Origin: an uncultured Chryseobacterium sp.
GTDB lineage: Bacteria > Bacteroidota > Bacteroidia > Flavobacteriales > Weeksellaceae
DNA: 64,000 nucleotides
Reading direction: 5' to 3'
Assembly: GCA_913778085.1 (NCBI GenBank)
Contig: CAJYXJ010000055.1
Coordinates: forward strand, 1-64,000
Under the pieces are notes generated by a model. It was not told where the DNA came from, did not search any database, and worked only from the letters and a program-made list of their open reading frames with translations. Made by a program: the position numbers and the translations under genes. Below are positions 1 to 64,000 of this stretch, one piece after another (position 1 is the stretch's first letter; every line of letters begins with the position of its first letter).

Positions 1-52
1 CACCAAATCACAAAATATTAATATGAAAAAAATTTACTTTTCAGTAAACTTG

Positions 53-125
53 TGACCCGGCTGGGATTCGAACCCAGGACCCATACATTAAAAGTGTATT
101 GCTCTACCAGCTGAGCTACCGAGTC
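53..125 (-). tRNA. tRNA-Lys (anticodon TTT)
   Basis: The reverse complement folds as a 73-nt cloverleaf. The acceptor stem GACTCGG pairs with CCGGGTC, the anticodon stem is ATACA/TGTAT and the loop CTTTTAA carries anticodon TTT. The T arm has the usual GGTTCGAATCC. The 3' CCA is not encoded. It is identical to the tRNA-Lys at 312-384 and is the last of three tRNA genes on this strand. Confidence 0.97.
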
Positions 126-191
126 GGCCACAATTCATAATGATAAATATAACATTTCAATATCATTACCAATTATTTCAATTTTCTGCAG

Positions 192-274
192 TGCCTGCGA
201 CTGGACTCGAACCAGCACATCCTTAGGAAACCACCCCCTCAAGATGGCGTGTCTACCAATTTCACCACGCAGGC
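192..274 (-). tRNA. tRNA-Leu (anticodon GAG)
   Basis: The reverse complement gives an 83-nt class II tRNA with a long variable arm. The acceptor stem GCCTGCG pairs with CGCAGGC, the anticodon stem CCATC pairs with GGTGG, and the loop TTGAGGG carries anticodon GAG. It lies between two identical tRNA-Lys genes and is probably transcribed with them. CCA is not encoded. Confidence 0.96.
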
Positions 275-311
275 GTAAAAACTACAAAATTCCAGTAATT
301 TCTTTTGCTTG

Positions 312-384
312 TGACCCGGCTGGGATTCGAACCCAGGACCCATACATTAAAAGTGTATTGCTCTACCAGCTGAGCTACCGAGTC
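312..384 (-). tRNA. tRNA-Lys (anticodon TTT), first gene of the tRNA operon
   Basis: The sequence is identical over the whole 73-nt gene to the copy at 53-125, with the same acceptor, anticodon and T stems. It is the promoter-proximal gene of the Lys-Leu-Lys cluster. The duplicated gene suggests recent tandem duplication or dosage selection. Confidence 0.97.
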
Positions 385-437
385 GGCCACTGTATCAACG
401 ATTAACACTATAATAATGTCCTTCGTTTTTAGTGGTG

Positions 438-469
438 CAAAGATATGAGTTTTTTCTTTATCTCAAAAC
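438..469 (-). promoter_or_regulatory. Promoter of the tRNA operon (Bacteroidetes type)
   Basis: On the minus strand a perfect -7 element TATCTTTG (438-445) is preceded, after an 18-bp spacer, by TTTTG (464-468). This matches the Bacteroidetes consensus TTTG/TAnnTTTG. It is oriented toward the tRNA genes, which begin about 50 bp downstream. Confidence 0.75.
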
Positions 470-498
470 TTTTTTGCAAATTTGTTTAAAAAAAATTC

Positions 499-1014
499 AT
501 GATAATTTCACTGGTCGGATACATGGGAAGTGGCAAATCTCACATTTCCAAAATATTAAGTGATAAACTTAATTTTAAACTGATTGATCTCGATAAAGAG
601 ATTTCAAAAAGAAACAAACTTACCATCCCTGAGATCTTCGATAAAAAGGGCGAAATCTACTTCCGCAAGCTGGAAAGGGAAACCCTGGAAGAAATCCTGG
701 CATCAGAAAAAGAGGTGGTTTTAAGCCTGGGTGGAGGTACGCCGGTGTATTATAACAATATGGAGATTATCAACCATAATTCAAAAAGCGTGTTCCTTAG
801 AACTTCCGTAAGTACTTTAGCAGAGCGCCTTGCCAAACAAAAAGAGAAACGCCCGCTTATTGCCAATATTCAGGATGAAAACCTGGCGGAATTTATCGCC
901 AAGCACTTATTTGAGCGTAATCCGTTTTACAGCAAAGCTCAATATCATATAAATACCGACCGCCGAAGTCCCGAAGAAATTGTAGACGAAATAGCAGAAA
1001 AGCTCTATCTCTAG
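499..1014 (+). CDS. aroK: Shikimate kinase
   Basis: This 171-aa protein would phosphorylate shikimate at the 3-hydroxyl with ATP, the fifth step of the chorismate (aromatic amino acid) pathway in the cytoplasm. The Walker A motif GYMGSGKS is at residues 7-14. Asp30/Asp32 (shikimate and Mg side), Arg56, the GGG loop at 78-80, the lid Arg118 and Arg140 match the shikimate kinase pattern. Length is typical. It starts at an ATG with no Shine-Dalgarno, as is usual in this phylum. It is transcribed divergently from the tRNA operon and runs toward the S4 gene on the other strand, so it is probably monocistronic. Confidence 0.95.
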   Translation: MIISLVGYMGSGKSHISKILSDKLNFKLIDLDKEISKRNKLTIPEIFDKKGEIYFRKLERETLEEILASEKEVVLSLGGGTPVYYNNMEIINHNSKSVFLRTSVSTLAERLAKQKEKRPLIANIQDENLAEFIAKHLFERNPFYSKAQYHINTDRRSPEEIVDEIAEKLYL

Positions 1015-1027
1015 AGCTTTTCTTTAA

Positions 1028-1465
1028 TTAATCTTCATGATCCGGACCGTCCCCGGTTTCCCCAAAGAAATCGTCCCAATCCGTAAAATCCGAATCCACA
1101 TCGTTTTCCACATAGCCGTCCATATCCCGGCGGTCTTTTTTGGTAGGTCTTCCCTCTCCCTTATTCCGGTAATAATCCTGGGACATCTTACGCATTTTCA
1201 GCAATTCGTACTGCTCTTTATCGGTAACATCCTGGATATGCAGCGGAACGAGCTTGGCACCAATGCGGCTTTTGGGAATCTGGATCACTTTAATTTTATA
1301 ATCAATCTGATTTTTACGGATCTTTATTACATCCCCTTCCTTTACTTCCTTGGAAGACTTTACTACAGAAGCTCCGATGGAAACCCTGTTCTTTTTAATC
1401 TCCTCAGTAGCAATGGTTCTGGTCTTATAAAAACGAATGCTCCATAAAAATTTATCTATTCTCAT
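1028..1465 (-). CDS. S4-domain RNA-binding protein, Hsp15 (HslR) family
   Basis: The N-terminal half (about residues 1-60, beginning MRIDKFLWSIRFYKTR) is a typical S4 RNA-binding domain of the Hsp15 type, which binds the 50S subunit when nascent chain-tRNA is stuck after dissociation. The middle is basic and the last 25 residues are strongly acidic (Asp/Glu rich). Length (145 aa) fits the family. The gene converges on aroK with a 13-bp gap and is divergent from the lipoprotein gene that follows. Assignment to Hsp15 rather than another small S4 protein rests on overall pattern only. Confidence 0.85.
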   Translation of the reverse strand: MRIDKFLWSIRFYKTRTIATEEIKKNRVSIGASVVKSSKEVKEGDVIKIRKNQIDYKIKVIQIPKSRIGAKLVPLHIQDVTDKEQYELLKMRKMSQDYYRNKGEGRPTKKDRRDMDGYVENDVDSDFTDWDDFFGETGDGPDHED

Positions 1466-1474
1466 ATTTTTTTA

Positions 1475-1482
1475 TACTTTTG
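1475..1482 (+). promoter_or_regulatory. Candidate -7 promoter element
   Basis: TACTTTTG matches TAnnTTTG and lies 41 bp before the lipoprotein start at 1523. The matching upstream TTTG box is weak, so the call is tentative. Confidence 0.4.
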
Positions 1483-1522
1483 TCGTTATATTATTTGTAA
1501 AGTAATTAAACTTTTTTTTAAA

Positions 1523-2275
1523 ATGAAAAAAATATTTTTATATATCCTTGCTGGCTCGCTATGTTTCACAGCATGTAAGAAGGATGATCAGGTGGAAACA
1601 TTTGTAGAACCTGATGATGTTGCGGTAAGAAATTCATACGACGACCAGGCCATTCAGAAATTCATGAACGACAATTATCTGGACGCGCAGGGAAATATAA
1701 AAGCTTTCAGCGCTACGGATGCATCGGATGATAATGAGAAAAAGTTATCTGAACTTAGTCCGGTTACACTTCCGTCGGGAGTTATTTATATTGTAAGAAA
1801 CGGAGCGCAGCCTTCGCCGGGAGTAACAATTGATCCATTTGCTACTGATCCTAATGCAAAAACACAGATCAGAACGATGATGAGAGCCAACTATTACCTG
1901 GCTACCAATACCGACGGCAACATTGCATTTAATACTTCTGGAGTTCTTTTGAATACCATTAATGGCAGCGGCTCTCCCGTAACGGATCCGATGTTCTATT
2001 ATGTTAAAAACAGCGTACTTACCAGTGATACTTCAAAACCAAGAAGCTATTATGAAATCGAAGGCCTTCAGGAAGGTTTGAAATACTTTAAAGGATTTCA
2101 AAATATGGCCGACGGAGATGCTTACAATTTACAGGGCGTAATCATTGTACCGTCTAGAGCAGCTTTCGGAAGAGACAGCCATTACAACTATGTAGGGTAC
2201 TCGCTTAAAAATACCTCGTTTGTATTCAACTTCCAGATTTATAAAGCCAACGTAAGACCTACAATCGATCAATAA
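1523..2275 (+). CDS. FKBP-like lipoprotein
   Basis: This 250-aa protein has a lipoprotein signal with the lipidation Cys18 (FTAC) followed by KKDD, so it is probably anchored to a membrane. The C-terminal third shows the outline of an FKBP fold: an EGLQEGLKYFKGF segment, a VIIVPSRAAFG segment resembling the IP-x-x-LAYG motif, and a final NTSFVFNFQIYK strand. The enzymatic residues are not clearly conserved, so it may be a prolyl isomerase relative without catalytic activity. Flavobacterial genomes often carry such divergent gliding- or secretion-associated FKBP lipoproteins. A strong terminator follows. Confidence 0.7.
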   Translation: MKKIFLYILAGSLCFTACKKDDQVETFVEPDDVAVRNSYDDQAIQKFMNDNYLDAQGNIKAFSATDASDDNEKKLSELSPVTLPSGVIYIVRNGAQPSPGVTIDPFATDPNAKTQIRTMMRANYYLATNTDGNIAFNTSGVLLNTINGSGSPVTDPMFYYVKNSVLTSDTSKPRSYYEIEGLQEGLKYFKGFQNMADGDAYNLQGVIIVPSRAAFGRDSHYNYVGYSLKNTSFVFNFQIYKANVRPTIDQ

Positions 2276-2280
2276 AACAG

Positions 2281-2309
2281 AAAGCACTTCTTTACGAAGT
2301 GCTTTTTTT
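2281..2309 (+). terminator. Intrinsic terminator after the FKBP-like gene
   Basis: Perfect inverted repeat AAAGCACTTC / GAAGTGCTTT with a short TTTAC loop, followed by a run of T. It sits 6 bp after the stop codon and could also serve the convergent gene. Confidence 0.85.
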
Positions 2310-2319
2310 ATGTTATTTT

Positions 2320-3837
2320 CTAATATCTTGCTTTATGTTTTATATTCCCTAAGATATCCGGGAAATACAGATCCGAAAGGTGATCGAACTCATCACCTCT
2401 CATAAACATACTGGCATCCACTTCCTCATAGGAACTTTTTCCCGCAGCAGCAATCAGTTCATTACAGGTATGAAGCGTATTTTTATGAAAATGATACACT
2501 CTTTCTGCTTTATCGGTAACATCCAGTCCTTTAATCAGCATCTTATCCTGCGTAGCGACACCGGTCGGACATTTATTGTTATTGCACCTCAATGCCTGGA
2601 TGCAGCCTAAAGAAAACATAAATCCTCTCGCATTATTGCACATATCCGCACCCATGGCGATGGCTCTCAGAATATCAAGACTTGTTAAAACCTTTCCGCT
2701 GGCAATCACCCTTAATTTTTTTCTTAAGTTATAATTATTCAGTGTCCGGTTCACAAAGATAAGGGCAGGCTCCAGCGGCATTCCGACACCATCTGAAAAT
2801 TCCGGCGGCGCGGCTCCGGTTCCTCCTTCCGCACCATCAATAGTAATAAAGTCGGGATAAATTTTCAGAACATTCATCTGTACGCAGATATCTTCAAACT
2901 CTTTGGTATCGCCGATACATAATTTAAATCCGACCGGTTTTCCTCCTGAAAGCTCCCTTAACTGCTGCACAAACCTCAGCAGGCCTGCCGCATCCGAGAA
3001 AGCGGAATGGGATGGTGGTGAAAGAACAGTCATTCCGGGAGTAACATGACGGATCTTTGCAATTTCCAGTGTATTCTTAACCGCCGGTAAAACTCCTCCG
3101 TGGCCTGGTTTGGCTCCTTGAGACAATTTGATCTCCACCATTTTCACCGCGGGCATGGCCGAATATTTCTTAAACAATTCGGGATTGAATTTTCCTTCTT
3201 CGTCACGGCATCCGAAATACCCCGTTCCGATCTGCCAGCAGAGATCCCCTCCTTCCAGATGATGCGGAGAAATTCCACCTTCACCCGTATTGTGATAGAA
3301 ATTGCCTTTCTTCGCCCCTCTATTCAGGGAAATCTGTGCGCGGTCACTTAAAGCCCCGAAACTCATGGCGGAAATGTTGAACAGGGAAGCATGGTAAGGC
3401 TGCAAACACTGCTCACCGCCTACCCATACTCTCGGCAATTCTTCCATAGGAGATTTGGCGTAGATGGAATGCTTGATGCCTTCATATTTCCGGTGATTAA
3501 CTTCCAGCTGGGTTCCGAAAGGTACAGTGTCGCTCAAATTTTTAGCACGCCGGTAAACGGCGGAACGCTGGTTTCTGGGAAAAGGTTTCCCATCGGTTTC
3601 CCGTTCGATAAAATATTGCTGCATTTCCGGGGAAATGCTCTCGAAAAAATACCGGAAATAGCCAAGTACGGGAAAGTTTCTTAAAATGGCATGCTTGCTC
3701 TGGGTAACATTATAAACGCCGATGGCATAAATGATAGTCAGGAAAAAAGGAATCCACCAATCGGCTCTGATCAGAAAAGCAACAGCCCAGGCAACTACCA
3801 GTATAACCGCTCCCCACAGCAAAAATTTATCTCTCAT
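2320..3837 (-). CDS. FMN-binding glutamate synthase-family protein
   Basis: This 505-aa protein starts with two probable membrane segments (about residues 7-23 and 27-43), followed by a glutamate synthase central-type TIM barrel. Recognisable pieces are SMSFGALSDRAQ, NTGEGGISPHH, the IDGAEGGTGAAP glycine-rich FMN/phosphate segment, and CNNNKCPTGVATQ, which carries the cysteines of the Fe-S site in GltB-like enzymes. It lacks the class II amidotransferase domain of full-length GltB, so it cannot itself use glutamine in the classical way. The substrate is unknown. It appears to be a stand-alone gene. Confidence 0.88.
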   Translation of the reverse strand: MRDKFLLWGAVILVVAWAVAFLIRADWWIPFFLTIIYAIGVYNVTQSKHAILRNFPVLGYFRYFFESISPEMQQYFIERETDGKPFPRNQRSAVYRRAKNLSDTVPFGTQLEVNHRKYEGIKHSIYAKSPMEELPRVWVGGEQCLQPYHASLFNISAMSFGALSDRAQISLNRGAKKGNFYHNTGEGGISPHHLEGGDLCWQIGTGYFGCRDEEGKFNPELFKKYSAMPAVKMVEIKLSQGAKPGHGGVLPAVKNTLEIAKIRHVTPGMTVLSPPSHSAFSDAAGLLRFVQQLRELSGGKPVGFKLCIGDTKEFEDICVQMNVLKIYPDFITIDGAEGGTGAAPPEFSDGVGMPLEPALIFVNRTLNNYNLRKKLRVIASGKVLTSLDILRAIAMGADMCNNARGFMFSLGCIQALRCNNNKCPTGVATQDKMLIKGLDVTDKAERVYHFHKNTLHTCNELIAAAGKSSYEEVDASMFMRGDEFDHLSDLYFPDILGNIKHKARY

Positions 3838-3979
3838 ATCAAGTTGAATTTACTCAAAGTTAAAAAAATTTAATTTGAATGAACACAATTGAATGAATCA
3901 AAAAGCCAACCACTAAGCTTTCTTTTTAATGGAAATATCTTCTAATTCGGTTTAATATAAATATAGACAAAGAAATATC

Positions 3980-4003
3980 AAGCACTGTAAGAAAACAGTA
4001 CTT
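3980..4003. terminator. Bidirectional hairpin between the glutamate synthase-like gene and mtaB
   Basis: AAGCACTGT and ACAGTACTT pair across a 6-nt loop. T-rich tracts lie on the downstream side for the plus strand, and a few T residues precede it for the minus strand. It most likely ends the mtaB transcript. Confidence 0.5.
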
Positions 4004-4035
4004 TTATGTTAAATCATCAAAAGAAAAGTAAATTT

Positions 4036-5382
4036 CTAAATCTTCTCCAAGAAACTTTCAAAGGAGTTCATTACGGAAACGGTACCGTCGGCCTCGATTT
4101 TTTCAAGCTTCAGCCATTCGATCTGATTAACGGAAGCTGGGTCGAAATCCTTTTGTACACGGACATAATTTTCAGTAAAGCCAAACATTTTGCCGTCTTT
4201 GTTTTCGTGCTCCCAAAGTATGGGAAGTGTTTTTCCGAGCTGCGTCTGGTAAAAGGCCATCTTTTTCTTCTCAGACAGGATTCTGAGCATTTTGTTGCGT
4301 CTTTTTCTTTCCGGGATCGGAACCACGCCTTCCATCTCTGCGGCTTCGGTATTTTCTCTTTCAGAATAGGTAAATACGTGGAGATAAGTGATCGGCAGTT
4401 CGTTCAGGAAATTGTAGGTTTCCATAAACCGTTCTTCCGTTTCTCCGGGAAAACCGACAATCACATCGACCCCGATAGCAGCATGCGGCATCACTTCACG
4501 GATCTTATGAACCCGGTCATAATAGAGCTTCGTCAAATAACGGCGTTTCATTTTTTTCAGCAGGTCGTCACTTCCGGATTGCAGCGGAATATGGAAATGC
4601 GGAACAAAGCTTTTGCTTTGGGAAACCAGCTCGATGCTTTCATCTTTCAGGAGATTCGGTTCAATGGAAGAAATGCGGATTCTTTCGATGCCTTGCACTT
4701 TATCAAGCTCCGAAATCAGGTCCAAAAACGTATGTTCATGTCTTTTATTTCCGAACTCACCTTTTCCGTAATCACCGATATTAACCCCTGTAAGAACAAT
4801 TTCTTTGATGTTCCTGGCTGCAATTTCCGTTGCATTTCTGAGGACATTTTCAATGGTATCGGAACGGGAAATCCCCCTTGCCAGCGGAATGGTACAATAG
4901 GTACATTTATAATCACAACCGTCCTGAACTTTCAGGAAAGCCCTGGTTCTGTCGCCGATAGAATAACTGCCGATAAAGAAATCAGTTTCTTCGATCTCAC
5001 AGGAATGAACGATACCCTCACTTTCGGATTTTTCAAGATCGTCAAGGTAACTCAGGATATTGAATTTTTCCTTCGCCCCTAAAACCAGGTCAACACCTTC
5101 AATCTGCGAAATTTCTTCAGGCTTCAGCTGGGCGTAGCAGCCGACAATCACCACCAGGCCTTCCGGATTGGCTTTCATTGCTCTTTTTACGTGAAGCTTG
5201 CACTCGCGGTCTGCATTTTCAGTGACCGAGCAGGTGTTGATCACATACACATTCGCTTTATCATCAAAACCGACCTTCTCATAACCGGCATCCGTTAATT
5301 GACGGGCAATAGTCGATGTTTCCGCAAAATTTAATTTGCAGCCAAGGGTATGAAATGCGGCAGTTCTGTGAAATTGAGACAT
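4036..5382 (-). CDS. mtaB: tRNA t6A37 methylthiotransferase MtaB
   Basis: This 448-aa radical SAM enzyme adds the methylthio group to t6A37 of ANN-decoding tRNAs. The N-terminal methylthiotransferase domain shows the three cluster cysteines Cys15, Cys51 (NTCSV) and Cys82 (VGCYAQ). The radical SAM CxxxCxxC is at Cys156, Cys160 and Cys163 (DGCDYKCTYC). The C-terminus carries a TRAM-like region. FHTLGCKLN at the N-terminus is diagnostic of the MtaB branch rather than MiaB or RimO. The start is ATG, with a -7 type element TATCTTTG (5408-5415, minus strand) about 25 bp upstream. Confidence 0.95.
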   Translation of the reverse strand: MSQFHRTAAFHTLGCKLNFAETSTIARQLTDAGYEKVGFDDKANVYVINTCSVTENADRECKLHVKRAMKANPEGLVVIVGCYAQLKPEEISQIEGVDLVLGAKEKFNILSYLDDLEKSESEGIVHSCEIEETDFFIGSYSIGDRTRAFLKVQDGCDYKCTYCTIPLARGISRSDTIENVLRNATEIAARNIKEIVLTGVNIGDYGKGEFGNKRHEHTFLDLISELDKVQGIERIRISSIEPNLLKDESIELVSQSKSFVPHFHIPLQSGSDDLLKKMKRRYLTKLYYDRVHKIREVMPHAAIGVDVIVGFPGETEERFMETYNFLNELPITYLHVFTYSERENTEAAEMEGVVPIPERKRRNKMLRILSEKKKMAFYQTQLGKTLPILWEHENKDGKMFGFTENYVRVQKDFDPASVNQIEWLKLEKIEADGTVSVMNSFESFLEKI

Positions 5383-5407
5383 TTATTGATTCTGAATTTT
5401 GTGGGTG

Positions 5408-5415
5408 CAAAGATA
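5408..5415 (-). promoter_or_regulatory. Candidate -7 promoter element of mtaB
   Basis: TATCTTTG on the minus strand is an exact TAnnTTTG match just upstream of the mtaB start. No good TTTG box is seen 19 bp further up. Confidence 0.5.
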
Positions 5416-5461
5416 ATCATTTTAATATGAATCTGAAATCGATTCATTCTATTGCTTAAAT

Positions 5462-6078
5462 TCATCCCTTACTTCCGTAGCAGACGGGAGAGAAATTATC
5501 AGTTCCCGGATCATCCATTTTTTGCAGGTCCCGAATACATTGTTCTCTGATGTTCCAGATTTCGTCCAAACTATATGTAATACCTTCTGATGCTATCCAT
5601 TTTTTAAGAAAACTCTTATGATATAAAATTTTTTCTTCGACAATTTCATTATATTCTATTCCTCTTCTACTAGCAGTTGATTCTTAAAATCTTTATAATC
5701 GGAATCGAGCCGGGTATAATCATAGTAGGTATCTTCAATTTTAAGATAATTATGCGCTTCAGGAATATATTCCAGATCAAATTGACACAAGGTATCTTTT
5801 ATCTTACCGGTGTATTCTGAATTCATTTTAAAAATTCCCAGCATTAATTTTATTTCCATCCGTCCATTTTCAACTGCCAGCTTTCTTAAAACAGCATGTT
5901 TTGTACTGCATGTCCCTCCCAAATTATGAAAAACACAGAGCATGTATGTTTTGTCTGTATTCCGTTTGTAGGGTAATGTTGAAATATAGGTGCAGGCAGA
6001 ATGGAAATCTGTGATATTTTTGTTTAAAAATTGTTTAGAAACAATACCTTTATTTTTTTCGATGATGAAATTTTTCAT
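5462..6078 (-). pseudogene. Transglutaminase-like hypothetical protein, split by a frameshift
   Basis: The first 140 codons (6078 to 5656) end in a stop just after LLVEEE. Immediately after, in another frame, an open stretch without its own start encodes IEYNEIVEEKILYHKSFLKK and goes on through a Trp/Ile/Arg-rich segment to a stop at 5462. One missing A in the GAGGAATAG stretch near 5660 would join the two into a protein of about 205 aa. Cys57 (GTCSTKH), His109 (EAHNYL) and Asp120 (YYDYT) could form a transglutaminase-type triad. It follows the DinB-like gene by 7 bp and probably shares its transcript. A sequencing error is possible. Confidence 0.7.
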
Positions 6079-6085
6079 ATTTAAA

Positions 6086-6601
6086 CTATTTAAAATGATG
6101 TTTCATCCCAGCATTAAATTCCCCTGATTTATTTCTGGCAATGGAAAGGGATTTCCAATCGTCATTTTTAAGCATTTTAGCGATATAAACAATTTGGCCA
6201 ATGTGGTAAGGATAATGGGCCAGCTGCCTGAAAACTGCATCGATAACGGAATGCGCTTCACTTCTGATGTAGATCGTAGCATACAGATTGTCTTCAGTAA
6301 TCTGCCCCAATGCTCCGAAAAGACAAGCCCAGCCTTTCTCCCAATACTCCAGAACCTCAGCTTTTGTTTTGAAGGTTTCGATAAATTCCTCATCCCGGTT
6401 CCTCCATGATTTCTCACCGTCTTCCGTTAAAAAATTCGTCCATCGCGACAGCATATTCCCCGCAATATGCTTTACGATAACCGCTATGGAATTGCTTTCT
6501 TCATTAAACTGCACGAAGACCTCTTCTTCCGAAAGCTGTGCAAAGGCCTGATCGCCCAACATTTTATAGTATTCAAAACGCTTGATAAATAAATCTTTCA
6601 T
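6086..6601 (-). CDS. DinB-like protein (DUF1572 family)
   Basis: This 171-aa protein looks like a four-helix DinB/YfiT-type fold. Histidines occur in VKHIAGNMLSRW and in AHYPYHIGQIVYIAK, the places where this superfamily binds a metal. The SRWTNFLTEDGEKSWRNRD stretch is characteristic of the DUF1572 branch. Members are thought to be thiol-dependent transferases, but the substrate is not known. It is the first gene of a two-gene unit with the frameshifted gene 7 bp downstream. Confidence 0.85.
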   Translation of the reverse strand: MKDLFIKRFEYYKMLGDQAFAQLSEEEVFVQFNEESNSIAVIVKHIAGNMLSRWTNFLTEDGEKSWRNRDEEFIETFKTKAEVLEYWEKGWACLFGALGQITEDNLYATIYIRSEAHSVIDAVFRQLAHYPYHIGQIVYIAKMLKNDDWKSLSIARNKSGEFNAGMKHHFK

Positions 6602-6643
6602 GGGAATATATTTGAATAACTAAGGTAAGCAATTTTACAAAAG

Positions 6644-6670
6644 AAAAACCGCCACAGGGTGACGGCTTCC
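6644..6670 (-). terminator. Terminator of the T9SS type B surface protein gene
   Basis: On the minus strand AGCCGTCA and TGGCGGTT pair (with G-T pairs) across CCCTG, followed by TTTTTC. It lies just downstream of the stop codon at 6684. Confidence 0.65.
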
Positions 6671-6683
6671 TTTAATTATAAAA

Positions 6684-8777
6684 TTATTCTCTGTTCTTTA
6701 CCATGACCCAACCTGAATATTTGAATAAGGTATTCTTTTTATCATTCTCATTCCATGAAACGGAATACCAGTAGGTGCCTGTCGCGACTTTTTTTCCTCC
6801 GGTGGTGCCGTCCCATTTGTAAGCGTTGAACCGGTTGGCTTCAAACATTTTATTCCCGTAGCGGTCAAAAATACTGAATACAAGGTTTTGTTTATTCCCC
6901 AACGCGGAATAGTCGATCACATCATTTACACCGTCTCCATTCGGGGTAATCACATTCACAAGATTCGGAACAACGATATCTATATCAATAGGTTCGCAGT
7001 CATAAGCGTCTTTTACATAGATATGATTATCGCCGCGCGGCACATTGGTAAATACATTGGAATCCTGCCATTTCACACCATCCATGGAATAGCGGTACGG
7101 GGGCTTTCCGCCTTTCACATTTACGGTAACCGTATTATTTTTAATATCCACATCGGAAATTACCGGCTCTTCGGAAGCATATACTTTTACAGTTTGTGTG
7201 GCAATACAGTCACCGGTTTTCAGCTTAACCCAATAGGTACCCACGCCTACGTTGCTGATGCTCTGCGTTGTAGCCCCTGTACTCCATTCGTAAGCGGTAA
7301 ATCCGGGGCCGGCATCCAAAGTCGTTTTATCTTCGATACAGATAATTTTATCTTTTAAAACCGTTGAATAGACCGGCGGAATAACAATCAGGTTAACTTT
7401 TGCAATGGCATAACAGCCGTTCGTATTTGTTACTTTCACATATACCACACCGTTCGGAGCGATATAATTCAAAAAGCCAACGATTTCATTGCTTCCGGAC
7501 TGTGCATCGGCCAGTGACTTATAATATTTTTTAGGCAGCGTTTGTGAGGTTACGGCTGCGGTTGATAAGTTAAATAAAGCCATAGAAGGCGTAACTTCGA
7601 TAGCACATGATCTCAAGGTAGCTTCTGTTACTACGATGGCAGGATAAAATTTCAGCGTAATCTGCGCGACAGCCGTACAACCGTACTGAGAAGTCACTTT
7701 TACATAAACTGTCCCTTCAGCGGATACAAAAGCATTAGCCGGAACAATCGGGTTGGTTCCCGCATTGAGATCAGCCATCGATTGGTAATATTGCTTGGTC
7801 GCTGTAGGGTCACTGAACACAGCCGCCGAAGTAAGATCAAACGTTGCGGTTCCGGCGTTATTGTTATTACAGCTGAATAAAGTAACATTAGTTACTGAAA
7901 TATTTCCGTATTTGAATTTAAAAGCTCCAACCTGCCGGCATGAATTAATCGGGTTGTTCGGGTTGGAAGGATCCTGATAATGGACGCTGTAATAATAAGT
8001 TGTGGTCGTATTCACCGTGATCGGCGTTAGAATAGGATTGGCTCCGGACAGCGCGTCATTCTGTGAAGTATGATAGCTGATCTGAAAATTCGTATTCCCG
8101 TTTAAAATTCCGGAAGATAAAGTACTGAAATTGAAAACCGTCGGGTTCTGGCAGATAATAATCTCTCTGGGGTTTGAAGGGTTCGCCGCAGGAGCTCCGG
8201 GCGGAATAAATGGCTGAGTCTGTATCGTAGGGTCCGTAAACGGAGAAGCCAGTGTCGCCGTTCCGCCCCAGGTTAAAGAAAACGGGGCCATTGTAGGATT
8301 GGTGACATCCACCCAATTATCGATATACAGGTAATAGGTCTGTCCCGGCAATACGTTGAGAAACTGGCAGTACGGCGTGAGGGAACCTCCGGCTGCACTG
8401 GTAATGGTACTGGTCATATTCATTCCGGTGGAAGCTCCTACTCCGATAACGGTTGCCGCGTTGCAGCGGACCGGTGCACCAAGACTCCCGCAGTTTACAT
8501 TCGGTCCGTAGATCGCCCAGTCGTAATCCGCATTGGGATCCGTAGGTACCAGGTCGAAAGTAAGCGTTCCGCCTGTTGCTATTGTAAATTTGTACCATAT
8601 CGAGTTGTGCTCGCCGGTAGAAAGGCAGCCGCCCAGGTTTTCATTAACGGCACCGATGCCTAAGGGAGAATACGTGATGTTTGAGTTTCCACATACGGAA
8701 AGGGCCGTAGCACAGTCGGCCTGGGCAAAGAGCATACGGGAAACGACAAAAAAGAAAAGGAATATAGATTTCTTCAT
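6684..8777 (-). CDS. Secreted surface protein with T9SS type B sorting domain
   Basis: This 697-aa protein has a signal peptide (about residues 1-19, ending FAQ). Next comes an N-terminal beta-rich domain resembling those near adhesion/PPC domains (HNSIWYKFTIATGGTLTFDL), and then several Ig-like repeats each containing a Cys and VYVKVT. The last 90 residues (NVITPNGDGVNDV to the C-terminus) form the gliding motility-associated, type B sorting domain used by the type IX secretion system. It is expected at the cell surface or secreted. The function of the repeats is unknown, with adhesion likely. It is a single gene flanked by a terminator. Confidence 0.9.
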   Translation of the reverse strand: MKKSIFLFFFVVSRMLFAQADCATALSVCGNSNITYSPLGIGAVNENLGGCLSTGEHNSIWYKFTIATGGTLTFDLVPTDPNADYDWAIYGPNVNCGSLGAPVRCNAATVIGVGASTGMNMTSTITSAAGGSLTPYCQFLNVLPGQTYYLYIDNWVDVTNPTMAPFSLTWGGTATLASPFTDPTIQTQPFIPPGAPAANPSNPREIIICQNPTVFNFSTLSSGILNGNTNFQISYHTSQNDALSGANPILTPITVNTTTTYYYSVHYQDPSNPNNPINSCRQVGAFKFKYGNISVTNVTLFSCNNNNAGTATFDLTSAAVFSDPTATKQYYQSMADLNAGTNPIVPANAFVSAEGTVYVKVTSQYGCTAVAQITLKFYPAIVVTEATLRSCAIEVTPSMALFNLSTAAVTSQTLPKKYYKSLADAQSGSNEIVGFLNYIAPNGVVYVKVTNTNGCYAIAKVNLIVIPPVYSTVLKDKIICIEDKTTLDAGPGFTAYEWSTGATTQSISNVGVGTYWVKLKTGDCIATQTVKVYASEEPVISDVDIKNNTVTVNVKGGKPPYRYSMDGVKWQDSNVFTNVPRGDNHIYVKDAYDCEPIDIDIVVPNLVNVITPNGDGVNDVIDYSALGNKQNLVFSIFDRYGNKMFEANRFNAYKWDGTTGGKKVATGTYWYSVSWNENDKKNTLFKYSGWVMVKNRE

Positions 8778-8912
8778 ATCATTCTGAGTTTCTAATTGTT
8801 ATTGGACACTGTAATTTACAGTAGATCAAATATAAACATTTCAAATTAAAAAATATTAATTTAACATAGACAACTCAATAAAAACAAAGAAAAGATACGA
8901 TTATTACAACAA

Positions 8913-9710
8913 CTATTTAATGCTTGTAATATTTCCGCAAAGATTTTCGAGGTGGAAAATCTTATGGAAAGGGCTTTTTACCTGCTGCAGATGTTCCTTA
9001 TCCCTGATAAACGTATACCTTGAGGCAATGGAATTCATATCCGAAACGATCACCAGCCAGCATTCGTCCACCGAAGTATCGTAGTATGGGAATTTTTCGT
9101 TCTTTTTTTCAATAAGCTCAACGATTTTTTCCGAGCACAGCTCATCAAACAGGCCCATATTATATTCATAGGTGATAAAAACATTCCTGCGGTGGGAAGA
9201 TTTCCGGATGCTTTTAACGTTTCCGACAGGCTTTCCCCGTTTGATGCTTTTATAAATATTGAGGATAATTTCCTGCTGGTTTTCCAACGTATCCAGCCGG
9301 ATGCTGGAATGGAATTCTAAAAAATAAACACCACGATATTTCGTAGTGTCCTCCTGTTCCAATAGTATTTCTGCCTGACGGAAAATCTTATTCAGATTAC
9401 TTTCCACTTTTTTCATTTCAAGATGGTTGATCACCTCGGTAAGCTCGATTCCGATTTTTTTATTATTAAATTTTGCAATGAAATCCGGGCTCTCACAGGT
9501 CAAATCTTCGAACTTAACTTCAGGAAAATGATGCATAAAAGAATTGAGCAATAAAATTTCGGCTTTCTTTTTGTACTTTTCCCGGTCGTGAAGCGGGGAA
9601 GCATCTATGGTACGGTGATATTTCTCGATCGGCTTCTTTTTCAAATGCCGGTTCAGATAATATAAGCTCAGATTTTTAATTAAATCTTCATCAGAAAATG
9701 TCTTTTTCAT
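8913..9710 (-). CDS. Hypothetical protein with a PD-(D/E)XK-like motif
   Basis: I do not recognise this 265-aa protein as a named family. The N-terminus is Lys-rich. Around residues 70-93 it reads ESPDFIAKF then IGIELTEV, which is the arrangement of a PD-(D/E)XK nuclease core: Asp76 in SPDF, Glu89 in GIEL, with Thr91 where Lys is usual. The HH-rich basic segment near residue 170 (KSSHRRNVF) could contact nucleic acid. No methylase or partner lies next to it. A nuclease role is inference. It could be a degenerate restriction enzyme or a defence protein. Confidence 0.55.
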   Translation of the reverse strand: MKKTFSDEDLIKNLSLYYLNRHLKKKPIEKYHRTIDASPLHDREKYKKKAEILLLNSFMHHFPEVKFEDLTCESPDFIAKFNNKKIGIELTEVINHLEMKKVESNLNKIFRQAEILLEQEDTTKYRGVYFLEFHSSIRLDTLENQQEIILNIYKSIKRGKPVGNVKSIRKSSHRRNVFITYEYNMGLFDELCSEKIVELIEKKNEKFPYYDTSVDECWLVIVSDMNSIASRYTFIRDKEHLQQVKSPFHKIFHLENLCGNITSIK

Positions 9711-9875
9711 GTGCTTGAAATATTATTGTTATGGAACACATAAAACTCCCGTTTCAGATTATGAAGTTTTGATTATCAAAAAATTACTTAATAAAGGTAA
9801 AGAAAAAAATTATTCGGAACAGCCTTCGGAATTAATTTATAAAATAATTAATATAAAGTTTATTTTCATAATTGA

Positions 9876-9883
9876 TACCTTTG
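9876..9883 (+). promoter_or_regulatory. Candidate promoter -7 element of the glucan phosphorylase gene
   Basis: TACCTTTG fits TAnnTTTG and ends 26 bp before the ATG. The -33 region has only a weak GTTTA match. Confidence 0.5.
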
Positions 9884-9908
9884 TTTCTTCACTTATAAAC
9901 TGTTATGC

Positions 9909-11570
9909 ATGGATTTTAAAAATTTTAAAGTACCCTTTGAGGTCAATCCGCAATACGCTAAAAAAGTAGCCTACTTTTCAATGGAATTCGCTATTGAACA
10001 GGTATTGAAAATATATTCAGGCGGCCTCGGATTTCTGGCAGGCTCCCATATGAGAAGTGCCTATAACCTGAAGCAGGACCTGATCGGCATCGGGATTCTC
10101 TGGAAGTTCGGCTATTACGACCAGGCCAGGAACCACGACCAGACCTTACAACCGACCTGGACCAGGAAAATGTACAGCTTCCTGGAAGACACCGGCATCA
10201 AATTCCGGATTGAAATCCACAGTGCCCCGGTTTGGGTAAAAGTATGGTACCTCGATCCTGAAATTTTCCATACGGCCCCGATGTTCTTCCTTTCTACAGA
10301 TGTTCCTGAAAACGACCATGTTTCAAAAACCATCTGCCACAAGCTTTATGATGCCAATGAAGCGACCAAGCTGGCACAGTATATTTTGCTCGGAAAAGGC
10401 GGTGCCCAGCTGCTGGACGAGCTGAACATCGAAAGAGATGTTTATCATCTGAATGAAGCCCACGGACTTCCCGCAGCTTTTCATTTATTGAAAAAATACA
10501 ACGGAAATCTGAATAAGGTTAAGGAAAAACTTGTTTTCACAACGCATACCCCGGAAGAAGCAGGGAATGAAAAGCATAACCTGAGGCTCTGCCATGATAT
10601 GTCTTATTTTTCAGGTCTCAGCATGAACGAGGTAAAGCATATCGAAGGTTCGGATGACGACCGTTTCAACCATTCGTTGTGTGCCCTGAAAATGGCAAGG
10701 GAAGCGAACGGCGTTTCCCAGCTTCATGGCGACGTATCCAGGAAAATGTGGAGCAAATACCCGGGAATCTGCGAAATCACTTCCATTACAAATGCACAGG
10801 AATTCAAATACTGGGCAGATCAACCGTTGTATAAAGCCAAAGATGAAAATAACGAAACGGCTTTCGATGATCGTAAAAAGCATTTAAAGAAAAGGTTGTT
10901 TAAAATTGTAGCCGACCAAACCGGAAATTTATTTGATCCGAATATTTTTACCATCGTCTGGGCGAGAAGGTTTGCCGGATATAAACGCGCCGATCTCCTT
11001 CTGCATGATAAGAACCGGTTTTATAAATTACTAAACCATCCTAAGTATCCCATACAGATGATCTGGGCGGGAAAACCCTACCCTATGGATTATTCTGCCA
11101 TTTCTATCTTCAATTCCCTGGTAGAGGAAAGCAAAAACAATAAGCACCTGGCGGTACTTACAGGATATGAGCTTTCTTTGAGTAAATTACTGAAACAGGG
11201 ATCGGATCTCTGGCTCAACAACCCACGGGTGCCGAGGGAAGCCTCTGGAACTTCAGGAATGACCGCTGCCATGAACGGTTCGGTAAATCTTTCCACGGAT
11301 GACGGATGGATCCCCGAATTTGCTAAGCACGGCGAAAATTCCTTTGTGGTCCCTAAATGCGATTATGAGAACATGAGCGTCTACGAACAGGACAATTATG
11401 ATCTGAACAAGCTGTACGAACTCCTGGAAAACGAAATTCTTCCTACCTATTACGACCGTCCTGACGAATGGAGAAAAATCCAGTACAATTCGATGAATGA
11501 TGTAAAAGATCAGTTCAACAGCGACCGGATGGCAGATGAATATTACAGGCTGCTTTATAATCAGCAGTAA
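9909..11570 (+). CDS. Alpha-glucan phosphorylase-family protein lacking the PLP lysine
   Basis: This 553-aa protein follows the short bacterial/archaeal GT35 layout. It has YFSMEFAIE and SGGLGFLAGSH near the N-terminus, VYHLNEAHGLPAAF, FTTHTPEEAG, and the phosphate-site segment ARRFAGYKR. In active phosphorylases the conserved EASGTSxMK motif ends with the lysine that holds pyridoxal phosphate. Here the motif is EASGTSGMT, with Thr452 in that place. Either the enzyme works without PLP, has changed chemistry, or is inactive on glucan. It is followed by a GC-rich hairpin, with no glycogen genes next to it. Confidence 0.8.
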   Translation: MDFKNFKVPFEVNPQYAKKVAYFSMEFAIEQVLKIYSGGLGFLAGSHMRSAYNLKQDLIGIGILWKFGYYDQARNHDQTLQPTWTRKMYSFLEDTGIKFRIEIHSAPVWVKVWYLDPEIFHTAPMFFLSTDVPENDHVSKTICHKLYDANEATKLAQYILLGKGGAQLLDELNIERDVYHLNEAHGLPAAFHLLKKYNGNLNKVKEKLVFTTHTPEEAGNEKHNLRLCHDMSYFSGLSMNEVKHIEGSDDDRFNHSLCALKMAREANGVSQLHGDVSRKMWSKYPGICEITSITNAQEFKYWADQPLYKAKDENNETAFDDRKKHLKKRLFKIVADQTGNLFDPNIFTIVWARRFAGYKRADLLLHDKNRFYKLLNHPKYPIQMIWAGKPYPMDYSAISIFNSLVEESKNNKHLAVLTGYELSLSKLLKQGSDLWLNNPRVPREASGTSGMTAAMNGSVNLSTDDGWIPEFAKHGENSFVVPKCDYENMSVYEQDNYDLNKLYELLENEILPTYYDRPDEWRKIQYNSMNDVKDQFNSDRMADEYYRLLYNQQ

Positions 11571-11597
11571 GAAAAGCAATATTGATAGCAATATAAG

Positions 11598-11627
11598 AAC
11601 CGGCGGAGCCAAAGACTCCGCCGGTTC
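11598..11627. terminator. GC-rich hairpin between convergent genes
   Basis: GAACCGGCGGAG and CTCCGCCGGTTC form a perfect 12-bp stem with a 6-nt loop, located between the phosphorylase gene and the convergent glycerophosphodiesterase gene. The T tract after it is short on the plus strand, so it may act as a barrier for both directions. Confidence 0.65.
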
Positions 11628-11657
11628 AGTTTTGAAAGTATAGAAAAAATAATAAAA

Positions 11658-12527
11658 TCAGTAATAAAGATTTCTTTTCTTCAGGAATTCGATAAGTTCT
11701 TTCGGACGGTCGGTCTGTATAATGTTGACGTGGTTTTTGATAAACCATTCATAAGCATCGGGATTTTCAAGAACCAAATCGTCATTGTGCCCTGCATTGT
11801 GATGGGGCCATAGTGCATTCACCCACACTTTACAGCCTTTCGACCGCACCTTGCTGAAATCGATCATATTTTCTTCCGTAGTTCCTACGGTAAATTCAAA
11901 ACCGTAGACTTTATAATGATCGGTATATTCATTAATTTTCTGCCATCCTTCTTTTATATTCAGCCTGATGATCGGCATGAAGTGGATATCGTTTTTAATC
12001 GTTCCGTATTTCCTGTCGAATTCCTTATAGGTTTCATGACCTTTAAATAAAACCTGGTCCAGCATATTCTTTTTTTTAAGCAAAGGATAAACGATATTAA
12101 TATAATCAAAGCCTTTATCCAGGTTAATCAGGATTTTGTTCTGGGTAATATCCAGAATTTCTTCCAGGGTAGGTACTTTCATCTGTGTGGTGCTTCCCAG
12201 GCCGTCTTTCAAAGAGAATTTCCGGAGTTCTGCCAAGGTGTAATCACTGGGTTTTCCCGTTCCGGTGGTTGTTCGTTCAATGGTTTTATCATGCATTAGC
12301 ACCAGCACACTGTCTTTCGTTAGGGCCAGGTCCACTTCTACCATATCAATTCCTTTTTCAATGGCTTTCCTTACCGCCCAGGCAGAATTTTCCGGAGCTT
12401 CACGCCAGTCGGCCCTGTGGGCTACTACCATAACTTTGTCGTCAGGAAATCGGGAAAGCGATACGGTCTTCTGAGCAGCAACAATTCCCGAAATAAAAAT
12501 CAGCAGGGCCAGAATATTATTCTTCAT
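11658..12527 (-). CDS. Glycerophosphodiester phosphodiesterase, distal copy
   Basis: This 289-aa protein has a signal peptide (about residues 1-18) and a GDPD TIM barrel. His37 and Arg38 (AHRADW), Glu64 and Asp66 (VEVDL) and His79 (MHD) are the expected catalytic and metal-binding residues for cleaving glycerophosphodiesters to glycerol-3-phosphate and an alcohol. It overlaps the end of the preceding paralogue by 11 bp, so the two are translated from one transcript downstream of susCD. It is likely periplasmic. Its exact substrate is not evident. Confidence 0.9.
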   Translation of the reverse strand: MKNNILALLIFISGIVAAQKTVSLSRFPDDKVMVVAHRADWREAPENSAWAVRKAIEKGIDMVEVDLALTKDSVLVLMHDKTIERTTTGTGKPSDYTLAELRKFSLKDGLGSTTQMKVPTLEEILDITQNKILINLDKGFDYINIVYPLLKKKNMLDQVLFKGHETYKEFDRKYGTIKNDIHFMPIIRLNIKEGWQKINEYTDHYKVYGFEFTVGTTEENMIDFSKVRSKGCKVWVNALWPHHNAGHNDDLVLENPDAYEWFIKNHVNIIQTDRPKELIEFLKKRNLYY

Positions 12528-13446
12528 ATTTCATTTTTTTTGATTTAAGATAACGGATCAAAGCTTCCGGACGGTCAGTCTGGATGATAGCGGCTCCTTT
12601 TTTAATGATCCAGCCCCAATTTTCTTCCGGATGATCGATCGCAAGGTCATCATCATGCCCGGCGCACAATTCCGGCCACAGAGCGTTGATCCAGATCAGG
12701 GCATGTGTTTTTTTGATTAAGGCCAGCAGATGATCGGCATTGGCTGTATCATCTTTGATAATGACTTCGTAAGCAACAGGAGCAAAAAGCTGATGAAAAT
12801 CTTTTACGTACCGCTCCGGATCCAGCACCTGATCACGCTTATAAATGCTGTAATCTTCCGGCCAGACCATCGGCATATACACCATCTGATTAAGCTTATC
12901 CCCCACTTCTTTTTTAAGTTCTGCAGCACTTTTATTGCCCTTCAGAATGATCTGTTCCGTAGTTCCGGTTTTATCGGTCATCGCTTTCACCTCATCCAGG
13001 AAATCCCAGGACTTATCGAGGTTAAGCATGATCCTTTTTCCTTTAATAAAATTCAGCACTTCTTCAAGCGTAGGTACTCTTTCGCGGGTCAGCATATTGG
13101 CCCCGTTTTTAAGGAAGAGCTTTCTGATGTCTTCCAGATTGGTTTCCGCTATTTCTCCTTTCCCGTTGGTCGTTCGGTCGAGTTTCGGATCATGCATTAC
13201 CACCAGCTGGCCATCTTTGGTTTTGTGGAGATCTATTTCCACAATGTCCACTCCCATTTTTATGGCGCCTTCAATCGCTTTGATAGAATTTTCAGGATAA
13301 TTCCGCCAGTCTCCCCGATGGGCGGCCACCAGGATTTTACCTTCCGGAATTTCTTTTTTAAAATAATTGGTTTGGGAAAATGCCGAGGAAAAAACCAGCA
13401 GCAGAAGAAAAACCGTCGTTTTAAAGCTTGAAAATATATTTCTCAT
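12517..13446 (-). CDS. Glycerophosphodiester phosphodiesterase, proximal copy
   Basis: This 309-aa protein has a signal peptide (residues 1-25, ending AFSQ) and the GDPD barrel with His43 and Arg44 (AHRGDW), Glu70/Asp72 (VEIDLH) and His85 (MHD). A conserved INALWPE segment near the C-terminus is shared with the neighbouring copy. It starts one base after the SusD-like stop codon, which indicates tight translational coupling. With SusC/SusD upstream, the pair probably degrades an imported or surface-bound glycerophosphodiester such as deacylated phospholipid headgroups or a teichoic acid fragment. The substrate is inference. Confidence 0.9.
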   Translation of the reverse strand: MRNIFSSFKTTVFLLLLVFSSAFSQTNYFKKEIPEGKILVAAHRGDWRNYPENSIKAIEGAIKMGVDIVEIDLHKTKDGQLVVMHDPKLDRTTNGKGEIAETNLEDIRKLFLKNGANMLTRERVPTLEEVLNFIKGKRIMLNLDKSWDFLDEVKAMTDKTGTTEQIILKGNKSAAELKKEVGDKLNQMVYMPMVWPEDYSIYKRDQVLDPERYVKDFHQLFAPVAYEVIIKDDTANADHLLALIKKTHALIWINALWPELCAGHDDDLAIDHPEENWGWIIKKGAAIIQTDRPEALIRYLKSKKMKYEE

Positions 13447-13447
13447 C

Positions 13448-14851
13448 TTAGTATCCGGGATTTTGTTTAATGGCAGGATCGGTATTGATCTGGCCTTGCG
13501 GAACCGGCATCAGCAGATTATGCTGATCAATAGTTGCCGTACTGTATCCCGGTGTTACTGCAAAATGCTGGGTCATGACCTGAACGGCCTTTCCAGTACG
13601 TACGAGATCGAACCAACGATGGCCCTCTCCTATCAGTTCCAGTCTTCTCTCCTTATCGATTTCAGCAAAAAGAGTTTGCTGGGAAGTAAAATTTACGTTG
13701 GCAATGCCCGCTCTGGTTTTAATCTTATTCAGATAAAGGTTGGCATTTGTAAAATCATTCGCTTGTGCGTAGCATTCGGCCATCATCAGGTAAACATCGG
13801 CAAGGCGCAGTACAACGATATTGCTTCCTCCGTCTGCAATGACATTTGAGGTTTTCACAATTTTTTTGGTGTATGGAATACCGTTGGAAGTGAGCCCGAT
13901 ATAGGCGGATTTTCTCTTATCATCCGCTGTATACAGATTATATATTTCTTTGGTAGGAAGATTATGCCCCTTTGCTCCTGCCACAGTTCCGGAAGGACTG
14001 AACAGCTGAAAGGCAGGGCTTCCTTCAGAATTTCCGTTCACCCCTGCTGCAAACTGCACATCAAAAATAATTTCGGAATTGTTCTTACTGGCAACATCAA
14101 AAATCTTGGTTACATCCGTAAGAAGATTATATCCAAGCCCTTCAACCTGCAAAAGATAGGATAATGCTTCCTGATGTTTATTTTCCGTAACCAGTACCTT
14201 TCCTAAAATCCCAAGTGCAGCACCTTTTGTAGCCCGACCTTTCTGGGTTGTACTTACCGGCAAAAGCGGAATGGCTTCTTTCAGTTCTTTCTCAACGAAG
14301 GCGTAGATCTCGGAAGCCGGGGTGCGGCCCTGGCCGAAATAATCATTTACATTGGTGGTTTCTTTGGTTACCAGAGGAACGTCTCCGAATACCCTGATCA
14401 GATTGAAGTACATTAAAGCACGCAAAAATTTCATCTCTCCGATCCGGTAGTTTTTAGTCGCCTGGGTCATATCCTGAATCCCGTCAATTCTATTAAGGAT
14501 AATATTGGCCTGCTGAATCCCGATGTAATTGTCTTTCCAGGTGCTGGCAAGCAGCGTGTTGTTAGGCTGAATGGTAAAGAAATCGAATTCCCCATAAGTA
14601 AATGAATCATTGGCAGGAACTTCATCAAAAGTATTGTCTGAAGGAATTTCCCCGATTACCAGCATGGCCTGCTGGTATTGCCCCGTATACTGAAGGGTTC
14701 CGTAAACGGCATTGATCCCCTGCTCGATCTGTGAAGCGTCGGCATAAAACTGGGAAGTCACTTTAGTCGCTTCCGGATACGTATTGAGCAAATCTGATGA
14801 ACAGGATTGCAAAAAAACAAATATAACAAGTGGTGTAAGTATTTTTTTCAT
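13448..14851 (-). CDS. SusD/RagB-family nutrient-binding lipoprotein
   Basis: This 467-aa outer-membrane surface lipoprotein has lipidation Cys17 (FLQSCSS). It shows the SusD organisation: an N-terminal NAVYGTLQY helix, TPR-like segments in the middle (KFLRALMYFNLIRVFGDVPL) and the C-terminal ERRLELIGEGHRWFDLVRTG signature. SusD proteins sit as a lid over the SusC channel and capture the substrate. It follows susC by 6 bp and leads directly into the two phosphodiesterase genes. Confidence 0.95.
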   Translation of the reverse strand: MKKILTPLVIFVFLQSCSSDLLNTYPEATKVTSQFYADASQIEQGINAVYGTLQYTGQYQQAMLVIGEIPSDNTFDEVPANDSFTYGEFDFFTIQPNNTLLASTWKDNYIGIQQANIILNRIDGIQDMTQATKNYRIGEMKFLRALMYFNLIRVFGDVPLVTKETTNVNDYFGQGRTPASEIYAFVEKELKEAIPLLPVSTTQKGRATKGAALGILGKVLVTENKHQEALSYLLQVEGLGYNLLTDVTKIFDVASKNNSEIIFDVQFAAGVNGNSEGSPAFQLFSPSGTVAGAKGHNLPTKEIYNLYTADDKRKSAYIGLTSNGIPYTKKIVKTSNVIADGGSNIVVLRLADVYLMMAECYAQANDFTNANLYLNKIKTRAGIANVNFTSQQTLFAEIDKERRLELIGEGHRWFDLVRTGKAVQVMTQHFAVTPGYSTATIDQHNLLMPVPQGQINTDPAIKQNPGY

Positions 14852-14857
14852 AGGGTA

Positions 14858-17800
14858 TTAAAATTTAAAATTCATTCCGAAGGAAAAGACTCTGGTTACA
14901 GGATAATAAGCACTGTCATAACCTTGGGTCAGCACATTATCCGTTGTGGCATCAATATTCTGCCCTCTGTATGAAGTAATGGTAAACAGGTTATTCCCCA
15001 TGAAATAGATCTGTGCTGATTTTATTTTTAAGTTTTCGGTGATGCCCGCAGGAAGGTTATAAGCAATTTTCAGGGATCTCAGCCTGAGGTAGTTTCCGTT
15101 CATAAAGAAGATATTGGAGGTCCTGGCTTCCTTCCTATTGTTTGAAAAGTTCATATTCGGCATGGCAAAAGAACCTCCGGGATTGCTGACGGCATTGTAC
15201 CGGTGGTCAAAATAATACTGGCTTGGAACCCCAAAGCCTTCTCCTGATTCGGTAATGCTTACCAGGTCACCGTTGTAGACTTTTTTCCCAAGTTCGCTGT
15301 AGAGCATAAAATTCACTTCAAAGTTTTTGTATTTTAAAGTATTTGAGAAACCCAGGATGTATTTCGGAATTCCGGAGCCGAAGCTTCTTTTGTCATTGGT
15401 ATCGATTTTCCCGTCGCCATTCAGATCTTCCATGATATAATCGCCTACCAAGGTCCCCGTAATATGAGGCGTACTGTCGATCTGCTGTTGGGAAGTGTAA
15501 ACTCCCGTGATATTATACCCATACATTTCCGCGATGGAACCGCCAACTTTAGTTACTGCAAAATTGTTGGCCCCTGCAATGATCTGGTTCTGACCGTTGG
15601 CTAATGAAATTACTTTATTGGTATTGGCTGAAAAACTCAGGTTGTTGGAATACTCAAAATCCTCACCGATATGCAGCGGCTTTGTTGAAAGCTGGATTTC
15701 AAATCCTCTGTTTCTTACTTTGCCGATATTCTGCAGGGAAGTACTGTATCCGGACTGCTGAGGAACCGGTACGTCAAGCAGCAGCCCATCACGCATGAGA
15801 ATATAATAGTCCGCAGACACATTTAAGAAATGCCTGAACAATGAAAAATCGATCCCGAAGTTGTCGGATTTTGACTTTTCCCAAGAAATATTCGGGTTAG
15901 GCGCGGTGGAAGCCCGATACCCGGAAGCCAGAGCCCCGGCAAAAACATAATTCTCTTCCGCCATCAGTGATAAAGCGCCGAAATTAGGAATCTGGTTGTT
16001 TCCGTTGCTTCCTTTGCTATACCGCAATTTTACAGGATCAATAAAATTATTCTTCGGGAAAAAGTTCTCATTGCTGAGCGTCCATCCCAATGACAATGCA
16101 TAAAAATCGCCCCATTTGGAATTGATCCCGAATCGTGATGATCCGTCTCTCCGGTACGATGCCATGAAGTTGTATTTATTGTCGAAGCTGTAAGAAAGCC
16201 TGCTGAAATAAGAAATCAAGGTCCATTTGTACTGCGAAAGCGTGTTTTTAAAGGATGACCCTCCGGATATATTGGTGATGCTGTTATCAGAAAATCCCGT
16301 GGCTTCCACCAGCAGCTGATTGTTGTTTTCTTCCTGGTAAGATTGTCCTGCAATGGCATTGAAGGTATGGTTCCCGATCTTTTTATCAAAGGTAAGCAGG
16401 TTTTCCACCAGGTAATTTTTCCGGATGTATTCTGTCCTGCTTGCCATAGTAACATCCGGTGCGACCGACCGGTAAGAACCGACCGTAGAGGGATCGAAGA
16501 AATTGTATTCGTAATTGCTGTAATCTCCCCCGATTGAAAATTTATAGTTGAAATCTTTAAGAAAATTCAGTTGAGTATACACGTTTCCAAATGTCTTGAA
16601 CAAGGTATATTTCCTGTTGGTCAACTGAACCATGGCTACCGGGCTTTCTACCAACGCCGCATCCGTAGGTGTGTTGGCCCGGATTTGTTCGGAAATATTC
16701 AGGTTTCCATTGGCGTCATATGGTGCGAAAAAAGGATACATCGTGGAAGCCATGGCAAGCGGGTTGTAGCTTCTCCCTCCCGAAACCATATCCAGGATAC
16801 TTCCCTGAGAAAAGGAAGGCGTAATCGATACCCCGATCTTCAGCCTGTCGCTAAGGTCTGTGGATAGATTGACGTTGGTAGAATATTTTTCATAATCCGA
16901 ACCGATGACAATGCCTTTTTGGTTGAGGTAACTTCCCGTAAAAGCATATCTGCTTTTATCGCCGCCGCCTGTTACCGTAAAAGTTGTCTGGCTGATGGGT
17001 GCCGGTCTCAGAACCGTATTGTACCAGTCGGTATTGGTAAGTCCAGGCTGTCTCATCAGATAAGGTTTTAAATAATCAGGAATCAGTTCCCGTAATGATG
17101 CTCCTTTGCTTACCCGCGTTGCATTATCATCCAAAATGCTTCTGTTGGAACCTTTGGACAAATAATTATTATCCCTGGATTCTTTCATGAAAACCGCCAT
17201 ATCATAGGCATCTACAAATTTTGCCTTATCGCTTCTTGTCTGAATTCCGTAATAAGAATCAAGGCTGACTTCCATTTTCCCTTTCTTTCCCTGTTTGGTC
17301 TCAATCAGGATAACTCCGTTGGCACCTCTGGAACCATAGATGGCTGATGAAGCCGCATCTTTAAGGATATCGATTTTCGCAATGGAATTAGGATCTATCG
17401 AGTTAAGGTTGGTACCTTCCGTAAGCGGGAAACCATCGACCACAATCAGCGGATTGGAGCCTGCCGTTAACGTCCCGATTCCCCTTACCCGGATGGTAGG
17501 TGAAGCTCCGGGACTGGCATTGGCCTGCGTAATCTGGATCCCGGTAGCTTTTCCGGCAATCATATCCCCGAAATTTCCGGAAGCTACCCCTTTCATCTGT
17601 TTTTCATCGATGGACGAAATAGATCCGGAAATATCTTTCCTGTTTTGTTTGCCATAGCCTACCATTACTACCTCATCGATGTTTCTCTCTCTGGGAGAAA
17701 CGGTATCGCGCTTCATGGCCATGTTGTTTAATAAAGCTTTTTTTTCAGCAGAAGCCACCGTTACCTTTTTTACGGTTACGGTATTATTCCGGATCATAAA

Positions 17801-18070
17801 ATCGATCGCGTAATTTCTCTTGAGATAGCCAAGTGCTTCCTGTAAAGAACTGTAGTTCAGCTTGCGGTCATCGACAAGAATCCCCCCAAGGTCGGAAGCC
17901 GAATAAAAGAAACGCATGCTCGTTGTTCTTTCCAGTTTTTCGAATACCTTCGTAAGCGGTACCCGTGCGGAATAAACAGATTGCTGAAGGTGTACCGGAG
18001 CAGATGCGTATGCCGTTTCCGACAGGCATAAAAAGCCCAGTACCGCAATGCTGATTGCCGTTTTTTTCAT
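14858..18070 (-). CDS. SusC/RagA-family TonB-dependent outer-membrane transporter with STN domain
   Basis: This 1070-aa protein begins with a signal peptide, followed by an STN (secretin/TonB N-terminal) signalling domain at roughly residues 40-105. A TonB-box-like DEVVMVGYGKQ and plug domain come next (about 130-260, including the SusC motif ANGVILIETKQGK). The rest is the beta barrel ending in Phe. The STN domain implies signal transfer to the FecR-type anti-sigma factor encoded just upstream. The usual carboxypeptidase-like N-terminal domain of many SusC proteins is absent. Confidence 0.96.
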   Translation of the reverse strand: MKKTAISIAVLGFLCLSETAYASAPVHLQQSVYSARVPLTKVFEKLERTTSMRFFYSASDLGGILVDDRKLNYSSLQEALGYLKRNYAIDFMIRNNTVTVKKVTVASAEKKALLNNMAMKRDTVSPRERNIDEVVMVGYGKQNRKDISGSISSIDEKQMKGVASGNFGDMIAGKATGIQITQANASPGASPTIRVRGIGTLTAGSNPLIVVDGFPLTEGTNLNSIDPNSIAKIDILKDAASSAIYGSRGANGVILIETKQGKKGKMEVSLDSYYGIQTRSDKAKFVDAYDMAVFMKESRDNNYLSKGSNRSILDDNATRVSKGASLRELIPDYLKPYLMRQPGLTNTDWYNTVLRPAPISQTTFTVTGGGDKSRYAFTGSYLNQKGIVIGSDYEKYSTNVNLSTDLSDRLKIGVSITPSFSQGSILDMVSGGRSYNPLAMASTMYPFFAPYDANGNLNISEQIRANTPTDAALVESPVAMVQLTNRKYTLFKTFGNVYTQLNFLKDFNYKFSIGGDYSNYEYNFFDPSTVGSYRSVAPDVTMASRTEYIRKNYLVENLLTFDKKIGNHTFNAIAGQSYQEENNNQLLVEATGFSDNSITNISGGSSFKNTLSQYKWTLISYFSRLSYSFDNKYNFMASYRRDGSSRFGINSKWGDFYALSLGWTLSNENFFPKNNFIDPVKLRYSKGSNGNNQIPNFGALSLMAEENYVFAGALASGYRASTAPNPNISWEKSKSDNFGIDFSLFRHFLNVSADYYILMRDGLLLDVPVPQQSGYSTSLQNIGKVRNRGFEIQLSTKPLHIGEDFEYSNNLSFSANTNKVISLANGQNQIIAGANNFAVTKVGGSIAEMYGYNITGVYTSQQQIDSTPHITGTLVGDYIMEDLNGDGKIDTNDKRSFGSGIPKYILGFSNTLKYKNFEVNFMLYSELGKKVYNGDLVSITESGEGFGVPSQYYFDHRYNAVSNPGGSFAMPNMNFSNNRKEARTSNIFFMNGNYLRLRSLKIAYNLPAGITENLKIKSAQIYFMGNNLFTITSYRGQNIDATTDNVLTQGYDSAYYPVTRVFSFGMNFKF

Positions 18071-18113
18071 AGATTTGTAGAAAATTAGTTTGTTAGAGTC
18101 TTACTAGTTTGCA

Positions 18114-18145
18114 GCATCGATAACCCCAATTATCGGTGCCTTTTT
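18114..18145 (+). terminator. Hairpin between fecR-like and susC-like genes
   Basis: GCATCGATAA and TTATCGGTGC form a 10-bp stem around CCCCAA. The T-rich tract (CTTTTTATTTT) follows only when read on the plus strand, although both neighbouring genes are on the minus strand. It may be an antisense terminator, or a structure in the mRNA that separates regulator from transporter expression. Confidence 0.45.
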
Positions 18146-18959
18146 ATTTTAAAATAATGTGCTGATCGTTACTATTCACTGCTTTCAGATTAAAAGGATA
18201 GCTTACAATGGCAATAACTTCCTTCAGGTTTCCTGTAAATGAACCCTGTATCTTCTCTTTCCGGTATTGATCCGGATATCTTATCTTTACATGATAGGTC
18301 TCTTCAAGATGGCGGATGACTTCTTCATAATCCTGACCGTCAAACGCAAAAGTTCTTATTTTGGACGGACTGTAATAATGATGTTCGATGCCGGAAATAT
18401 CGTTTACCCAGGTTTCGCCCGGCAGCAGATAGGTGATTTTGCCTTTCCGTTCGACTTTTACCTTTCCTTCTTTCAGGGCTACCGATTTCTCGGCCGATTT
18501 CTGATCCAGGAAAAACTGCGTTCCTAATACCTGAACTTTAAAGCCATGCGCATCAATGCGGAAAGGTCTTGTTTTATCTTTGGCAATACTGAAAAAAGCT
18601 TTTCCTTCAAATTCCACGGGCCTCTCGTTTTTGCCGAAACGGTTCCGGTCCATCACAAGCTTACTATTCGGCTCCAGGGTAACGGTGCTTCCGTCGGAAA
18701 GACGGTAGGTTTTCATTTCATTTCCTGTTTTCAGCACCAGCATATCGGCTTTTTCCGTATAATTTCTAGTAGTCCGGTAAAAAAAGACCAATCCGAGCAA
18801 AGGAATAATAACAGCTGCTGCCCAGTATATTTTTTGTCTGTGTCTCGCCCGGCCTTCAGTAGCCCGTTCTATTTTATGCCACATCCTTCGATCGGTTTCC
18901 CCGTCGATCCTGCAGTCTGCTTTTTTTACTTCGTTCCAATCTTTCTCGAATTGATTCAT
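18144..18959 (-). CDS. FecR-family anti-sigma factor
   Basis: This 271-aa protein has a cytoplasmic N-terminal segment (about 43 residues, sigma-binding side) and one membrane helix (about residues 44-62, IYWAAAVIIPLLGLVFFY). The periplasmic FecR domain includes LSDGSTVTLEPNSKL, EFEGKAFFSI, FRIDAHGFKVQVLGTQF and LLPGE. It ends with a DUF4974-like region. It would receive the signal from the STN domain of the SusC protein and release or activate the sigma factor encoded upstream. Confidence 0.95.
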   Translation of the reverse strand: MNQFEKDWNEVKKADCRIDGETDRRMWHKIERATEGRARHRQKIYWAAAVIIPLLGLVFFYRTTRNYTEKADMLVLKTGNEMKTYRLSDGSTVTLEPNSKLVMDRNRFGKNERPVEFEGKAFFSIAKDKTRPFRIDAHGFKVQVLGTQFFLDQKSAEKSVALKEGKVKVERKGKITYLLPGETWVNDISGIEHHYYSPSKIRTFAFDGQDYEEVIRHLEETYHVKIRYPDQYRKEKIQGSFTGNLKEVIAIVSYPFNLKAVNSNDQHIILK

Positions 18960-19053
18960 AAGTGGTATCTCTGAAAGTAATTACGCAGGAATAAAAAAAT
19001 GTCCACCTTACAAAAGTGGATTTAACAATTTGTTCATACGCGTTAACAGATGC

Positions 19054-19542
19054 TTAAAACAGGTGAAGATTGGTGCGGAGGTATGCTAAGGCTTTATTGA
19101 TGCGTTTTTCAACCGCAGTTTTAGAAAGGTTGTTTTCTTCTGCAATTTTCAGGTAGCTGATGTTTTCCACTTTGTTGCGGAGCAGGAATTCTTTATTTTG
19201 AGGAGGCATTTCGTCTAGCAGGCGTTCTATTTTAGTAAGATTTTCTTCTTTCCAGATCGTATCCTGTTCTTCTTCGGTTTCTTCCAATCCGAGAATAATT
19301 TCGGAATCTGAAGCGAAAATCATTTTATTCTTCCGGTAAAAATTGGCGATTTCCTGTTTGGCAGTGCGGAAGATGATGGACTCCGGATATGCAGCATTCT
19401 GAAGCTGCCGGTTGTGCTTCCAGAGATGAATAAAGATTTCCTGCACCACATCCTCAATATCTTCCTGCCCGGAAATATATTTTCTGACGAAGAAATACAC
19501 CTGGTGCCTATACTCTGAATATATCTTTTTGAAATGCCCCAT
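19054..19542 (-). CDS. ECF sigma factor of FecI type
   Basis: This 162-aa RNA polymerase sigma-70 family protein has region 2 (YEYRHQVYFFVRKYISGQEDIEDVVQEIF) and a C-terminal region 4 helix-turn-helix (LLRNKVENISYLKIAEENNLS). I chose the internal ATG, since the longer 184-aa frame begins over a TATATTTG promoter-like element and the sigma domain starts after it. It forms the regulator of the downstream FecR, SusC, SusD and phosphodiesterase genes. Confidence 0.9.
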   Translation of the reverse strand: MGHFKKIYSEYRHQVYFFVRKYISGQEDIEDVVQEIFIHLWKHNRQLQNAAYPESIIFRTAKQEIANFYRKNKMIFASDSEIILGLEETEEEQDTIWKEENLTKIERLLDEMPPQNKEFLLRNKVENISYLKIAEENNLSKTAVEKRINKALAYLRTNLHLF

Positions 19543-19573
19543 ACAATCCTGAAATAAGTAACAGTCAGTCTTG

Positions 19574-19597
19574 CTATTTTTCCGCAAATATATCCAA
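19574..19597 (-). promoter_or_regulatory. Candidate promoter upstream of the ECF sigma factor
   Basis: On the minus strand TATATTTG matches the -7 consensus about 35 bp before the chosen ATG. The corresponding TTTG box is not clear. Confidence 0.4.
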
Positions 19598-19675
19598 AAC
19601 GAAAGCATTTTTTATTAAACGTATATTAAATTTACCTGCCCATCCTGAAATTTAATTTTTATCCGGTATAAAAAA

Positions 19676-19697
19676 GCTGCTTTACGAATAAAGCAGC
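19676..19697 (-). terminator. Intrinsic terminator of the DUF6496-like gene
   Basis: GCTGCTTTA and TAAAGCAGC pair around a TTCG tetraloop, followed on the minus strand by a T tract. It lies 10 bp past the stop codon. Confidence 0.8.
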
Positions 19698-19707
19698 CTT
19701 ATCTTTT

Positions 19708-19899
19708 TTATTTTTTTTTCTTTTTTTCCTTTGGCACTTTTAAGCCTTCTTCTCTCGCTTCGGAAATACCGATGGCTATGGCCTGTTTCCTGCTTTTCAC
19801 TTTCTCGCCGGAAGAAGATTTCAACTTTCCTTCCTTGAATTCATGCATGACCTTTCCTGCTTTGTCCTGAGCTTTCTCCGAATATTTTGTCTTGCTCAT
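19708..19899 (-). CDS. Small basic protein (DUF6496 type)
   Basis: This 63-aa lysine-rich protein has the layout MSKTKYSEKAQDKAGKVMHE, then KLKSSSGEKVKSRKQAIAIG and a poly-Lys tail. Similar small proteins with the VKSRKQAIAIGLSEAR pattern are common in bacteria and are often near stress genes, but the role is unknown. The charge suggests nucleic acid binding. It is 12 bp downstream of a hypothetical gene on the same strand and shares a terminator hairpin. Confidence 0.8.
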   Translation of the reverse strand: MSKTKYSEKAQDKAGKVMHEFKEGKLKSSSGEKVKSRKQAIAIGISEAREEGLKVPKEKKKKK

Positions 19900-19911
19900 G
19901 ATATTATTATT

Positions 19912-20385
19912 TTAAGATTTTAATAAAGAAACACCGATTTCGTAGACATGTGCCTGCTTCAGGTATTTAGATCGTTCTCTGGAAGTTACCGATTCAAAAT
20001 GTCCGTTTTTAATGACGACAATAGGATCTTCGGTATTTTCAATTTCAAAATTTGCAAGATAACGCTCGTCCGGTGGAGACTGTAGCTGTTTAGCTTTAAT
20101 CTTCTGAAGCTCGTCTGCATATTCCCTGAATCCGGGATCTGAAGAATGGATAAATTTATATTCTTCTCCTGCATCTACGAAATAATGCAGTTTTTTTTCC
20201 AATAATCCGCCTTCGGATGTAATGGCAGGATTGTCGTTTCCATCCCTGAACGCGACTTCAACCAATTTCCCGCCTTTGTTACGTGCATATTCTTCAGCAT
20301 CCTCATAGCTGGAGAATCCGGTGTATATAATCTGATCATCCATTTCGTATCGGTTGAGTTCCTGATCGTAAGCATTCTTTTCCAT
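19912..20385 (-). CDS. Hypothetical protein, 157 aa
   Basis: I do not recognise a family. The protein begins MEKNAYDQELNRYEMDDQII and contains a YEDAEEYARNKGGKLVEVAF segment, which resembles an alpha-beta unit, then two further beta-alpha stretches. A longer 173-aa frame exists, but the chosen ATG removes a segment (KKLNKFKIINQII) that looks like translated intergenic DNA. It pairs with the small basic protein 12 bp downstream. Confidence 0.65.
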   Translation of the reverse strand: MEKNAYDQELNRYEMDDQIIYTGFSSYEDAEEYARNKGGKLVEVAFRDGNDNPAITSEGGLLEKKLHYFVDAGEEYKFIHSSDPGFREYADELQKIKAKQLQSPPDERYLANFEIENTEDPIVVIKNGHFESVTSRERSKYLKQAHVYEIGVSLLKS

Positions 20386-20451
20386 AATTATTATTTGATT
20401 TATTATTTTAAACTTATTCAATTTTTTTGCCAAAAACTTGTCACAAAATGC

Positions 20452-20484
20452 TTTTTTTCGACACTTATAAAATTATTATATTTG
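20452..20484 (+). promoter_or_regulatory. Promoter of the DPP-IV gene
   Basis: TATATTTG (20477-20484) is a perfect -7 element and ends 18 bp before the chosen ATG. A T-rich stretch (20452-20458) stands at the -33 position. This supports starting the protein at MKKFL rather than at an upstream in-frame start. Confidence 0.6.
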
Positions 20485-20502
20485 AAATCTTTAAAATTAG
20501 AA

Positions 20503-22632
20503 ATGAAAAAATTCTTAATAACATTTACCATTGCGGCAGCTTTTCAGAGTTTATCCGCTCAGGAAATCACTTTAGACAAAATATATTCAGGATATTACCG
20601 AGGAAAGGGCATTGCCGGGATCACCTCGATGAAAAACGGTGAAAATTACCTGGTAATCGAACAGGGCGGCATTGCCAAATATTCCTACAAAACTTCCCAG
20701 AAAGAAGGCAACCTCGTAGAAGGGCAGTTTGAAAGCTATGAATTTTCGGATGATGAATCTAAAATCCTTCTGCTGAAAGAAAGCCAGCCTATTTACAGAC
20801 ATTCTTTTTTGGGTAAATTTGAAGTAAAAGACTTGAAATCAGGAAAAGTTACCAGCCTGAATAACGGGAATACCGTACAGGAACCACGATTTTCCCCGGA
20901 TGCAGCCAGAGTCGCTTTTATTGCAGACAACAACCTGTTCTATCAAGATCTGAATACCGGAAAAATTACCCAGGTTACAACGGATGGAAAGAAAAATTCC
21001 ATTCTGAACGGTTTGGCCGATTGGGTGTATGAAGAGGAATTCGGGCACGCCAGACAGTATGAATGGACCAAAAACTCGGATGCGCTTGTTTTTGTAAAAT
21101 CAGACGAGAGCCAGGTTCCGGAAATCTACATTCCTATTTATGGTAAAACACTATATCCTACGGAAATGCGTTATAAATACCCTAAAGCCGGAGAAAATAA
21201 TTCTGTGGTTTCCGCACAGTTATACCGTCTTGACAATGGAAAAACAATTCCTCTGAATCTTCAGGCATTTAAAAACTATTATATCGCCAATGTTTTCCAG
21301 ACCGCCAAAGCGGATGAAATCGTTCTGATTACTTCGGAAAGGGTTCAGAATGCTTCGGATGTTTTAAAAGTAAATACCAAAACCGGAGCAGTACAGAAAT
21401 TATTTACTGAAACCGATGAGAAATGGATTGATACTGATAGTCCTACACTGGAATTCCTGGAAGACGATTCTTTCCTCTGGGCTTCCGAAAGAGATGGCAA
21501 CCGTCATCTGTATTGGTATGATAAAGACGGTAAGCTGAAAAAACAGGTAACCAAAGGAAACTGGGAGGTAACGGATTATTACGGCTACAATCCGAAATCA
21601 AAAGAAATCTATGTTCAGACCACTGAAAAAGGAAGCATCAACAAAGTGGTTTCCAAGGTGAATATCGAAAACGGAAAGTCCCAGCTGATTTCCAACCCGG
21701 AAGGAAACAACTCTGCCAACTTCAGTAAAAACTACAATTATTTTATCGAAACTTCTTCCACCGCTGCCAAACCGTATACTTTCGTTTTGAAGGACGGTAA
21801 CGGAAAAGTGGTGAAAGAACTTCAGAATAATGAGGCCCAACTTCAAAAATTAAAGGCAGACAGTTTTGTGGAAAAAGAATTCATCACCATTCCGAATGCT
21901 GTAGGAGACCAGATGAATGCCTGGATCATCAAGCCAAAGAATTTTGACAAAAACAAAAAATATCCGCTGTTCATGTTCCAGTATTCAGGACCGGGCTCCC
22001 AACAGGTTTCCAATTCATGGGACAACGGAAACGCGATTTGGTTTGAAATGCTTGCCCAGAAAGGTTACATCGTAGCCTGTGTAGATGGACGCGGGACGGG
22101 TTATAAAGGTGCCAAATTCAAGAAAGTGACCTATATGGATCTTGGAAAATATGAGATCGAAGACCAGATTACCGCTGCCAAATGGTTCGGAAACCAATCA
22201 TACATCGATAAAACCCGGATCGGGATGTTCGGGTGGAGCTTCGGAGGGTATATGACCAGCCTTGCCATGACGAAAGGTGCTGATGTCTTCAAAATGGGAA
22301 TCGCCGTAGCACCGGTGACCAACTGGAGATATTACGACTCAGTGTATACGGAAAGGTTCATGAGAACGCCTCAGGAAAACCCGGACGGCTATGACAAGAA
22401 TTCTCCTACCGAATATGCGAATTTACTGAAAGGGAAATTCTTATTAATCCACGGTACGGCTGATGATAACGTGCATTTCCAGAATTCCATGGAGTTCTCC
22501 GAAGCTTTGATCCAGAAAAAAAAACAGTTTGACTTCATGGCTTATCCTGATAAAAACCACGGCATTTACGGAGGACAGACCAGACCTCAGCTGTATCAGA
22601 AAATGACGGATTTTATTTTGGAGAATCTGTAA
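20503..22632 (+). CDS. Dipeptidyl peptidase IV (S9 family prolyl peptidase)
   Basis: This 709-aa protein has a signal peptide (MKKFLITFTIAAAFQSLSAQ), an N-terminal eight-bladed propeller (about residues 30-450) and a C-terminal alpha/beta-hydrolase domain. The catalytic triad is Ser579 (GWSFGGYMT), Asp654 (HGTADDNVH) and His686 (DKNHGIYG). The DWVYEEEF motif supplies the glutamates that bind the substrate N-terminus, so removal of X-Pro dipeptides is expected. It acts in the periplasm or outside the cell. The three peptide transporters downstream fit a peptide-scavenging role. A terminator follows. Confidence 0.94.
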   Translation: MKKFLITFTIAAAFQSLSAQEITLDKIYSGYYRGKGIAGITSMKNGENYLVIEQGGIAKYSYKTSQKEGNLVEGQFESYEFSDDESKILLLKESQPIYRHSFLGKFEVKDLKSGKVTSLNNGNTVQEPRFSPDAARVAFIADNNLFYQDLNTGKITQVTTDGKKNSILNGLADWVYEEEFGHARQYEWTKNSDALVFVKSDESQVPEIYIPIYGKTLYPTEMRYKYPKAGENNSVVSAQLYRLDNGKTIPLNLQAFKNYYIANVFQTAKADEIVLITSERVQNASDVLKVNTKTGAVQKLFTETDEKWIDTDSPTLEFLEDDSFLWASERDGNRHLYWYDKDGKLKKQVTKGNWEVTDYYGYNPKSKEIYVQTTEKGSINKVVSKVNIENGKSQLISNPEGNNSANFSKNYNYFIETSSTAAKPYTFVLKDGNGKVVKELQNNEAQLQKLKADSFVEKEFITIPNAVGDQMNAWIIKPKNFDKNKKYPLFMFQYSGPGSQQVSNSWDNGNAIWFEMLAQKGYIVACVDGRGTGYKGAKFKKVTYMDLGKYEIEDQITAAKWFGNQSYIDKTRIGMFGWSFGGYMTSLAMTKGADVFKMGIAVAPVTNWRYYDSVYTERFMRTPQENPDGYDKNSPTEYANLLKGKFLLIHGTADDNVHFQNSMEFSEALIQKKKQFDFMAYPDKNHGIYGGQTRPQLYQKMTDFILENL

Positions 22633-22656
22633 TTTCAGATCAATTTAATCATAAAT

Positions 22657-22692
22657 AAACCCGGACTTCAATGAGAAATCCGGGTTTTATTT
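22657..22692 (+). terminator. Intrinsic terminator of the DPP-IV gene
   Basis: AAACCCGGA and TCCGGGTTT form a 9-bp stem with a 13-nt loop, followed by TATTTTC. The end of the frameshifted toxin gene on the other strand overlaps this hairpin. Confidence 0.75.
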
Positions 22693-22990
22693 TCTGTTGT
22701 TCCACTGTTCCGGGTTTCTGGAAGTGTGGAAGACTGAATATATTTCAATACGGTTTTCCTTTTTCATCATAAATGAAATGAATCCCATAAGGAAATCTCT
22801 CTAGGAAAAGGATTCTTTGACGGTCATATTTAAATTCAAAAGTCAAAGGATTTTCTTTAATAAAATTAATTTTTGATTGAAATTCTTCTTTAAATTTATT
22901 CCATAGCTTTTTATCAATTTTTCTATACCAATCATGTATTTCTTTTAAATCATTTTTTACAAAGCGGCTATAGATTAATTCAGCCTTCAT
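22687..22990 (-). pseudogene. RelE/ParE-type toxin, C-terminus shifted out of frame
   Basis: The open frame encodes 81 aa and ends in GKPY at a TGA. The start resembles ParE/RelE toxins (LIYSRFVKNDLKEIHDWY, then FKEEFQSKINFIKENPLTF, then ERFPYGIHFIYD). The missing end is intact in another frame directly after it: IEIYSVFHTSRNPEQWNNRK. HTSRNPEQW is the conserved final strand and helix of this family. One surplus base near 22750 explains the break. The toxin is therefore probably inactive, unless this is a sequencing error. It overlaps its antitoxin gene by 11 bp. Confidence 0.8.
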
Positions 22991-23225
22991 TTTCCAGGTC
23001 CTTTAGATAATCATTCATTTCAGATTCGGAAACAAAACTCTGAGGATTATTCCGGGCGTATTCTGTTCTTCTTTTGACTTCTTCTTTTTGCCATTCGGGA
23101 ACGTCATTTAAAGCAGTTCTGCGATGCTTATCCTTCAGAAAATCAATAAAATCATTTACTTCACTGTAAAAACTTTCAGGCAGTGACTCAAGATTTTTTT
23201 CTATTTCTTTCAATGTAATTTCCAT
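22980..23225 (-). CDS. Antitoxin of a RelE/ParE-type module
   Basis: This 81-aa protein resembles antitoxins of type II modules. The N-terminal region MEITLKEIEKNLESLPESFY followed by VNDFIDFLKDK is like small addiction-module components. The C-terminal part is charged (WQKEEVKRRTEYARNNPQSF, SESEMNDYLKDLENEG) and would be the toxin-binding tail. It is upstream of and overlaps the toxin gene, as expected. The ATG at this start is preferred over an in-frame upstream TTG. Confidence 0.7.
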   Translation of the reverse strand: MEITLKEIEKNLESLPESFYSEVNDFIDFLKDKHRRTALNDVPEWQKEEVKRRTEYARNNPQSFVSESEMNDYLKDLENEG

Positions 23226-23280
23226 TTGTTCATCTTTATTATCCAAAGTGAATAAAATCCGATTATTCTTTTTAAAATTC

Positions 23281-23288
23281 TATATTTG
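23281..23288 (+). promoter_or_regulatory. Promoter -7 element of the first POT transporter
   Basis: TATATTTG is a perfect match, 21 bp before the preferred ATG. This indicates that the preceding in-frame TTG, at 23295, is not the start. Confidence 0.6.
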
Positions 23289-23309
23289 TGAAATTTGAAA
23301 TTTGAACCT

Positions 23310-24965
23310 ATGAAGACCAAACATCCTAAGGGATTGCCTTTCCTCTTCTTTACTGAAATGTGGGAGCGTTTCGGCTATTATCTTATTCTCGGAATTTTTG
23401 TACTGTATGTCATCGAACCGGCCGGCATCAAAGGCGGCCTCGGACTTCCCGATAAAACGGCAGACGATATTTTCGGGACTTACATTGCATTGACTTACTT
23501 AACGCCCTTCATCGGCGGATTCCTGGCCGACCGGGTGCTGGGATATATCAAATCCATCTACATTGGAGGGGTCCTGATGGCTGCCGGATACATCGGAATG
23601 GGCGTGTTTAAAGACCTGACGTTATTTTACTCATCCCTCGCTTTGATTATTATCGGAAACGGGTTTTTCAAGCCTACCATTTCCACTTTACTGGGAAATT
23701 TATATTCTGAAGAACCTTACAAAGCCAATAAAGATTCCGGGTACAATATCTTCTATATGGGGATAAATATCGGGGCATTTATCTGTAATATCATCGCAGC
23801 CTTCATGCGGAATAAATTCGGGTGGGGGGAAGCCTTTATTACAGCCGGTGTCGGAATGCTGGTAGGGCTTGTTATCTTTACAATCGGAAGAAAGCATTAC
23901 CTTCATGCAGCCCAGATGAAACCCGTACAGGAGGGCGATACCAAACTGTCCGAAATTTTGCTTAAAGTATTCTTACCCGCTATTATTGCCGGAATTATCG
24001 GATGGGTAATTCCCGGAAATATTTTTGGAAGTGACAGTACGGACGCCTTTATCTTTGCGTGTATCCCGGTAATTTACTTTTACGCTTCACTGTATTTCAA
24101 AGCGAAGCCGGAGGAAAAATCATCCATTGGAGCATTGCTATCTGTTTTTATGATCAGTATGTTTTTCTGGGCGGTGTTTAAGCAGAACGGAACCGCTTTA
24201 ACGAGATGGGCAAATTATTACACCGACCGCAGCGTTCCCGCTTCCATGGAAAAGCCGCTGGAAAGCATTTATATGGTGGACGGGAAAAGCTATGAGGACA
24301 AGGAAGTCCCGGTGTACGACGATCAGTTCCAGTCGCAGAAAGATAAAGACGGAAAAGCCATTAAGGTTCAGGGCAAAGATGTTTATTTCAAAAATATATC
24401 CCCTGAGCAGCGTGCAAAGATGGAAAGCAATCCTGCTAAAAAAATATATCTGTACAACACCGAATTGTTTCAGTCGATCAATCCTTTTTGGGTGATTGCT
24501 CTGACCCCAGTGATTGTCGGTTTTTGGGCATTGTTGAGAAGAAGAGGAAAAGAGCCTCTGACGCCTACGAAAATTGTTCTCGGACTTTTTATTTCCGCAT
24601 TGTCCTGTCTTGTTATGGTACTGGCAGTTTGGGCCGGAGACAACGGTGCGGTGAAAGTTTCACCATGGTGGCTGGTAGCCAGCTACGGAGTGATTACCAT
24701 AGGAGAATTATGCCTATCCCCAATGGGACTGTCTTTTGTTTCAAAGCTTTCTCCGGTAAGATTTACCGCCCTGATGATGGGAGGTTTTTTCCTGGCCAAT
24801 TCTGTAGGGAACAAGCTTTCGGGGATCCTGGCGAGCACCTGGTACAGCTATGACAATAAAATGAATTATTTCCTGGTGAATTGTGCCCTGCTAATATTCG
24901 CCACTTTATTAGGTCTTTCCATGCTGAAAAGGCTTAACAGAATCATGAAAGAAAAAGGTCATTAA
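23310..24965 (+). CDS. Proton-dependent oligopeptide transporter (POT/PTR2), first copy
   Basis: This 551-aa inner-membrane protein would import di- and tripeptides with protons. The ExxERF motif is present at the N-terminus (EMWERFGYYLILGIF), followed by the second PTR2 signature FYMGINIGAF and GNGFFKPTISTLLGNLY. The third repeats occur as GELCLSPMGLSFVSKL. About 12-14 membrane segments are visible, with a long soluble insertion (about residues 325-390). Two paralogues follow within 4 kb. The start is the ATG that follows the -7 element. Confidence 0.92.
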   Translation: MKTKHPKGLPFLFFTEMWERFGYYLILGIFVLYVIEPAGIKGGLGLPDKTADDIFGTYIALTYLTPFIGGFLADRVLGYIKSIYIGGVLMAAGYIGMGVFKDLTLFYSSLALIIIGNGFFKPTISTLLGNLYSEEPYKANKDSGYNIFYMGINIGAFICNIIAAFMRNKFGWGEAFITAGVGMLVGLVIFTIGRKHYLHAAQMKPVQEGDTKLSEILLKVFLPAIIAGIIGWVIPGNIFGSDSTDAFIFACIPVIYFYASLYFKAKPEEKSSIGALLSVFMISMFFWAVFKQNGTALTRWANYYTDRSVPASMEKPLESIYMVDGKSYEDKEVPVYDDQFQSQKDKDGKAIKVQGKDVYFKNISPEQRAKMESNPAKKIYLYNTELFQSINPFWVIALTPVIVGFWALLRRRGKEPLTPTKIVLGLFISALSCLVMVLAVWAGDNGAVKVSPWWLVASYGVITIGELCLSPMGLSFVSKLSPVRFTALMMGGFFLANSVGNKLSGILASTWYSYDNKMNYFLVNCALLIFATLLGLSMLKRLNRIMKEKGH

Positions 24966-24991
24966 TAGCAGGCTGCAATACCAAAATAAGG

Positions 24992-25018
24992 GCTGCATAC
25001 GGGTTATGCAGCTTTTTT
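24992..25018 (+). terminator. Intrinsic terminator of the first POT transporter
   Basis: GCTGCATA and TATGCAGC pair around CGGGT and are followed by TTTTTT. Confidence 0.85.
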
Positions 25019-25040
25019 ATTTAATTATAAAATTAAAACC

Positions 25041-25070
25041 TTGCTGAAAACACAAAAAAAACTATATTTG
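25041..25070 (+). promoter_or_regulatory. Promoter of the second POT transporter
   Basis: TTG (25041-25043) is separated by 19 bp from the perfect -7 element TATATTTG (25063-25070), giving a textbook Bacteroidetes promoter. The start codon follows 30 bp later. Confidence 0.75.
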
Positions 25071-25099
25071 TCAGTCTTAACAAAAATTAACAATAGAAA

Positions 25100-26854
25100 A
25101 TGGATAATATTGATGCATTAAGTCCGAAACAGGATGAATTTGTAGAGAATAAAGGTTCCAAACATCCAAAAGGATTATGGGTGCTTTTCGGAACTGAAAT
25201 GTGGGAGCGTTTCAATTTTTACGGGATGAGAGCCCTTTTAACGCTCTTCATGGTAAATTCCCTATTGATAAAAGAAGCTGATGCAGCGATTATCTATGGC
25301 GGGTTCCTGGCTTTATGTTATCTTACGCCACTTTTAGGAGGTTTTATTGCCGACAAATATATCGGTAACCGGAATGCCATCCTGATTGGAGGAACTCTAA
25401 TGGCCATCGGACAGTTCTTGCTTTTCATCAGTGCCTCAACATTTTCCGGAAGCCTGGACAGTGCTAAGACATTTATGTGGCTGGCTTTATTCATTATTAT
25501 CTTCGGTAACGGATTCTTTAAGCCGAATATTTCTTCGATGGTGGGAAGCCTATATCCGAAGCAGGAAAAATCCAAGCTGGATTCTGCATTTACCATCTTC
25601 TACATGGGAATCAATATCGGGGCGTTCCTGGGTCAGTTCATCTGTCCTTACGTAGGTGACGTAAAAGATGCGACTACCGGAGTACGTGATATTTTTGCTT
25701 TCAAATGGGGATTCCTGGCCGCTTCGATCGCCATGGTTATCGGCACCATTACCTTCTTTATTCTTAAAAACAAATATGTAGTTACTCCCGAAGGAAGACC
25801 GATCGGAGGATTACCGAAAAATAATACCAGCGCAGATTTTGAAGAAGGGGAAACCCAGACGGCTAAGTTCTCAGGAGCAGCTTTGGGAATCACTGGAGGA
25901 CTGTTTGTTATTTTATTCTTTGTTTTCAGATATCTTCTTGTTGGAGAATTTGGATTTAAAGCGGTAGAAATGGGACAGCTGATTAAAGGAATTATCTATC
26001 CTTTTATTTATGCAGCCGGTATTTCTTTGGCATTTCTGATCATGAGTTCTGCTGAAAACAAAGTGGAAAGACAGAGAATCTGGGTAATCTATATCGTATC
26101 CTTTTTTATTATTTTCTTCTGGGCGGCTTTTGAGCAGGCAGGTTCTTCACTGACTTTTATCGCAGATAACCAGACTGATAGAAATATCCTGGGATGGAAC
26201 ATGCCGCCTTCTATGGTACAGATCTTCAACGGGATCTTCGTTGTTGCCCTGGCTGTTCCTTTCAGCTTGCTTTGGGATAAATTGAGAGCCAAAGGAAAAG
26301 AACCGGTTTCGCCGATGAAACAGGCTATGGGTCTTGCCCTGATCGCTTTAAGCTACTTCATCATTGCACACAATGTAAAAGATCTTGGAAACTCAGGATT
26401 ATTGGCCATCAAATGGTTAATGTTACTCTATTTCATCCAGACCTGTGGTGAGCTTTGCCTTTCGCCGATCGGTTTATCATTGGTAGGTAAGCTTGCTCCG
26501 AAAAGATTTGCGTCATTATTGTACGGGGTATTCTTCATCTCCAATGCTGCCGGATACGCTTTGGCAGGTTCATTGGGAGCACTTATTCCGGCTACGGGTG
26601 ACAAATTCTCCAAAGCACAGGAAATCGGAGTAAACCTTCAGGATGTCCTTGATAAGAAAGTGACCCTGAATCCTGAACAGGTGGCCGCTTTTGAAAAAGC
26701 ACAGCTTCCGTTGGAAAACCCGACTTTCGTAGGATTTGAAATCCACAACTTATTTGAATTCTTCATGGTATTCGTTGTACTTTGCGGAATCGCAGCGGTA
26801 ATTCTGGCTTTAATTTCACCGATTCTGAAGAAGATGATGCACGGTGTCAACTAA
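25100..26854 (+). CDS. Proton-dependent oligopeptide transporter (POT/PTR2), second copy
   Basis: This 584-aa paralogue has the PTR2 motifs EMWERFNFYGMRALL, FYMGINIGAFLGQF, GNGFFKPNISSMVGSLY and CGELCLSPIGLSLVGKL. It differs from the first copy in its N-terminal extension (MDNIDALSPKQDEFVENKGS) and a C-terminal insertion rich in Lys and Gln. It has its own promoter and terminator, so the paralogues may be expressed independently. Confidence 0.93.
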   Translation: MDNIDALSPKQDEFVENKGSKHPKGLWVLFGTEMWERFNFYGMRALLTLFMVNSLLIKEADAAIIYGGFLALCYLTPLLGGFIADKYIGNRNAILIGGTLMAIGQFLLFISASTFSGSLDSAKTFMWLALFIIIFGNGFFKPNISSMVGSLYPKQEKSKLDSAFTIFYMGINIGAFLGQFICPYVGDVKDATTGVRDIFAFKWGFLAASIAMVIGTITFFILKNKYVVTPEGRPIGGLPKNNTSADFEEGETQTAKFSGAALGITGGLFVILFFVFRYLLVGEFGFKAVEMGQLIKGIIYPFIYAAGISLAFLIMSSAENKVERQRIWVIYIVSFFIIFFWAAFEQAGSSLTFIADNQTDRNILGWNMPPSMVQIFNGIFVVALAVPFSLLWDKLRAKGKEPVSPMKQAMGLALIALSYFIIAHNVKDLGNSGLLAIKWLMLLYFIQTCGELCLSPIGLSLVGKLAPKRFASLLYGVFFISNAAGYALAGSLGALIPATGDKFSKAQEIGVNLQDVLDKKVTLNPEQVAAFEKAQLPLENPTFVGFEIHNLFEFFMVFVVLCGIAAVILALISPILKKMMHGVN

Positions 26855-26880
26855 TTTGCATTAAAATAAAATATACTGTA

Positions 26881-26910
26881 AACCTCTGCCAAGTCAGAGG
26901 TTTTTTTTAT
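26881..26910 (+). terminator. Intrinsic terminator of the second POT transporter
   Basis: AACCTCTG and CAGAGGTT pair around CCAAGT, followed by eight T. It separates the transporter from the DUF1016 gene. Confidence 0.85.
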
Positions 26911-26916
26911 TTTCGT

Positions 26917-27912
26917 ATGATGGAAATTTCTGAGGATTCTTTATTTCAGTCGGTAAAAGAACTTATTATACAGTCGCGCGAAAAGATGTTCCGTGTGGCC
27001 AATTCTACCCTGCTGCTTACTTATTGGCAGATCGGGAAACTGATTGTTGAGGATGAACAGAAAGGAAAAGAACGTGCGGAATACGGAAAATATACCCTGA
27101 AAAATCTTTCTAAAAGGTTAACGCTGGAATTTGGAAAAGGGTTTGATGAAAGTAATTTAAGAAATATGAGATCTTTATATCAGGCATTTCCAATATGTGA
27201 CGCATTGCGTCACGAATTAAGCTGGACCCATTACAGGCTGTTGATAAGACTTGACAATGAGGATAAAATCAACTACTATATCAATGAATCCATTCAAAAT
27301 AACTGGAACTCAAGAGACTTAAAACGCCAGATCAACGCCCTGGCTTATGAACGAGTGCTGGAACATACGAAAAACACGACAGAAACGATTCATAACGTAC
27401 TTAAAGACCCCTATATTTTTGAATTCCTCGGATTAAAGCCGGATGAAAAGATTTCTGAAAAAGATCTTGAAACTGCCATTATCGATCACCTCGAGAAATT
27501 TTTACTGGAATTCGGGAAAGGTTTTGCTTTCGTAGCCAGGCAGCAGCATATTGCCACCGATACTTCCGATTTCTATATTGATCTTGTATTTTACAATTAT
27601 ATTTTAAAATGCTTCGTTATCATCGACCTGAAAACCGGTGAGCTTTCCCATCAGGATATCGGGCAGATCGATATGTATGTACGAATGTACGACGATCTTA
27701 AGCGCGGTGAAGGCGATAATCCTACAATAGGAATTTTATTATGTTCTGAAAAGGACGAAACCATTGTTAAATACTCCGTCCTCAATGACAAAAATAACCT
27801 TTTTGCCAGCAAATACCTTCTCTATCTTCCAAAAGAAGAAGAATTAAAACAGCTCATCGACCAGGACCGCATCCGTTTTGAACTGGATCAGGATGACCAA
27901 CCTAACCTTTAA
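26917..27912 (+). CDS. DUF1016 (YhcG-family) PD-(D/E)XK nuclease
   Basis: This 331-aa protein has the DUF1016 N-terminal domain (about residues 1-160: NSTLLLTYWQIGKLIVEDEQ, LSKRLTLEFGKGFDESNLRN, LSWTHYRLLIRL). The C-terminal nuclease domain (about 185-320) shows FYIDLVFYN, FVIIDLKTG and GQIDMYVRMYDDL, the Asp/Asp-x-Lys arrangement of a PD-(D/E)XK fold. Members occur singly or with type I restriction systems and transposons. Here no methylase or restriction partner lies nearby. A longer in-frame start lies inside the upstream transporter, but the ATG after the terminator is the natural choice. It is 22 bp from the third transporter. Confidence 0.88.
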   Translation: MMEISEDSLFQSVKELIIQSREKMFRVANSTLLLTYWQIGKLIVEDEQKGKERAEYGKYTLKNLSKRLTLEFGKGFDESNLRNMRSLYQAFPICDALRHELSWTHYRLLIRLDNEDKINYYINESIQNNWNSRDLKRQINALAYERVLEHTKNTTETIHNVLKDPYIFEFLGLKPDEKISEKDLETAIIDHLEKFLLEFGKGFAFVARQQHIATDTSDFYIDLVFYNYILKCFVIIDLKTGELSHQDIGQIDMYVRMYDDLKRGEGDNPTIGILLCSEKDETIVKYSVLNDKNNLFASKYLLYLPKEEELKQLIDQDRIRFELDQDDQPNL

Positions 27913-27934
27913 TTAAAAATTCCATCATACAACT

Positions 27935-29446
27935 ATGAATTTAACTTTAGACGAAATACAGGATTTTAAAGGAAAATATCCAAGACAGATCTGGAGCCTT
28001 TTCTTTTCTGAAATGTGGGAACGTTTCTGTTTCTACGGAATGCGGGGAATGCTTGTTTTCTTTATGATCTCCCAGCTTAATTTTCACGAAAGCGAAGCCA
28101 ATCTACAATACGGAGCTACTCAGGCCTTCGTGTATGCCTTTACCTTTATTGGCGGCTTATTTGCCGATAAAATTCTCGGATTCAGGAAATCCTTGTTCTG
28201 GGGCGGACTTCTGATGATCGTCGGAAGCTTGATTCTGGCAGCGGATCCCCACCAGTTTTTCTTCCTGGGTATTGCGTTTACCGTTGTCGGAACCGGCTTT
28301 TTCAAACCGAATATTTCTTCAATGGTCGGCCAACTCTACAAACCCAACGATTCAAGAGCCGATGCAGGGTTTTCTCTTTTTTATGCCGGGATAAATCTTG
28401 GGGCACTCTTAGGAGGATACCTTTGTATTGCCATCGGCAAAGGGGAGATTTTAGAACATCTGATTCCTGAAGCTTTACGGTGGAATGTTGCTTTCGGCTT
28501 AGCGGCCATCGTTATGGTGATCAGTTTAATTAATTTCGTTTTTACTCAAAAAACGCTAGGGCCGATCGGACTTCAGCCGGGACATCCTGAAAATGAAACG
28601 AAGTCGGCGCCTGTCCCGAAATGGATAGAATACGGCGTTTACGTTTTATCATTGATCTTTGTACCGATCATTATGGTCATGGTCGCAAAAACAGAATATA
28701 CCGACTATTTCATGTGGACAGTAGGACCTTTAACGCTGATCTATCTATTCTATGAAATGTCTAAAGTAACCCCTTCCGAGCGTAAAAAACTCTGGGCAGC
28801 GTTGGTTTTCATTCTGTTCTCAATTTTATTCTGGGGAATTTATGAACAGAGCGGCGGTTCTCTAAGCATTTTCGCGGCTAAAAATTTAAATAAAGACTTG
28901 TTAGGCCTGGATCCGAACGGAGTAAACAATTCTGGAGGGGCATTTTTCATTATTTTCCTTGCACCGTTGATCGGTCTTTTATGGATCTGGATGAATAAAA
29001 GGAAAATTGAACCCAATACCATCATCAAATTCGGATTAGGATTTATATTCCTTGGGCTGGGATACTATATTTTATTCGCTACAAGATTTTTCGCAGATCT
29101 TCAGGGGATCACATCGCTGAACTTCTTTACAATCGCATTGCTCGTAATTACTTTGGGGGAACTGTGCCTCTCTCCTATCGGGTTATCCATTATGACAAAG
29201 CTTTCTACCAAAAACCTTCAGGGAATGATGATGGGCATGTGGTTTCTGGCTTCCGCCTATGGACAGTATGTGGCAGGGATTATCGGGGCAGGTCTTGCTA
29301 CGACAAAAGAAGGTTCCACCAACTATGACGCGCTGATTACTTATACCGATGGTTACAAACAACTGGGATTATATGCTGTGATTGCCGGTGTCATACTAAT
29401 TGTAATTTCCCCTTTTGTAAAAAAACTGATGCAGGATGTGAAATAG
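27935..29446 (+). CDS. Proton-dependent oligopeptide transporter (POT/PTR2), third copy
   Basis: This 503-aa protein is the most compact of the three copies and lacks the large insertions. PTR2 motifs are EMWERFCFYGMRGML, FYAGINLGALLGGYL, GTGFFKPNISSMVGQLY and LGELCLSPIGLSIMTKL. It follows the DUF1016 gene by 22 bp and could be on the same transcript. The thioredoxin gene follows closely. Confidence 0.92.
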   Translation: MNLTLDEIQDFKGKYPRQIWSLFFSEMWERFCFYGMRGMLVFFMISQLNFHESEANLQYGATQAFVYAFTFIGGLFADKILGFRKSLFWGGLLMIVGSLILAADPHQFFFLGIAFTVVGTGFFKPNISSMVGQLYKPNDSRADAGFSLFYAGINLGALLGGYLCIAIGKGEILEHLIPEALRWNVAFGLAAIVMVISLINFVFTQKTLGPIGLQPGHPENETKSAPVPKWIEYGVYVLSLIFVPIIMVMVAKTEYTDYFMWTVGPLTLIYLFYEMSKVTPSERKKLWAALVFILFSILFWGIYEQSGGSLSIFAAKNLNKDLLGLDPNGVNNSGGAFFIIFLAPLIGLLWIWMNKRKIEPNTIIKFGLGFIFLGLGYYILFATRFFADLQGITSLNFFTIALLVITLGELCLSPIGLSIMTKLSTKNLQGMMMGMWFLASAYGQYVAGIIGAGLATTKEGSTNYDALITYTDGYKQLGLYAVIAGVILIVISPFVKKLMQDVK

Positions 29447-29485
29447 ATCTTGGTAAATGCTTACTTTTACTTAAAATACCAAATC

Positions 29486-30019
29486 ATGAAGAAGGTGATA
29501 AGCATATTCTGCCTGTTTTTGATGACGCTCAGCTTTGCGCAGATAAAATGGATGACAATTGAAGAAGCCCTGAAGGCACAAAAAGAAAATCCTAAAAAGA
29601 TACTGATCGATTTTTACGCAGACTGGTGTGGCCCATGCAAAATCATGGATAAGAAAACTTACGGCCATCAGGTAATTGCCGATATTTTAAATGAAAACTA
29701 TTATCCTGTAAAATTCAATGCGGAAGAAAAAAGAACCATTGAAATCTTCGGCAGAAAGTTTTCCAATGAAAATAACGAACACAAAAAAGGAAGAAACTCA
29801 CTGCACGAATTTACTCAGTACATGAATGTAGGAGCCGTTCCAAGTACGGTTTTTATAGATGAAAAAGGAAGTCCGATCACCATTTTGCAGGGAGAATTAT
29901 CCGCCAAGGAATTAGAACCTTACCTGGAATTTATCTCAAAGGATCTTTTCAAGAAAATCCGTTCGAGAGAGCAATGGGAAGATTACCAGAAAAAATTTAA
30001 ATCGAAAATAAAAGATTAA
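29486..30019 (+). CDS. Exported thioredoxin-fold protein
   Basis: This 177-aa protein has a signal peptide (MKKVISIFCLFLMTLSFAQ) and a thioredoxin domain with the active-site WCGPC in FYADWCGPCKIMDKKTY and the cis-Pro region (GAVPSTVFID). The body carries an insertion rich in charged residues (KFSNENNEHKKGRNSLHEF). It should act as a periplasmic thiol-disulfide reductase. It begins 39 bp after the transporter, and an in-frame upstream start lacks a signal peptide pattern. Confidence 0.88.
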   Translation: MKKVISIFCLFLMTLSFAQIKWMTIEEALKAQKENPKKILIDFYADWCGPCKIMDKKTYGHQVIADILNENYYPVKFNAEEKRTIEIFGRKFSNENNEHKKGRNSLHEFTQYMNVGAVPSTVFIDEKGSPITILQGELSAKELEPYLEFISKDLFKKIRSREQWEDYQKKFKSKIKD

Positions 30020-30026
30020 TCCACAC

Positions 30027-30058
30027 AAAGACTTTCAGGCCCGAAAGTCTTTTTTAAT
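30027..30058 (+). terminator. Intrinsic terminator after the thioredoxin-like gene
   Basis: AAAGACTTTC and GAAAGTCTTT pair around AGGCCC, with a T tract. The stem is perfect. Confidence 0.85.
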
Positions 30059-30093
30059 TTCTAATTTTTCCCGAAATTCGTGGCTCCTTAAAA

Positions 30094-32178
30094 ATGACGT
30101 TAGAAACTTCCATAGAATACGTAAAAGGGATCGGTCCCGAAAAAGCCAAGCTCATTAAAAGTGTACTGGGGATTTCCACCGTCGAAGATCTTCTGAACTT
30201 TTTCCCCATCCGGTATCTGGATAAAAGCAAGGTGCATAAGATCGGCGAACTCACCGACCTGGCAACCGATGTGCAGCTGAAAGGAAGAATTACCAATATT
30301 CAGGAAATACAGACCGGAAAAATAAAAAGACTTTCCGCCAAATTCAATGATGACACCGGTTCTATGGATCTCGTGTGGTTTCAGTACTCAAAATGGCTGA
30401 AAGAGCAGCTTCCGGTGAATAAAGAAGTTTTTATCTTCGGGAAGATAAACGTTTTCAACCATCAGTTTTCCATGCCGCATCCGGAGATTGAAATAGAGGA
30501 AAAAAAAGATACCGAGAAAAGACTCAGGCCTATTTATCCAAGTTCGGAAAAATTAACCAAGCGAGGTTTAAATCAGAGATTTTTCCAGATCATTTTAAAA
30601 AATGTCTGCAAAGAAATCCCGAACCTAATCTATGAGAACTTTCCGGATTACCTGATGAACGCGTTTAAATTTTTATCAAGGCAGCACACTTATCTCAACA
30701 TTCATTTCCCGAAGGATATGGAGCATTTTGAAAAAGCCAACTACCGTTTGAAGTTTGAAGAATCTTTCTTTTTCCAACTGGGATTCGGTCTCAAGAAGCT
30801 GCATCATAAAACGCATACCGCCGGAAATCCGTTCCCGGTCATCGGGGATTATTTTAATGATTTTTATGAACATCATCTTCCGTTTGAACTTACCGGTGCT
30901 CAGAAAAGAGTTCTGAAAGAAATCCGGCTGGATATGAAACGTCCGATACAGATGAACCGGCTGCTGCAGGGTGATGTAGGTTCAGGAAAAACAATGGTGG
31001 CACTTCTTACCATGCTGATCGCCAAAGACAATGGGTTCCAGAGCTGCATTATGGCTCCGACTGAAATTCTGGCGCAGCAGCATTACAACGGCATTAAAGA
31101 ACTGCTGGAAAACACGGAAGTCAGTGTCCGGCTTTTAACGGGTTCCAGCAAAAAATCCGAGCGCAATGTTATTCATGAAGAGCTAGAAAACGGTGAGCTT
31201 TCCATTTTGGTGGGAACTCATGCCATTTTAGAAGATAAGGTTAAATTTAAAAATTTAGGGCTTGCAATTATCGATGAGCAACACCGTTTCGGTGTGGCAC
31301 AGCGGGCAAAATTATGGGCTAAAAATAAAATTCCGCCGCATATCCTGGTGATGACGGCCACTCCTATTCCAAGGACGCTGGCGATGAGCTTTTATTCCGA
31401 TCTTGACGTCTCGGTGATCGATGAACTTCCTGTGGGAAGAAAACCAATCATTACTGCACACAGGCGGGAAAAAGACCGGGCATATGTTTATAATTTTTGC
31501 CGCGAAGAGATCCAGAAAGGAAGGCAGATTTATTTTGTCTATCCTTTGATTGAGGAATCTGAGACCCTGGATTACAGGAACCTGATGGAAGGAATGGAAA
31601 ATATCATGGATAATTTTTCAAACTATAATGTGACGATGCTGCACGGGAAAATGAAACCCGATGAAAAGGATGCCGCAATGAACTATTTCGCTTCCGGAAA
31701 TGCCCAGATCATGGTAGCCACCACCGTAATTGAAGTCGGAGTAAATGTTCCAAATGCTTCGGTTATGGTAATTGAAAGTTCGGAAAGATTCGGACTGTCG
31801 CAGCTTCACCAGCTGCGGGGTCGTGTAGGCCGTGGCGCAGAGCAGAGCTACTGCATCCTGATGACTTCCGATAAATTATCCAAAGACAGCAGAACCCGCA
31901 TCAAAACAATGGTGGAAAGTACCGACGGCTTTAAAATTTCCGAGGTTGATATGCAGCTTCGCGGTCCCGGAGACATTCTGGGAACGCAGCAAAGCGGTAT
32001 TGTCGATTTTAAAAAACTGGATCTGGTGAACGATTCGGCCATTATCAGGACGACGAAGAACACCGTGGAAAAAATACTGGAGGCCGATCCTTTGCTTTCA
32101 AGACCCGATAACCAGATTATGAAGAATTATTACCTGAGGAACTATAAAGGTAAAAACAAGTGGAGCAAAATTTCATAA
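30094..32178 (+). CDS. recG: ATP-dependent DNA helicase RecG
   Basis: This 694-aa helicase remodels stalled replication forks and Holliday junctions. The wedge (OB-fold) domain is around residues 50-150. Walker A is GDVGSGKT at 293-300 and Walker B is DEQH at 394-397, followed by MTATPIPRTLAMS (motif III). Motifs V and VI appear as ATTVIEVGVNVPNA and QLRGRVGRG. Length and order are typical. It has its own promoter region and is followed by a strong hairpin. Confidence 0.97.
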   Translation: MTLETSIEYVKGIGPEKAKLIKSVLGISTVEDLLNFFPIRYLDKSKVHKIGELTDLATDVQLKGRITNIQEIQTGKIKRLSAKFNDDTGSMDLVWFQYSKWLKEQLPVNKEVFIFGKINVFNHQFSMPHPEIEIEEKKDTEKRLRPIYPSSEKLTKRGLNQRFFQIILKNVCKEIPNLIYENFPDYLMNAFKFLSRQHTYLNIHFPKDMEHFEKANYRLKFEESFFFQLGFGLKKLHHKTHTAGNPFPVIGDYFNDFYEHHLPFELTGAQKRVLKEIRLDMKRPIQMNRLLQGDVGSGKTMVALLTMLIAKDNGFQSCIMAPTEILAQQHYNGIKELLENTEVSVRLLTGSSKKSERNVIHEELENGELSILVGTHAILEDKVKFKNLGLAIIDEQHRFGVAQRAKLWAKNKIPPHILVMTATPIPRTLAMSFYSDLDVSVIDELPVGRKPIITAHRREKDRAYVYNFCREEIQKGRQIYFVYPLIEESETLDYRNLMEGMENIMDNFSNYNVTMLHGKMKPDEKDAAMNYFASGNAQIMVATTVIEVGVNVPNASVMVIESSERFGLSQLHQLRGRVGRGAEQSYCILMTSDKLSKDSRTRIKTMVESTDGFKISEVDMQLRGPGDILGTQQSGIVDFKKLDLVNDSAIIRTTKNTVEKILEADPLLSRPDNQIMKNYYLRNYKGKNKWSKIS

Positions 32179-32181
32179 AAA

Positions 32182-32216
32182 AACCGCACAAAGATCAGAT
32201 CTTTATGCGGTCCCCC
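32182..32216 (+). terminator. Intrinsic terminator of recG
   Basis: ACCGCA-x-AAAGATC and the matching AGATCTTT-x-TGCGGT form a long near-perfect stem just after the recG stop codon. A T-rich stretch follows later. Confidence 0.7.
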
Positions 32217-32429
32217 TTATAAAACTGTTATTTGAAGAAATTACTTTACTTCGATGATAATTAGTTTAACATTTCGTGATTTGGTGTGAAAATATTTATT
32301 TTGATGTGATTGGTTTAAGTTTTATCAAAAAAAACAAAATGAATTACGTTCCAATTTGTTATTATAAAAACTAACTGATATTTCGCCGAAAGATTGGTAA
32401 TGAAACAAATATTCTACCTTTCGGCTCCA

Positions 32430-32501
32430 TTAAGTTTTCATGATTGTACCGTTTTGTTTAAAGATCTTCTGCGCTTTCCAATTGGAATTTTTATAATTCA
32501 T
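32430..32501 (-). CDS. Possible 23-codon ORF downstream of a promoter
   Basis: The ORF MNYKNSNWKAQKIFKQNGTI plus three residues begins about 130 bp downstream of a canonical promoter on the same strand. A separate frame just upstream (32525-32608, no start codon) encodes PAGYGYNSDLGGSTVRKF. Neither resembles a known family. I report it only because a good promoter points into the region. Confidence 0.2.
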   Translation of the reverse strand: MNYKNSNWKAQKIFKQNGTIMKT

Positions 32502-32640
32502 TTTGTTTAAACTAACATTGTGATTTATATAAGCCGTTCCGCAAGCGAAACAAATTTTCTTACTGTCGATCCTCCGAGATCTGAATTATATCCATAACCT
32601 GCAGGATGTCAATTATCACTATTATGTGAATATTGTATCA

Positions 32641-32671
32641 CAAAGATAATACAATAATTTTAACTGCAAAA
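32641..32671 (-). promoter_or_regulatory. Orphan Bacteroidetes promoter in the 1.2 kb gap
   Basis: On the minus strand TTTTG (32667-32671) is separated by 18 bp from TATCTTTG (32641-32648), a close match to the consensus. No ordinary gene lies downstream on that strand before recG, which is on the plus strand. A small RNA or peptide transcript is possible. Confidence 0.55.
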
Positions 32672-32818
32672 TATTCAACCATTTTTTTTCACACTTTTAT
32701 GATAAATTTATTTTCCCTAGTTTTCTTCAATATGGAATCTTCAGTTGAAGATCGTAACCCAACTATAATACTTTATATACAACAATGATTATCAACATTT
32801 TATGATGTTCAATTTAGA

Positions 32819-32950
32819 TTATTCAAAAAGAGATTCCACTTTTTCCACAGTCGATATTTTCAGCTTGGGTGCAACAATGATTTTGTGAGGTTTGATAGGA
32901 TGTTTAGATTTAATCCAGATGCTTTCCTTTCTCTCTATTAATTTTTTCAT
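32819..32950 (-). CDS. Possible 43-aa small protein
   Basis: The ORF has an ATG start and encodes MKKLIERKESIWIKSKHPIK, followed by PHKIIVAPKLKISTVEKVES and LFE. It is basic in the first half, lacks a signal peptide and has no hydrophobic helix. It could be a precursor peptide or a regulator, but no maturation enzyme is nearby. Support comes from the regular codon-like composition and its placement in an otherwise empty interval. Confidence 0.35.
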   Translation of the reverse strand: MKKLIERKESIWIKSKHPIKPHKIIVAPKLKISTVEKVESLFE

Positions 32951-33422
32951 TTAAAATAAACGTTGTGTATTTCTACATTTTACGACTGTGGAGCCTGTGC
33001 TCAATAGCAATGAATTAAATAAATAAAACCATACTCGACAAATTGACCTTTTGAAATAAACATCTTAATTAAAGGTAATACGATCTAACCCTAAAACAGG
33101 CTTTAACACCAGATTTATTTTGCTCTTGTAGCCCAAAATGCTCTTTACCGTTTTTTAGCAATAAAAATTCTGAATTAAAGGAATCACTCTAAAGAAGTCC
33201 GAATCTCTCGACAGTATAACCTTAATTGGTTCCAACAAAAATTCCTGCATTGGATAACACAGGAATTTAAACACTAAGGATGAAAAAAATATACTGATAA
33301 AAAGCTGAAACAGCTTAGCACCAAGCATATGAATGTATTGTTATAGGTGATTTGGTTCTGTAGCAAATATACAAATTTTATAAATCACTTCATATAGAAA
33401 TATAAAATATTTTGTAAAATTT

Positions 33423-33935
33423 TTAATTTTCCTGGTTTTCAAGGCAGAACTCCATCAGATAATCGTCCATTACAAAGCCGTTTCCGATGTCAAAAACACC
33501 CTTGTCATAGATTCTGAATCCCTGCGATTCATAGAAATTTCTGGCCGGATTGTATTTGTTGACGTTCAGAATAATTCTCCTGTCACCGTATTCGGCCGTT
33601 TTCTCTTTTAAAAATCCCAAAACATACTTTCCCACTCCTTTCCCTTTACTTTCAGGAACCAGATAGATCCGGTGAAGTTTCGTCGTTTTTTCTTCATATC
33701 CGTTTTCATATCCGACAAAACCTCCGTATGAACTATCGCTCTCATCTTTAATTAAGTAGTAATGGTAGAGAGGCAGCTGCAATTGGGCTGCAATTTCTTC
33801 CATCGAATACATGGTAAAAAGCATATACTCCATCTGTTCAGCCGAAAGGATTTCGGCATAGGCATGTTCCCAGGATTTTCTCGCCAGGTCCTGGATCAAG
33901 GGAATATCTTTCTCCGTGGCTCTTGTCAATTTCAT
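33423..33935 (-). CDS. GNAT-family N-acetyltransferase
   Basis: This 170-aa protein has the GNAT fold order: an N-terminal MKLTRATEKDIPLIQDLARK, the acetyl-CoA loop YLVPESKGKGVGKYVL (Q/R-x-x-G-x-G/A variant), and NKYNPARNFYESQGFRIYDK in the last motif. The acceptor substrate is not evident. It is followed by the dapA gene on the same strand with a long gap and a terminator between. Confidence 0.85.
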   Translation of the reverse strand: MKLTRATEKDIPLIQDLARKSWEHAYAEILSAEQMEYMLFTMYSMEEIAAQLQLPLYHYYLIKDESDSSYGGFVGYENGYEEKTTKLHRIYLVPESKGKGVGKYVLGFLKEKTAEYGDRRIILNVNKYNPARNFYESQGFRIYDKGVFDIGNGFVMDDYLMEFCLENQEN

Positions 33936-34037
33936 TGAATCTATATTTATTTTAATACAAAAATCGCAAAAAATATTCTTTAAAACTTTATGTTCACAAG
34001 AAGTTACGATGTCGTTTACTCAGCAAAATACTTAATT

Positions 34038-34069
34038 AAAAAGGTGAAAAGTATCAAACCTTTCACCCT
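34038..34069 (-). terminator. Intrinsic terminator of dapA
   Basis: On the minus strand a GGTGAAA / TTTCACC stem is followed by TTTTT. It lies 75 bp downstream of the dapA stop codon. Confidence 0.7.
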
Positions 34070-34142
34070 AATTTATATCTTGTAATCTTAAAAGTTACCT
34101 GAAAATTCGCAATTTACTGCCAGGCAAATTGACTATTGTTTT

Positions 34143-35015
34143 TTAAATATTGGCCATTTCGGCTTTTATTTTAGCATAAAGGTTTTCTGATGCGGGAACC
34201 AACGGCAGTCTAAGGTAATTTTTAACAATTCCTTTTTCCGTTAAAACCGCTTTGATTCCGCACGGGTTTCCTTCTGCAAAAATTAATCTCGTAATTTCTA
34301 CCAGCTTATTGTGGATTTCGTACGCTTCGTTCACTTTTCCGTCAAAGGCCAGCTGGACCATCGTCGAAAATTCTTTAGGGTAAGCCTGCCCGATTACGGA
34401 GATTACACCATTACCGCCTGCTAATGTTACCGGAAGCGTATATTCATCATCACCCGATACCAGGTTAAAGCCTTCCGGTTTTTTTCTTAAAATATCGAAA
34501 TACTGAAGAATATTCGGAGCGGCTTCCTTGATCAGAAATAAATTCGGGAATTCTTTTGCCAGGCGCAAAGTAGTTTCCGCTTCAATATTCTGCCCGGTTC
34601 TCGACGGTACATTATAAATAATAATATTCTTACCCGTGGAAGCCAGTGCTTTATAATGCTGATAAAGTCCTTCCTGATTCGGTTTGTTATAATATGGAGA
34701 TACTGACAATACGGCTTCAAATGCAGATAAATCCGCTTCTTCGATCTGCTTCTTTACTTCCAGAGTATTATTTCCGCCGATTCCCAAAACCAGGGGAACC
34801 CGTTTGCTATTAACCTTAATGATATGCTCAATTACCTCTTTCTTCTCCTCTGCAGAAAGCGTTGCCGCCTCGGCTGTAGTCCCCAGCACTACTAAATAAT
34901 TGGTTCCGTTCTCGATATTGTAGTCCACCAATTTCGTAAGACTCTCGAAATCTACGGATAAATCTTCATTAAAGGGTGTTACCAGCGCAACACCTACTCC
35001 TTTTAAAATGCTCAT
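34143..35015 (-). CDS. dapA: 4-hydroxy-tetrahydrodipicolinate synthase
   Basis: This 290-aa enzyme condenses pyruvate with aspartate semialdehyde, the first committed step of lysine and meso-diaminopimelate synthesis. The Schiff base Lys163 (LIKEAA), Tyr134 (YNVPSRTG), Tyr108 (SPYYNKP) and the pyruvate-binding GTT at 45-47 are present. The GTTGES loop of many enzymes reads GTTAEA here. Length is typical. A -7 element TAAATTTG (35036-35043, minus strand) lies just upstream. Confidence 0.95.
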   Translation of the reverse strand: MSILKGVGVALVTPFNEDLSVDFESLTKLVDYNIENGTNYLVVLGTTAEAATLSAEEKKEVIEHIIKVNSKRVPLVLGIGGNNTLEVKKQIEEADLSAFEAVLSVSPYYNKPNQEGLYQHYKALASTGKNIIIYNVPSRTGQNIEAETTLRLAKEFPNLFLIKEAAPNILQYFDILRKKPEGFNLVSGDDEYTLPVTLAGGNGVISVIGQAYPKEFSTMVQLAFDGKVNEAYEIHNKLVEITRLIFAEGNPCGIKAVLTEKGIVKNYLRLPLVPASENLYAKIKAEMANI

Positions 35016-35035
35016 CTGTTAGAATATATTTTTGC

Positions 35036-35043
35036 CAAATTTA
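35036..35043 (-). promoter_or_regulatory. Candidate -7 element of dapA
   Basis: TAAATTTG on the minus strand ends 20 bp before the dapA ATG and fits TAnnTTTG. Confidence 0.45.
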
Positions 35044-35097
35044 ATAATTTACAGTAAGAATTTCTAATAATTACTAATGTTTTATTATACATATAAT

Positions 35098-35105
35098 TAT
35101 ATTTG
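35098..35105 (+). promoter_or_regulatory. Candidate -7 element of the nucleotidase-porZ-recO operon
   Basis: TATATTTG is a perfect match. The first gene of the operon starts 76 bp downstream. The -33 region is only T-rich. Confidence 0.5.
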
Positions 35106-35180
35106 CATATATTAAAAGACAGGATAAAAAACCAATCTGAAAAATATCAGCGGTAAACCTGTAAAGATAATTTGCGGTAT

Positions 35181-35948
35181 ATGAAAAATAAATTCTTGTT
35201 ATTAGGATTTGCCCTGGTTGCACTTTCCGGCTGTAAGACGGCTTCAACGGCCTCTTCCATGCATCTCGGAAAAGTGGAGATCCGGAAAAATATTTCTATT
35301 AATAACGAGCTGAAAAATGATGAGGAATTTGTAAAAACCATCGCACCCTATAAGCAGAAGCTGGATAAGGAGATGGGCCAGAAGATCTCGCACACTAATG
35401 TGGATCTTACCAAACAAGGCAACAACAGCAATCTCGGTAATCTTTTGGCAGACTACACCTTCGACGGAGCGAATGAATGGGCAATAAAAAACCTGCAGAG
35501 AAATATAGATGCTGCGCTCATCAACATCGGCGGAATCCGCACGACGATCGGCAAAGGTGATATTTTACTGAAAAGCGTATTTGAAGTAATGCCTTTTGAA
35601 AATGAGATTATTATTGTAAAAATGAAAGGAACGGATCTGCAAGGGTTGTTTAATTATTATGCAGAACGCCAAGTAAATAATCCTGTTTCCCATTTATATA
35701 TTGAAACCAACAACGGACAGCTTACCAAAACGATGATTAACGGAAAGGCCGTAAACCCTGATCAGGAGTATTACATTGCGACATCCGATTATCTGGCACT
35801 TGGCGGCGACAACATGAAATTTTTCTCCAAAGGGGAAATGATCCCGACGGGCCTTAAAATGAGGGATCTTTTTATCGATTACTTCAAAAAAAATCCTGAA
35901 GTGGCACCTCCTGCAGATGTACGTTTAAATTTTACCGGTAAGAAATAA
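35181..35948 (+). CDS. 5'-nucleotidase C-terminal domain lipoprotein
   Basis: This 255-aa protein has a lipoprotein signal (LVALSGC, Cys18) and a domain matching the substrate-binding C-terminal half of UshA-type 5'-nucleotidases: NNSNLGNLLAD, INIGGIRTTIGKGDI, FEVMPFENEIIIVKMKG and YIATSDYLALGGDNM. The catalytic metallophosphatase half is missing and is encoded by the next gene, whose start overlaps this stop codon by one base. The two would work as a split enzyme, hydrolysing nucleotides in the periplasm. An in-frame upstream TTG was rejected in favour of the ATG before the signal peptide. Confidence 0.9.
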   Translation: MKNKFLLLGFALVALSGCKTASTASSMHLGKVEIRKNISINNELKNDEEFVKTIAPYKQKLDKEMGQKISHTNVDLTKQGNNSNLGNLLADYTFDGANEWAIKNLQRNIDAALINIGGIRTTIGKGDILLKSVFEVMPFENEIIIVKMKGTDLQGLFNYYAERQVNNPVSHLYIETNNGQLTKTMINGKAVNPDQEYYIATSDYLALGGDNMKFFSKGEMIPTGLKMRDLFIDYFKKNPEVAPPADVRLNFTGKK

Positions 35949-36898
35949 TGGACAGAAAAAGTTTTTTAAAAGCAATAAGCGGCGGAACCCTGGCCATGGC
36001 TCTGGCTCCGAATATGATGATGGCGGAAGAATTGAAGATCTTTGATCTAAAATCTGCAAATAAACTGACGATCCTTCATACCAACGACCAGCACAGCAGG
36101 ATCGAACCTTTCGATGCCAGCTATACCAGAAATCCCAATCAGGGAGGTTTTGCCAGAAGGGCAAGCCTGATCCAGCAGATCAGAAGCCAGGAACCTAACC
36201 TTTTACTTCTTGATTCGGGAGATATTTTTCAGGGAACTCCTTATTTCAACTTTTTCGGAGGTGAACTGGAGTTCAAACTGATGTCTATGATGAAGTACGA
36301 TGCTTCCACGATGGGAAATCATGATTTCGACAATGGGCTGAATGGATTTTTAAAAGTATTGCCTAATGCGCAGTTCCCTTTTATCTGCTCCAACTATGAT
36401 TTTAAAAATACCGTGCTTGACGGCAAGACTTTACCTTATAAAATATTCAATAAAAACGGAATCAAAGTAGGGATTTTCGGAGTGGGAATCAAGCTGGACG
36501 GGCTGGTCGGGAAAAAGCAGTACGGAGAAACCGTATATTCGGATCCTGTAGAGGTGGCACAGCACTATTCCGGCTTCCTGAAAAATGAACAGAAATGCGA
36601 TCTTGTAATCTGCCTTTCACATATCGGCTACGAATATGAAGACGAACCTAATAAACTCAATGATAAGATCCTGGCTGCCAAAACAGAAAACATCGATCTG
36701 ATTCTGGGAGGGCATACCCATACCTTTTTGCCGGAACCACAGACTTTTACCAACAGGGCCGGCAAAAATGTACTCGTAAACCAGGTAGGATGGGCAGGAC
36801 TTTTGCTGGGCAGGATAGATTTCTTTTTCGATTCAGATAAAAACGTAAAACATATTTCCTGGAATAACCAGGCAATAGACAGCAGCATAATAGCATAA
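35948..36898 (+). CDS. 5'-nucleotidase N-terminal metallophosphatase
   Basis: This 316-aa protein supplies the catalytic half of the split nucleotidase. Metal-binding motifs are LHTNDQHSR, LLDSGDIFQGTP, MGNHDFDNG (the Asn-His dyad) and LILGGHTHTFLPE. The N-terminus MDRKSFLKAISGG resembles a twin-arginine signal, with Arg-Lys in place of Arg-Arg. It overlaps the preceding gene by 1 bp and ends 2 bp before porZ. Confidence 0.92.
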   Translation: MDRKSFLKAISGGTLAMALAPNMMMAEELKIFDLKSANKLTILHTNDQHSRIEPFDASYTRNPNQGGFARRASLIQQIRSQEPNLLLLDSGDIFQGTPYFNFFGGELEFKLMSMMKYDASTMGNHDFDNGLNGFLKVLPNAQFPFICSNYDFKNTVLDGKTLPYKIFNKNGIKVGIFGVGIKLDGLVGKKQYGETVYSDPVEVAQHYSGFLKNEQKCDLVICLSHIGYEYEDEPNKLNDKILAAKTENIDLILGGHTHTFLPEPQTFTNRAGKNVLVNQVGWAGLLLGRIDFFFDSDKNVKHISWNNQAIDSSIIA

Positions 36899-36900
36899 GC

Positions 36901-39183
36901 ATGAAAAAACTCTCTTTAATTTCTCTTGGTATTCTCGCATCCCTGCACGTTGCAAATGCACAGACTATTTCTTCAAAAAAATGGGCCGACGTATTTTCGT
37001 ACAATAATGTCCTTGCCATGAAGGAAGACAATGGAAAAATAGTTGCAGCAGCCGAAAACGGAATTTTTTATTATACCATTTCCACAGGCGAAATCACCAA
37101 GCTGTCCAAAGCAAATGGCCTGCATGAAGTTAAAATTTCAGCTTTCGACTATAACCCGCAGACGAAAATCGGGTTGGTGGGCTACCAGAACGGCTCTATG
37201 GATGTTATCACTCCGGAAGGCATCACCTATATTGTAGATATCCCTATTGCAACCGGCTATAACGGAAGCAAGAAAATCAATCACATTTCCATTACGGGAG
37301 ATCTGGCCGTTGTTTCGGTAGGCTATGGAGTATCCATTTTCGATTTAAAGAAAAAAGAGTTTAAAGATTCCGCATTCTTTCTGTCCGGCGGAGTATACGA
37401 AGCCAGCAACGAAGCCACTATTTTTGGCAATAAAGTATTTACCGTTACCAATACGGGCTTAAAAAGTCACGAAATGAATACCACCTTTCCTGTTTTTACG
37501 ACATGGACGACAGAACTGGCAGGCTCATTTAAACATATCGATTCGGAAGGGGTTTTAAGTTTCTCTTCAGCCAATATGGCTTATGTATACAATGGCGGAA
37601 CCACAACTCCGATTGCACAGTCATTTACCAATGTGCATGACGTGGTCGTTACGGCCGGTAATATTGTGGTTACCGATCTCAGCAGGATCTATACCTTTAA
37701 TACAAATGGAACATTTAATAGCAATGTTACGTTCGGAGAGGAATGCAATACGGCTACCAAAGTAGGAAGCAGCGTTTACGGAGGAACCGTCATGTCGGGT
37801 ATAAAGAATGAGGGCGGAACTTCTTTCAGACCGGACGGGCCGTATTTAAACTTTGCCTATAAGCTGAGTATTTATGGAGACAACCAGATTTTAGTTTCTA
37901 CCGGTGCCCGGGAAAGCAGGTTCAATACAGCCGTTATCAACTATAAAAATCCAGGGTTCTACTATTTCACCGGAACCGAATGGGTGCATCCTTCATATTT
38001 TAAGCCGAATACCAATATATTCAACATATTGGATGTCGTATCCGACCCGGTAAACCAGAATGATGTTTTTCTCACGAATTATATGCAGGACGGAACACGC
38101 GGGGTCTATAAAATGAAATACGATCCGGCAGCTAAAGATTTCAGCCTCGTCAAAAGATACAACATGGGAACAGAAAACGACGCAAGACGTCCCGTAGGCC
38201 TTACCTTTGATGATGTGAATAACCTGTTTGTAACCCTTGCTTTCTCCAACGACGGTCCGACGTTCGGTCCATTTACGGCAGTAGGTGCTTATGACAGGGG
38301 TACCGACGATTTCCTGATCCGCAATACGGCACAGAATTTCGGGGTAGCCCAAAAGCCTTTATATTACGAAGGACTGCTTTGGATTCCTACGCCAAGGGTT
38401 AATAACTTCATTGCTTATGATGCAAAAAAAACGGTTAATACATCGGATGATAAAGAATATATATTAACCCAGAACAACGGCTTTGCCCCTACTTCCGGAG
38501 GTACCCTTTCCGTAGCTATTGATAAATCCGGTGATGCCTGGATTGGCGGCGACGTAGGCTTAAGGGTCCTGCCAAATGCGGTTACCGCTGTAAAAACGCC
38601 TGCAACTGCTAAGGTAGAACCAATCATCATCGAACAAAACGGGTTGGGTGAAGAACTTTTCCGCGATGGACAGATCCTGCAGATCGAAGTGGATGCCGGA
38701 GACCATAAGTGGGTCTCGGTTGATGGCGGAGGAGTATATTATCTATCTTCAGACGGCCAACAGACCATCAAGCATTTTACCAAAGAAAATTCCCCGCTCC
38801 CGACCAATACCATTACCGACATCAAGGTTGATAAAAAAACCGGGAAAGTATATTTTGCTTCCTATGACGGTATTGTAACCTATCAGGGGGATGTTTCGGA
38901 TGTTACTTCAGATTTCGGAAATGTAATGGTGTATCCCAATCCGGTGGTTTACTCTAATTTTAAAGGTAAAGTGACCATCAAAGGACTTGCGGAAGTAACC
39001 AATATCAGAATTGTTGATGCGACAGGAAATATTGTACATTCTGCGGTGGCAAGAGGCGGATACTATGAGTGGGACCTTAATAACCAAAGAGCACAACGCG
39101 TGGCTTCAGGCGTTTATTTTGTCCTGATGACCAATGAAGACGGCACCGATAAAGCGACGGCCAAGATCGCGGTAGTAAATTAA
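36901..39183 (+). CDS. porZ: PorZ-like T9SS protein (two propellers and sorting domain)
   Basis: This 760-aa protein has a signal peptide (ending NAQ) and two successive beta-propeller regions with two-component-regulator-type repeats (WADVFSYNNV, AAENGIFYYTISTGEI, DVGLRVLP, KVYFASYDGIVTY). It ends with a T9SS type A sorting domain (VMVYPNPVVYSNF to the end). PorZ of Porphyromonas has the same architecture and takes part in delivering A-LPS to cargo. recO directly downstream (1-bp overlap) is the expected neighbour in flavobacteria. The symbol is assigned from architecture and context, not from a search. Confidence 0.8.
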   Translation: MKKLSLISLGILASLHVANAQTISSKKWADVFSYNNVLAMKEDNGKIVAAAENGIFYYTISTGEITKLSKANGLHEVKISAFDYNPQTKIGLVGYQNGSMDVITPEGITYIVDIPIATGYNGSKKINHISITGDLAVVSVGYGVSIFDLKKKEFKDSAFFLSGGVYEASNEATIFGNKVFTVTNTGLKSHEMNTTFPVFTTWTTELAGSFKHIDSEGVLSFSSANMAYVYNGGTTTPIAQSFTNVHDVVVTAGNIVVTDLSRIYTFNTNGTFNSNVTFGEECNTATKVGSSVYGGTVMSGIKNEGGTSFRPDGPYLNFAYKLSIYGDNQILVSTGARESRFNTAVINYKNPGFYYFTGTEWVHPSYFKPNTNIFNILDVVSDPVNQNDVFLTNYMQDGTRGVYKMKYDPAAKDFSLVKRYNMGTENDARRPVGLTFDDVNNLFVTLAFSNDGPTFGPFTAVGAYDRGTDDFLIRNTAQNFGVAQKPLYYEGLLWIPTPRVNNFIAYDAKKTVNTSDDKEYILTQNNGFAPTSGGTLSVAIDKSGDAWIGGDVGLRVLPNAVTAVKTPATAKVEPIIIEQNGLGEELFRDGQILQIEVDAGDHKWVSVDGGGVYYLSSDGQQTIKHFTKENSPLPTNTITDIKVDKKTGKVYFASYDGIVTYQGDVSDVTSDFGNVMVYPNPVVYSNFKGKVTIKGLAEVTNIRIVDATGNIVHSAVARGGYYEWDLNNQRAQRVASGVYFVLMTNEDGTDKATAKIAVVN

Positions 39184-39869
39184 TGAATTCACAGAACGGA
39201 TTTTTATTATCATACATAAAATACGGTGAAAATGATGCGGTACTGCACTGTTTTACCGAGGAAGACGGGTTTCAGTCTTATTTTTTAAAAGGAATTTACA
39301 CTAAGAAAAATAAGAAAAAAGCCCTTCTTCTGCCTTTAAGCAAACTCAGCTTTTCTTTAAATCCGCTCAAGGGAAACGGAATCCAGACGATTTCGAAGTT
39401 TGAAATGGTAAAAAGCAACGATATCTACATGGACATCCGTTGCAATACCGTCGTTTTTTTTATTTCAGATTTCCTGAACCAAAACCTGAGGCACGAAAAT
39501 AAAAACCATACGATCTTCTTCTGCCTGGAAGAGTTTATTGATGAGCTCCAGAACCGGAATTACCAGTCGCACCTTATCTTTTTAATGAAGATCCTGAAAA
39601 TCCAGGGGGTAGCTCCGCTGATGAATGAAAACAAATATCTAGATCCGGAAACCGGGACTTTTACATCCGAATCCATGCACCAGCTTTTTACAGGAGAAAT
39701 CTCCGCGGTATGGAAAAGTATTCTTACAGCAGAAAATCCTTATCGGGTAAGAATTCCTTCCGGCCAGCGGAAAGACTTTTTAGACAGTCTCCTGGTGTAC
39801 TATCATTATCATATCACGGAATTTAAGATCCCGGCTTCGCTGGAAGTCATCCAGCAGATTTTCGAGTAG
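39183..39869 (+). CDS. recO: DNA repair protein RecO
   Basis: This 228-aa protein has the N-terminal OB fold of RecO (NGFLLSYIKYGENDAVLHCFT then FLKGIY and KKALLLPLSKLSF) and a helical C-terminal part. It loads RecA onto SSB-coated DNA together with RecR. The zinc-binding cysteines of some RecO proteins are missing. The start overlaps the porZ stop codon by one base, so the gene is translationally coupled to it. Confidence 0.92.
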   Translation: MNSQNGFLLSYIKYGENDAVLHCFTEEDGFQSYFLKGIYTKKNKKKALLLPLSKLSFSLNPLKGNGIQTISKFEMVKSNDIYMDIRCNTVVFFISDFLNQNLRHENKNHTIFFCLEEFIDELQNRNYQSHLIFLMKILKIQGVAPLMNENKYLDPETGTFTSESMHQLFTGEISAVWKSILTAENPYRVRIPSGQRKDFLDSLLVYYHYHITEFKIPASLEVIQQIFE

Positions 39870-39883
39870 ATTAAGATATTACA

Positions 39884-42550
39884 TTAGCCCTTTTCCGGTA
39901 GCGGTTTTTCCGGCATTTCGGTTTCCGATTCGGCAATTTGTTTCTTTGAGAATCTCGGCATCAGGATTTTCGCAATAAGTCCTGTCCATCCGGTCTGATG
40001 CGATGCTCCTACGCCACGGCCGCTGTCTCCGTGAAAATATTCATAAAATAAAATATAATCCTTAAAATCCGGATCGGTCTGGAACCTCGGGTATTGCCCG
40101 TTGAAAGGACGCCTTCCATTTTCATCCATGAGAAATAATTTTGAAAGCCTATGGCTTAAAGCATCTGCAATCTCATCCAGATTAGAGTACTTTCCGCTTC
40201 CTGTGGGGAATTCTACCAGAAAATCGGGACTGTAATAAAAGAAAAAACGCTGCAGGCTTTCAATAATTAAAAAATTGATCGGAAACCAGATCGGCCCGCG
40301 CCAGTTGCTGTTGCCTCCGAAAAGCCCACTATCACTTTCTGCAGGAGTATATTTAACGGTGTAATCGTTACCGTTCAGCGTCATCGTATAAGGATTTTCT
40401 TCATATTCCTTAGATAAGGCACGAACACCGAAATCGCTCAGAAACTGATCAGGATCGAGCATTCTGCTCAACAGCCTTTTCAGCCGGTGACCGCGCAGCA
40501 GGGACAAAAGATGTTTGGAATCATCGCCCTTGACTTCCCAATGAGACACCAAAGCCGCCAGTTCCGGCTTGTTTTCCAATACCCAGTTCATCCTTTCCTT
40601 GAAATTAGGCAGTTTTTCAATCATTTCATCGTCGATCACCTCAACGGCAAACATGGGAATAAGCCCGACGATCGTCCGCAGTTTCAGGTACATGTGGCTG
40701 CCGTCGTTTGAAGCAATGGCATCGTAGAAGAATTCATCTTCTTCATCCCAAAGGCTGAAGCACTCATCGCCCATGTTGTCGAGTGAATTGGCAATCGCCA
40801 GGAAATGCTCGAAGAATTTCATTGCCATTTCCTCGTAAATATTGTTATAAAGAGCGAGCTCAAGGGCAATCCGCATCATATTGAGCGCAAACATCGCCAT
40901 CCAGCTGGTTCCATCGGATTGCTCCAGGTGTTCCCCGTTTGGGAGCGGTGCATTCCTGTCGAAGACTCCGATATTATCCAGTCCGAGAAATCCGCCTTCA
41001 AAAATATTATTCCCATTATGATCCTTTTTATTGACCCACCAGGTAAAATTCATCAATAGCTTCTGGAAAGCACTTTCAAGGAATTCGAGGTCGGGCTTCT
41101 GCTTCAGGTATTCATCGATTTTAAAAACCCGGAAAACCGCCCAGGCATGCACCGGCGGATTGACATCACTGAAATCCCATTCATACGCGGGAAGCTGTCC
41201 GTTCGGGTGCATATACCATTCAAAAAGGAATAATTTGAGCTGATGCTTTGCAAAATCCGGATCGATCAGGGAAAAGCTGATGGTGTGAAAGGCAAGGTCC
41301 CAGGTGGCATACCACGGATATTCCCATTTATCCGGCATCGAAATGATATGCTCGTTATTGAGATGCTTCCACTCATAATTTCGGATTTTCTCGCGGGATT
41401 TGGGCGGCGGAACTTCTGCGGGGTCGCCTTTGAGCCATTTTTCCACGTTATAATGGTAAAACATTTTGTTCCAAAGCATTCCGGCAAAAGCCTGCCGCTG
41501 GACCAGCTTTTCATCATCCGTCTTTATCCCGCACTGGATGTCAGCATAAAATTCATTGGCTTCTTTCTGCCTTAAATTAAAAGTATCCTCAAAATCTTCA
41601 AAAGGCTGCTTCAGATCTTGATCAGAAAGTCTGAATTGAAAAATTTTTGTTTCCTTAGGCTTAAAATTTTCATCGATAAAAAAGGCAGCTTTTGTCCCGA
41701 AGTCTTTGGGATTAACCGATTGTGAATTTCCGTTAATCACAAAATCATTAATCCCGTCTTTGGTATATTTTGAAACGTTTGCAGACCGGTACAGCCTTTC
41801 ATCATTGGTTTCGTTATCACAGAACAGTACTTTTTCAGACTGTTTCGCATATAAATTTTTAATTTCGAGGTCTTTGTGACTTATTTTTATAATTCCCGCA
41901 TCATCGGAATTCATCTGCGGTTTATAATCATTGTAACCCCAGCTCCAGGTATTCCTGAACCAGATTGTAGGCAATATAATCAGAGGGGCTTCATTTTCGG
42001 ATTTATTGACAACGGTAAGTTTTACCAGAATATCGTTCTGGTTTTCTTTAGCGTACTCTATAAAAATATCAAAGTATTCGTTCTGATCGAAAATTCCGGT
42101 ATCGATCAGTTCATATTCAGATTCCTGACGGCTGCGCTGCGCATTGGTGCGGATGAGATCATCATATGGAAAGGCATTCTGAGGATACTTATACAGCATT
42201 TTCATGTAAGAATGCGTCGGGGTTGCATCAAGATAATAAAAGTATTCCTTCACATCTTCCCCGTGGTTCCCCTGGCTGTTGGAAAGCCCGAAGAAGCGTT
42301 CCTTCACCATTTTATCTTTTTTATTCCAGAATCCGACAGAAAAAACAAGCTTCTGAAAGTCATCGCAAATCCCGCATATTCCTTCTTCGCCCCAACGGTA
42401 GGTTTTGGCTTCCGCAATATCATGGTTGGTATATTTCCAGGCTGTGCCGTCCGGGCTGTAATCTTCACGGACAACGCCCCATTCGCGGTTGCTGACGTAA
42501 GGTCCCCACTTTTTCCAGGTAACGTCGGATAATCTTTCTTTTTCTTTCAT
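39884..42550 (-). CDS. GH63/MGH1-like glucosidase
   Basis: This 888-aa cytoplasmic protein has no signal peptide. The N-terminal beta region (about 1-340) is followed by an (alpha/alpha)6 barrel with WDLAFHTISFSLIDP, YEWDFSDVNPPVHAWAVF, FLGLDNIGVFDRN and NWRGPIWFPINFLI, patterns of the mannosylglycerate hydrolase/GH63 type. The Asp in WDLAF and the Glu-rich YEEN region fit an inverting glycosidase. A longer in-frame start exists, but its first 67 residues are translated from a non-coding repeat. The SDR gene precedes it on the same strand. Confidence 0.85.
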   Translation of the reverse strand: MKEKERLSDVTWKKWGPYVSNREWGVVREDYSPDGTAWKYTNHDIAEAKTYRWGEEGICGICDDFQKLVFSVGFWNKKDKMVKERFFGLSNSQGNHGEDVKEYFYYLDATPTHSYMKMLYKYPQNAFPYDDLIRTNAQRSRQESEYELIDTGIFDQNEYFDIFIEYAKENQNDILVKLTVVNKSENEAPLIILPTIWFRNTWSWGYNDYKPQMNSDDAGIIKISHKDLEIKNLYAKQSEKVLFCDNETNDERLYRSANVSKYTKDGINDFVINGNSQSVNPKDFGTKAAFFIDENFKPKETKIFQFRLSDQDLKQPFEDFEDTFNLRQKEANEFYADIQCGIKTDDEKLVQRQAFAGMLWNKMFYHYNVEKWLKGDPAEVPPPKSREKIRNYEWKHLNNEHIISMPDKWEYPWYATWDLAFHTISFSLIDPDFAKHQLKLFLFEWYMHPNGQLPAYEWDFSDVNPPVHAWAVFRVFKIDEYLKQKPDLEFLESAFQKLLMNFTWWVNKKDHNGNNIFEGGFLGLDNIGVFDRNAPLPNGEHLEQSDGTSWMAMFALNMMRIALELALYNNIYEEMAMKFFEHFLAIANSLDNMGDECFSLWDEEDEFFYDAIASNDGSHMYLKLRTIVGLIPMFAVEVIDDEMIEKLPNFKERMNWVLENKPELAALVSHWEVKGDDSKHLLSLLRGHRLKRLLSRMLDPDQFLSDFGVRALSKEYEENPYTMTLNGNDYTVKYTPAESDSGLFGGNSNWRGPIWFPINFLIIESLQRFFFYYSPDFLVEFPTGSGKYSNLDEIADALSHRLSKLFLMDENGRRPFNGQYPRFQTDPDFKDYILFYEYFHGDSGRGVGASHQTGWTGLIAKILMPRFSKKQIAESETEMPEKPLPEKG

Positions 42551-42599
42551 GTGTTGGAATATGGATGATGATTGATTAATGATTGATTGATTTAAAAAA

Positions 42600-42722
42600 C
42601 GTTGTTTATACTTCGGCTGCGATGCGCCCCGGATTGAGCGGCCTGTCTGAGCTCTTTTTGTAAGCCCGGAAGAAGCCCAGGCACAAAAAAGCGAGTAGTG
42701 AAAGCCGGAAATGTGCGCCCTA
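42600..42722. repeat. Dispersed intergenic repeat between GH63 and SDR genes
   Basis: This stretch (including GCGCCCCGGATTGAGCGGCC and AAAAGCGAGTAGTGAAAGCC) separates two genes and is translated in an overlong frame of the downstream gene. I recall similar stretches between genes in other Chryseobacterium-type genomes, which suggests an interspersed element. No transposase or terminal repeats are visible here, and the identification is from memory. Confidence 0.45.
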
Positions 42723-42725
42723 AGC

Positions 42726-43535
42726 TTATCCGCCTGTTGAAAAGCTTTCAAAGGTCGTCATTCCGCCATCGACAAAAATGCTGGCTCCGGTAATATAGTC
42801 TGCATGGTCGCTGGCCAGAAATACGGCTAAATTTCCTATATCCTGCGGCTGCCCGATACGGTTGTAGGGAATCAGGGTCATTAATGAATTCAAGGCTTCC
42901 GGCGTGCTCCATGCTCCTTTGTTGATCGGCGTCTGGATGGCTCCCGGACAAATGGAATTCACACGGATTTTATCAGCTCCATATTCCTGCGCCAGGGTCT
43001 GCATCAGCATCCGGATTGCACCTTTGCTGGCCGCATAATTGGCATGTCCCGCCCATGGAATCACTTCGTGTACCGAACTGATGTGAATGATCTTTCCGCA
43101 GGCTACGGAACGGGAAGTGTCAATACCGCGGCGAAGGAATTCTTTAATTGCTTCCCTGGCGCATAAGAACTGACCGGTAAGGTTGATGCCGATGACAGTA
43201 TTCCACTGATCAAGGGTCATTTCGGTAAATTTTGCGTCTTTTTGAACGCCGGCATTGTTTACAAGAATATCGACCGTTCCGAATTGTGCCACCACATCGC
43301 CGAACATTTTGATGACTTCATCTTCGCTGGAAACATCGCACTGGTAAGTAATACCGCTTCCTCCGGCATCTGTAATTTCCTTTAAAACCGCTTTGGCATC
43401 ATCCAACGAATGTTCGGAAGAGTGATTAACAACGACTGTAGCGCCTGCCGAACCCAAGGATTTTGCAATTCCTGATCCGATTCCGCTGGAGGCTCCTGTA
43501 ATGATGGCCACCTGATTGTGAAGAGAGATTTCCAT
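42726..43535 (-). CDS. SDR-family oxidoreductase (glucose 1-dehydrogenase-like)
   Basis: This 269-aa protein has the Rossmann nucleotide motif TGASSGIGSGIA (residues 13-24), the NNAG motif (93-96) and the catalytic Ser153/154, Tyr167 and Lys171 (YAASK). ARG/NHSS after strand 2 suggests NADP or NAD with weak discrimination. The best matching subfamily is glucose 1-dehydrogenase, which would oxidise beta-D-glucose to gluconolactone. Being next to a glucosidase gene fits a sugar role. Substrate is inferred. Confidence 0.88.
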   Translation of the reverse strand: MEISLHNQVAIITGASSGIGSGIAKSLGSAGATVVVNHSSEHSLDDAKAVLKEITDAGGSGITYQCDVSSEDEVIKMFGDVVAQFGTVDILVNNAGVQKDAKFTEMTLDQWNTVIGINLTGQFLCAREAIKEFLRRGIDTSRSVACGKIIHISSVHEVIPWAGHANYAASKGAIRMLMQTLAQEYGADKIRVNSICPGAIQTPINKGAWSTPEALNSLMTLIPYNRIGQPQDIGNLAVFLASDHADYITGASIFVDGGMTTFESFSTGG

Positions 43536-43905
43536 GTTTTATTATTTGATGTTACCCAAATTTAGCAGAAAGTTTCACGCCAAACCCGAAAAACAGGGAT
43601 TAAAATTTCTTAAAATTTTATAGATGACGATTCATCTGAGGTGAACGGTGAAGTACTGAGGGTGAATTTTCTACGCTGATGAATTGCCAGTGGTCATTTA
43701 CCACTCACTGCAGAGCAAATTAACCATTTACTATCTTAACCACTTCGTCAAAAATTCTTTGAATTTTCGACACCCCTCCAGAAGAGAGGAATTGTGGATA
43801 AGGGTATTGGTTTCAGGTTTTGATTGGAGGTTGATTTGCAAGATGCTGGTAAATTCACTCTTGACCATTAATTTTGCGAAGCAAATTCACCATTGATCTA
43901 CGGGT
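43536..43905. repeat. Repeat-rich intergenic region, 370 bp
   Basis: No gene is seen. The region contains an inverted repeat GTCAAAAATTC/GAATTTTCGAC (43746-43772), a CCCCTCCAGAAGAGAGG segment, and copies of a motif related to TTGACCATT and AATTCACC that also occurs near 45.5 and 55.9 kb. Weakly translated frames here are not genes. Confidence 0.5.
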
Positions 43906-44379
43906 TTAAATATATTTAGACATTAAATATTGCGGTCCGCTTCTGCCGATTCTTATTTTCCCTTCATACCGATAGCCGACTTTTTCGTAAAGCCTATAGG
44001 CGAAAACATTATTTTGGTTAACGGCAAGAACGATTTCATGGCAATCTCGAAAATGTTCACGTATAAAGTCATCTATCCGGATCATCGCCGCTTTACCGAT
44101 TCCTTTGCCCTGCATTTCGGGATTGATGGATAATGATCGTAGTAAAACCGAATTTGGGTTATCGGTAAGCTCCATTTTATCGCCGCCGAAGTCCAGTGTG
44201 AAAAAACCCACAGGTATTTCGGTGTCGAATATCGTGACCGGAAATTCGAGTCCGGCGTTCCGGTCATTGATCCTTTTGAGCGCATTGGCTGCAGAAGAAG
44301 TATATTGTAGCTGGGTTTCATCCAACGTATAATTGACGCCGGCAAAATCTTCGGTCTTAAAAAACTGCAGTTTGACCAT
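43906..44379 (-). CDS. GNAT-family N-acetyltransferase
   Basis: This 157-aa protein contains FDFGGDKMELT-type strands, the acetyl-CoA loop SINPEMQGKGIGKAAM, and VNQNNVFAYRLYEKVGYRYEGK in the last motif. The acceptor is unknown. It is followed on the same strand after 3 bp by nothing coding, and it lies just downstream of the DUF1684 gene with a 3-bp gap, suggesting a shared transcript. Confidence 0.88.
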   Translation of the reverse strand: MVKLQFFKTEDFAGVNYTLDETQLQYTSSAANALKRINDRNAGLEFPVTIFDTEIPVGFFTLDFGGDKMELTDNPNSVLLRSLSINPEMQGKGIGKAAMIRIDDFIREHFRDCHEIVLAVNQNNVFAYRLYEKVGYRYEGKIRIGRSGPQYLMSKYI

Positions 44380-44382
44380 CTC

Positions 44383-44997
44383 TTAATGATGATAAATGTC
44401 TTCGTACATCACGCCCGCCCGGATTTCAATGGGCAGCCGGTTTTCCTCAGGGACTACCGGGCAATTATAGTCATACGCATTATAGGCACAGTACGGCTGG
44501 TAAGATTTATTAAAATCCAGAATGACGGTACTGCCTTTGGGAATCGTTAGATCCATATACTTCCCTCCGCCATAGGTTTCCTTTTCATTGGTGGTATCGC
44601 GGAATGGGAGGAACAGGTAATTTTTGTATTTTTTCTGTTTGACCAGATCCAGGCTTTGGTATAAAGTTAGGGTATAGGGTTTTCCGTCCAGGATGAAACT
44701 GGCTTTTCCGTATTCTTTATACGCTTTTGTTTTCCCGGAAGAGGTCGGCAGGTCAAAAGGTTCGGCATTTTCCGTTTTTGTAAATTTTGCCGTCACCCTG
44801 TATTTCATGTTGACCGGAAAGAAAGGATGTTCTTTAAAGTTGGTAAAATTATCACCTCGTAAAGGAGTTTCTTTGGGATTCCGGTATTCGGCATTCAGTT
44901 CCTGCTGAAATTTTTTAATTTCAGATTCTTCCTTAGACATCTTCTGCGGGAAAAATAGTGAAGGGATGATCAGAAACAGGAATAGGTATTTTTTCAT
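44383..44997 (-). CDS. DUF1684-domain protein
   Basis: This 204-aa protein has a signal peptide (MKKYLFLFLIIPSLFFPQ) and the DUF1684 pattern FNEHPFFPVNMKYRVTAKF, ASFILDGKPYTLTLYQ, LFLPFRDTTNEKETYGGGKYMDL, and the AYCAYNAYDYNCPVVPEENRLP segment. Members occur widely in Bacteroidetes and actinobacteria. The function is unknown. It is exported. The GNAT gene follows within 3 bp. Confidence 0.88.
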   Translation of the reverse strand: MKKYLFLFLIIPSLFFPQKMSKEESEIKKFQQELNAEYRNPKETPLRGDNFTNFKEHPFFPVNMKYRVTAKFTKTENAEPFDLPTSSGKTKAYKEYGKASFILDGKPYTLTLYQSLDLVKQKKYKNYLFLPFRDTTNEKETYGGGKYMDLTIPKGSTVILDFNKSYQPYCAYNAYDYNCPVVPEENRLPIEIRAGVMYEDIYHH

Positions 44998-45042
44998 GAC
45001 AGAGGTGAATTGGTATACATCAATTTAATGATCACTGATAAT

Positions 45043-45447
45043 TTAAATATAGGATTCTGAAATTTTTACCCGGTAGATATCAGAAGAATTTCTTTTGATG
45101 GATTCCACAAAAAAACCGCCTTCTTCGGGAATCACTTCTTTGAGATCAAAGCTTCTGCAGCCTTTCGGAAGGCCGGAAAAAACGAGCGTAAACCAGAAAT
45201 CCCGCATGAAGGGAACCGGTGTCCAATTGGGGTAAATGGTAATATTTTCTGCATGGATGAGCTCACTCCGGTGCTCCGACTGGTTATCGAAAAGATAAGT
45301 GGACTGCCAGATCCGGATGAGATTTCCCAGAAACGGTGAAGCGGGAAAACAGCAATGCACAATCACCTGCTGTTCCTCCTGCACTTCTGCCTGGAGGGAT
45401 TCCAGTAGTTCTTTAACGATAATGGGTTTTACAATGGTTTCAGACAT
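45043..45447 (-). CDS. Hypothetical flavobacterial protein, 134 aa
   Basis: I recognise this only as a recurring flavobacterial hypothetical protein. Visible features are a Cys-Cys pair (VIVHCCFPASPFLGNLIRIW), an aromatic stretch (FTLVFSGLPKGCRSFDL) and no signal peptide or membrane helix. The ATG used here gives MSETIVKPIIVKELLESL. An upstream ATG in a repeat was rejected. It is separated from mqo by a palindromic repeat. Confidence 0.7.
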   Translation of the reverse strand: MSETIVKPIIVKELLESLQAEVQEEQQVIVHCCFPASPFLGNLIRIWQSTYLFDNQSEHRSELIHAENITIYPNWTPVPFMRDFWFTLVFSGLPKGCRSFDLKEVIPEEGGFFVESIKRNSSDIYRVKISESYI

Positions 45448-45468
45448 GAATAACGGTAATAGTGAATT

Positions 45469-45532
45469 GTGAATGGTCAATTATTCTGCAAATGTCAATT
45501 TTTTAATTCACAATTCACAATTGACCATTCAC
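45469..45532. repeat. Inverted repeat with 14-bp arms
   Basis: GTGAATGGTCAATT (45469-45482) and its exact complement AATTGACCATTCAC (45519-45532) bound a spacer of 36 bp that contains further AATTCACAATTC direct repeats. The same 14-mer occurs at 55899-55912. It resembles dispersed palindromic elements. Confidence 0.7.
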
Positions 45533-45535
45533 ATT

Positions 45536-47038
45536 TTAATATTCCAGCTCTAATTTTTCTTTGGAGTAGTTTCTAACTTTTTGGGTAAGTTCCGGGTTCC
45601 CGGCTAATTTCTGTCCGTATGACGGTACCATTTCCAGCAGTTTTTCTTTCCATTCGCCGTGCAATTTTTCAGGGAAGCATTTTTCCAGAACGTTCAGCAT
45701 GGCATAAACCGCTGTGGAAGCTCCCGGTGAAGCCCCCAGCAAAGAAGCGATGGTTCCTTTCTTGTTAACTACTACTTCGGTTCCGAATTCCAGTTTGCCT
45801 CCTTCCTTTTCATCTTTTTTGATGACCTGCACGCGCTGTCCCGCCACTTTCAGTTCCCAATCCTCTTCTTTCGCATCTTTCACGAATTCCCTTAAATGCT
45901 GCAGCCTCTGGGCCTTATTCATGGCCACCTGCTGAATCAGGTATTTCGTTAAAGGAATGTTGTGCCACCACGCACCGAACAGCGAACGTATATTTTTGAC
46001 ATTCACACTTTCCGGCAAATCCAGATAGCTTCCTTCTTTTAAAAATTTGGTGGAAAATCCGGCGAACGGCCCGAACAGCAATGCCTTTTCACCATCGATG
46101 ATCCGAAGGTCAAGGTGGGGAACGGACATCGGCGGTGCACCTACGGTAGCCTGTGTATATACTTTGGCCTGATGTTTTTCTACCAGTTCCTGGTTATGGC
46201 TAACCAGCCATTGTCCGGAAACCGGGAAACCTCCATAACCTTCGCTTTCTTTGATATCGGAACTGTCCAGCAACGGCAGTGCATATCCTCCGGCCCCAAT
46301 AAATACAAAATCGGCTTCTACCTCCTGTTTATGATTGTTGATCCTGTCTTTCACCTTCATTTCCCAGGTTCCGTCTTCCTTCGGATCGATGTCTTTTACT
46401 TCATGGTACAGAAATACTTCTACATTGGAATCTTCCAGTAAATGCCTTCCCATTTTTCGGGTAAGCGTTCCGAAATTCACATCCGTTCCCAGATCCATTT
46501 TAGTTGCCGCCATTACTTCAGACCGGTTCCTTTTCTGCATCACCAAAGGGATCCATTCTCTCAGTTTATCGTGGTCTGTGGTAAATTCCATTCCCTGAAA
46601 GAGAACGGATTCAGACATTTTATCGTGTCTTTTTTTCAGATATTCGGCATCTTTTTCACCGAAAACCAGGCTCATGTGCGGGCAGGAGTTAATGAAATCC
46701 TTGGGATTCTGAAGGTATCCTTTATCGACGAGATATGACCAGAACTGTTTGGACATTTCAAATTGTTCGGCAATGCTTTCCGCTTTTGAAATATTGATAG
46801 ACCCATCTGGCTGTTCAGGCGTATAATTAAGTTCACAAAACGCAGAATGCCCGGTGCCTGCATTGTTCCAAGCCGCGGTACTTTCTTTGGCAAACCGGCC
46901 CAATCTTTCGAAAATGGCAATTTCAAGATCCGGATCAAATTCATGAAGCAAGGTGGCCAGAGTAGCACTCATAATGCCTCCTCCAACTAAAACCACATCA
47001 TATTTGGGTTTGGGTGTTCTGCTGATAAGTTGTGACAT
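45536..47038 (-). CDS. mqo: Malate:quinone oxidoreductase
   Basis: This 500-aa FAD enzyme oxidises malate to oxaloacetate and passes the electrons to the quinone pool. It carries the nucleotide-binding VVLVGGGIMSATLATLL near residue 15, ESTAAWNNAGTGHSAFCELNY (typical of MQO), ADFVFIGAGGYALPLLD and a C-terminal GASPGASTAVYAML. The protein is peripheral to the inner membrane. Length matches the family. In this organism it could replace a soluble malate dehydrogenase. Confidence 0.96.
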   Translation of the reverse strand: MSQLISRTPKPKYDVVLVGGGIMSATLATLLHEFDPDLEIAIFERLGRFAKESTAAWNNAGTGHSAFCELNYTPEQPDGSINISKAESIAEQFEMSKQFWSYLVDKGYLQNPKDFINSCPHMSLVFGEKDAEYLKKRHDKMSESVLFQGMEFTTDHDKLREWIPLVMQKRNRSEVMAATKMDLGTDVNFGTLTRKMGRHLLEDSNVEVFLYHEVKDIDPKEDGTWEMKVKDRINNHKQEVEADFVFIGAGGYALPLLDSSDIKESEGYGGFPVSGQWLVSHNQELVEKHQAKVYTQATVGAPPMSVPHLDLRIIDGEKALLFGPFAGFSTKFLKEGSYLDLPESVNVKNIRSLFGAWWHNIPLTKYLIQQVAMNKAQRLQHLREFVKDAKEEDWELKVAGQRVQVIKKDEKEGGKLEFGTEVVVNKKGTIASLLGASPGASTAVYAMLNVLEKCFPEKLHGEWKEKLLEMVPSYGQKLAGNPELTQKVRNYSKEKLELEY

Positions 47039-47383
47039 AAACTAAATTTTCTATCAAATTTCGGGAAAAGTTTTAACAAACAATAGGACTTTGTTAAATT
47101 TTAACACCCTATTTTCTCCGGAAATACAAGTTTTTATTACGCGACAAATTCCAATGGAAATTATCAATAATTACCTATTGAAACGATTAATCATTATCGA
47201 ATAATTTAGTTGGGAATTAATTATTATGAAAACTCCAGTATGCATCAAAATTAGTTTGATGGTCTTCTTTTCGTTATAATCAGGTTAATCGGGTTATACC
47301 CGATTCTGTATTAAGCCGCCCCGTCGGGGCTTAGAGTATTAATTTTTAAATCAATGAAGTTGATAGCTGATCTGAATGGATCA
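47039..47383. other. Intergenic region with two REP-like hairpins
   Basis: No gene is seen in 345 bp. Two short palindromes stand side by side: AATCGGGT/ACCCGATT (47287-47305) and GCCCC/GGGGC around GTC (47318-47330), followed by CTTAGAG. They resemble repetitive extragenic palindromes rather than a terminator, since no T tract follows. Confidence 0.5.
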
Positions 47384-48421
47384 TCAATCCAGTTTGGCCG
47401 TCAGTTTTTTGAATTGTTTTTCTGCGTTTTTGCCTTCATAAAGGATGCTGTAAATAGTATCGACGATCGGAAGTTTCAGCCCTTTTTCCTTTGAGGTTTT
47501 GTAAATGGAATCTGCGGCATAATATCCTTCAGCGACCATATTCATGGACTGGATCGCGGATTTCACCGTATATCCTTTTCCGATGAGGTTTCCGAGGTTC
47601 CTGTTTCTTGAGAAAAGAGAGTATGCAGTTACGAGCAAATCTCCTAAATAAGCACTTTCGTTCACATCCCGGGGTGCTTCATAAATGGCTTCCAGAAAAG
47701 TTTCCATTTCACGGATGGCATTGGAAACGAAAACCGCCGTAAAGTTGTCCCCGTAGCCCAGACCGCTGGCAATTCCTGCGCCGATGGCAAAGATATTTTT
47801 CAGGATGGCACTGTATTCATTTCCTAAAATGTCCTTACTGGAGTGCATTTTGATAAAATCTGAATTGAAAATATTAACCAGTTTTGTGGAAACTTCTTCT
47901 TCCACCGTCGCTACCGTAAGATAGGAAAGTCTTTCCATAGCCACTTCTTCCGCGTGACACGGCCCGGCAATGACCGCCTGGTTCCGGAAACCGATTTTGA
48001 ATTCGTCCCTCAGGTAATGTGCCACGACATCATTTACTTTCGGGATGATCCCTTTGATTGCCGATACGAAGATCTTGTTTGTACAGTCAACCGTCATTTT
48101 TTCCATCGTATCCGAAAGATAAATGGAAGGGGTCGCCAGCACCACTACGTCACAAGCGAAAACCAGTTCGTTGATGTCTGTAGTCAGCTTTAAATTTTTA
48201 AGATTAAAATTCACCGCTGTAAGGTATGTCGGATTATGGCCTCTCTGCTCGATGGCGCCTTTTACATATTCGTTTCTTACGCACCAGTGTACCACTTTAC
48301 AGTTTTCCACCAGCATTTTCACGATAGCCGTAGCGAAACTTCCGCTTCCTACTACTCCTACCGGAAGGTCGTTTTTGCTTTTTTTAGGATTCGATTCTGT
48401 ATTGGTTTTCTTTTTAGCCAT
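47384..48421 (-). CDS. gpsA: NAD(P)-dependent glycerol-3-phosphate dehydrogenase
   Basis: This 345-aa enzyme reduces dihydroxyacetone phosphate to sn-glycerol-3-phosphate for phospholipid synthesis. The nucleotide motif VGVVGSGSFATAIVKML follows a lysine-rich N-terminal tail (KKKTNTESNPKKSKND). Typical later segments are VLATPSIYLSDT, ISAIKGI-like VSAIKGIIPK, AVIAGPCHAEE and KNIFAIGAGIASGLGYGDN. A TATATTTG element (48439-48446, minus) is just upstream. It is convergent with nothing on the 3' side, so expected to be monocistronic. Confidence 0.95.
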   Translation of the reverse strand: MAKKKTNTESNPKKSKNDLPVGVVGSGSFATAIVKMLVENCKVVHWCVRNEYVKGAIEQRGHNPTYLTAVNFNLKNLKLTTDINELVFACDVVVLATPSIYLSDTMEKMTVDCTNKIFVSAIKGIIPKVNDVVAHYLRDEFKIGFRNQAVIAGPCHAEEVAMERLSYLTVATVEEEVSTKLVNIFNSDFIKMHSSKDILGNEYSAILKNIFAIGAGIASGLGYGDNFTAVFVSNAIREMETFLEAIYEAPRDVNESAYLGDLLVTAYSLFSRNRNLGNLIGKGYTVKSAIQSMNMVAEGYYAADSIYKTSKEKGLKLPIVDTIYSILYEGKNAEKQFKKLTAKLD

Positions 48422-48438
48422 AATAGAAATATGAACTG

Positions 48439-48446
48439 CAAATATA
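48439..48446 (-). promoter_or_regulatory. Candidate -7 element of gpsA
   Basis: TATATTTG on the minus strand lies 18 bp before the gpsA start codon. Confidence 0.5.
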
Positions 48447-48599
48447 TTAAAACAAAGATGGAAGAAAAATGTTTAGGGACATGATAAAACCCATTTTATG
48501 TTAAATTAACACTTCTGAACAATTAAATAGCTAAACTTCCGTTAATTACCGATATACCTAAAATTCTGTTAAAAATAAACCGTAAAGTTTATTTTTAAT

Positions 48600-48607
48600 T
48601 AAATTTG
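48600..48607 (+). promoter_or_regulatory. Candidate -7 element of the M23 peptidase gene
   Basis: TAAATTTG fits TAnnTTTG and lies 39 bp before the ATG. The -33 box is weak. Confidence 0.45.
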
Positions 48608-48646
48608 CACGCTTAAAACCGTTTTGTAATTACTAAGAGAAGAAAA

Positions 48647-49666
48647 ATGAAGAGATTTCTAAGCCGTAAAAAGAACGTAAACACGGTCCTTGGAGGGCTT
48701 TTACTAGTAGTTTTTGCCCAGGGGATTTTCATCGCAAAGCTGTACTCCGAGAAGGACAACAGAAACTATGAAGTAAACCTTGTAAAGATCAACACTGAAA
48801 AAGACAGTGTGGATTACCTGAAGATGAAAACCGATCTCACTTTGATGGATCAGACCGTAGCCGAGCTGAATTCTTTCCTGAAATCCAAGGACGTTCCGAA
48901 CGAAAAAGTAACGATTCTCAGCAAAGACAGCATATCAAACTCCGTTTACCTCGCCAAGCAGGCGAACCGGTACAGCCAGTACCTGATGAATCTTCAGAAC
49001 AAGCTGCTCCAGGTGCCGCTGGGAATGCCGACCGAAGGCTATATTTCCTCCAACTTCGGGGTACGTAAAAACCCGATCCCTTTCAAAACCGTTTTTGCGG
49101 CTGTAAAAACCGCGAGTAGTGCGAAACCGGCTGCTGCAGCCGTAGCCGCTCCGGAAGTAAAGGCTGAACCTGTGGAAAAAACCATTGAAGTGGCTGACAG
49201 CTACGGGAATAAAAGGGAAGTAAAAGTAATGGTGACTCCGAAAGTAGCATCTTCAACCCCTGCTCCTGCGACGGCCAATGCTACCTCAAAAGCAGTTGCT
49301 GCCAATACCGACAAACCGGCTGATAAAAACAATCCGCCTGCTGAAGCCGACCAGATGCAGTTCCACAAAGGGCTTGACATCGCCGTTGCCTTCGGCTCCG
49401 ATGTGATAGCGACCGCCGCGGGCACCGTGATTTTCTCCGGACAGAAAGGAGGATACGGAAACTGTGTGATTGTTTCCCACGGAAACGGACTGGCTACGCT
49501 GTACGGACATTTATCCCAGCTGGTAGCCAAAGTAAATGATAAGGTCAAAGTAGGACAGGTAATCGCCAAATCCGGAAATTCGGGCCGCTCTACCGGGCCG
49601 CATCTGCATTATGAAGTACATAAAAACAATACGCCGGTCAATCCGAGACTGTTTATGAACCTGTAA
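48647..49666 (+). CDS. M23-family metallopeptidase (LytM type)
   Basis: This 339-aa protein has an N-terminal membrane anchor (about residues 12-33) and a coiled segment with Lys/Asp-rich residues. An Ala/Pro/Lys-rich linker (about 140-230) follows, and then a C-terminal peptidase M23 domain. Zinc ligands are His240 and Asp244 (FHKGLDIA) and His321 of HLH (319-321). The peptidase would cut peptidoglycan cross-links or regulate an amidase from the periplasmic side. It is followed immediately by a heptanucleotide repeat. Confidence 0.92.
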   Translation: MKRFLSRKKNVNTVLGGLLLVVFAQGIFIAKLYSEKDNRNYEVNLVKINTEKDSVDYLKMKTDLTLMDQTVAELNSFLKSKDVPNEKVTILSKDSISNSVYLAKQANRYSQYLMNLQNKLLQVPLGMPTEGYISSNFGVRKNPIPFKTVFAAVKTASSAKPAAAAVAAPEVKAEPVEKTIEVADSYGNKREVKVMVTPKVASSTPAPATANATSKAVAANTDKPADKNNPPAEADQMQFHKGLDIAVAFGSDVIATAAGTVIFSGQKGGYGNCVIVSHGNGLATLYGHLSQLVAKVNDKVKVGQVIAKSGNSGRSTGPHLHYEVHKNNTPVNPRLFMNL

Positions 49667-49668
49667 CT

Positions 49669-49748
49669 GGCTTATGGCTTATGGCTTATGGCTTATGGCT
49701 TATGGCTTATGGCTTATGGCTTATGGCTTATGGCTTATGGCTTATGGC
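49669..49748 (+). repeat. GGCTTAT heptanucleotide tandem repeat, about 11.4 copies
   Basis: A perfect array of the 7-bp unit GGCTTAT starts 2 bp after the stop codon of the M23 gene and ends in GGC. All units appear identical. Because the unit is 7 bp, each copy shifts the reading frame. No stop codon occurs on the plus strand inside it, while the minus strand contains TAA. It sits between convergent genes, before a terminator. Confidence 0.95.
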
Positions 49749-49762
49749 AAAATTATAAAAAT

Positions 49763-49795
49763 AAAATAGGATGCTCTCAGGGCATCCTATTTTTA
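49763..49795. terminator. Intrinsic terminator between convergent genes
   Basis: ATAGGATGC and GCATCCTAT pair around TCTCAGG, followed by TTTTTAT on the plus strand. It ends the M23 gene transcript and perhaps the oxidoreductase transcript. Confidence 0.8.
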
Positions 49796-49835
49796 TGACG
49801 AGCAATTTTGCTCCAATTCTTTTTATGGAACTGAA

Positions 49836-50486
49836 TTAATACGCTGCAGTAAAACGCTCCCGGATGTGATTGTTCTGCTCAAGTTCATCTACCAGGACCA
49901 CGGCTACATCTTCTACGGAAAGAACGCTTCTGCCGTTTTCATCAAATACCGGATTTTCAAGTGCTGTTCTGTATTTTCCCGTTCTCACGCCGGCTGTTCC
50001 CTGATGCATTTCGATGGCCGGGCTGAAGAATGTCCAGTCCAATGCGTTATTTTCTTTGATTTTATTTAAATAATCCCTCGCAGCAATGGCTCCCGGCTTG
50101 ATGTCGGCAGGAAAATCGGGACCGTCTACCAACTGGTTTCCATCAATATACAGGCTACCAGCCCCCCCTACGGTAATGAATCTTTTCACGCCGGATTTTT
50201 CCACTGCTTTTTCGATATTCACCGAACCGTTCAGGAAATCATCATATAAATTTGGGTTGGTCCATCCGGCATTGAAGGCATTGATTACCGCATCATTTCC
50301 TTTTAAAGCTTCTGCCAGTTCATCCACTTTATTTACATCCACGCTTTTGGCAGTTACTTTTTCGTTCTGCTCAACTTTTGAAGCATCTCTTACAATCGCT
50401 TCGACTTCATACCCTCTGTTGGTTAATTCCTTTACCAATGGGGTTCCCACAAATCCTGTGGCTCCGATGACGGCTACTTTTTTCAT
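49836..50486 (-). CDS. NAD(P)H-binding oxidoreductase (NmrA/SDR-a type)
   Basis: This 216-aa protein has the nucleotide-binding GATGFVGTPLVKEL at residues 8-21 and a Rossmann fold with AVINAFNAG and ITVGGAGSLYIDG. It belongs to the YwnB-like atypical SDRs that follow an Rrf2 regulator in many bacteria. The likely role is sensing or scavenging an oxidised or carbonyl compound, with no specific substrate known. It has a TGTAATA-x5-TGTTACA site 22 bp before its start, matching one in front of the Rrf2 gene. Confidence 0.85.
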   Translation of the reverse strand: MKKVAVIGATGFVGTPLVKELTNRGYEVEAIVRDASKVEQNEKVTAKSVDVNKVDELAEALKGNDAVINAFNAGWTNPNLYDDFLNGSVNIEKAVEKSGVKRFITVGGAGSLYIDGNQLVDGPDFPADIKPGAIAARDYLNKIKENNALDWTFFSPAIEMHQGTAGVRTGKYRTALENPVFDENGRSVLSVEDVAVVLVDELEQNNHIRERFTAAY

Positions 50487-50508
50487 AGTAATTTTATTTA
50501 AATTAAAT

Positions 50509-50527
50509 TGTAATAATATTTGTTACA
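50509..50527 (-). promoter_or_regulatory. Candidate Rrf2 operator before the oxidoreductase
   Basis: TGTAATA-ATATT-TGTTACA is an imperfect palindrome lying between the two genes. It differs from the operator at 50991-51009 in only a few positions. Both fit TGTAAyA-n5-TrTTACA. Confidence 0.6.
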
Positions 50528-50544
50528 TTTATAGCTAAAAAATT

Positions 50545-50955
50545 TTATCTGAACTGATCGAAGAATTCTTTCAGGGATTTATGGCCTAAAAAATTTAAAA
50601 CCAGCTGATCGGTTTCAGAAAACAAAGTTTTTAAATGAACGTTGATCTCTTTTCCTACCGGACAAGCAGGATTCGGATGGTTGTTTTTTTTACCTAAAAC
50701 TTCCGTGTTCTTCACCGCCAGGTAAATTTCGGAAATACTGATCTCTTCTACATTCCGGGCCAACCGGCTCCCTCCTTCTTTCCCCTGCCGGCTGACGATC
50801 AATCCGGCTTTTCTCAGCACGCTTAATTCTTTACGCACCATCACAGGGTTGATATTGATACTTCCTGCCATCCATTCGGACGTCAGCCAATCCCGCGGGC
50901 TTTCCGCCAATAAGGTCATGATATGTATCGCCGTAGCAAATCTTGTATTGTTCAT
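50545..50955 (-). CDS. Rrf2-family transcriptional regulator
   Basis: This 136-aa protein begins MNNTRFATAIHIMTLLAES and has an Rrf2 winged helix-turn-helix (GSININPVMVRKELSVLRKAGLIVSRQGKEGG) with the characteristic GLIVSRQGKEGGSRLAR wing. The single Cys (PACPVGKEIN) suggests it may not hold an Fe-S cluster like IscR, which uses three. It is upstream of, and in the same direction as, the NmrA-like gene, and shares an operator-like sequence with it. Confidence 0.93.
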   Translation of the reverse strand: MNNTRFATAIHIMTLLAESPRDWLTSEWMAGSININPVMVRKELSVLRKAGLIVSRQGKEGGSRLARNVEEISISEIYLAVKNTEVLGKKNNHPNPACPVGKEINVHLKTLFSETDQLVLNFLGHKSLKEFFDQFR

Positions 50956-50968
50956 GATAATAACAGGA

Positions 50969-50999
50969 CAAAGATAGGCAAATATTTTAATGTAACAAA
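50969..50999 (-). promoter_or_regulatory. Promoter of the Rrf2 gene
   Basis: On the minus strand TTTG (50996-50999) is separated by 19 bp from TATCTTTG (50969-50976), a near-ideal promoter. The -33 box lies inside the palindromic operator, which would let the regulator block its own promoter. Confidence 0.65.
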
Positions 51000-51009
51000 T
51001 TTTATTACA
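50991..51009 (-). promoter_or_regulatory. Candidate Rrf2 operator overlapping the -33 box
   Basis: TGTAACA-AATTT-TATTACA is centred in a longer AT-rich palindrome (TTTTAA to TTAAAA, 50985-51015). A related site stands before the next gene, and both lie next to the same regulator gene. Confidence 0.65.
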
Positions 51010-51015
51010 TTAAAA

Positions 51016-52482
51016 TCATTCGGTCTCTATTTTTACTATTTTTTTCCCTGCTTCACCCAGGTACTGGCTAATCAGCGGTTCATACAACTGATATCCGTTA
51101 TCTGCGTTGGTAAAAATCACCAATCCCTGTTTTGTTTCCGGCAGCATGACCACCAGCGTATTGACTCCTTTATCCGTACCACCGTGCGAAAGGGCTGTTT
51201 TCCCGTTTCCCAGATCATATATTTCAAAACCAAGACCGAAATATTTATCTTTTTTGGTTTTAACCTGCCCGGTTTTCATTTCTTTAAATACTTCTGCTGA
51301 CAGCAGACCATTATTCATCACAGCGATCAGAAACCGGCTGTAATCCTCTACGGAGGTCGTAAGGTCATCCGCTGCGTTTGGCCGGGTGTTTTTCACAATA
51401 TCATAAGGTTTACCATTCCTGTCATAACCGGTAACGATTTTTCCCGCATCTTTTTTTTCATTCCAGATATAGCTTGTATCCTGCATGCCTACCGGTTGGA
51501 AAACCAGTTCTCTTGCCAGTTCTTCGAGGCTTTTATTGAATTTTTTTTCGATAGCTTTACGTAGATACTCATAGCCTTCGCCGGAATATTGATATTTGGT
51601 ACCGGGATCAAACTCAAAATTCAGCTGATGATCCGGCTTCTGCCATCTCCAGTTCGGAAAACCTGTCCGATGGCTCAAAATGATTCTGGTAGTTAATTTT
51701 TTATGCCTTGGATCTTTCGCAAGATCGGGATCGATCCAGTATCTGTCCAGCGGTTCATCAAGATTCCATTTCCCCAGGCTTACCAGACGTAAAACCGTGA
51801 GCGCAGTTACCGGTTTGGTAAGGGAAGCTACATTAAAAAGACTGTTGCAAGGTGCCGTCGCTTCCCCGTCAAGGGTTCCATACACTTTTATCTGTGTTAA
51901 TTTTCCGTTTTCGATGATTCCTAATCCTAACGTTGGGATGTTATTGTCTTTCAACAACTGTTCAACAGGATCTTTTATTGTGGTATGGCCAGGACCTCCA
52001 TGATCATAACTTAATACATCACTCATTATCCAGTTTCCGTCTTTCTTGGTCCAAACCGTCGTAAATTTTGCCCTTCCGCTCAAAACATCTTCCTTATGGG
52101 GTTCGCGGATGTAGAACTGATGTTCGCCGGTCTGTATTGCACCGTAGAGATTCCCATCGCTGTACAGAGGAAAAACTTCAAGGCTGCCCGAAACCACCTT
52201 ACGGACCGGCTTTTTTAGAGGGTCGGAACAGATGTTTTCCCGGGTTCTTTCCAGAAACAATTTTTTATCCTGAAAGCCGCCTTTATCATGATAAAATTTC
52301 AGATTTTCATCCACAGCCTTTTCCAGATACGTCATGTCGCAGTTATTAAATCCTCTTTCGAAAAATATACTGTCCTGCTTTTTCAATTCTGAAAATAAGT
52401 CTGAATTTTTATCGATCTGGGCATCTACCGTCCCGGAGAAAAATAAGAAGATCATCACAGATGAAAAAAATCTTTTTGCCAT
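51016..52482 (-). CDS. Serine hydrolase, beta-lactamase class C fold, with SnoaL-like N-terminal domain
   Basis: This 488-aa exported protein (signal peptide about 1-21) has an N-terminal DUF4440/SnoaL-type domain (about 25-160), which contains FHDKGGFQDKKLFLE and TTVWTKKDGNW. A class C beta-lactamase-like domain follows: the nucleophile Ser220 with Lys223 (SLTK), YSGEGY near the middle motif, and SHGGTDKG in the last position. The fold covers esterases and D-alanyl-D-alanine-type enzymes, so antibiotic resistance should not be assumed. Stop lies next to the Rrf2 operator. Confidence 0.88.
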   Translation of the reverse strand: MAKRFFSSVMIFLFFSGTVDAQIDKNSDLFSELKKQDSIFFERGFNNCDMTYLEKAVDENLKFYHDKGGFQDKKLFLERTRENICSDPLKKPVRKVVSGSLEVFPLYSDGNLYGAIQTGEHQFYIREPHKEDVLSGRAKFTTVWTKKDGNWIMSDVLSYDHGGPGHTTIKDPVEQLLKDNNIPTLGLGIIENGKLTQIKVYGTLDGEATAPCNSLFNVASLTKPVTALTVLRLVSLGKWNLDEPLDRYWIDPDLAKDPRHKKLTTRIILSHRTGFPNWRWQKPDHQLNFEFDPGTKYQYSGEGYEYLRKAIEKKFNKSLEELARELVFQPVGMQDTSYIWNEKKDAGKIVTGYDRNGKPYDIVKNTRPNAADDLTTSVEDYSRFLIAVMNNGLLSAEVFKEMKTGQVKTKKDKYFGLGFEIYDLGNGKTALSHGGTDKGVNTLVVMLPETKQGLVIFTNADNGYQLYEPLISQYLGEAGKKIVKIETE

Positions 52483-52569
52483 TGTTTAAATTTTGCAACA
52501 AAGATTCGGAAATATTGAATCCCTTTCAAAAACAGGACCCGACAAAAACCCGACAATCGCACGACCTGT

Positions 52570-53145
52570 TTATAAGATACTGAAATTCAACTTATAATAA
52601 AGACCCTGCTTCCTGTCTATTTCATAAGCATTTCTTAATATGATGTACATATTTACCAGTACCAATAAAATCATAACGGCCAAAACAGCGGAATGCCCGG
52701 GTTTGAAAAGTATAGTTATCATAAAAATGACAGGCGAAATAATGGCTAAAAATATCTGGAGGGAAATAATCTGTTTGACGATCGGGGATTTCTCTTTTGT
52801 AAACAGCATGATCAATAAAGGCGGAAGCACATTGGCCACCGGAAACCACGCAAGAGGAATTGAAGAAAGATTGATGAGCTTCACCAAAGTGAAATTCACG
52901 GATTTTTCTTTTTCCGGTATTCCGGGAATTTCTTCCGCTTCAGTCTCTTCTTGAAATTGAATTTCAGGAATCCGCAAATCGCTTTCAGGAACATCCAGAC
53001 TCAAAGCAAGTGTCTTCAAAGTATATCCTTTAGGCTGCACGCCAGCTTCGATGCGTTGAATAGTCCTTACGGAAAGCCCCGACTTTTCAGCCAGCTCTTC
53101 CTGAGTAAGATTCTTCAGTTCCCTTATTTTTTTTAATTCCGACAT
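52570..53145 (-). CDS. XRE-type regulator with C-terminal membrane domain
   Basis: This 191-aa protein has an N-terminal Xre helix-turn-helix (LKKIRELKNLTQEELAEKSGLSVRTIQRIE) in residues 1-65. The C-terminal half has three hydrophobic segments resembling DUF4870 (SIPLAWFPVANVLPPLLIML, QIFLAIISPVIFMITILF, AVLAVMILLVLVNMYIIL). It would be a membrane-tethered repressor. It is upstream of the serine hydrolase gene in the same direction with an 87-bp gap. Confidence 0.88.
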   Translation of the reverse strand: MSELKKIRELKNLTQEELAEKSGLSVRTIQRIEAGVQPKGYTLKTLALSLDVPESDLRIPEIQFQEETEAEEIPGIPEKEKSVNFTLVKLINLSSIPLAWFPVANVLPPLLIMLFTKEKSPIVKQIISLQIFLAIISPVIFMITILFKPGHSAVLAVMILLVLVNMYIILRNAYEIDRKQGLYYKLNFSIL

Positions 53146-53181
53146 AAAATATCAAGCTGACACAAATTTACAGTTTCAGGA

Positions 53182-54132
53182 TTATAAAATCAATTTATCA
53201 AGATCCAGCAGCAAATAATTGATATTCTGGTTAATCGTCCTCGTTGCCGACTGCATCTGGTTAAGCATCGCCGCACGGTTGTGAAGGTCCTGCGACCGGT
53301 AAAAACCGCCGTCGCTGAAAATCACTGACTGATCGGCCTTCTGTTTATCGTCATCAAACTGGTAATGCAGCCAGCGTTCCTTCATGCTGGAAATAATGGA
53401 TTGTTTTTCCCTGTTTGAAAATCTTTTCTCTGTATACATATACCAAATGAACGGCGGAAAATTCGGGGATTCAAGTTTTTCTTTCCAGATGTCTCTCAGC
53501 AAGTTCCGCTGATGGATAAATTCCACTTTTTTGCCTTTAGGATTGAGAGTCGCTAATCCGAAACCGGCTCCCAATGCTCCTCCACCGATGTCGATCGCGT
53601 TGCTCCAGGTTTCATTTTTCACGATTCCTCCGGCAATTGATGCGGTGGCTCCTGCTACAATGGAGTAAAGAATAAGCCTGTTGTTTCTGGAATCGTTCAG
53701 GTTATCCACGTAATTTCCGATCTGGGCTACCCGCTCTCCCTCACAGTCGAATTCAGCAGCCACAGCGTCCAGTTCGGTCAGGGCAATCGTTATTTTGCTG
53801 TTGATCTTTGTTTTCAGCTGCAATACTTTTACCTGCGACTGTAAGGAAGAATCTTTCTTAAGCTCCATAATTTCATGTACTTCATCCAGATTATCCAGCG
53901 CATTAAGGATCAGGATGCTCTGGTCGGAAAAAGTTCCTTTCAGGTCTTTATTGGCTGCAATGACGGAATCCGAATTATAGGAAGGTAATTTGTTATCGTA
54001 ATCGTATTTAAACGGTGCTTTGCAGTAGCTGTCCCTGAGGGTAAGGATATTCTGCCTGATGGCCTGGTTCTTTTTTGAAACGCAGGAAACCAACAGAAAG
54101 ATCGCGGATAAGAAGTACAGTGCCTTTTTCAT
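53182..54132 (-). CDS. Hypothetical lipoprotein, 316 aa
   Basis: I do not recognise this protein. It has a lipoprotein signal (MKKALYFLSAIFLLVSCVSKK, lipidation Cys17) and a helical N-terminal region with Lys/Asp-rich heptads. A glycine-rich hydrophobic stretch follows (about residues 165-200, AGATASIAGGIV and GGGALGAGFGLATL), then a mostly helical C-terminal half. The glycine-rich stretch resembles glycine-zipper segments. An upstream in-frame ATG (MDSSLK) lacks a signal start and was rejected. Confidence 0.65.
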   Translation of the reverse strand: MKKALYFLSAIFLLVSCVSKKNQAIRQNILTLRDSYCKAPFKYDYDNKLPSYNSDSVIAANKDLKGTFSDQSILILNALDNLDEVHEIMELKKDSSLQSQVKVLQLKTKINSKITIALTELDAVAAEFDCEGERVAQIGNYVDNLNDSRNNRLILYSIVAGATASIAGGIVKNETWSNAIDIGGGALGAGFGLATLNPKGKKVEFIHQRNLLRDIWKEKLESPNFPPFIWYMYTEKRFSNREKQSIISSMKERWLHYQFDDDKQKADQSVIFSDGGFYRSQDLHNRAAMLNQMQSATRTINQNINYLLLDLDKLIL

Positions 54133-54194
54133 GCTGCATTTTAAAGATGAATCCATGTTTCTTCACAGTGAAACACTAAAATACATAAATAAAA

Positions 54195-54223
54195 AAAATT
54201 TACCCGGAATCCGGGTAAATTTT
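54195..54223. terminator. Perfect palindromic terminator
   Basis: AAAATTTACCCGG and CCGGGTAAATTTT are exact complements with a 3-nt loop (AAT) and T tracts on both sides. It ends the FKBP gene and can work in both directions. Confidence 0.85.
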
Positions 54224-54243
54224 TAAGCTATTTTTAAGGAAAT

Positions 54244-54678
54244 TTATTTAATATCCAGTAATTCCACTTCAAAAACCAATGTGGAGTTCGGGCCGATTTC
54301 CTTGCTGATCTGCTGATCGCCATAGGCGAGATGCGGCGGGATAATCAGTCTCCACTTGCTTCCTACCGGCATCAGCTGAAGGGCTTCCGTCCATCCCTTG
54401 ATTACTTTATTTAAAGGAAACGAAGCCGGCGTCCCTCTTTTCACGGAGCTGTCGAATACTTTTCCGGTAATGGTAGTTCCGTGGTAGTGGCATTTTACTG
54501 TAGATCTGGGTCCCGGTTTCGGCCCGTCGCCTTCGGTGATGATTTCATACTGCAATCCGCTTGGCAGTTCCACAACACTTTCTCTCTTGCCATATTCTGC
54601 CATATATTCCTGGCCGTCTTTCAGGTTTTTCTCGGCCTGCTCTTTTTTACGTTTGAATAACATATCTGCTACGCCCAT
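54244..54678 (-). CDS. FKBP-type peptidyl-prolyl cis-trans isomerase
   Basis: This 144-aa protein contains an FKBP domain (about residues 45-144) with GPKPGPRSTVKCHYHGTTITG, GKVFDSSVKRGTPASFPL, VIKGWTEALQLMPVGSKW and LAYGDQQISKEIGPNSTLVFEVELLDI. The active-site Tyr (CHYHG), Asp (FDSS), Trp (KGWTEAL) and LAYG Tyr are conserved, so it should be active. No signal peptide is present, so it probably acts in the cytoplasm. Confidence 0.95.
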   Translation of the reverse strand: MGVADMLFKRKKEQAEKNLKDGQEYMAEYGKRESVVELPSGLQYEIITEGDGPKPGPRSTVKCHYHGTTITGKVFDSSVKRGTPASFPLNKVIKGWTEALQLMPVGSKWRLIIPPHLAYGDQQISKEIGPNSTLVFEVELLDIK

Positions 54679-54900
54679 AATTATTTTTTTACAAAGATAG
54701 TGTTTTACGGCGCGAAGATAGAAAACGGATGACAGAAGTTTTTATTCATTGCCGATATAAAATATGTTTTATTTTTTTCTTCGATTTTTAATCAGCTGAC
54801 AATCAAATCACAAATTTCCTGCGCGGAAAGTTCAGATATGCTTAATACTGTATTAACACGTTTGCGGAAAGTTGGCGTTATAATTGGACTTAAAAACTAA

Positions 54901-55902
54901 ATGCCAAGTCCATTAAGATATAATAAAAGATTTGATAAGCTGACTGATGAGGAACAGGAACTCCTTGAAATCAACAAAAAAAGCATTGCCGATTTTGTAG
55001 AGCAGTCATCTTCCGTAAGTGACGTCAGTTATGCAACCCGGAATGCTCATGCCAAAACCTATGCTGTTGCCAAAGGCAGATTCATTATTGCAGATGATCT
55101 TCCTGACTATTTACAACCGTTTTTCGATAAGAATCAGTATGATCTCATCCTACGCTTCTCTAATGCCCATCCCAAAATCATCAGGGGTAAAAGAGACATT
55201 CCGGCTTACGGATTCGCCGTAAAGATTAAAGATGAAAACGGGGTGCTGCTGGCAAATTATCCATTGGTAAATTTCCCTTTATTTCCAATCAGTTCCGTCA
55301 GTACCTTTCTGAGACTGTTTACTTCGGTAAACCGTTTTTTCATCAAGAAATGGAGTTCCTTTTCTTTAATGACGCAGGTAATTAAGGTCATTCCTTCAAC
55401 ATTTACAGCGTCGTTTGTAAAAAACATTTTTAAACTCTGGAGAAAGCGGAATGATTTTTTCCTTTCTTTCGACTATCATTCGGTAGGTGTATACCGCCTG
55501 GGCGATTATATGATGAAAATTAGGCTGAAGCCACAATCCGTCCCTAAAAATTTCGGAAAACGGCTGAAAGTAAAAGATGCTCTGGAAAGCTACCTGAATA
55601 CGAATGCTTTTACCGCTGATGTAATGGTTCAGCTTTGCTACGATCTGAAAGATCAGCCGGTCAACCAACTGAATGTAGAATGGAAAAATTCCCCTTTCAT
55701 CAAAATCGGAGAAATAAAAATCAATCAGAATAACCTTCTTGATCCGTATGCATGCGAAAACGAAATGCTTTCTTTCAACCCTTTTGAGAGCAAAATATTC
55801 TTCCAGCCGGTCGGAAAATTACAGAAACTCCGTGAAGATGCCTATAAAGTTTCCATGCAGACGAGACTGAAAATCAATAAACTGTTGAAATATAACAAGT
55901 GA
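54901..55902 (+). CDS. Catalase-family heme protein (short form)
   Basis: This 333-aa protein has the N-terminal part of a catalase core: the distal His50 (ATRNAHAKTYAVAKGRF), RFSNAHPK and RDIPAYGFAVKIKDENG. It then diverges, and lacks a clear proximal Tyr. Short catalase-like proteins occur alone or as coupled heme peroxidases. The stop codon overlaps a GTGAATGGTCAATT repeat. It is transcribed away from the FKBP gene. Confidence 0.8.
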   Translation: MPSPLRYNKRFDKLTDEEQELLEINKKSIADFVEQSSSVSDVSYATRNAHAKTYAVAKGRFIIADDLPDYLQPFFDKNQYDLILRFSNAHPKIIRGKRDIPAYGFAVKIKDENGVLLANYPLVNFPLFPISSVSTFLRLFTSVNRFFIKKWSSFSLMTQVIKVIPSTFTASFVKNIFKLWRKRNDFFLSFDYHSVGVYRLGDYMMKIRLKPQSVPKNFGKRLKVKDALESYLNTNAFTADVMVQLCYDLKDQPVNQLNVEWKNSPFIKIGEIKINQNNLLDPYACENEMLSFNPFESKIFFQPVGKLQKLREDAYKVSMQTRLKINKLLKYNK

Positions 55903-55985
55903 ATGGTCAATTTTGCTCCGCAAGTGAATGATCAATCAAAAACTGATATGAAATTGACAAGCAAAGCGAATTAATCCGCAGGAAT
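55899..55985. repeat. Copies of a short dispersed repeat
   Basis: GTGAATGGTCAATT overlaps the stop codon of the catalase-like gene. The following 70 bp contain related GAATGATCAAT, GAAATTGACAAG and AATTCACCCATTC segments. The same 14-mer is at 45469, in the inverted repeat. Confidence 0.6.
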
Positions 55986-56010
55986 TCACCCATTCATTAT
56001 TCATTATAAA

Positions 56011-56042
56011 AAAGGCCTTACGTATTGTAAAGCCTTTATTTT
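56011..56042. terminator. Bidirectional terminator between catalase-like and terC genes
   Basis: AAAGGC-C-TTAC and GTAA-A-GCCTTT form a stem with one mismatch around GTATT, with T tracts on both sides. Confidence 0.75.
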
Positions 56043-56057
56043 TAATAGTAAACCGGA

Positions 56058-57107
56058 TCAATCTTCGAGTTTTCCCTTTTCTTCTTTTTCTTCCTCTTTA
56101 TCGGGAAAAATCAGTGACAGGATTACCGAGATCACCAGAACCCCGCCTACGATCCCCAAGGATACCGGGGATGGAATATGGATCCATGGCGCGATCAGCA
56201 TTTTTACCCCGATGAACGTCAGGATGACAGCCAGACCGTAAGGCAGCTTGCTGAACATATGAATAAAATTCGCCAACAAGAAATACAGGGATCGTAATCC
56301 TAAAATCGCAAAAATATTCGACGTATACAAGATGAACGGATCATTGGAGATGGCAAAGATCGCCGGAATAGAATCCACTGCGAAAAGCACATCGGTGAAT
56401 TCGATAACTGCTACCACCACCAAAAGCGGGGTGGCCATTTTTATTCCGTTCTGAACGGTGAAGAATTTATCGCCGACATAATTGTCGGAAACTTTCCAGA
56501 ATCTTTTGATCAATCGTGCTCCTGCGGTATTGCTGTAGTCTTCGTCTTCGTCATCGTCACCGCCGCCCCAGGATTTGATTCCCGCGTACACCAGAAAGAA
56601 ACCGAACAGAGCCATCACAATGTTGATTTTTACAGGATGCCCGAATATATTCATTTCCGGCAGGTAAGTAAGATCAATCAGACCGACTCCTGCAAAAATG
56701 AAAATCGCCCTGAAGATCAATGCCCCGATAATCCCCCAGAACAGCACTTTATGGTGCAGATACTTCGGAACCTTAAAGAATCCGAACACCAGGATGAAGA
56801 CAAAGAGATTGTCTACCGAAAGCGCCTTTTCAATCCAATAGGCTGCCTGATATTCTGTAAATTTTGTTATAGCAATTTCATGGCTGCCAGGCCCCAGATC
56901 CGAGTTATATACCCAGTAAACAACACCGGAAAAGACCATGGACAGCGAGATCCATACAATTGACCAGATTGTGGCCTCTTTGGAAGAAACCTCATGACTC
57001 TTTTTGTTGAAAACCCCTAAATCAAGGAGCAACATGATAACTACCGTTACCGCAAATCCCCAAACCAGACCGGGATGAAGATCTAAAATACTCGTATTTT
57101 GTCCCAC
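56058..57107 (-). CDS. TerC/Alx-family membrane protein
   Basis: This 349-aa integral membrane protein has about seven to nine helices. Signature acidic patches are YWIEKALSVDNLFVF and VIEFTDVLFAVDSIPAIF, thought to bind or move metal ions (manganese in Alx-type relatives). A long acidic loop (GGGDDDEDEDYSN, about 195-210) and an acidic C-terminal tail flank the second half. Start is GTG. A plausible in-frame ATG is not available upstream. It is the last gene of the Ter/Tel unit, 155 bp after TerD. Confidence 0.92.
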   Translation of the reverse strand: MGQNTSILDLHPGLVWGFAVTVVIMLLLDLGVFNKKSHEVSSKEATIWSIVWISLSMVFSGVVYWVYNSDLGPGSHEIAITKFTEYQAAYWIEKALSVDNLFVFILVFGFFKVPKYLHHKVLFWGIIGALIFRAIFIFAGVGLIDLTYLPEMNIFGHPVKINIVMALFGFFLVYAGIKSWGGGDDDEDEDYSNTAGARLIKRFWKVSDNYVGDKFFTVQNGIKMATPLLVVVAVIEFTDVLFAVDSIPAIFAISNDPFILYTSNIFAILGLRSLYFLLANFIHMFSKLPYGLAVILTFIGVKMLIAPWIHIPSPVSLGIVGGVLVISVILSLIFPDKEEEKEEKGKLED

Positions 57108-57226
57108 TTTTTACTCTATGTTGTTATATGATAAAAGCAATAGCTGTACAGGATACAGATATTGCTATTGATTGATAGACCGATTTAAACTTTGGCTAAA
57201 GCCTTATTGAAAATCATCCTATACAA

Positions 57227-57244
57227 ACGGGCTAAAGCCCGTTC
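57227..57244. repeat. REP-type palindrome between terD and terC
   Basis: AACGGGCTAAAGCCCGTT is a perfect palindrome, preceded at 57192-57202 by a related GGCTAAAGCC. Such AAAGCCC palindromes look like repetitive extragenic elements. It may also affect expression of terC relative to the rest of the unit. Confidence 0.6.
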
Positions 57245-57262
57245 CTATCGATTCTGCCTATT

Positions 57263-57874
57263 CTATAAATATTTTTGCTTTACCGTTTCTATCGTTTCCT
57301 GCAGTTTTCTATCAGCGGTCGGATCTCCGATGGCGTTGAATTTCCATTCGCCGTTTCTTCTATAAAAAACGCCCATCACCATGGCAACATGGCCTTTGAA
57401 AGAAGCGTCGTTCGCGATGTCATATTTAGCGAAAACCTCTCTTACATTGGTTGGCGTTCCTTCATAAATCCTGATGGAAGCAAAAGGAATCGTCCCGAAA
57501 TCCTGGCCTTTGTAGCTATTCAGCACCAGGGCCACATGTTCTACGTTAGAATCCAGATTGCTGAAATCTACAGTGATTACTTCGTTATCCAGTCCGTCGT
57601 TTCCGTTTACGTCACCGGTTAAATCGTCCCCGCTGTGTCTTACGGCACCATTCTTAGACTTCAGGTTTCCGAAATAAATGATTTCTGTAGCATTTTTGTT
57701 AGCGTCATATAAAATACAGCTTCCGTCCAGGTCTACCGCCTCTCTGGTGATGCCTCCGAAAAATCCTTTTTTCTCAATTGCTCCCCAGTTGATTCCCACA
57801 CAGGCCTGAGAAAGCTGGGTTCCGTTTTCCTTGGTAAGGTTTATTCTCTGACCTTTTTGTAAGTTAATAGCCAT
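57263..57874 (-). CDS. TerD-family protein, distal copy
   Basis: This 203-aa protein has the TerD beta-sandwich with calcium-binding acidic stretches: GITREAVDLDGSCILYD (residues 43-60), DDLTGDVNGNDGLDNEVITVDF, and EHVALVLNSYKGQDF. It has the N-terminal NLQKGQRINLTKEN that is shared with the second copy. A C-terminal extension (FKGHVAMVMGVFYRRNGEWKFNAIG) is typical. TerD proteins are linked to tellurite, phage and colicin resistance and to membrane-associated stress complexes. Confidence 0.95.
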   Translation of the reverse strand: MAINLQKGQRINLTKENGTQLSQACVGINWGAIEKKGFFGGITREAVDLDGSCILYDANKNATEIIYFGNLKSKNGAVRHSGDDLTGDVNGNDGLDNEVITVDFSNLDSNVEHVALVLNSYKGQDFGTIPFASIRIYEGTPTNVREVFAKYDIANDASFKGHVAMVMGVFYRRNGEWKFNAIGDPTADRKLQETIETVKQKYL

Positions 57875-57930
57875 CTTTTTATGTTTAGTTTGTTAATTTG
57901 TTTTTTGCAAAGCATCAATATGATCTTCGC

Positions 57931-58857
57931 TTAGTTGTTATTTAAATTTAAATTCAGCATCGCACGGAGAATATTCGTTTCTTCGTTAATGTCGAACATT
58001 TTACTCATAATATCGGTATTTTCCAGATTTTTAATATAATCTTTCAGCACACCGGTTACCTGTTCGGGCAATACTTTTTTCCGTTCATTCATCGCTTCTT
58101 CAAGCTGCTCGTTTTTCCTTCTGAGCTGATAGACGATGGTTCCCCGGTTCGATTCATTGGGCGAAGTATCAAGTTTTTCCAGCTTTTTAGGCTCGAGCAG
58201 ATACATTTTCCGGCCTTCGACATCAAAGATAAAATAATCTTCAGACTGGAAAATTTTAAAAAGCTCATACTCGTTACCTGAAATCGCATAACCACAGACA
58301 AAACGGACTTTAAAATTCTGAATATTCAGCCGTCCCAGCAACTTTCTTTCGATCCGGTACTCCTGATACTGATAGGCCGGAAAGTTCCCGGATTTCAGCA
58401 GTTCTTCGTCAACATCCGGTCGGTAGAATTCAGCCGCATACTTTTTATGAAAATCCAGTATATGATCCCAGTTCAGCCGGAATTTATCTTCCGTAAGATC
58501 AGTGTACAGGTTTTTCAGCTGACTGGAAAAAGTACCGCTGTACATTTTCCGATCGGTCTCGAAACCGTCTGCCCGTTTTTCCTCAAATCCGGAGATGTAT
58601 TTGCTGTTGACCTCCATCTCGTTGATCACCGCCAGCATATCATTTTCCTTCTGCCTTTTGATCTTCGTGAGAAGCTCGATCAGGCTGTCGGTAAACTGCA
58701 GGTGAAAAAGTTCAAGCTTGCTGTAATCCAGCCCTTTGTTTTCCTGAAAAAGGTTGTGGATAATATCCGTCTTGATGTAGATGGAAATGATATCGACATT
58801 TTCAAAAAAATTCGCGAGAAGTTTAAGTTTCGTTAATCTTCTCTTGCTTTGGGACAT
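57931..58857 (-). CDS. Unrecognised Ter-cluster protein
   Basis: This 308-aa protein is not a family I recognise. It is mostly helical and charged: MSQSKRRLTKLKLLANFFEN at the N-terminus, LELFHLQFTDSLIELLTKI, and a Tyr-rich central region. A short Cys-containing beta segment (VRFVCGYAISG) precedes a coiled C-terminal segment (YQLRRKNEQLEEAMNERKKV). It has no signal peptide. A GTG 24 bp upstream is an alternative start. Being between telA and terD in a tight operon indicates a role in the same system. Confidence 0.75.
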   Translation of the reverse strand: MSQSKRRLTKLKLLANFFENVDIISIYIKTDIIHNLFQENKGLDYSKLELFHLQFTDSLIELLTKIKRQKENDMLAVINEMEVNSKYISGFEEKRADGFETDRKMYSGTFSSQLKNLYTDLTEDKFRLNWDHILDFHKKYAAEFYRPDVDEELLKSGNFPAYQYQEYRIERKLLGRLNIQNFKVRFVCGYAISGNEYELFKIFQSEDYFIFDVEGRKMYLLEPKKLEKLDTSPNESNRGTIVYQLRRKNEQLEEAMNERKKVLPEQVTGVLKDYIKNLENTDIMSKMFDINEETNILRAMLNLNLNNN

Positions 58858-58894
58858 GATATTTACGGCATCTTCATTCACTTTGCTGCTGCGG

Positions 58895-60067
58895 TTATCC
58901 TCTTACGTTGGCTTTCAGTTCGTGTTCCAGAGTCATCAGATCCTGATCCAGCTTTCTTCGTCCTTCGGCACCCTGCTTCTGGATCTGTTTTACTTCGTTC
59001 AGCGTATTGATCAGTTTTGAAGTTGTTTCCCTTAAAACGTCTACTGAAACGATGGTCTGTTCGTTGGCTCGTGCTACGTTCACGGAATTCTGCCCCAGAC
59101 GCTCAGCGTTTTTCCTAAGAATATCTTCGGTGGTTGCTGAAACCTTCTGCTGGATTTCAATACTCTGCTGCTGCCTGTACATTGCCACAGCCAGTGAAAG
59201 CTGATTTTTCCATAGCGGCAGTGTGGTCGTCAGGATCGTCTGTGCTTTTTCGGCAATCGAAACGTTGTTGTTCTGAACCAATCGGATCTGCGGAAGCGAC
59301 TGCATCATGATCAGGCGAACCACTTTCAGGTCGGCCAGTCTACGGTCCAGTCTTGCAATGAAATCCCTTTTGTCGGCAATCTGGTAATCCTGGAATTCCT
59401 GCGTATTGGCTTCCATGTGGGCAAGTTCGGCACCGGCCTTTTCGATCCTCAGGTTTCCGATAATCACAAGTTCCTCAATCTGTTTGATGGCGTTCACATT
59501 GCTATCGAAAATGGTCTGCAGAACGGCATTATCCTTCGTGGAAGTAATGATTCCTGCGTTTACTTTATAGGCAATCTGATCGATGTTGTTGATGATCTTA
59601 TCATATTTGGCAAATAAATTCTCAATCTGCGTCATCACACTTTTCATGAAAGGCAGTTTGCTTAAGAAGCTCTTGAATTTATTCTGATTCAATTCTTCAA
59701 CATCCACATAGTTCAGCTCGACCAATAGATTATTGATCAGCTCTCCCACTTCCCCGGAATTGGATCTCCTTACGTTTCCTAAGAAACTGTCGCTCTGGTT
59801 GGAAAGCGTTCTCTGAAGATCCGCCCCGAAGTTCACGATCGATCCAGGATTGGTTTCATCGATGGAATCGGCCAGGGCTTCATATTTCTGACGTTCTTCC
59901 GATTGCAGCTGGGTAAGGTTTACGTTTCCGTCACGGTCTACCAGAGGAGCCGGCGGCGTACTCGGTGTTGCCATACCTGGCGGCGGTGCCATCGGCGTCG
60001 GTTCGAAGGTTTTTAAGGGCTCGATGGATCCAAGAGGATCGATAGGTTGATTTTCCTGATTGTCCAT
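58895..60067 (-). CDS. telA: Toxic anion resistance protein, TelA family
   Basis: This 390-aa protein has a Pro-rich N-terminus (PLGSIEPLKTFEPTP, then MAPPPGMATPSTPPAP) and then the all-helical TelA domain, with long coiled segments (YKQQQSIEIQQKVSATTEDIL-like region), and KLINTLNEVKQIQKQGAEGR close to the C-terminus. TelA belongs to the tellurite resistance set and is thought to associate with TerD. It begins 6 bp after the TerD stop codon. An upstream TTG overlapping that stop is less likely. Confidence 0.93.
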   Translation of the reverse strand: MDNQENQPIDPLGSIEPLKTFEPTPMAPPPGMATPSTPPAPLVDRDGNVNLTQLQSEERQKYEALADSIDETNPGSIVNFGADLQRTLSNQSDSFLGNVRRSNSGEVGELINNLLVELNYVDVEELNQNKFKSFLSKLPFMKSVMTQIENLFAKYDKIINNIDQIAYKVNAGIITSTKDNAVLQTIFDSNVNAIKQIEELVIIGNLRIEKAGAELAHMEANTQEFQDYQIADKRDFIARLDRRLADLKVVRLIMMQSLPQIRLVQNNNVSIAEKAQTILTTTLPLWKNQLSLAVAMYRQQQSIEIQQKVSATTEDILRKNAERLGQNSVNVARANEQTIVSVDVLRETTSKLINTLNEVKQIQKQGAEGRRKLDQDLMTLEHELKANVRG

Positions 60068-60073
60068 GGTCAA

Positions 60074-60628
60074 TTATTGATAGATTGCTACAAATTTTTC
60101 AAGGCCTTCCCTTTGTCCGGAACCTACAGCTTCAAACTTCCACTCTCCGTTTCTGTTGTAAATCCTTCCGAATTCCACTGCGGTTTCGATGGAGAAGTCT
60201 TCATCCAGTTCGTATTTAAGAATTTCTTCGTTGGTATCGGTATTGAAAATTCTGATGAATGAGTTTCTTACCTGTCCGAAGTTCTGTCTTCTTGCATCGG
60301 CCTCGTGAATCGTTACTACTACGGTAATCTCTTTTACGGCAGGATCAATTTTAGTTAAATCGATTTTAATCTGCTCATCATCCCCGTTTCCATCTCCTGT
60401 CAGGTTATCCCCAGAGTGGATCACGGCTTTATCCGGAGATTCCAGGTTGTTGTAAAAGATAAAGTGGTTATCGGAAACGAGCTTCTTGTTTTCGCCCAAT
60501 AAAAATAAGGAAGCATCAAGATCAAAAGCCGTTCCCGTCGATGTATTATTGGTATCCCATCCTAAACCTACGGTGAATTTCGGTGCATTTATATTTTCTC
60601 TCTGTCCTTTCTGTAAGTTAATAGCCAT
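60074..60628 (-). CDS. terD: TerD-family protein, proximal copy
   Basis: This 184-aa protein contains the TerD beta-sandwich with calcium-binding segments GTAFDLDASLFLLG and DNLTGDGNGDDEQIKIDL. It shares the N-terminal MAINLQKGQR with the distal copy and ends FEAVGSGQREGLEKFVAIY. It overlaps the PRTase-like gene by 11 bp, and the TelA gene starts right after it. The two TerD copies likely form hetero- or homo-oligomers at the membrane. Confidence 0.95.
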   Translation of the reverse strand: MAINLQKGQRENINAPKFTVGLGWDTNNTSTGTAFDLDASLFLLGENKKLVSDNHFIFYNNLESPDKAVIHSGDNLTGDGNGDDEQIKIDLTKIDPAVKEITVVVTIHEADARRQNFGQVRNSFIRIFNTDTNEEILKYELDEDFSIETAVEFGRIYNRNGEWKFEAVGSGQREGLEKFVAIYQ

Positions 60629-61442
60629 AATATAATTCGGTTTGTGTTAAAGTGTTTATGTTGTTTTCGTATTCTTTTATTAAATGATAATTGTTGCTGA
60701 TGGCCAGCTCCAGGAGCTGATCCATCTGCTCTTTCTTTACTTTAGACGTAAGATACTCAAAATTACCTGAATCCAGGCCTAAAATATATTTTACGATCCT
60801 TGTATTGAACTGAAAGCTTGGTTTTTCCATAACTTCCGTGATATGCTGAACATTTTTCACCGCATAATAATTGAAATAGTTTTCAATTTTGGGATCGAGT
60901 TCAAAATTCATCAGCTCTGCATAATACATGAATAAAAAATCGGCTTCCACCTGGTATTCATCGAGAATTTTGTTCACGGTAAACTCATGGCTTCCGGTAA
61001 TTTTAATATCATCAATAAAAATACAAAGTTTTCCCCGAAGAAAATCCTTATCCAGGTAATAAGTATCGTTGGCAATTAAATTTTTACGGTCTTCGAAGCT
61101 CAGGTTCCCGTAATCTGTCGTATAAGTGTGGTTCCTGTTGATTTTTGAGAGAATGCTCGATCTTTTCCCTTTCTGAAACAGATAGAAATCCAGATGCTTC
61201 TTAAAGTAAAAGCAGAGGAAATTGGAAGCGGTGGGAATGGCCATGTAAGGGCTCGGCAGCACCACGATCTCTTTATCGGTATTTAAAACTGATTCATTTT
61301 CAGAAATAAATCCTACAAACAGGTCTTTGGCAAATTTCTCAGCATAGGAGGTATCGCCATATTTAAAAAAGCTGTATTCGCCGGGCGAAAATGTAAATTC
61401 ATCGGCTGAATGAATATGGTGTAAGCTGTATCTTTTGTTCAT
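60618..61442 (-). CDS. Phosphoribosyltransferase-like protein of the Ter cluster
   Basis: This 274-aa protein has the phosphoribosyltransferase PRPP-binding loop: LCIFIDDIKITGSHEFT (about residues 139-155), with the Asp-Asp pair and the KITGSHE turn. Ahead of it are IVVLPSPYMAIPTASNF, and a Tyr/His-rich central part. PRTase-like proteins occur in Ter gene clusters that are proposed to make a nucleoside-like metabolite. Start is 2 bp after the HAD gene stop, so translational coupling is likely. Confidence 0.8.
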   Translation of the reverse strand: MNKRYSLHHIHSADEFTFSPGEYSFFKYGDTSYAEKFAKDLFVGFISENESVLNTDKEIVVLPSPYMAIPTASNFLCFYFKKHLDFYLFQKGKRSSILSKINRNHTYTTDYGNLSFEDRKNLIANDTYYLDKDFLRGKLCIFIDDIKITGSHEFTVNKILDEYQVEADFLFMYYAELMNFELDPKIENYFNYYAVKNVQHITEVMEKPSFQFNTRIVKYILGLDSGNFEYLTSKVKKEQMDQLLELAISNNYHLIKEYENNINTLTQTELYYGY

Positions 61443-61444
61443 CG

Positions 61445-62119
61445 TTATATTTTGTGGGTAATAAGGTGTGCATTGAAGCCGAAATCTTTTGCGCCTTTGT
61501 AGTCGGCTATCGGATTGTCGCCGATGTGGAGAATCTGCTGTAAGTCCAGTTCAGGGTTTTTGATGAGGCTTTTTACCTGCTGAAAGATCTTCGGATCCGG
61601 TTTGGAACAGTTGGTCTCATCGGAATAGATATGGAAATCGATATACTGATCTAGGTTTTCACTAATCAGGAATTTCCTCATGGTTTTCCCTTTGATGAAT
61701 CCTGTATTGCTCAGGATGTTAATGGTTTTCCCCTGATTTTTGATTTCATCAAAAAACCGGTGCAGGTCTTCAAAAATCACTACAGGTCTGTATTCAAGGA
61801 ATAGATCTTCGCTTTTCTGGTAAAACTCGTTCAGCTGATCTTTACGGATTGTTTTTAAATCTATGTCAAGCGCATTTAAAATCAGCAAATAAATTTCAAA
61901 GGTATCTACGTTTCCGCCAATGACTTCATTGATGGTGTTGCACAGGTCATCGTAGTACTTTACAACTTTCGCTACTTCATCAAGCGGCTTATCCACCTCA
62001 AAAAACGAAGCGAACAGCTCCACTCTTTTTGCTTTGAATTCAGGGTGAGATTTTATTAAGGTAAGCCACAGATCAAAAGAAAAATGGGAATGACTGCGGA
62101 TGTCTATATCTGTTTTCAA
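61445..62119 (-). CDS. HAD-family hydrolase of the Ter cluster, first gene
   Basis: This 224-aa protein has HAD motif I as FSFDLWLTLI (nucleophile Asp16), motif II as INILSNTGFI, motif III Lys in SKPDPKIFQ and motif IV GDNPIADYKGA, so a phosphatase is expected. The only in-frame start at the N-terminus is TTG, directly before MKTDIDIRSH as read. It heads the operon of HAD, PRTase, TerD, TelA, unknown, TerD and TerC genes. HAD and PRTase together fit handling of a ribose- or nucleotide-linked compound. Confidence 0.85.
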   Translation of the reverse strand: MKTDIDIRSHSHFSFDLWLTLIKSHPEFKAKRVELFASFFEVDKPLDEVAKVVKYYDDLCNTINEVIGGNVDTFEIYLLILNALDIDLKTIRKDQLNEFYQKSEDLFLEYRPVVIFEDLHRFFDEIKNQGKTINILSNTGFIKGKTMRKFLISENLDQYIDFHIYSDETNCSKPDPKIFQQVKSLIKNPELDLQQILHIGDNPIADYKGAKDFGFNAHLITHKI

Positions 62120-62469
62120 AATGTTACAAGTTAAAATTCATTTAGCTTTTCCTGAAAAAGATCGATGGTTCATGCTTTTTCATCATTAGTTTTAACGAAT
62201 GGTTTCCAATTCTCTCCAAAGATAGAATTTTCTCCCTTATCCTGTTTTTTTTTAAGAATATTTAAGATACTGATGGGGAAGAATTCTGACAAAATGGATA
62301 GAGCTTATCATCAATTACGCAGTATTAATTATTCAAAATATGATAAGTTTAAATGATTATTATCTAAATTTTAGACATTAAGATTAAATAAATCACACGA
62401 ATAATACCACATACGATTAATTTTTATCATTTATTATTTCTATATTTGAATTGTTAAAATAAATAATCT
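62120..62469. promoter_or_regulatory. Divergent regulatory region of the Ter operon and LamG gene
   Basis: The region has no gene above 63 codons. Toward the minus strand a perfect -7 element TATCTTTG (62217-62224) points to the Ter operon, followed by a 14-codon upstream ORF (62142-62186, MMKKHEPSIFFRKS). Toward the plus strand TATATTTG (62441-62448) ends 21 bp before the LamG gene start. Confidence 0.55.
62142..62186 (-). CDS. Possible 14-codon upstream ORF of the Ter operon
   Basis: The ORF MMKKHEPSIFFRKS lies in the predicted leader of the Ter operon mRNA, and its stop codon is 23 bp before the TTG of the HAD gene. It may couple translation or be chance. No structure of an attenuator was found here. 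Confidence 0.25.
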   Translation of the reverse strand: MMKKHEPSIFFRKS

Positions 62470-63408
62470 ATGAAAAAAATTTATCTGTTAGCCTGTGCTT
62501 TTCTTGCAGGACTTTCTCAGGCACAAACGCCGGTTTATGTTCCTGCCTCAGGATTGGTAGCGTGGTGGGGATTCAGCGGAAATGCCAATGATTCCAGCGG
62601 CAACAACAATACCCTTACCGTAAACGGTGCTACCCTTACTGCCGACCGTTACGGAAATGCCAATTCTGCTTATTCCTTCAACGGGACCAGCAGCTACTTA
62701 ACCAACAGTGCCTTATCATTTGCCTTCTCTCAATCAGGAGCCCACAGCATCTCTTTCTGGATCAACAGAACGGGAACTTCCGATGGAGTAGCGATGATGA
62801 GCGGATCCAATGCTTCTTCCAATTTTATCTGGCTGATCCAGTCGGACACTTCAAAAATCGTTTACGGAACCAACAAGCAGGGAGCATCATGGACGTGGGT
62901 AAACAGCCCGACTTATGCGGCAGGTTCCCAATGGGACCATTATGTTGCGGTATACAACAACCAGAGCATGACACTTTACAAAAACGGCGTATCGGTAGGT
63001 ACCAATACCAATGCCTATACCGGTACCACACAGGCTGCCTTGCCGATCTATATCGGAAGAGCCATCAGCGGAGGTTATATTGCGGCCAATATAGATGATG
63101 TAGGGATCTGGAGCAGGGCACTTACCGCAGGAGAGATCAACCAGCTTTACAGCTCCACCCTTTCTACCAAGGAGGTAAAAACACAAACGGCTGCAGGCAG
63201 CATCGCTCCGAATCCGGCCAAAGATTATATCGAACTTCATGCCCCGATCAAAGGCTCAAAAGCTTATACCATTACTGATGCCACCGGAAGACTTTTATCC
63301 AAAGGACAGGTTTCAGACAAAGAAAAAGTAGATGTATCCGCCCTTTCCAAAGGAATTTATTTTATGGAAATCGAGGGAGTGAAAACTTTAAAATTCATTA
63401 AAGAATAA
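62470..63408 (+). CDS. LamG/concanavalin A-like secreted protein with T9SS type A sorting domain
   Basis: This 312-aa protein has a signal peptide (about 1-20, ending SQAQ), a LamG jellyroll domain (about 30-225, SGLVAWWGFSGNANDSSGNN, HSISFWINRTGT, AAGSQWDHYVAVYNN, SRALTAGEINQLY) and a C-terminal T9SS type A sorting domain (SIAPNPAKDYIEL to the end). It is expected at the cell surface. It may bind a glycan. Confidence 0.9.
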   Translation: MKKIYLLACAFLAGLSQAQTPVYVPASGLVAWWGFSGNANDSSGNNNTLTVNGATLTADRYGNANSAYSFNGTSSYLTNSALSFAFSQSGAHSISFWINRTGTSDGVAMMSGSNASSNFIWLIQSDTSKIVYGTNKQGASWTWVNSPTYAAGSQWDHYVAVYNNQSMTLYKNGVSVGTNTNAYTGTTQAALPIYIGRAISGGYIAANIDDVGIWSRALTAGEINQLYSSTLSTKEVKTQTAAGSIAPNPAKDYIELHAPIKGSKAYTITDATGRLLSKGQVSDKEKVDVSALSKGIYFMEIEGVKTLKFIKE

Positions 63409-63427
63409 TTCTGGCTATTAATACATT

Positions 63428-63462
63428 AAGCCGTCCCGTTTTACAGGACGGCTTTTCTTTTT
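63428..63462 (+). terminator. Intrinsic terminator of the LamG gene
   Basis: AGCCGTCC and GGACGGCT pair around CGTTTTACA, followed by a T-rich tract. Confidence 0.8.
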
Positions 63463-63508
63463 CACCTTCTTTTCTTACCGGAATCGTAAAAAAATTGAAA
63501 ATTATTTT

Positions 63509-63536
63509 TTGATTTTTAAAAATTTTGCTAATTTCG
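63509..63536 (+). promoter_or_regulatory. Promoter of the EF-G-like gene leader
   Basis: TTG (63509-63511) is separated by 17 bp from TAATTTCG (63529-63536), a -7 element one base off TAnnTTTG. The expected start of transcription, near 63543, precedes the leader ORF. Confidence 0.55.
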
Positions 63537-63556
63537 CAACCGATTAACAATCAGTA

Positions 63557-63643
63557 ATGTCAACAAAAATGATAAATATTATAACTTTAAGCAATCCTAT
63601 CAGAGCAGTGTACTTTGGTAGCACTGAATATTTATCTGAATAA
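63557..63643 (+). CDS. Leader peptide ORF, 28 codons
   Basis: The ORF reads MSTKMINIITLSNPIRAVYF followed by GSTEYLSE, and has a second in-frame Met at codon 5. Its last codons (TATCTGAA, 63633-63640) are exactly complementary to the loop and descending arm of the following terminator (TTCAGATA, 63687-63694). It is therefore a candidate for ribosome-controlled attenuation. Confidence 0.55.
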   Translation: MSTKMINIITLSNPIRAVYFGSTEYLSE

Positions 63644-63675
63644 CGATCGACCTTTATACAACAACAATATAACGA

Positions 63676-63703
63676 AGGCCTGTCTGTTCAGATAGGTCTT
63701 TTT
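63676..63703 (+). terminator. Attenuator hairpin before the EF-G-like gene
   Basis: AGGCCTGTCT and AGATAGGTCT form a 10-bp stem (two G-T pairs) around GTTC, followed by TTTT. It lies between the leader ORF and the downstream gene, about 155 bp before its start, so it would end transcription early unless disrupted. Confidence 0.7.
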
Positions 63704-63859
63704 GCTACCCTACTTTCAGCACATCCTTCCCAAGAGCTGCCTGAAATTTTACCGGAAAAACAGAATTCCATTCTTTCTGACCTTCAGATAAGAACAGGAG
63801 ATATCTTTGCTCTGCCGTTAAAGATGCAGCCTTAAAATCAAACATTTAAAACAAACAAA

Positions 63860-64000
63860 ATGAAATACAACACACGGAATATAGGGATTATAGCACACGT
63901 CGATGCAGGAAAAACCACCTTAACGGAACGGCTGCTTTATTATACGGGGATGATCCACAAAATAGGAAATGTAGACGAAGGAAACACCACAATGGATAAA
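63860..64000 (+). CDS. Elongation factor G-type GTPase (partial, runs off the window)
   Basis: The first 47 codons encode [20 protein letters not shown] and [20 protein letters not shown], then GNTTMDK. G1 is AHVDAGKTT and the switch-like GNTTMD is typical of EF-G and of TetM-type ribosome protection proteins. The rest lies beyond the window, so these cannot be told apart. Many Bacteroidetes carry a second EF-G-like copy. The presence of a leader and terminator upstream fits regulation by translation state. Confidence 0.8.

Follow-up and report, generated by a model that had tools for sequence, protein, structure and literature searches.

A conserved leader with the architecture of a ribosome-mediated transcription attenuator lies upstream of a second EF-G gene in Chryseobacterium

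The window analyzed here is a 64,000-nucleotide stretch of DNA from an uncultured member of Chryseobacterium, a genus represented in soil, on plants, and in hospitals; the window ends within a 100,192-base contig that belongs to a 4.63-Mb genome. Three consecutive tRNA genes lie at the far end of the window (53–384, minus strand). Closer to the region of interest, a tellurite-resistance-type gene cluster (56058–62119, minus strand), whose genes we take to be TerD/TerC-like, is a neighbor in most of the named loci with which the window was compared. Between this cluster and the leader is a gene for a 312-aa secreted-protein-like product (62470–63408, plus strand), with relatives in only 4 of 64 loci and at varying positions. 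The last part of the window carries a promoter-like sequence, a short leader open reading frame, an intrinsic terminator, and the start of a gene for a translation GTPase, laid out as follows:

63509–63536, plus strand: promoter-like TTG-17-TAATTTCG, read base by base (TTG at 63509–63511, a 17-nt spacer, TAATTTCG at 63529–63536); labeled Bacteroidota type after the promoter consensus that we assume for that phylum
63537–63556, plus strand: 20-nt spacer CAACCGATTAAMAATCAACA between the promoter box and the leader ATG, strongly conserved
63557–63643, plus strand: leader ORF of 28 codons, MSTKMINIITLSNPIRAVYFGSTEYLSE, with ATG at 63557 and TAA at 63641–63643
63571–63579, plus strand: region 1 (codons 5–8), GATAAATAT, complement of region 2 and possible anti-antiterminator
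63578–63607, plus strand: codons 8–17 (IITLSNPIRA), under protein-level selection, a candidate slow or arrest site
63617–63623, plus strand: 5' strand of helix P1, GGTAGCA, with partner TGCTACC at 63703–63709
63628–63636, plus strand: region 2, ATATTTATC, whose partner is region 1 or, in part, the terminator side
63633–63640, plus strand: 5' strand of helix P2, TATCTGAA (codons 26–28), the exact complement of TTCAGATA at 63687–63694
63649–63655, plus strand: 5' strand of helix P3, GACCTTT, just past the leader stop, with partner GAAGGCC at 63674–63680
63674–63701, plus strand: intrinsic terminator hairpin with a stem of 12 pairs (63674–63685/63690–63701), loop GTTC, and a T run to 63703
63703–63709, plus strand: 3' strand of P1, TGCTACC, 3' of the T run
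63860 (ATG) to the window end at 64000, plus strand: gene for an EF-G paralogue of 688 aa, identified by protein model and domains, ending at 65926 on the contig

An earlier, sequence-only reading of this DNA had described the promoter, the 28-codon leader, the terminator, and the 8-bp complement between the end of the leader and the terminator; base-by-base inspection found all four at the coordinates it gave, together with P1, P3, and the complementarity of regions 1 and 2 within the leader, which it had not described. The promoter assignment is supported by comparison, as a TANNTTNG box occurs at the expected place in 84 of 85 loci vs. 1.9% of shuffled sequences, with a TTG 17 to 20 nt 5' of the box in 81 of the 85. 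The interval from box to ATG is 20 nt in 79 of 84 loci, with per-column identity mostly above 0.9. Shine-Dalgarno sites are, as general background, weakly used. A scan for promoters of the E. coli (sigma-70) type gave no support at 63509–63536, and its number of sigma-70 hits equaled that in shuffles. Likewise, the terminator at 63674–63703, with a computed energy of −14.9 kcal/mol, is absent from the list produced by a consensus terminator scan. RNA fold z-scores were −1.49 (weak) for 63543–63720 and −2.81 for 63603–63703.

The gene that follows encodes a second EF-G. It had been called TetM-type in the earlier description, an identity that is rejected by the model scores: the protein scores above the cut-off of TIGR00484, the EF-G model (805.9 bits vs. 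659.4), falls short of that of NF012153, the Tet ribosomal-protection model (359.4 vs. 775), and carries Pfam EF-G domains I–V. It also fails the model of the Bacteroides-type EF-G2 (NF058620; 414.2 bits, cut-off 1000) and that of tet(Q) (178.2 bits, cut-off 1425). Another EF-G, 48% identical to this spare copy, is encoded elsewhere in the same genome and is flanked by ORFs reading as ribosomal proteins S12, S7, and S10, which identifies it as the housekeeping copy of the str operon. Every one of the 51 complete spare EF-G proteins, taken from the fetched loci for motif comparison, has intact GTPase motifs. Outside the genus, the nearest proteins among 395 genomes of the phylum are 47–52% identical to the spare EF-G, and no donor was found, since the five outside matches whose context was inspected sit in str operons. 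In the 94 genomes with a spare EF-G, the gene has an in-frame stop in three and gives a partial match in another three, with the leader intact in those; with six of 94 damaged or partial, the gene is therefore dispensable and decays in some species.

In the genomes searched, the leader and the spare EF-G are strictly linked and confined to one genus. A search of 297 genomes of the family located the leader peptide in 85, all of them Chryseobacterium, and at each of these 85 loci a spare EF-G (78–100% identity) begins 219–493 nt past the leader ATG. Viewed from the gene, a spare EF-G is present in 94 of 174 genomes of the genus, about half, and the leader or RNA element accompanies it in 94 of 94: 85 genomes with the leader plus nine others, all nine with the RNA element. 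An RNA model, applied with stricter filters, matched 23 of 395 genomes of the order, all belonging to Chryseobacterium out of 108 genera represented, and a degenerate DNA pattern run against 84,980 species genomes gave 63 matches, all titled Chryseobacterium; these 63 overlap partly with the other genome sets and were kept out of the counts. The same neighbors lie on both sides across 64 loci (the window and 63 named ones), and the leader/EF-G pair is thus an old single-site resident in the genus rather than a recent mobile gene. A repeated or mobile leader was considered and rejected: the window's genome holds one leader, and the leader, the 601-bp window end, and the DNA past the terminator are each single copy. 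The gene 3' of EF-G is sulfate-transporter-like and presumably SulP.

Conservation in relatives was the check that the sequence-only reading had proposed for its leader ORF and pairing, and leader, terminator, and pairing are conserved in all 85 fetched loci. Leader size is 28 codons in 84 of them and 27 in one. The peptide matched none of the NCBIfam or Pfam families at E values up to 10. Values of pN and pS were taken from 600 random pairs of 84 leaders, with codons 2–100 of the EF-G gene as a control (pS 0.586, pN/pS 0.10) in which damaged EF-G rows were kept. Protein-type selection is confined to codons 8–17 (pS 0.351, pN 0.062, pN/pS 0.18). On either side of this stretch the pattern differs: synonymous change is almost nil at codons 2–7 (pS 0.007), pN/pS is 0.93 at codons 18–24, and codons 25–28 are identical in 84 of 84 leaders, with zero changes. 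Of the 17 degenerate leader codons with a conserved residue, 13 use one synonym at a frequency of at least 97%, vs. 4% of 226 EF-G codons (Mann-Whitney p 1.3e-7, with codons treated as independent); this synonym analysis used 84 leaders, leaving out the 27-codon one, and omitted EF-G rows without the expected ATG or with an early stop. The split in pN/pS along the leader therefore indicates that its middle matters as peptide and its ends as RNA, which is the pattern expected of an attenuator whose leader has a defined stall site. P14, R16, A17, and V18 are invariant in 84 of 84 leaders.

Two other readings of the leader bear on the same codons. One is that the leader reports on the supply of isoleucine or of branched-chain amino acids, as the window's leader has Ile at codons 6, 8, 9, and 15. 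Codon 15, however, is Val in 52 of 84 leaders, Ile is frequent in A+T-rich DNA, and the downstream gene is a translation factor at every locus examined, so that we regard an amino-acid attenuator as very improbable. The other is that the peptide is a small protein with a function in trans, like that reported for the leader peptide peTrpL of Sinorhizobium. Conservation of codons 8–17 at the protein level is what such a role would produce, yet in the genomes searched the leader occurs only beside the EF-G paralogue, and the RNA-type freezing of the codons on either side of this stretch suggests action in cis; a trans-acting peptide, too, is accordingly given very little weight.

Folding and comparison agree on an antiterminator made of three helices, P1, P2, and P3, that uses leader codons and is mutually exclusive with the terminator: positions 63674–63680 of the hairpin are also the 3' strand of P3, and 63687–63694 are also the 3' strand of P2. 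P2 is the pairing noted in the earlier description and comprises 13 pairs in the window's fold. Pairing statistics, like those for the ribosome model and for regions 1 and 2 below, refer to the 78 distinct sequences among the 85. In this set, 97.3% of antiterminator cells are paired, falling to only 38–45% when the antiterminator is slid by 1–3 columns, and double-sided changes number 67 cells, compared with 27.0 in shuffles, of which none of the 500 reached 67. Compensatory changes lie in two of the helices. P1 takes the form GGYAGCA with TGCTRCC, pairing GGTAGC with GCTACC in 33 and GGCAGC with GCTGCC in 52 of the 85 loci, with 0 mismatched, and one P3 pair is U-A in 45, C-G in 30, and U-G in 3 of the 78. 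On a tree of the 85 EF-G genes, the P1 partners change at least twice each, giving one supported independent pair, and the P3 partners change four and five times, giving two, counts too few for significance in either helix. Two of five covariation measures were at the level of shuffles (3 pairs vs. 2.8 and 16 types vs. 16.0). The terminator is paired in 98.9% of cells, and its hairpin and T run are retained in all 78 aligned sequences. The helix of regions 1 and 2 is paired in 99.1% of cells with no covariation and is partly formed in modeled free RNA (mean 0.49), and it is possible that this pairing serves as an anti-antiterminator in untranslated RNA.

Since the 3' strand of P1 is made past the termination point, P1 forms only in readthrough RNA. 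That a strand present in such RNA alone should be both conserved and co-changing speaks for a switch that acts beyond intrinsic termination, for example on mRNA processing or stability or on translation of EF-G. Such a switch seems improbable to us, as the hairpin and T run retained throughout the alignment are those of a standard terminator, and the EF-G start lies 68–337 nt 3' of the motif end, at a distance that varies by locus and is a poor fit to masking of the start site.

To model how ribosome position affects the choice between terminator and antiterminator, the leader was masked as far as 15 nt beyond each P-site codon, in line with the general footprint of a ribosome, and the pairing was computed. 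With the P-site at codon 22 or later, all 78 of the 78 sequences are predicted to favor the terminator. When synthesis has just reached the last base of the T run, the antiterminator is predicted to be favored in 23 of 78 with the P-site at codon 21, in 27–46 with the P-site at codons 1–20, and in 9 with no ribosome. Once seven further bases are made, completing P1, these numbers become 63–71 of 78 without a ribosome or with one at codons 1–17, and 40–42 with one at codons 18–20. For the window's own sequence at the T run, the modeled value for the antiterminator is 0.87–0.91 at codons 16–20. Support for the switch was weaker in a variant model in which pairing across the ribosome was permitted, and shuffling of the leader barely alters the terminator in modeled free window RNA (0.944 vs. 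0.954, with 38 of 300 as low). In these models, then, the switch is clear on its terminator side; on its antiterminator side it is plausible, and borderline when the decision falls.

Taken together, we propose that this element is a ribosome-mediated transcription attenuator controlling the spare EF-G, a reading to which we assign a probability of about 80%. The attenuator architecture and logic set out in the sequence-only reading are thereby supported, by the conserved leader and pairing and by the predicted dominance of the terminator in 78 of 78 sequences from codon 22 onward, with mixed predictions on the antiterminator side at the T run. A ribosome finishing the 28-codon leader would cover the TATCTGAA strand, and the hairpin at 63674–63701 would form, so that RNA polymerase stops and the gene is off. 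A ribosome held upstream, at or before about codon 20, would leave this strand free to pair with the 3' arm of the terminator, while the stretch after the leader (P3) would pair with the 5' base of the terminator; with the antiterminator formed, polymerase would continue into the EF-G gene and the gene would be on. Inhibition of elongation, for example by an antibiotic, would then induce the spare EF-G. Termination and readthrough in cells, and induction by slowing of ribosomes, are what this model would predict, and the spare EF-G may substitute under inhibition of EF-G or of elongation.

Where the ribosome would pause is suggested by the leader itself. Because I-I-T-L-S-N-P-(I/V)-R-A is under protein-type selection, a candidate slow or arrest site can be placed near codons 13–17, and on this sequence evidence the stretch is probably a programmed one, at which arrest is perhaps drug dependent. 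Alternatively, the peptide may have no arrest activity and the leader may act as a general sensor of elongation speed, any slowing letting polymerase run ahead. The leader has no run of a single amino acid, and the modeled switch is set by ribosome position alone, both of which suit such a sensor; codons 8–17, however, are conserved as protein despite synonymous change, and the four residues P14, R16, A17, and V18 admit no variation at all among the leaders. We consider a speed sensor a real contender that is nevertheless unlikely, and favor the attenuator with a specific stall site.

Attenuator leaders are familiar from drug-resistance genes and amino-acid operons. The statement in the sequence-only reading that no leader of this kind was known for such a gene was too strong, as leaders of tet(M), tet(Q), and fusB have been published. 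One of these is the tet(M) leader of Tn916 (Su et al. 1992), described as acting by transcription attenuation, which likewise combines a leader, a terminator, and a downstream translation GTPase (PMC5418344); tet(M), however, encodes a ribosomal-protection protein on a Firmicutes mobile element, whereas the gene here encodes EF-G at a fixed chromosomal locus. The tet(Q) leader of Bacteroides CTnDOT (Wang et al. 2005) also lies 5' of a translation GTPase in the Bacteroidota, and its attenuation is described as translational (PMC5418344), whereas here it is transcriptional by proposal and the tet(Q) protein model failed. In fusB of pUB101, drug-inhibited ribosomes are described as stalling on a leader, so that fusidic acid induces expression by translational attenuation (PMC12493156); this is a leader-switched factor tied to an inhibitor of EF-G, but FusB is a resistance factor rather than EF-G, is controlled at the level of translation, and belongs to Staphylococcus. 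Bacteroides, like Chryseobacterium, has a second EF-G (fusA2/EF-G2), described as low until stress and as activated by the DNA-binding regulator BT4338 (PMC6989115); "leader" and "attenuat" are absent from the available text of that paper, and the EF-G2 model failed here. Among Rfam families, the best match of the element is the Bacteroid-trp leader RF01692, on the same strand and over nearly the full model, and at 22.5 bits vs. a gathering score of 49, with an E value of 4, this is resemblance and not membership. The literature searched, which covered few subscription journals, yielded no attenuator leader that controls an EF-G gene and no attenuator leader in Chryseobacterium. On the reading proposed here, a conserved attenuator of known logic has a new kind of target and a new leader peptide. 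If the proposal is true, it would explain when and why Chryseobacterium uses its second EF-G, and an attenuator on a duplicate translocase would offer a test bed for nascent-peptide reporting on elongation.

A more speculative extension, which we hold only tentatively and would not bet on, is a self-monitoring EF-G circuit, in which the arrest motif would be especially sensitive to loss of EF-G activity, for example through fusidic acid or argyrin, and would activate a spare EF-G whose drug pocket is altered. The sequence HLEVTLEK occurs in all 51 complete spare EF-Gs, vs. HL[DE]II.DR at the same place in the eight EF-Gs used for comparison, of which four are known to lie in str operons. L461 of S. 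aureus EF-G is described as a position of the fusidic-acid pocket (PMC12493156), and by alignment on the GELHL motif the HLEVTLEK stretch includes S. aureus position 461; the difference is thus a pointer to EF-G inhibitors. The argyrin pocket was tried as a second pointer and set aside: in the alignment, some of the pocket positions described in PMC3438169 are changed in the spare EF-G relative to P. aeruginosa EF-G1, and some also in the window's own housekeeping EF-G, so that this pocket is uninformative.

Directly after its TAA, the leader frame reopens at about 63644–63838 (plus strand), for 63 codons that extend beyond the terminator. This candidate continuation ORF was rejected, because its sequence and length differ in other loci, including one with 90% EF-G identity, and the reopening is attributed to chance. 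The spacer between the attenuator and EF-G falls in length steps of about 71, 150, 185, 235, and 290 nt.
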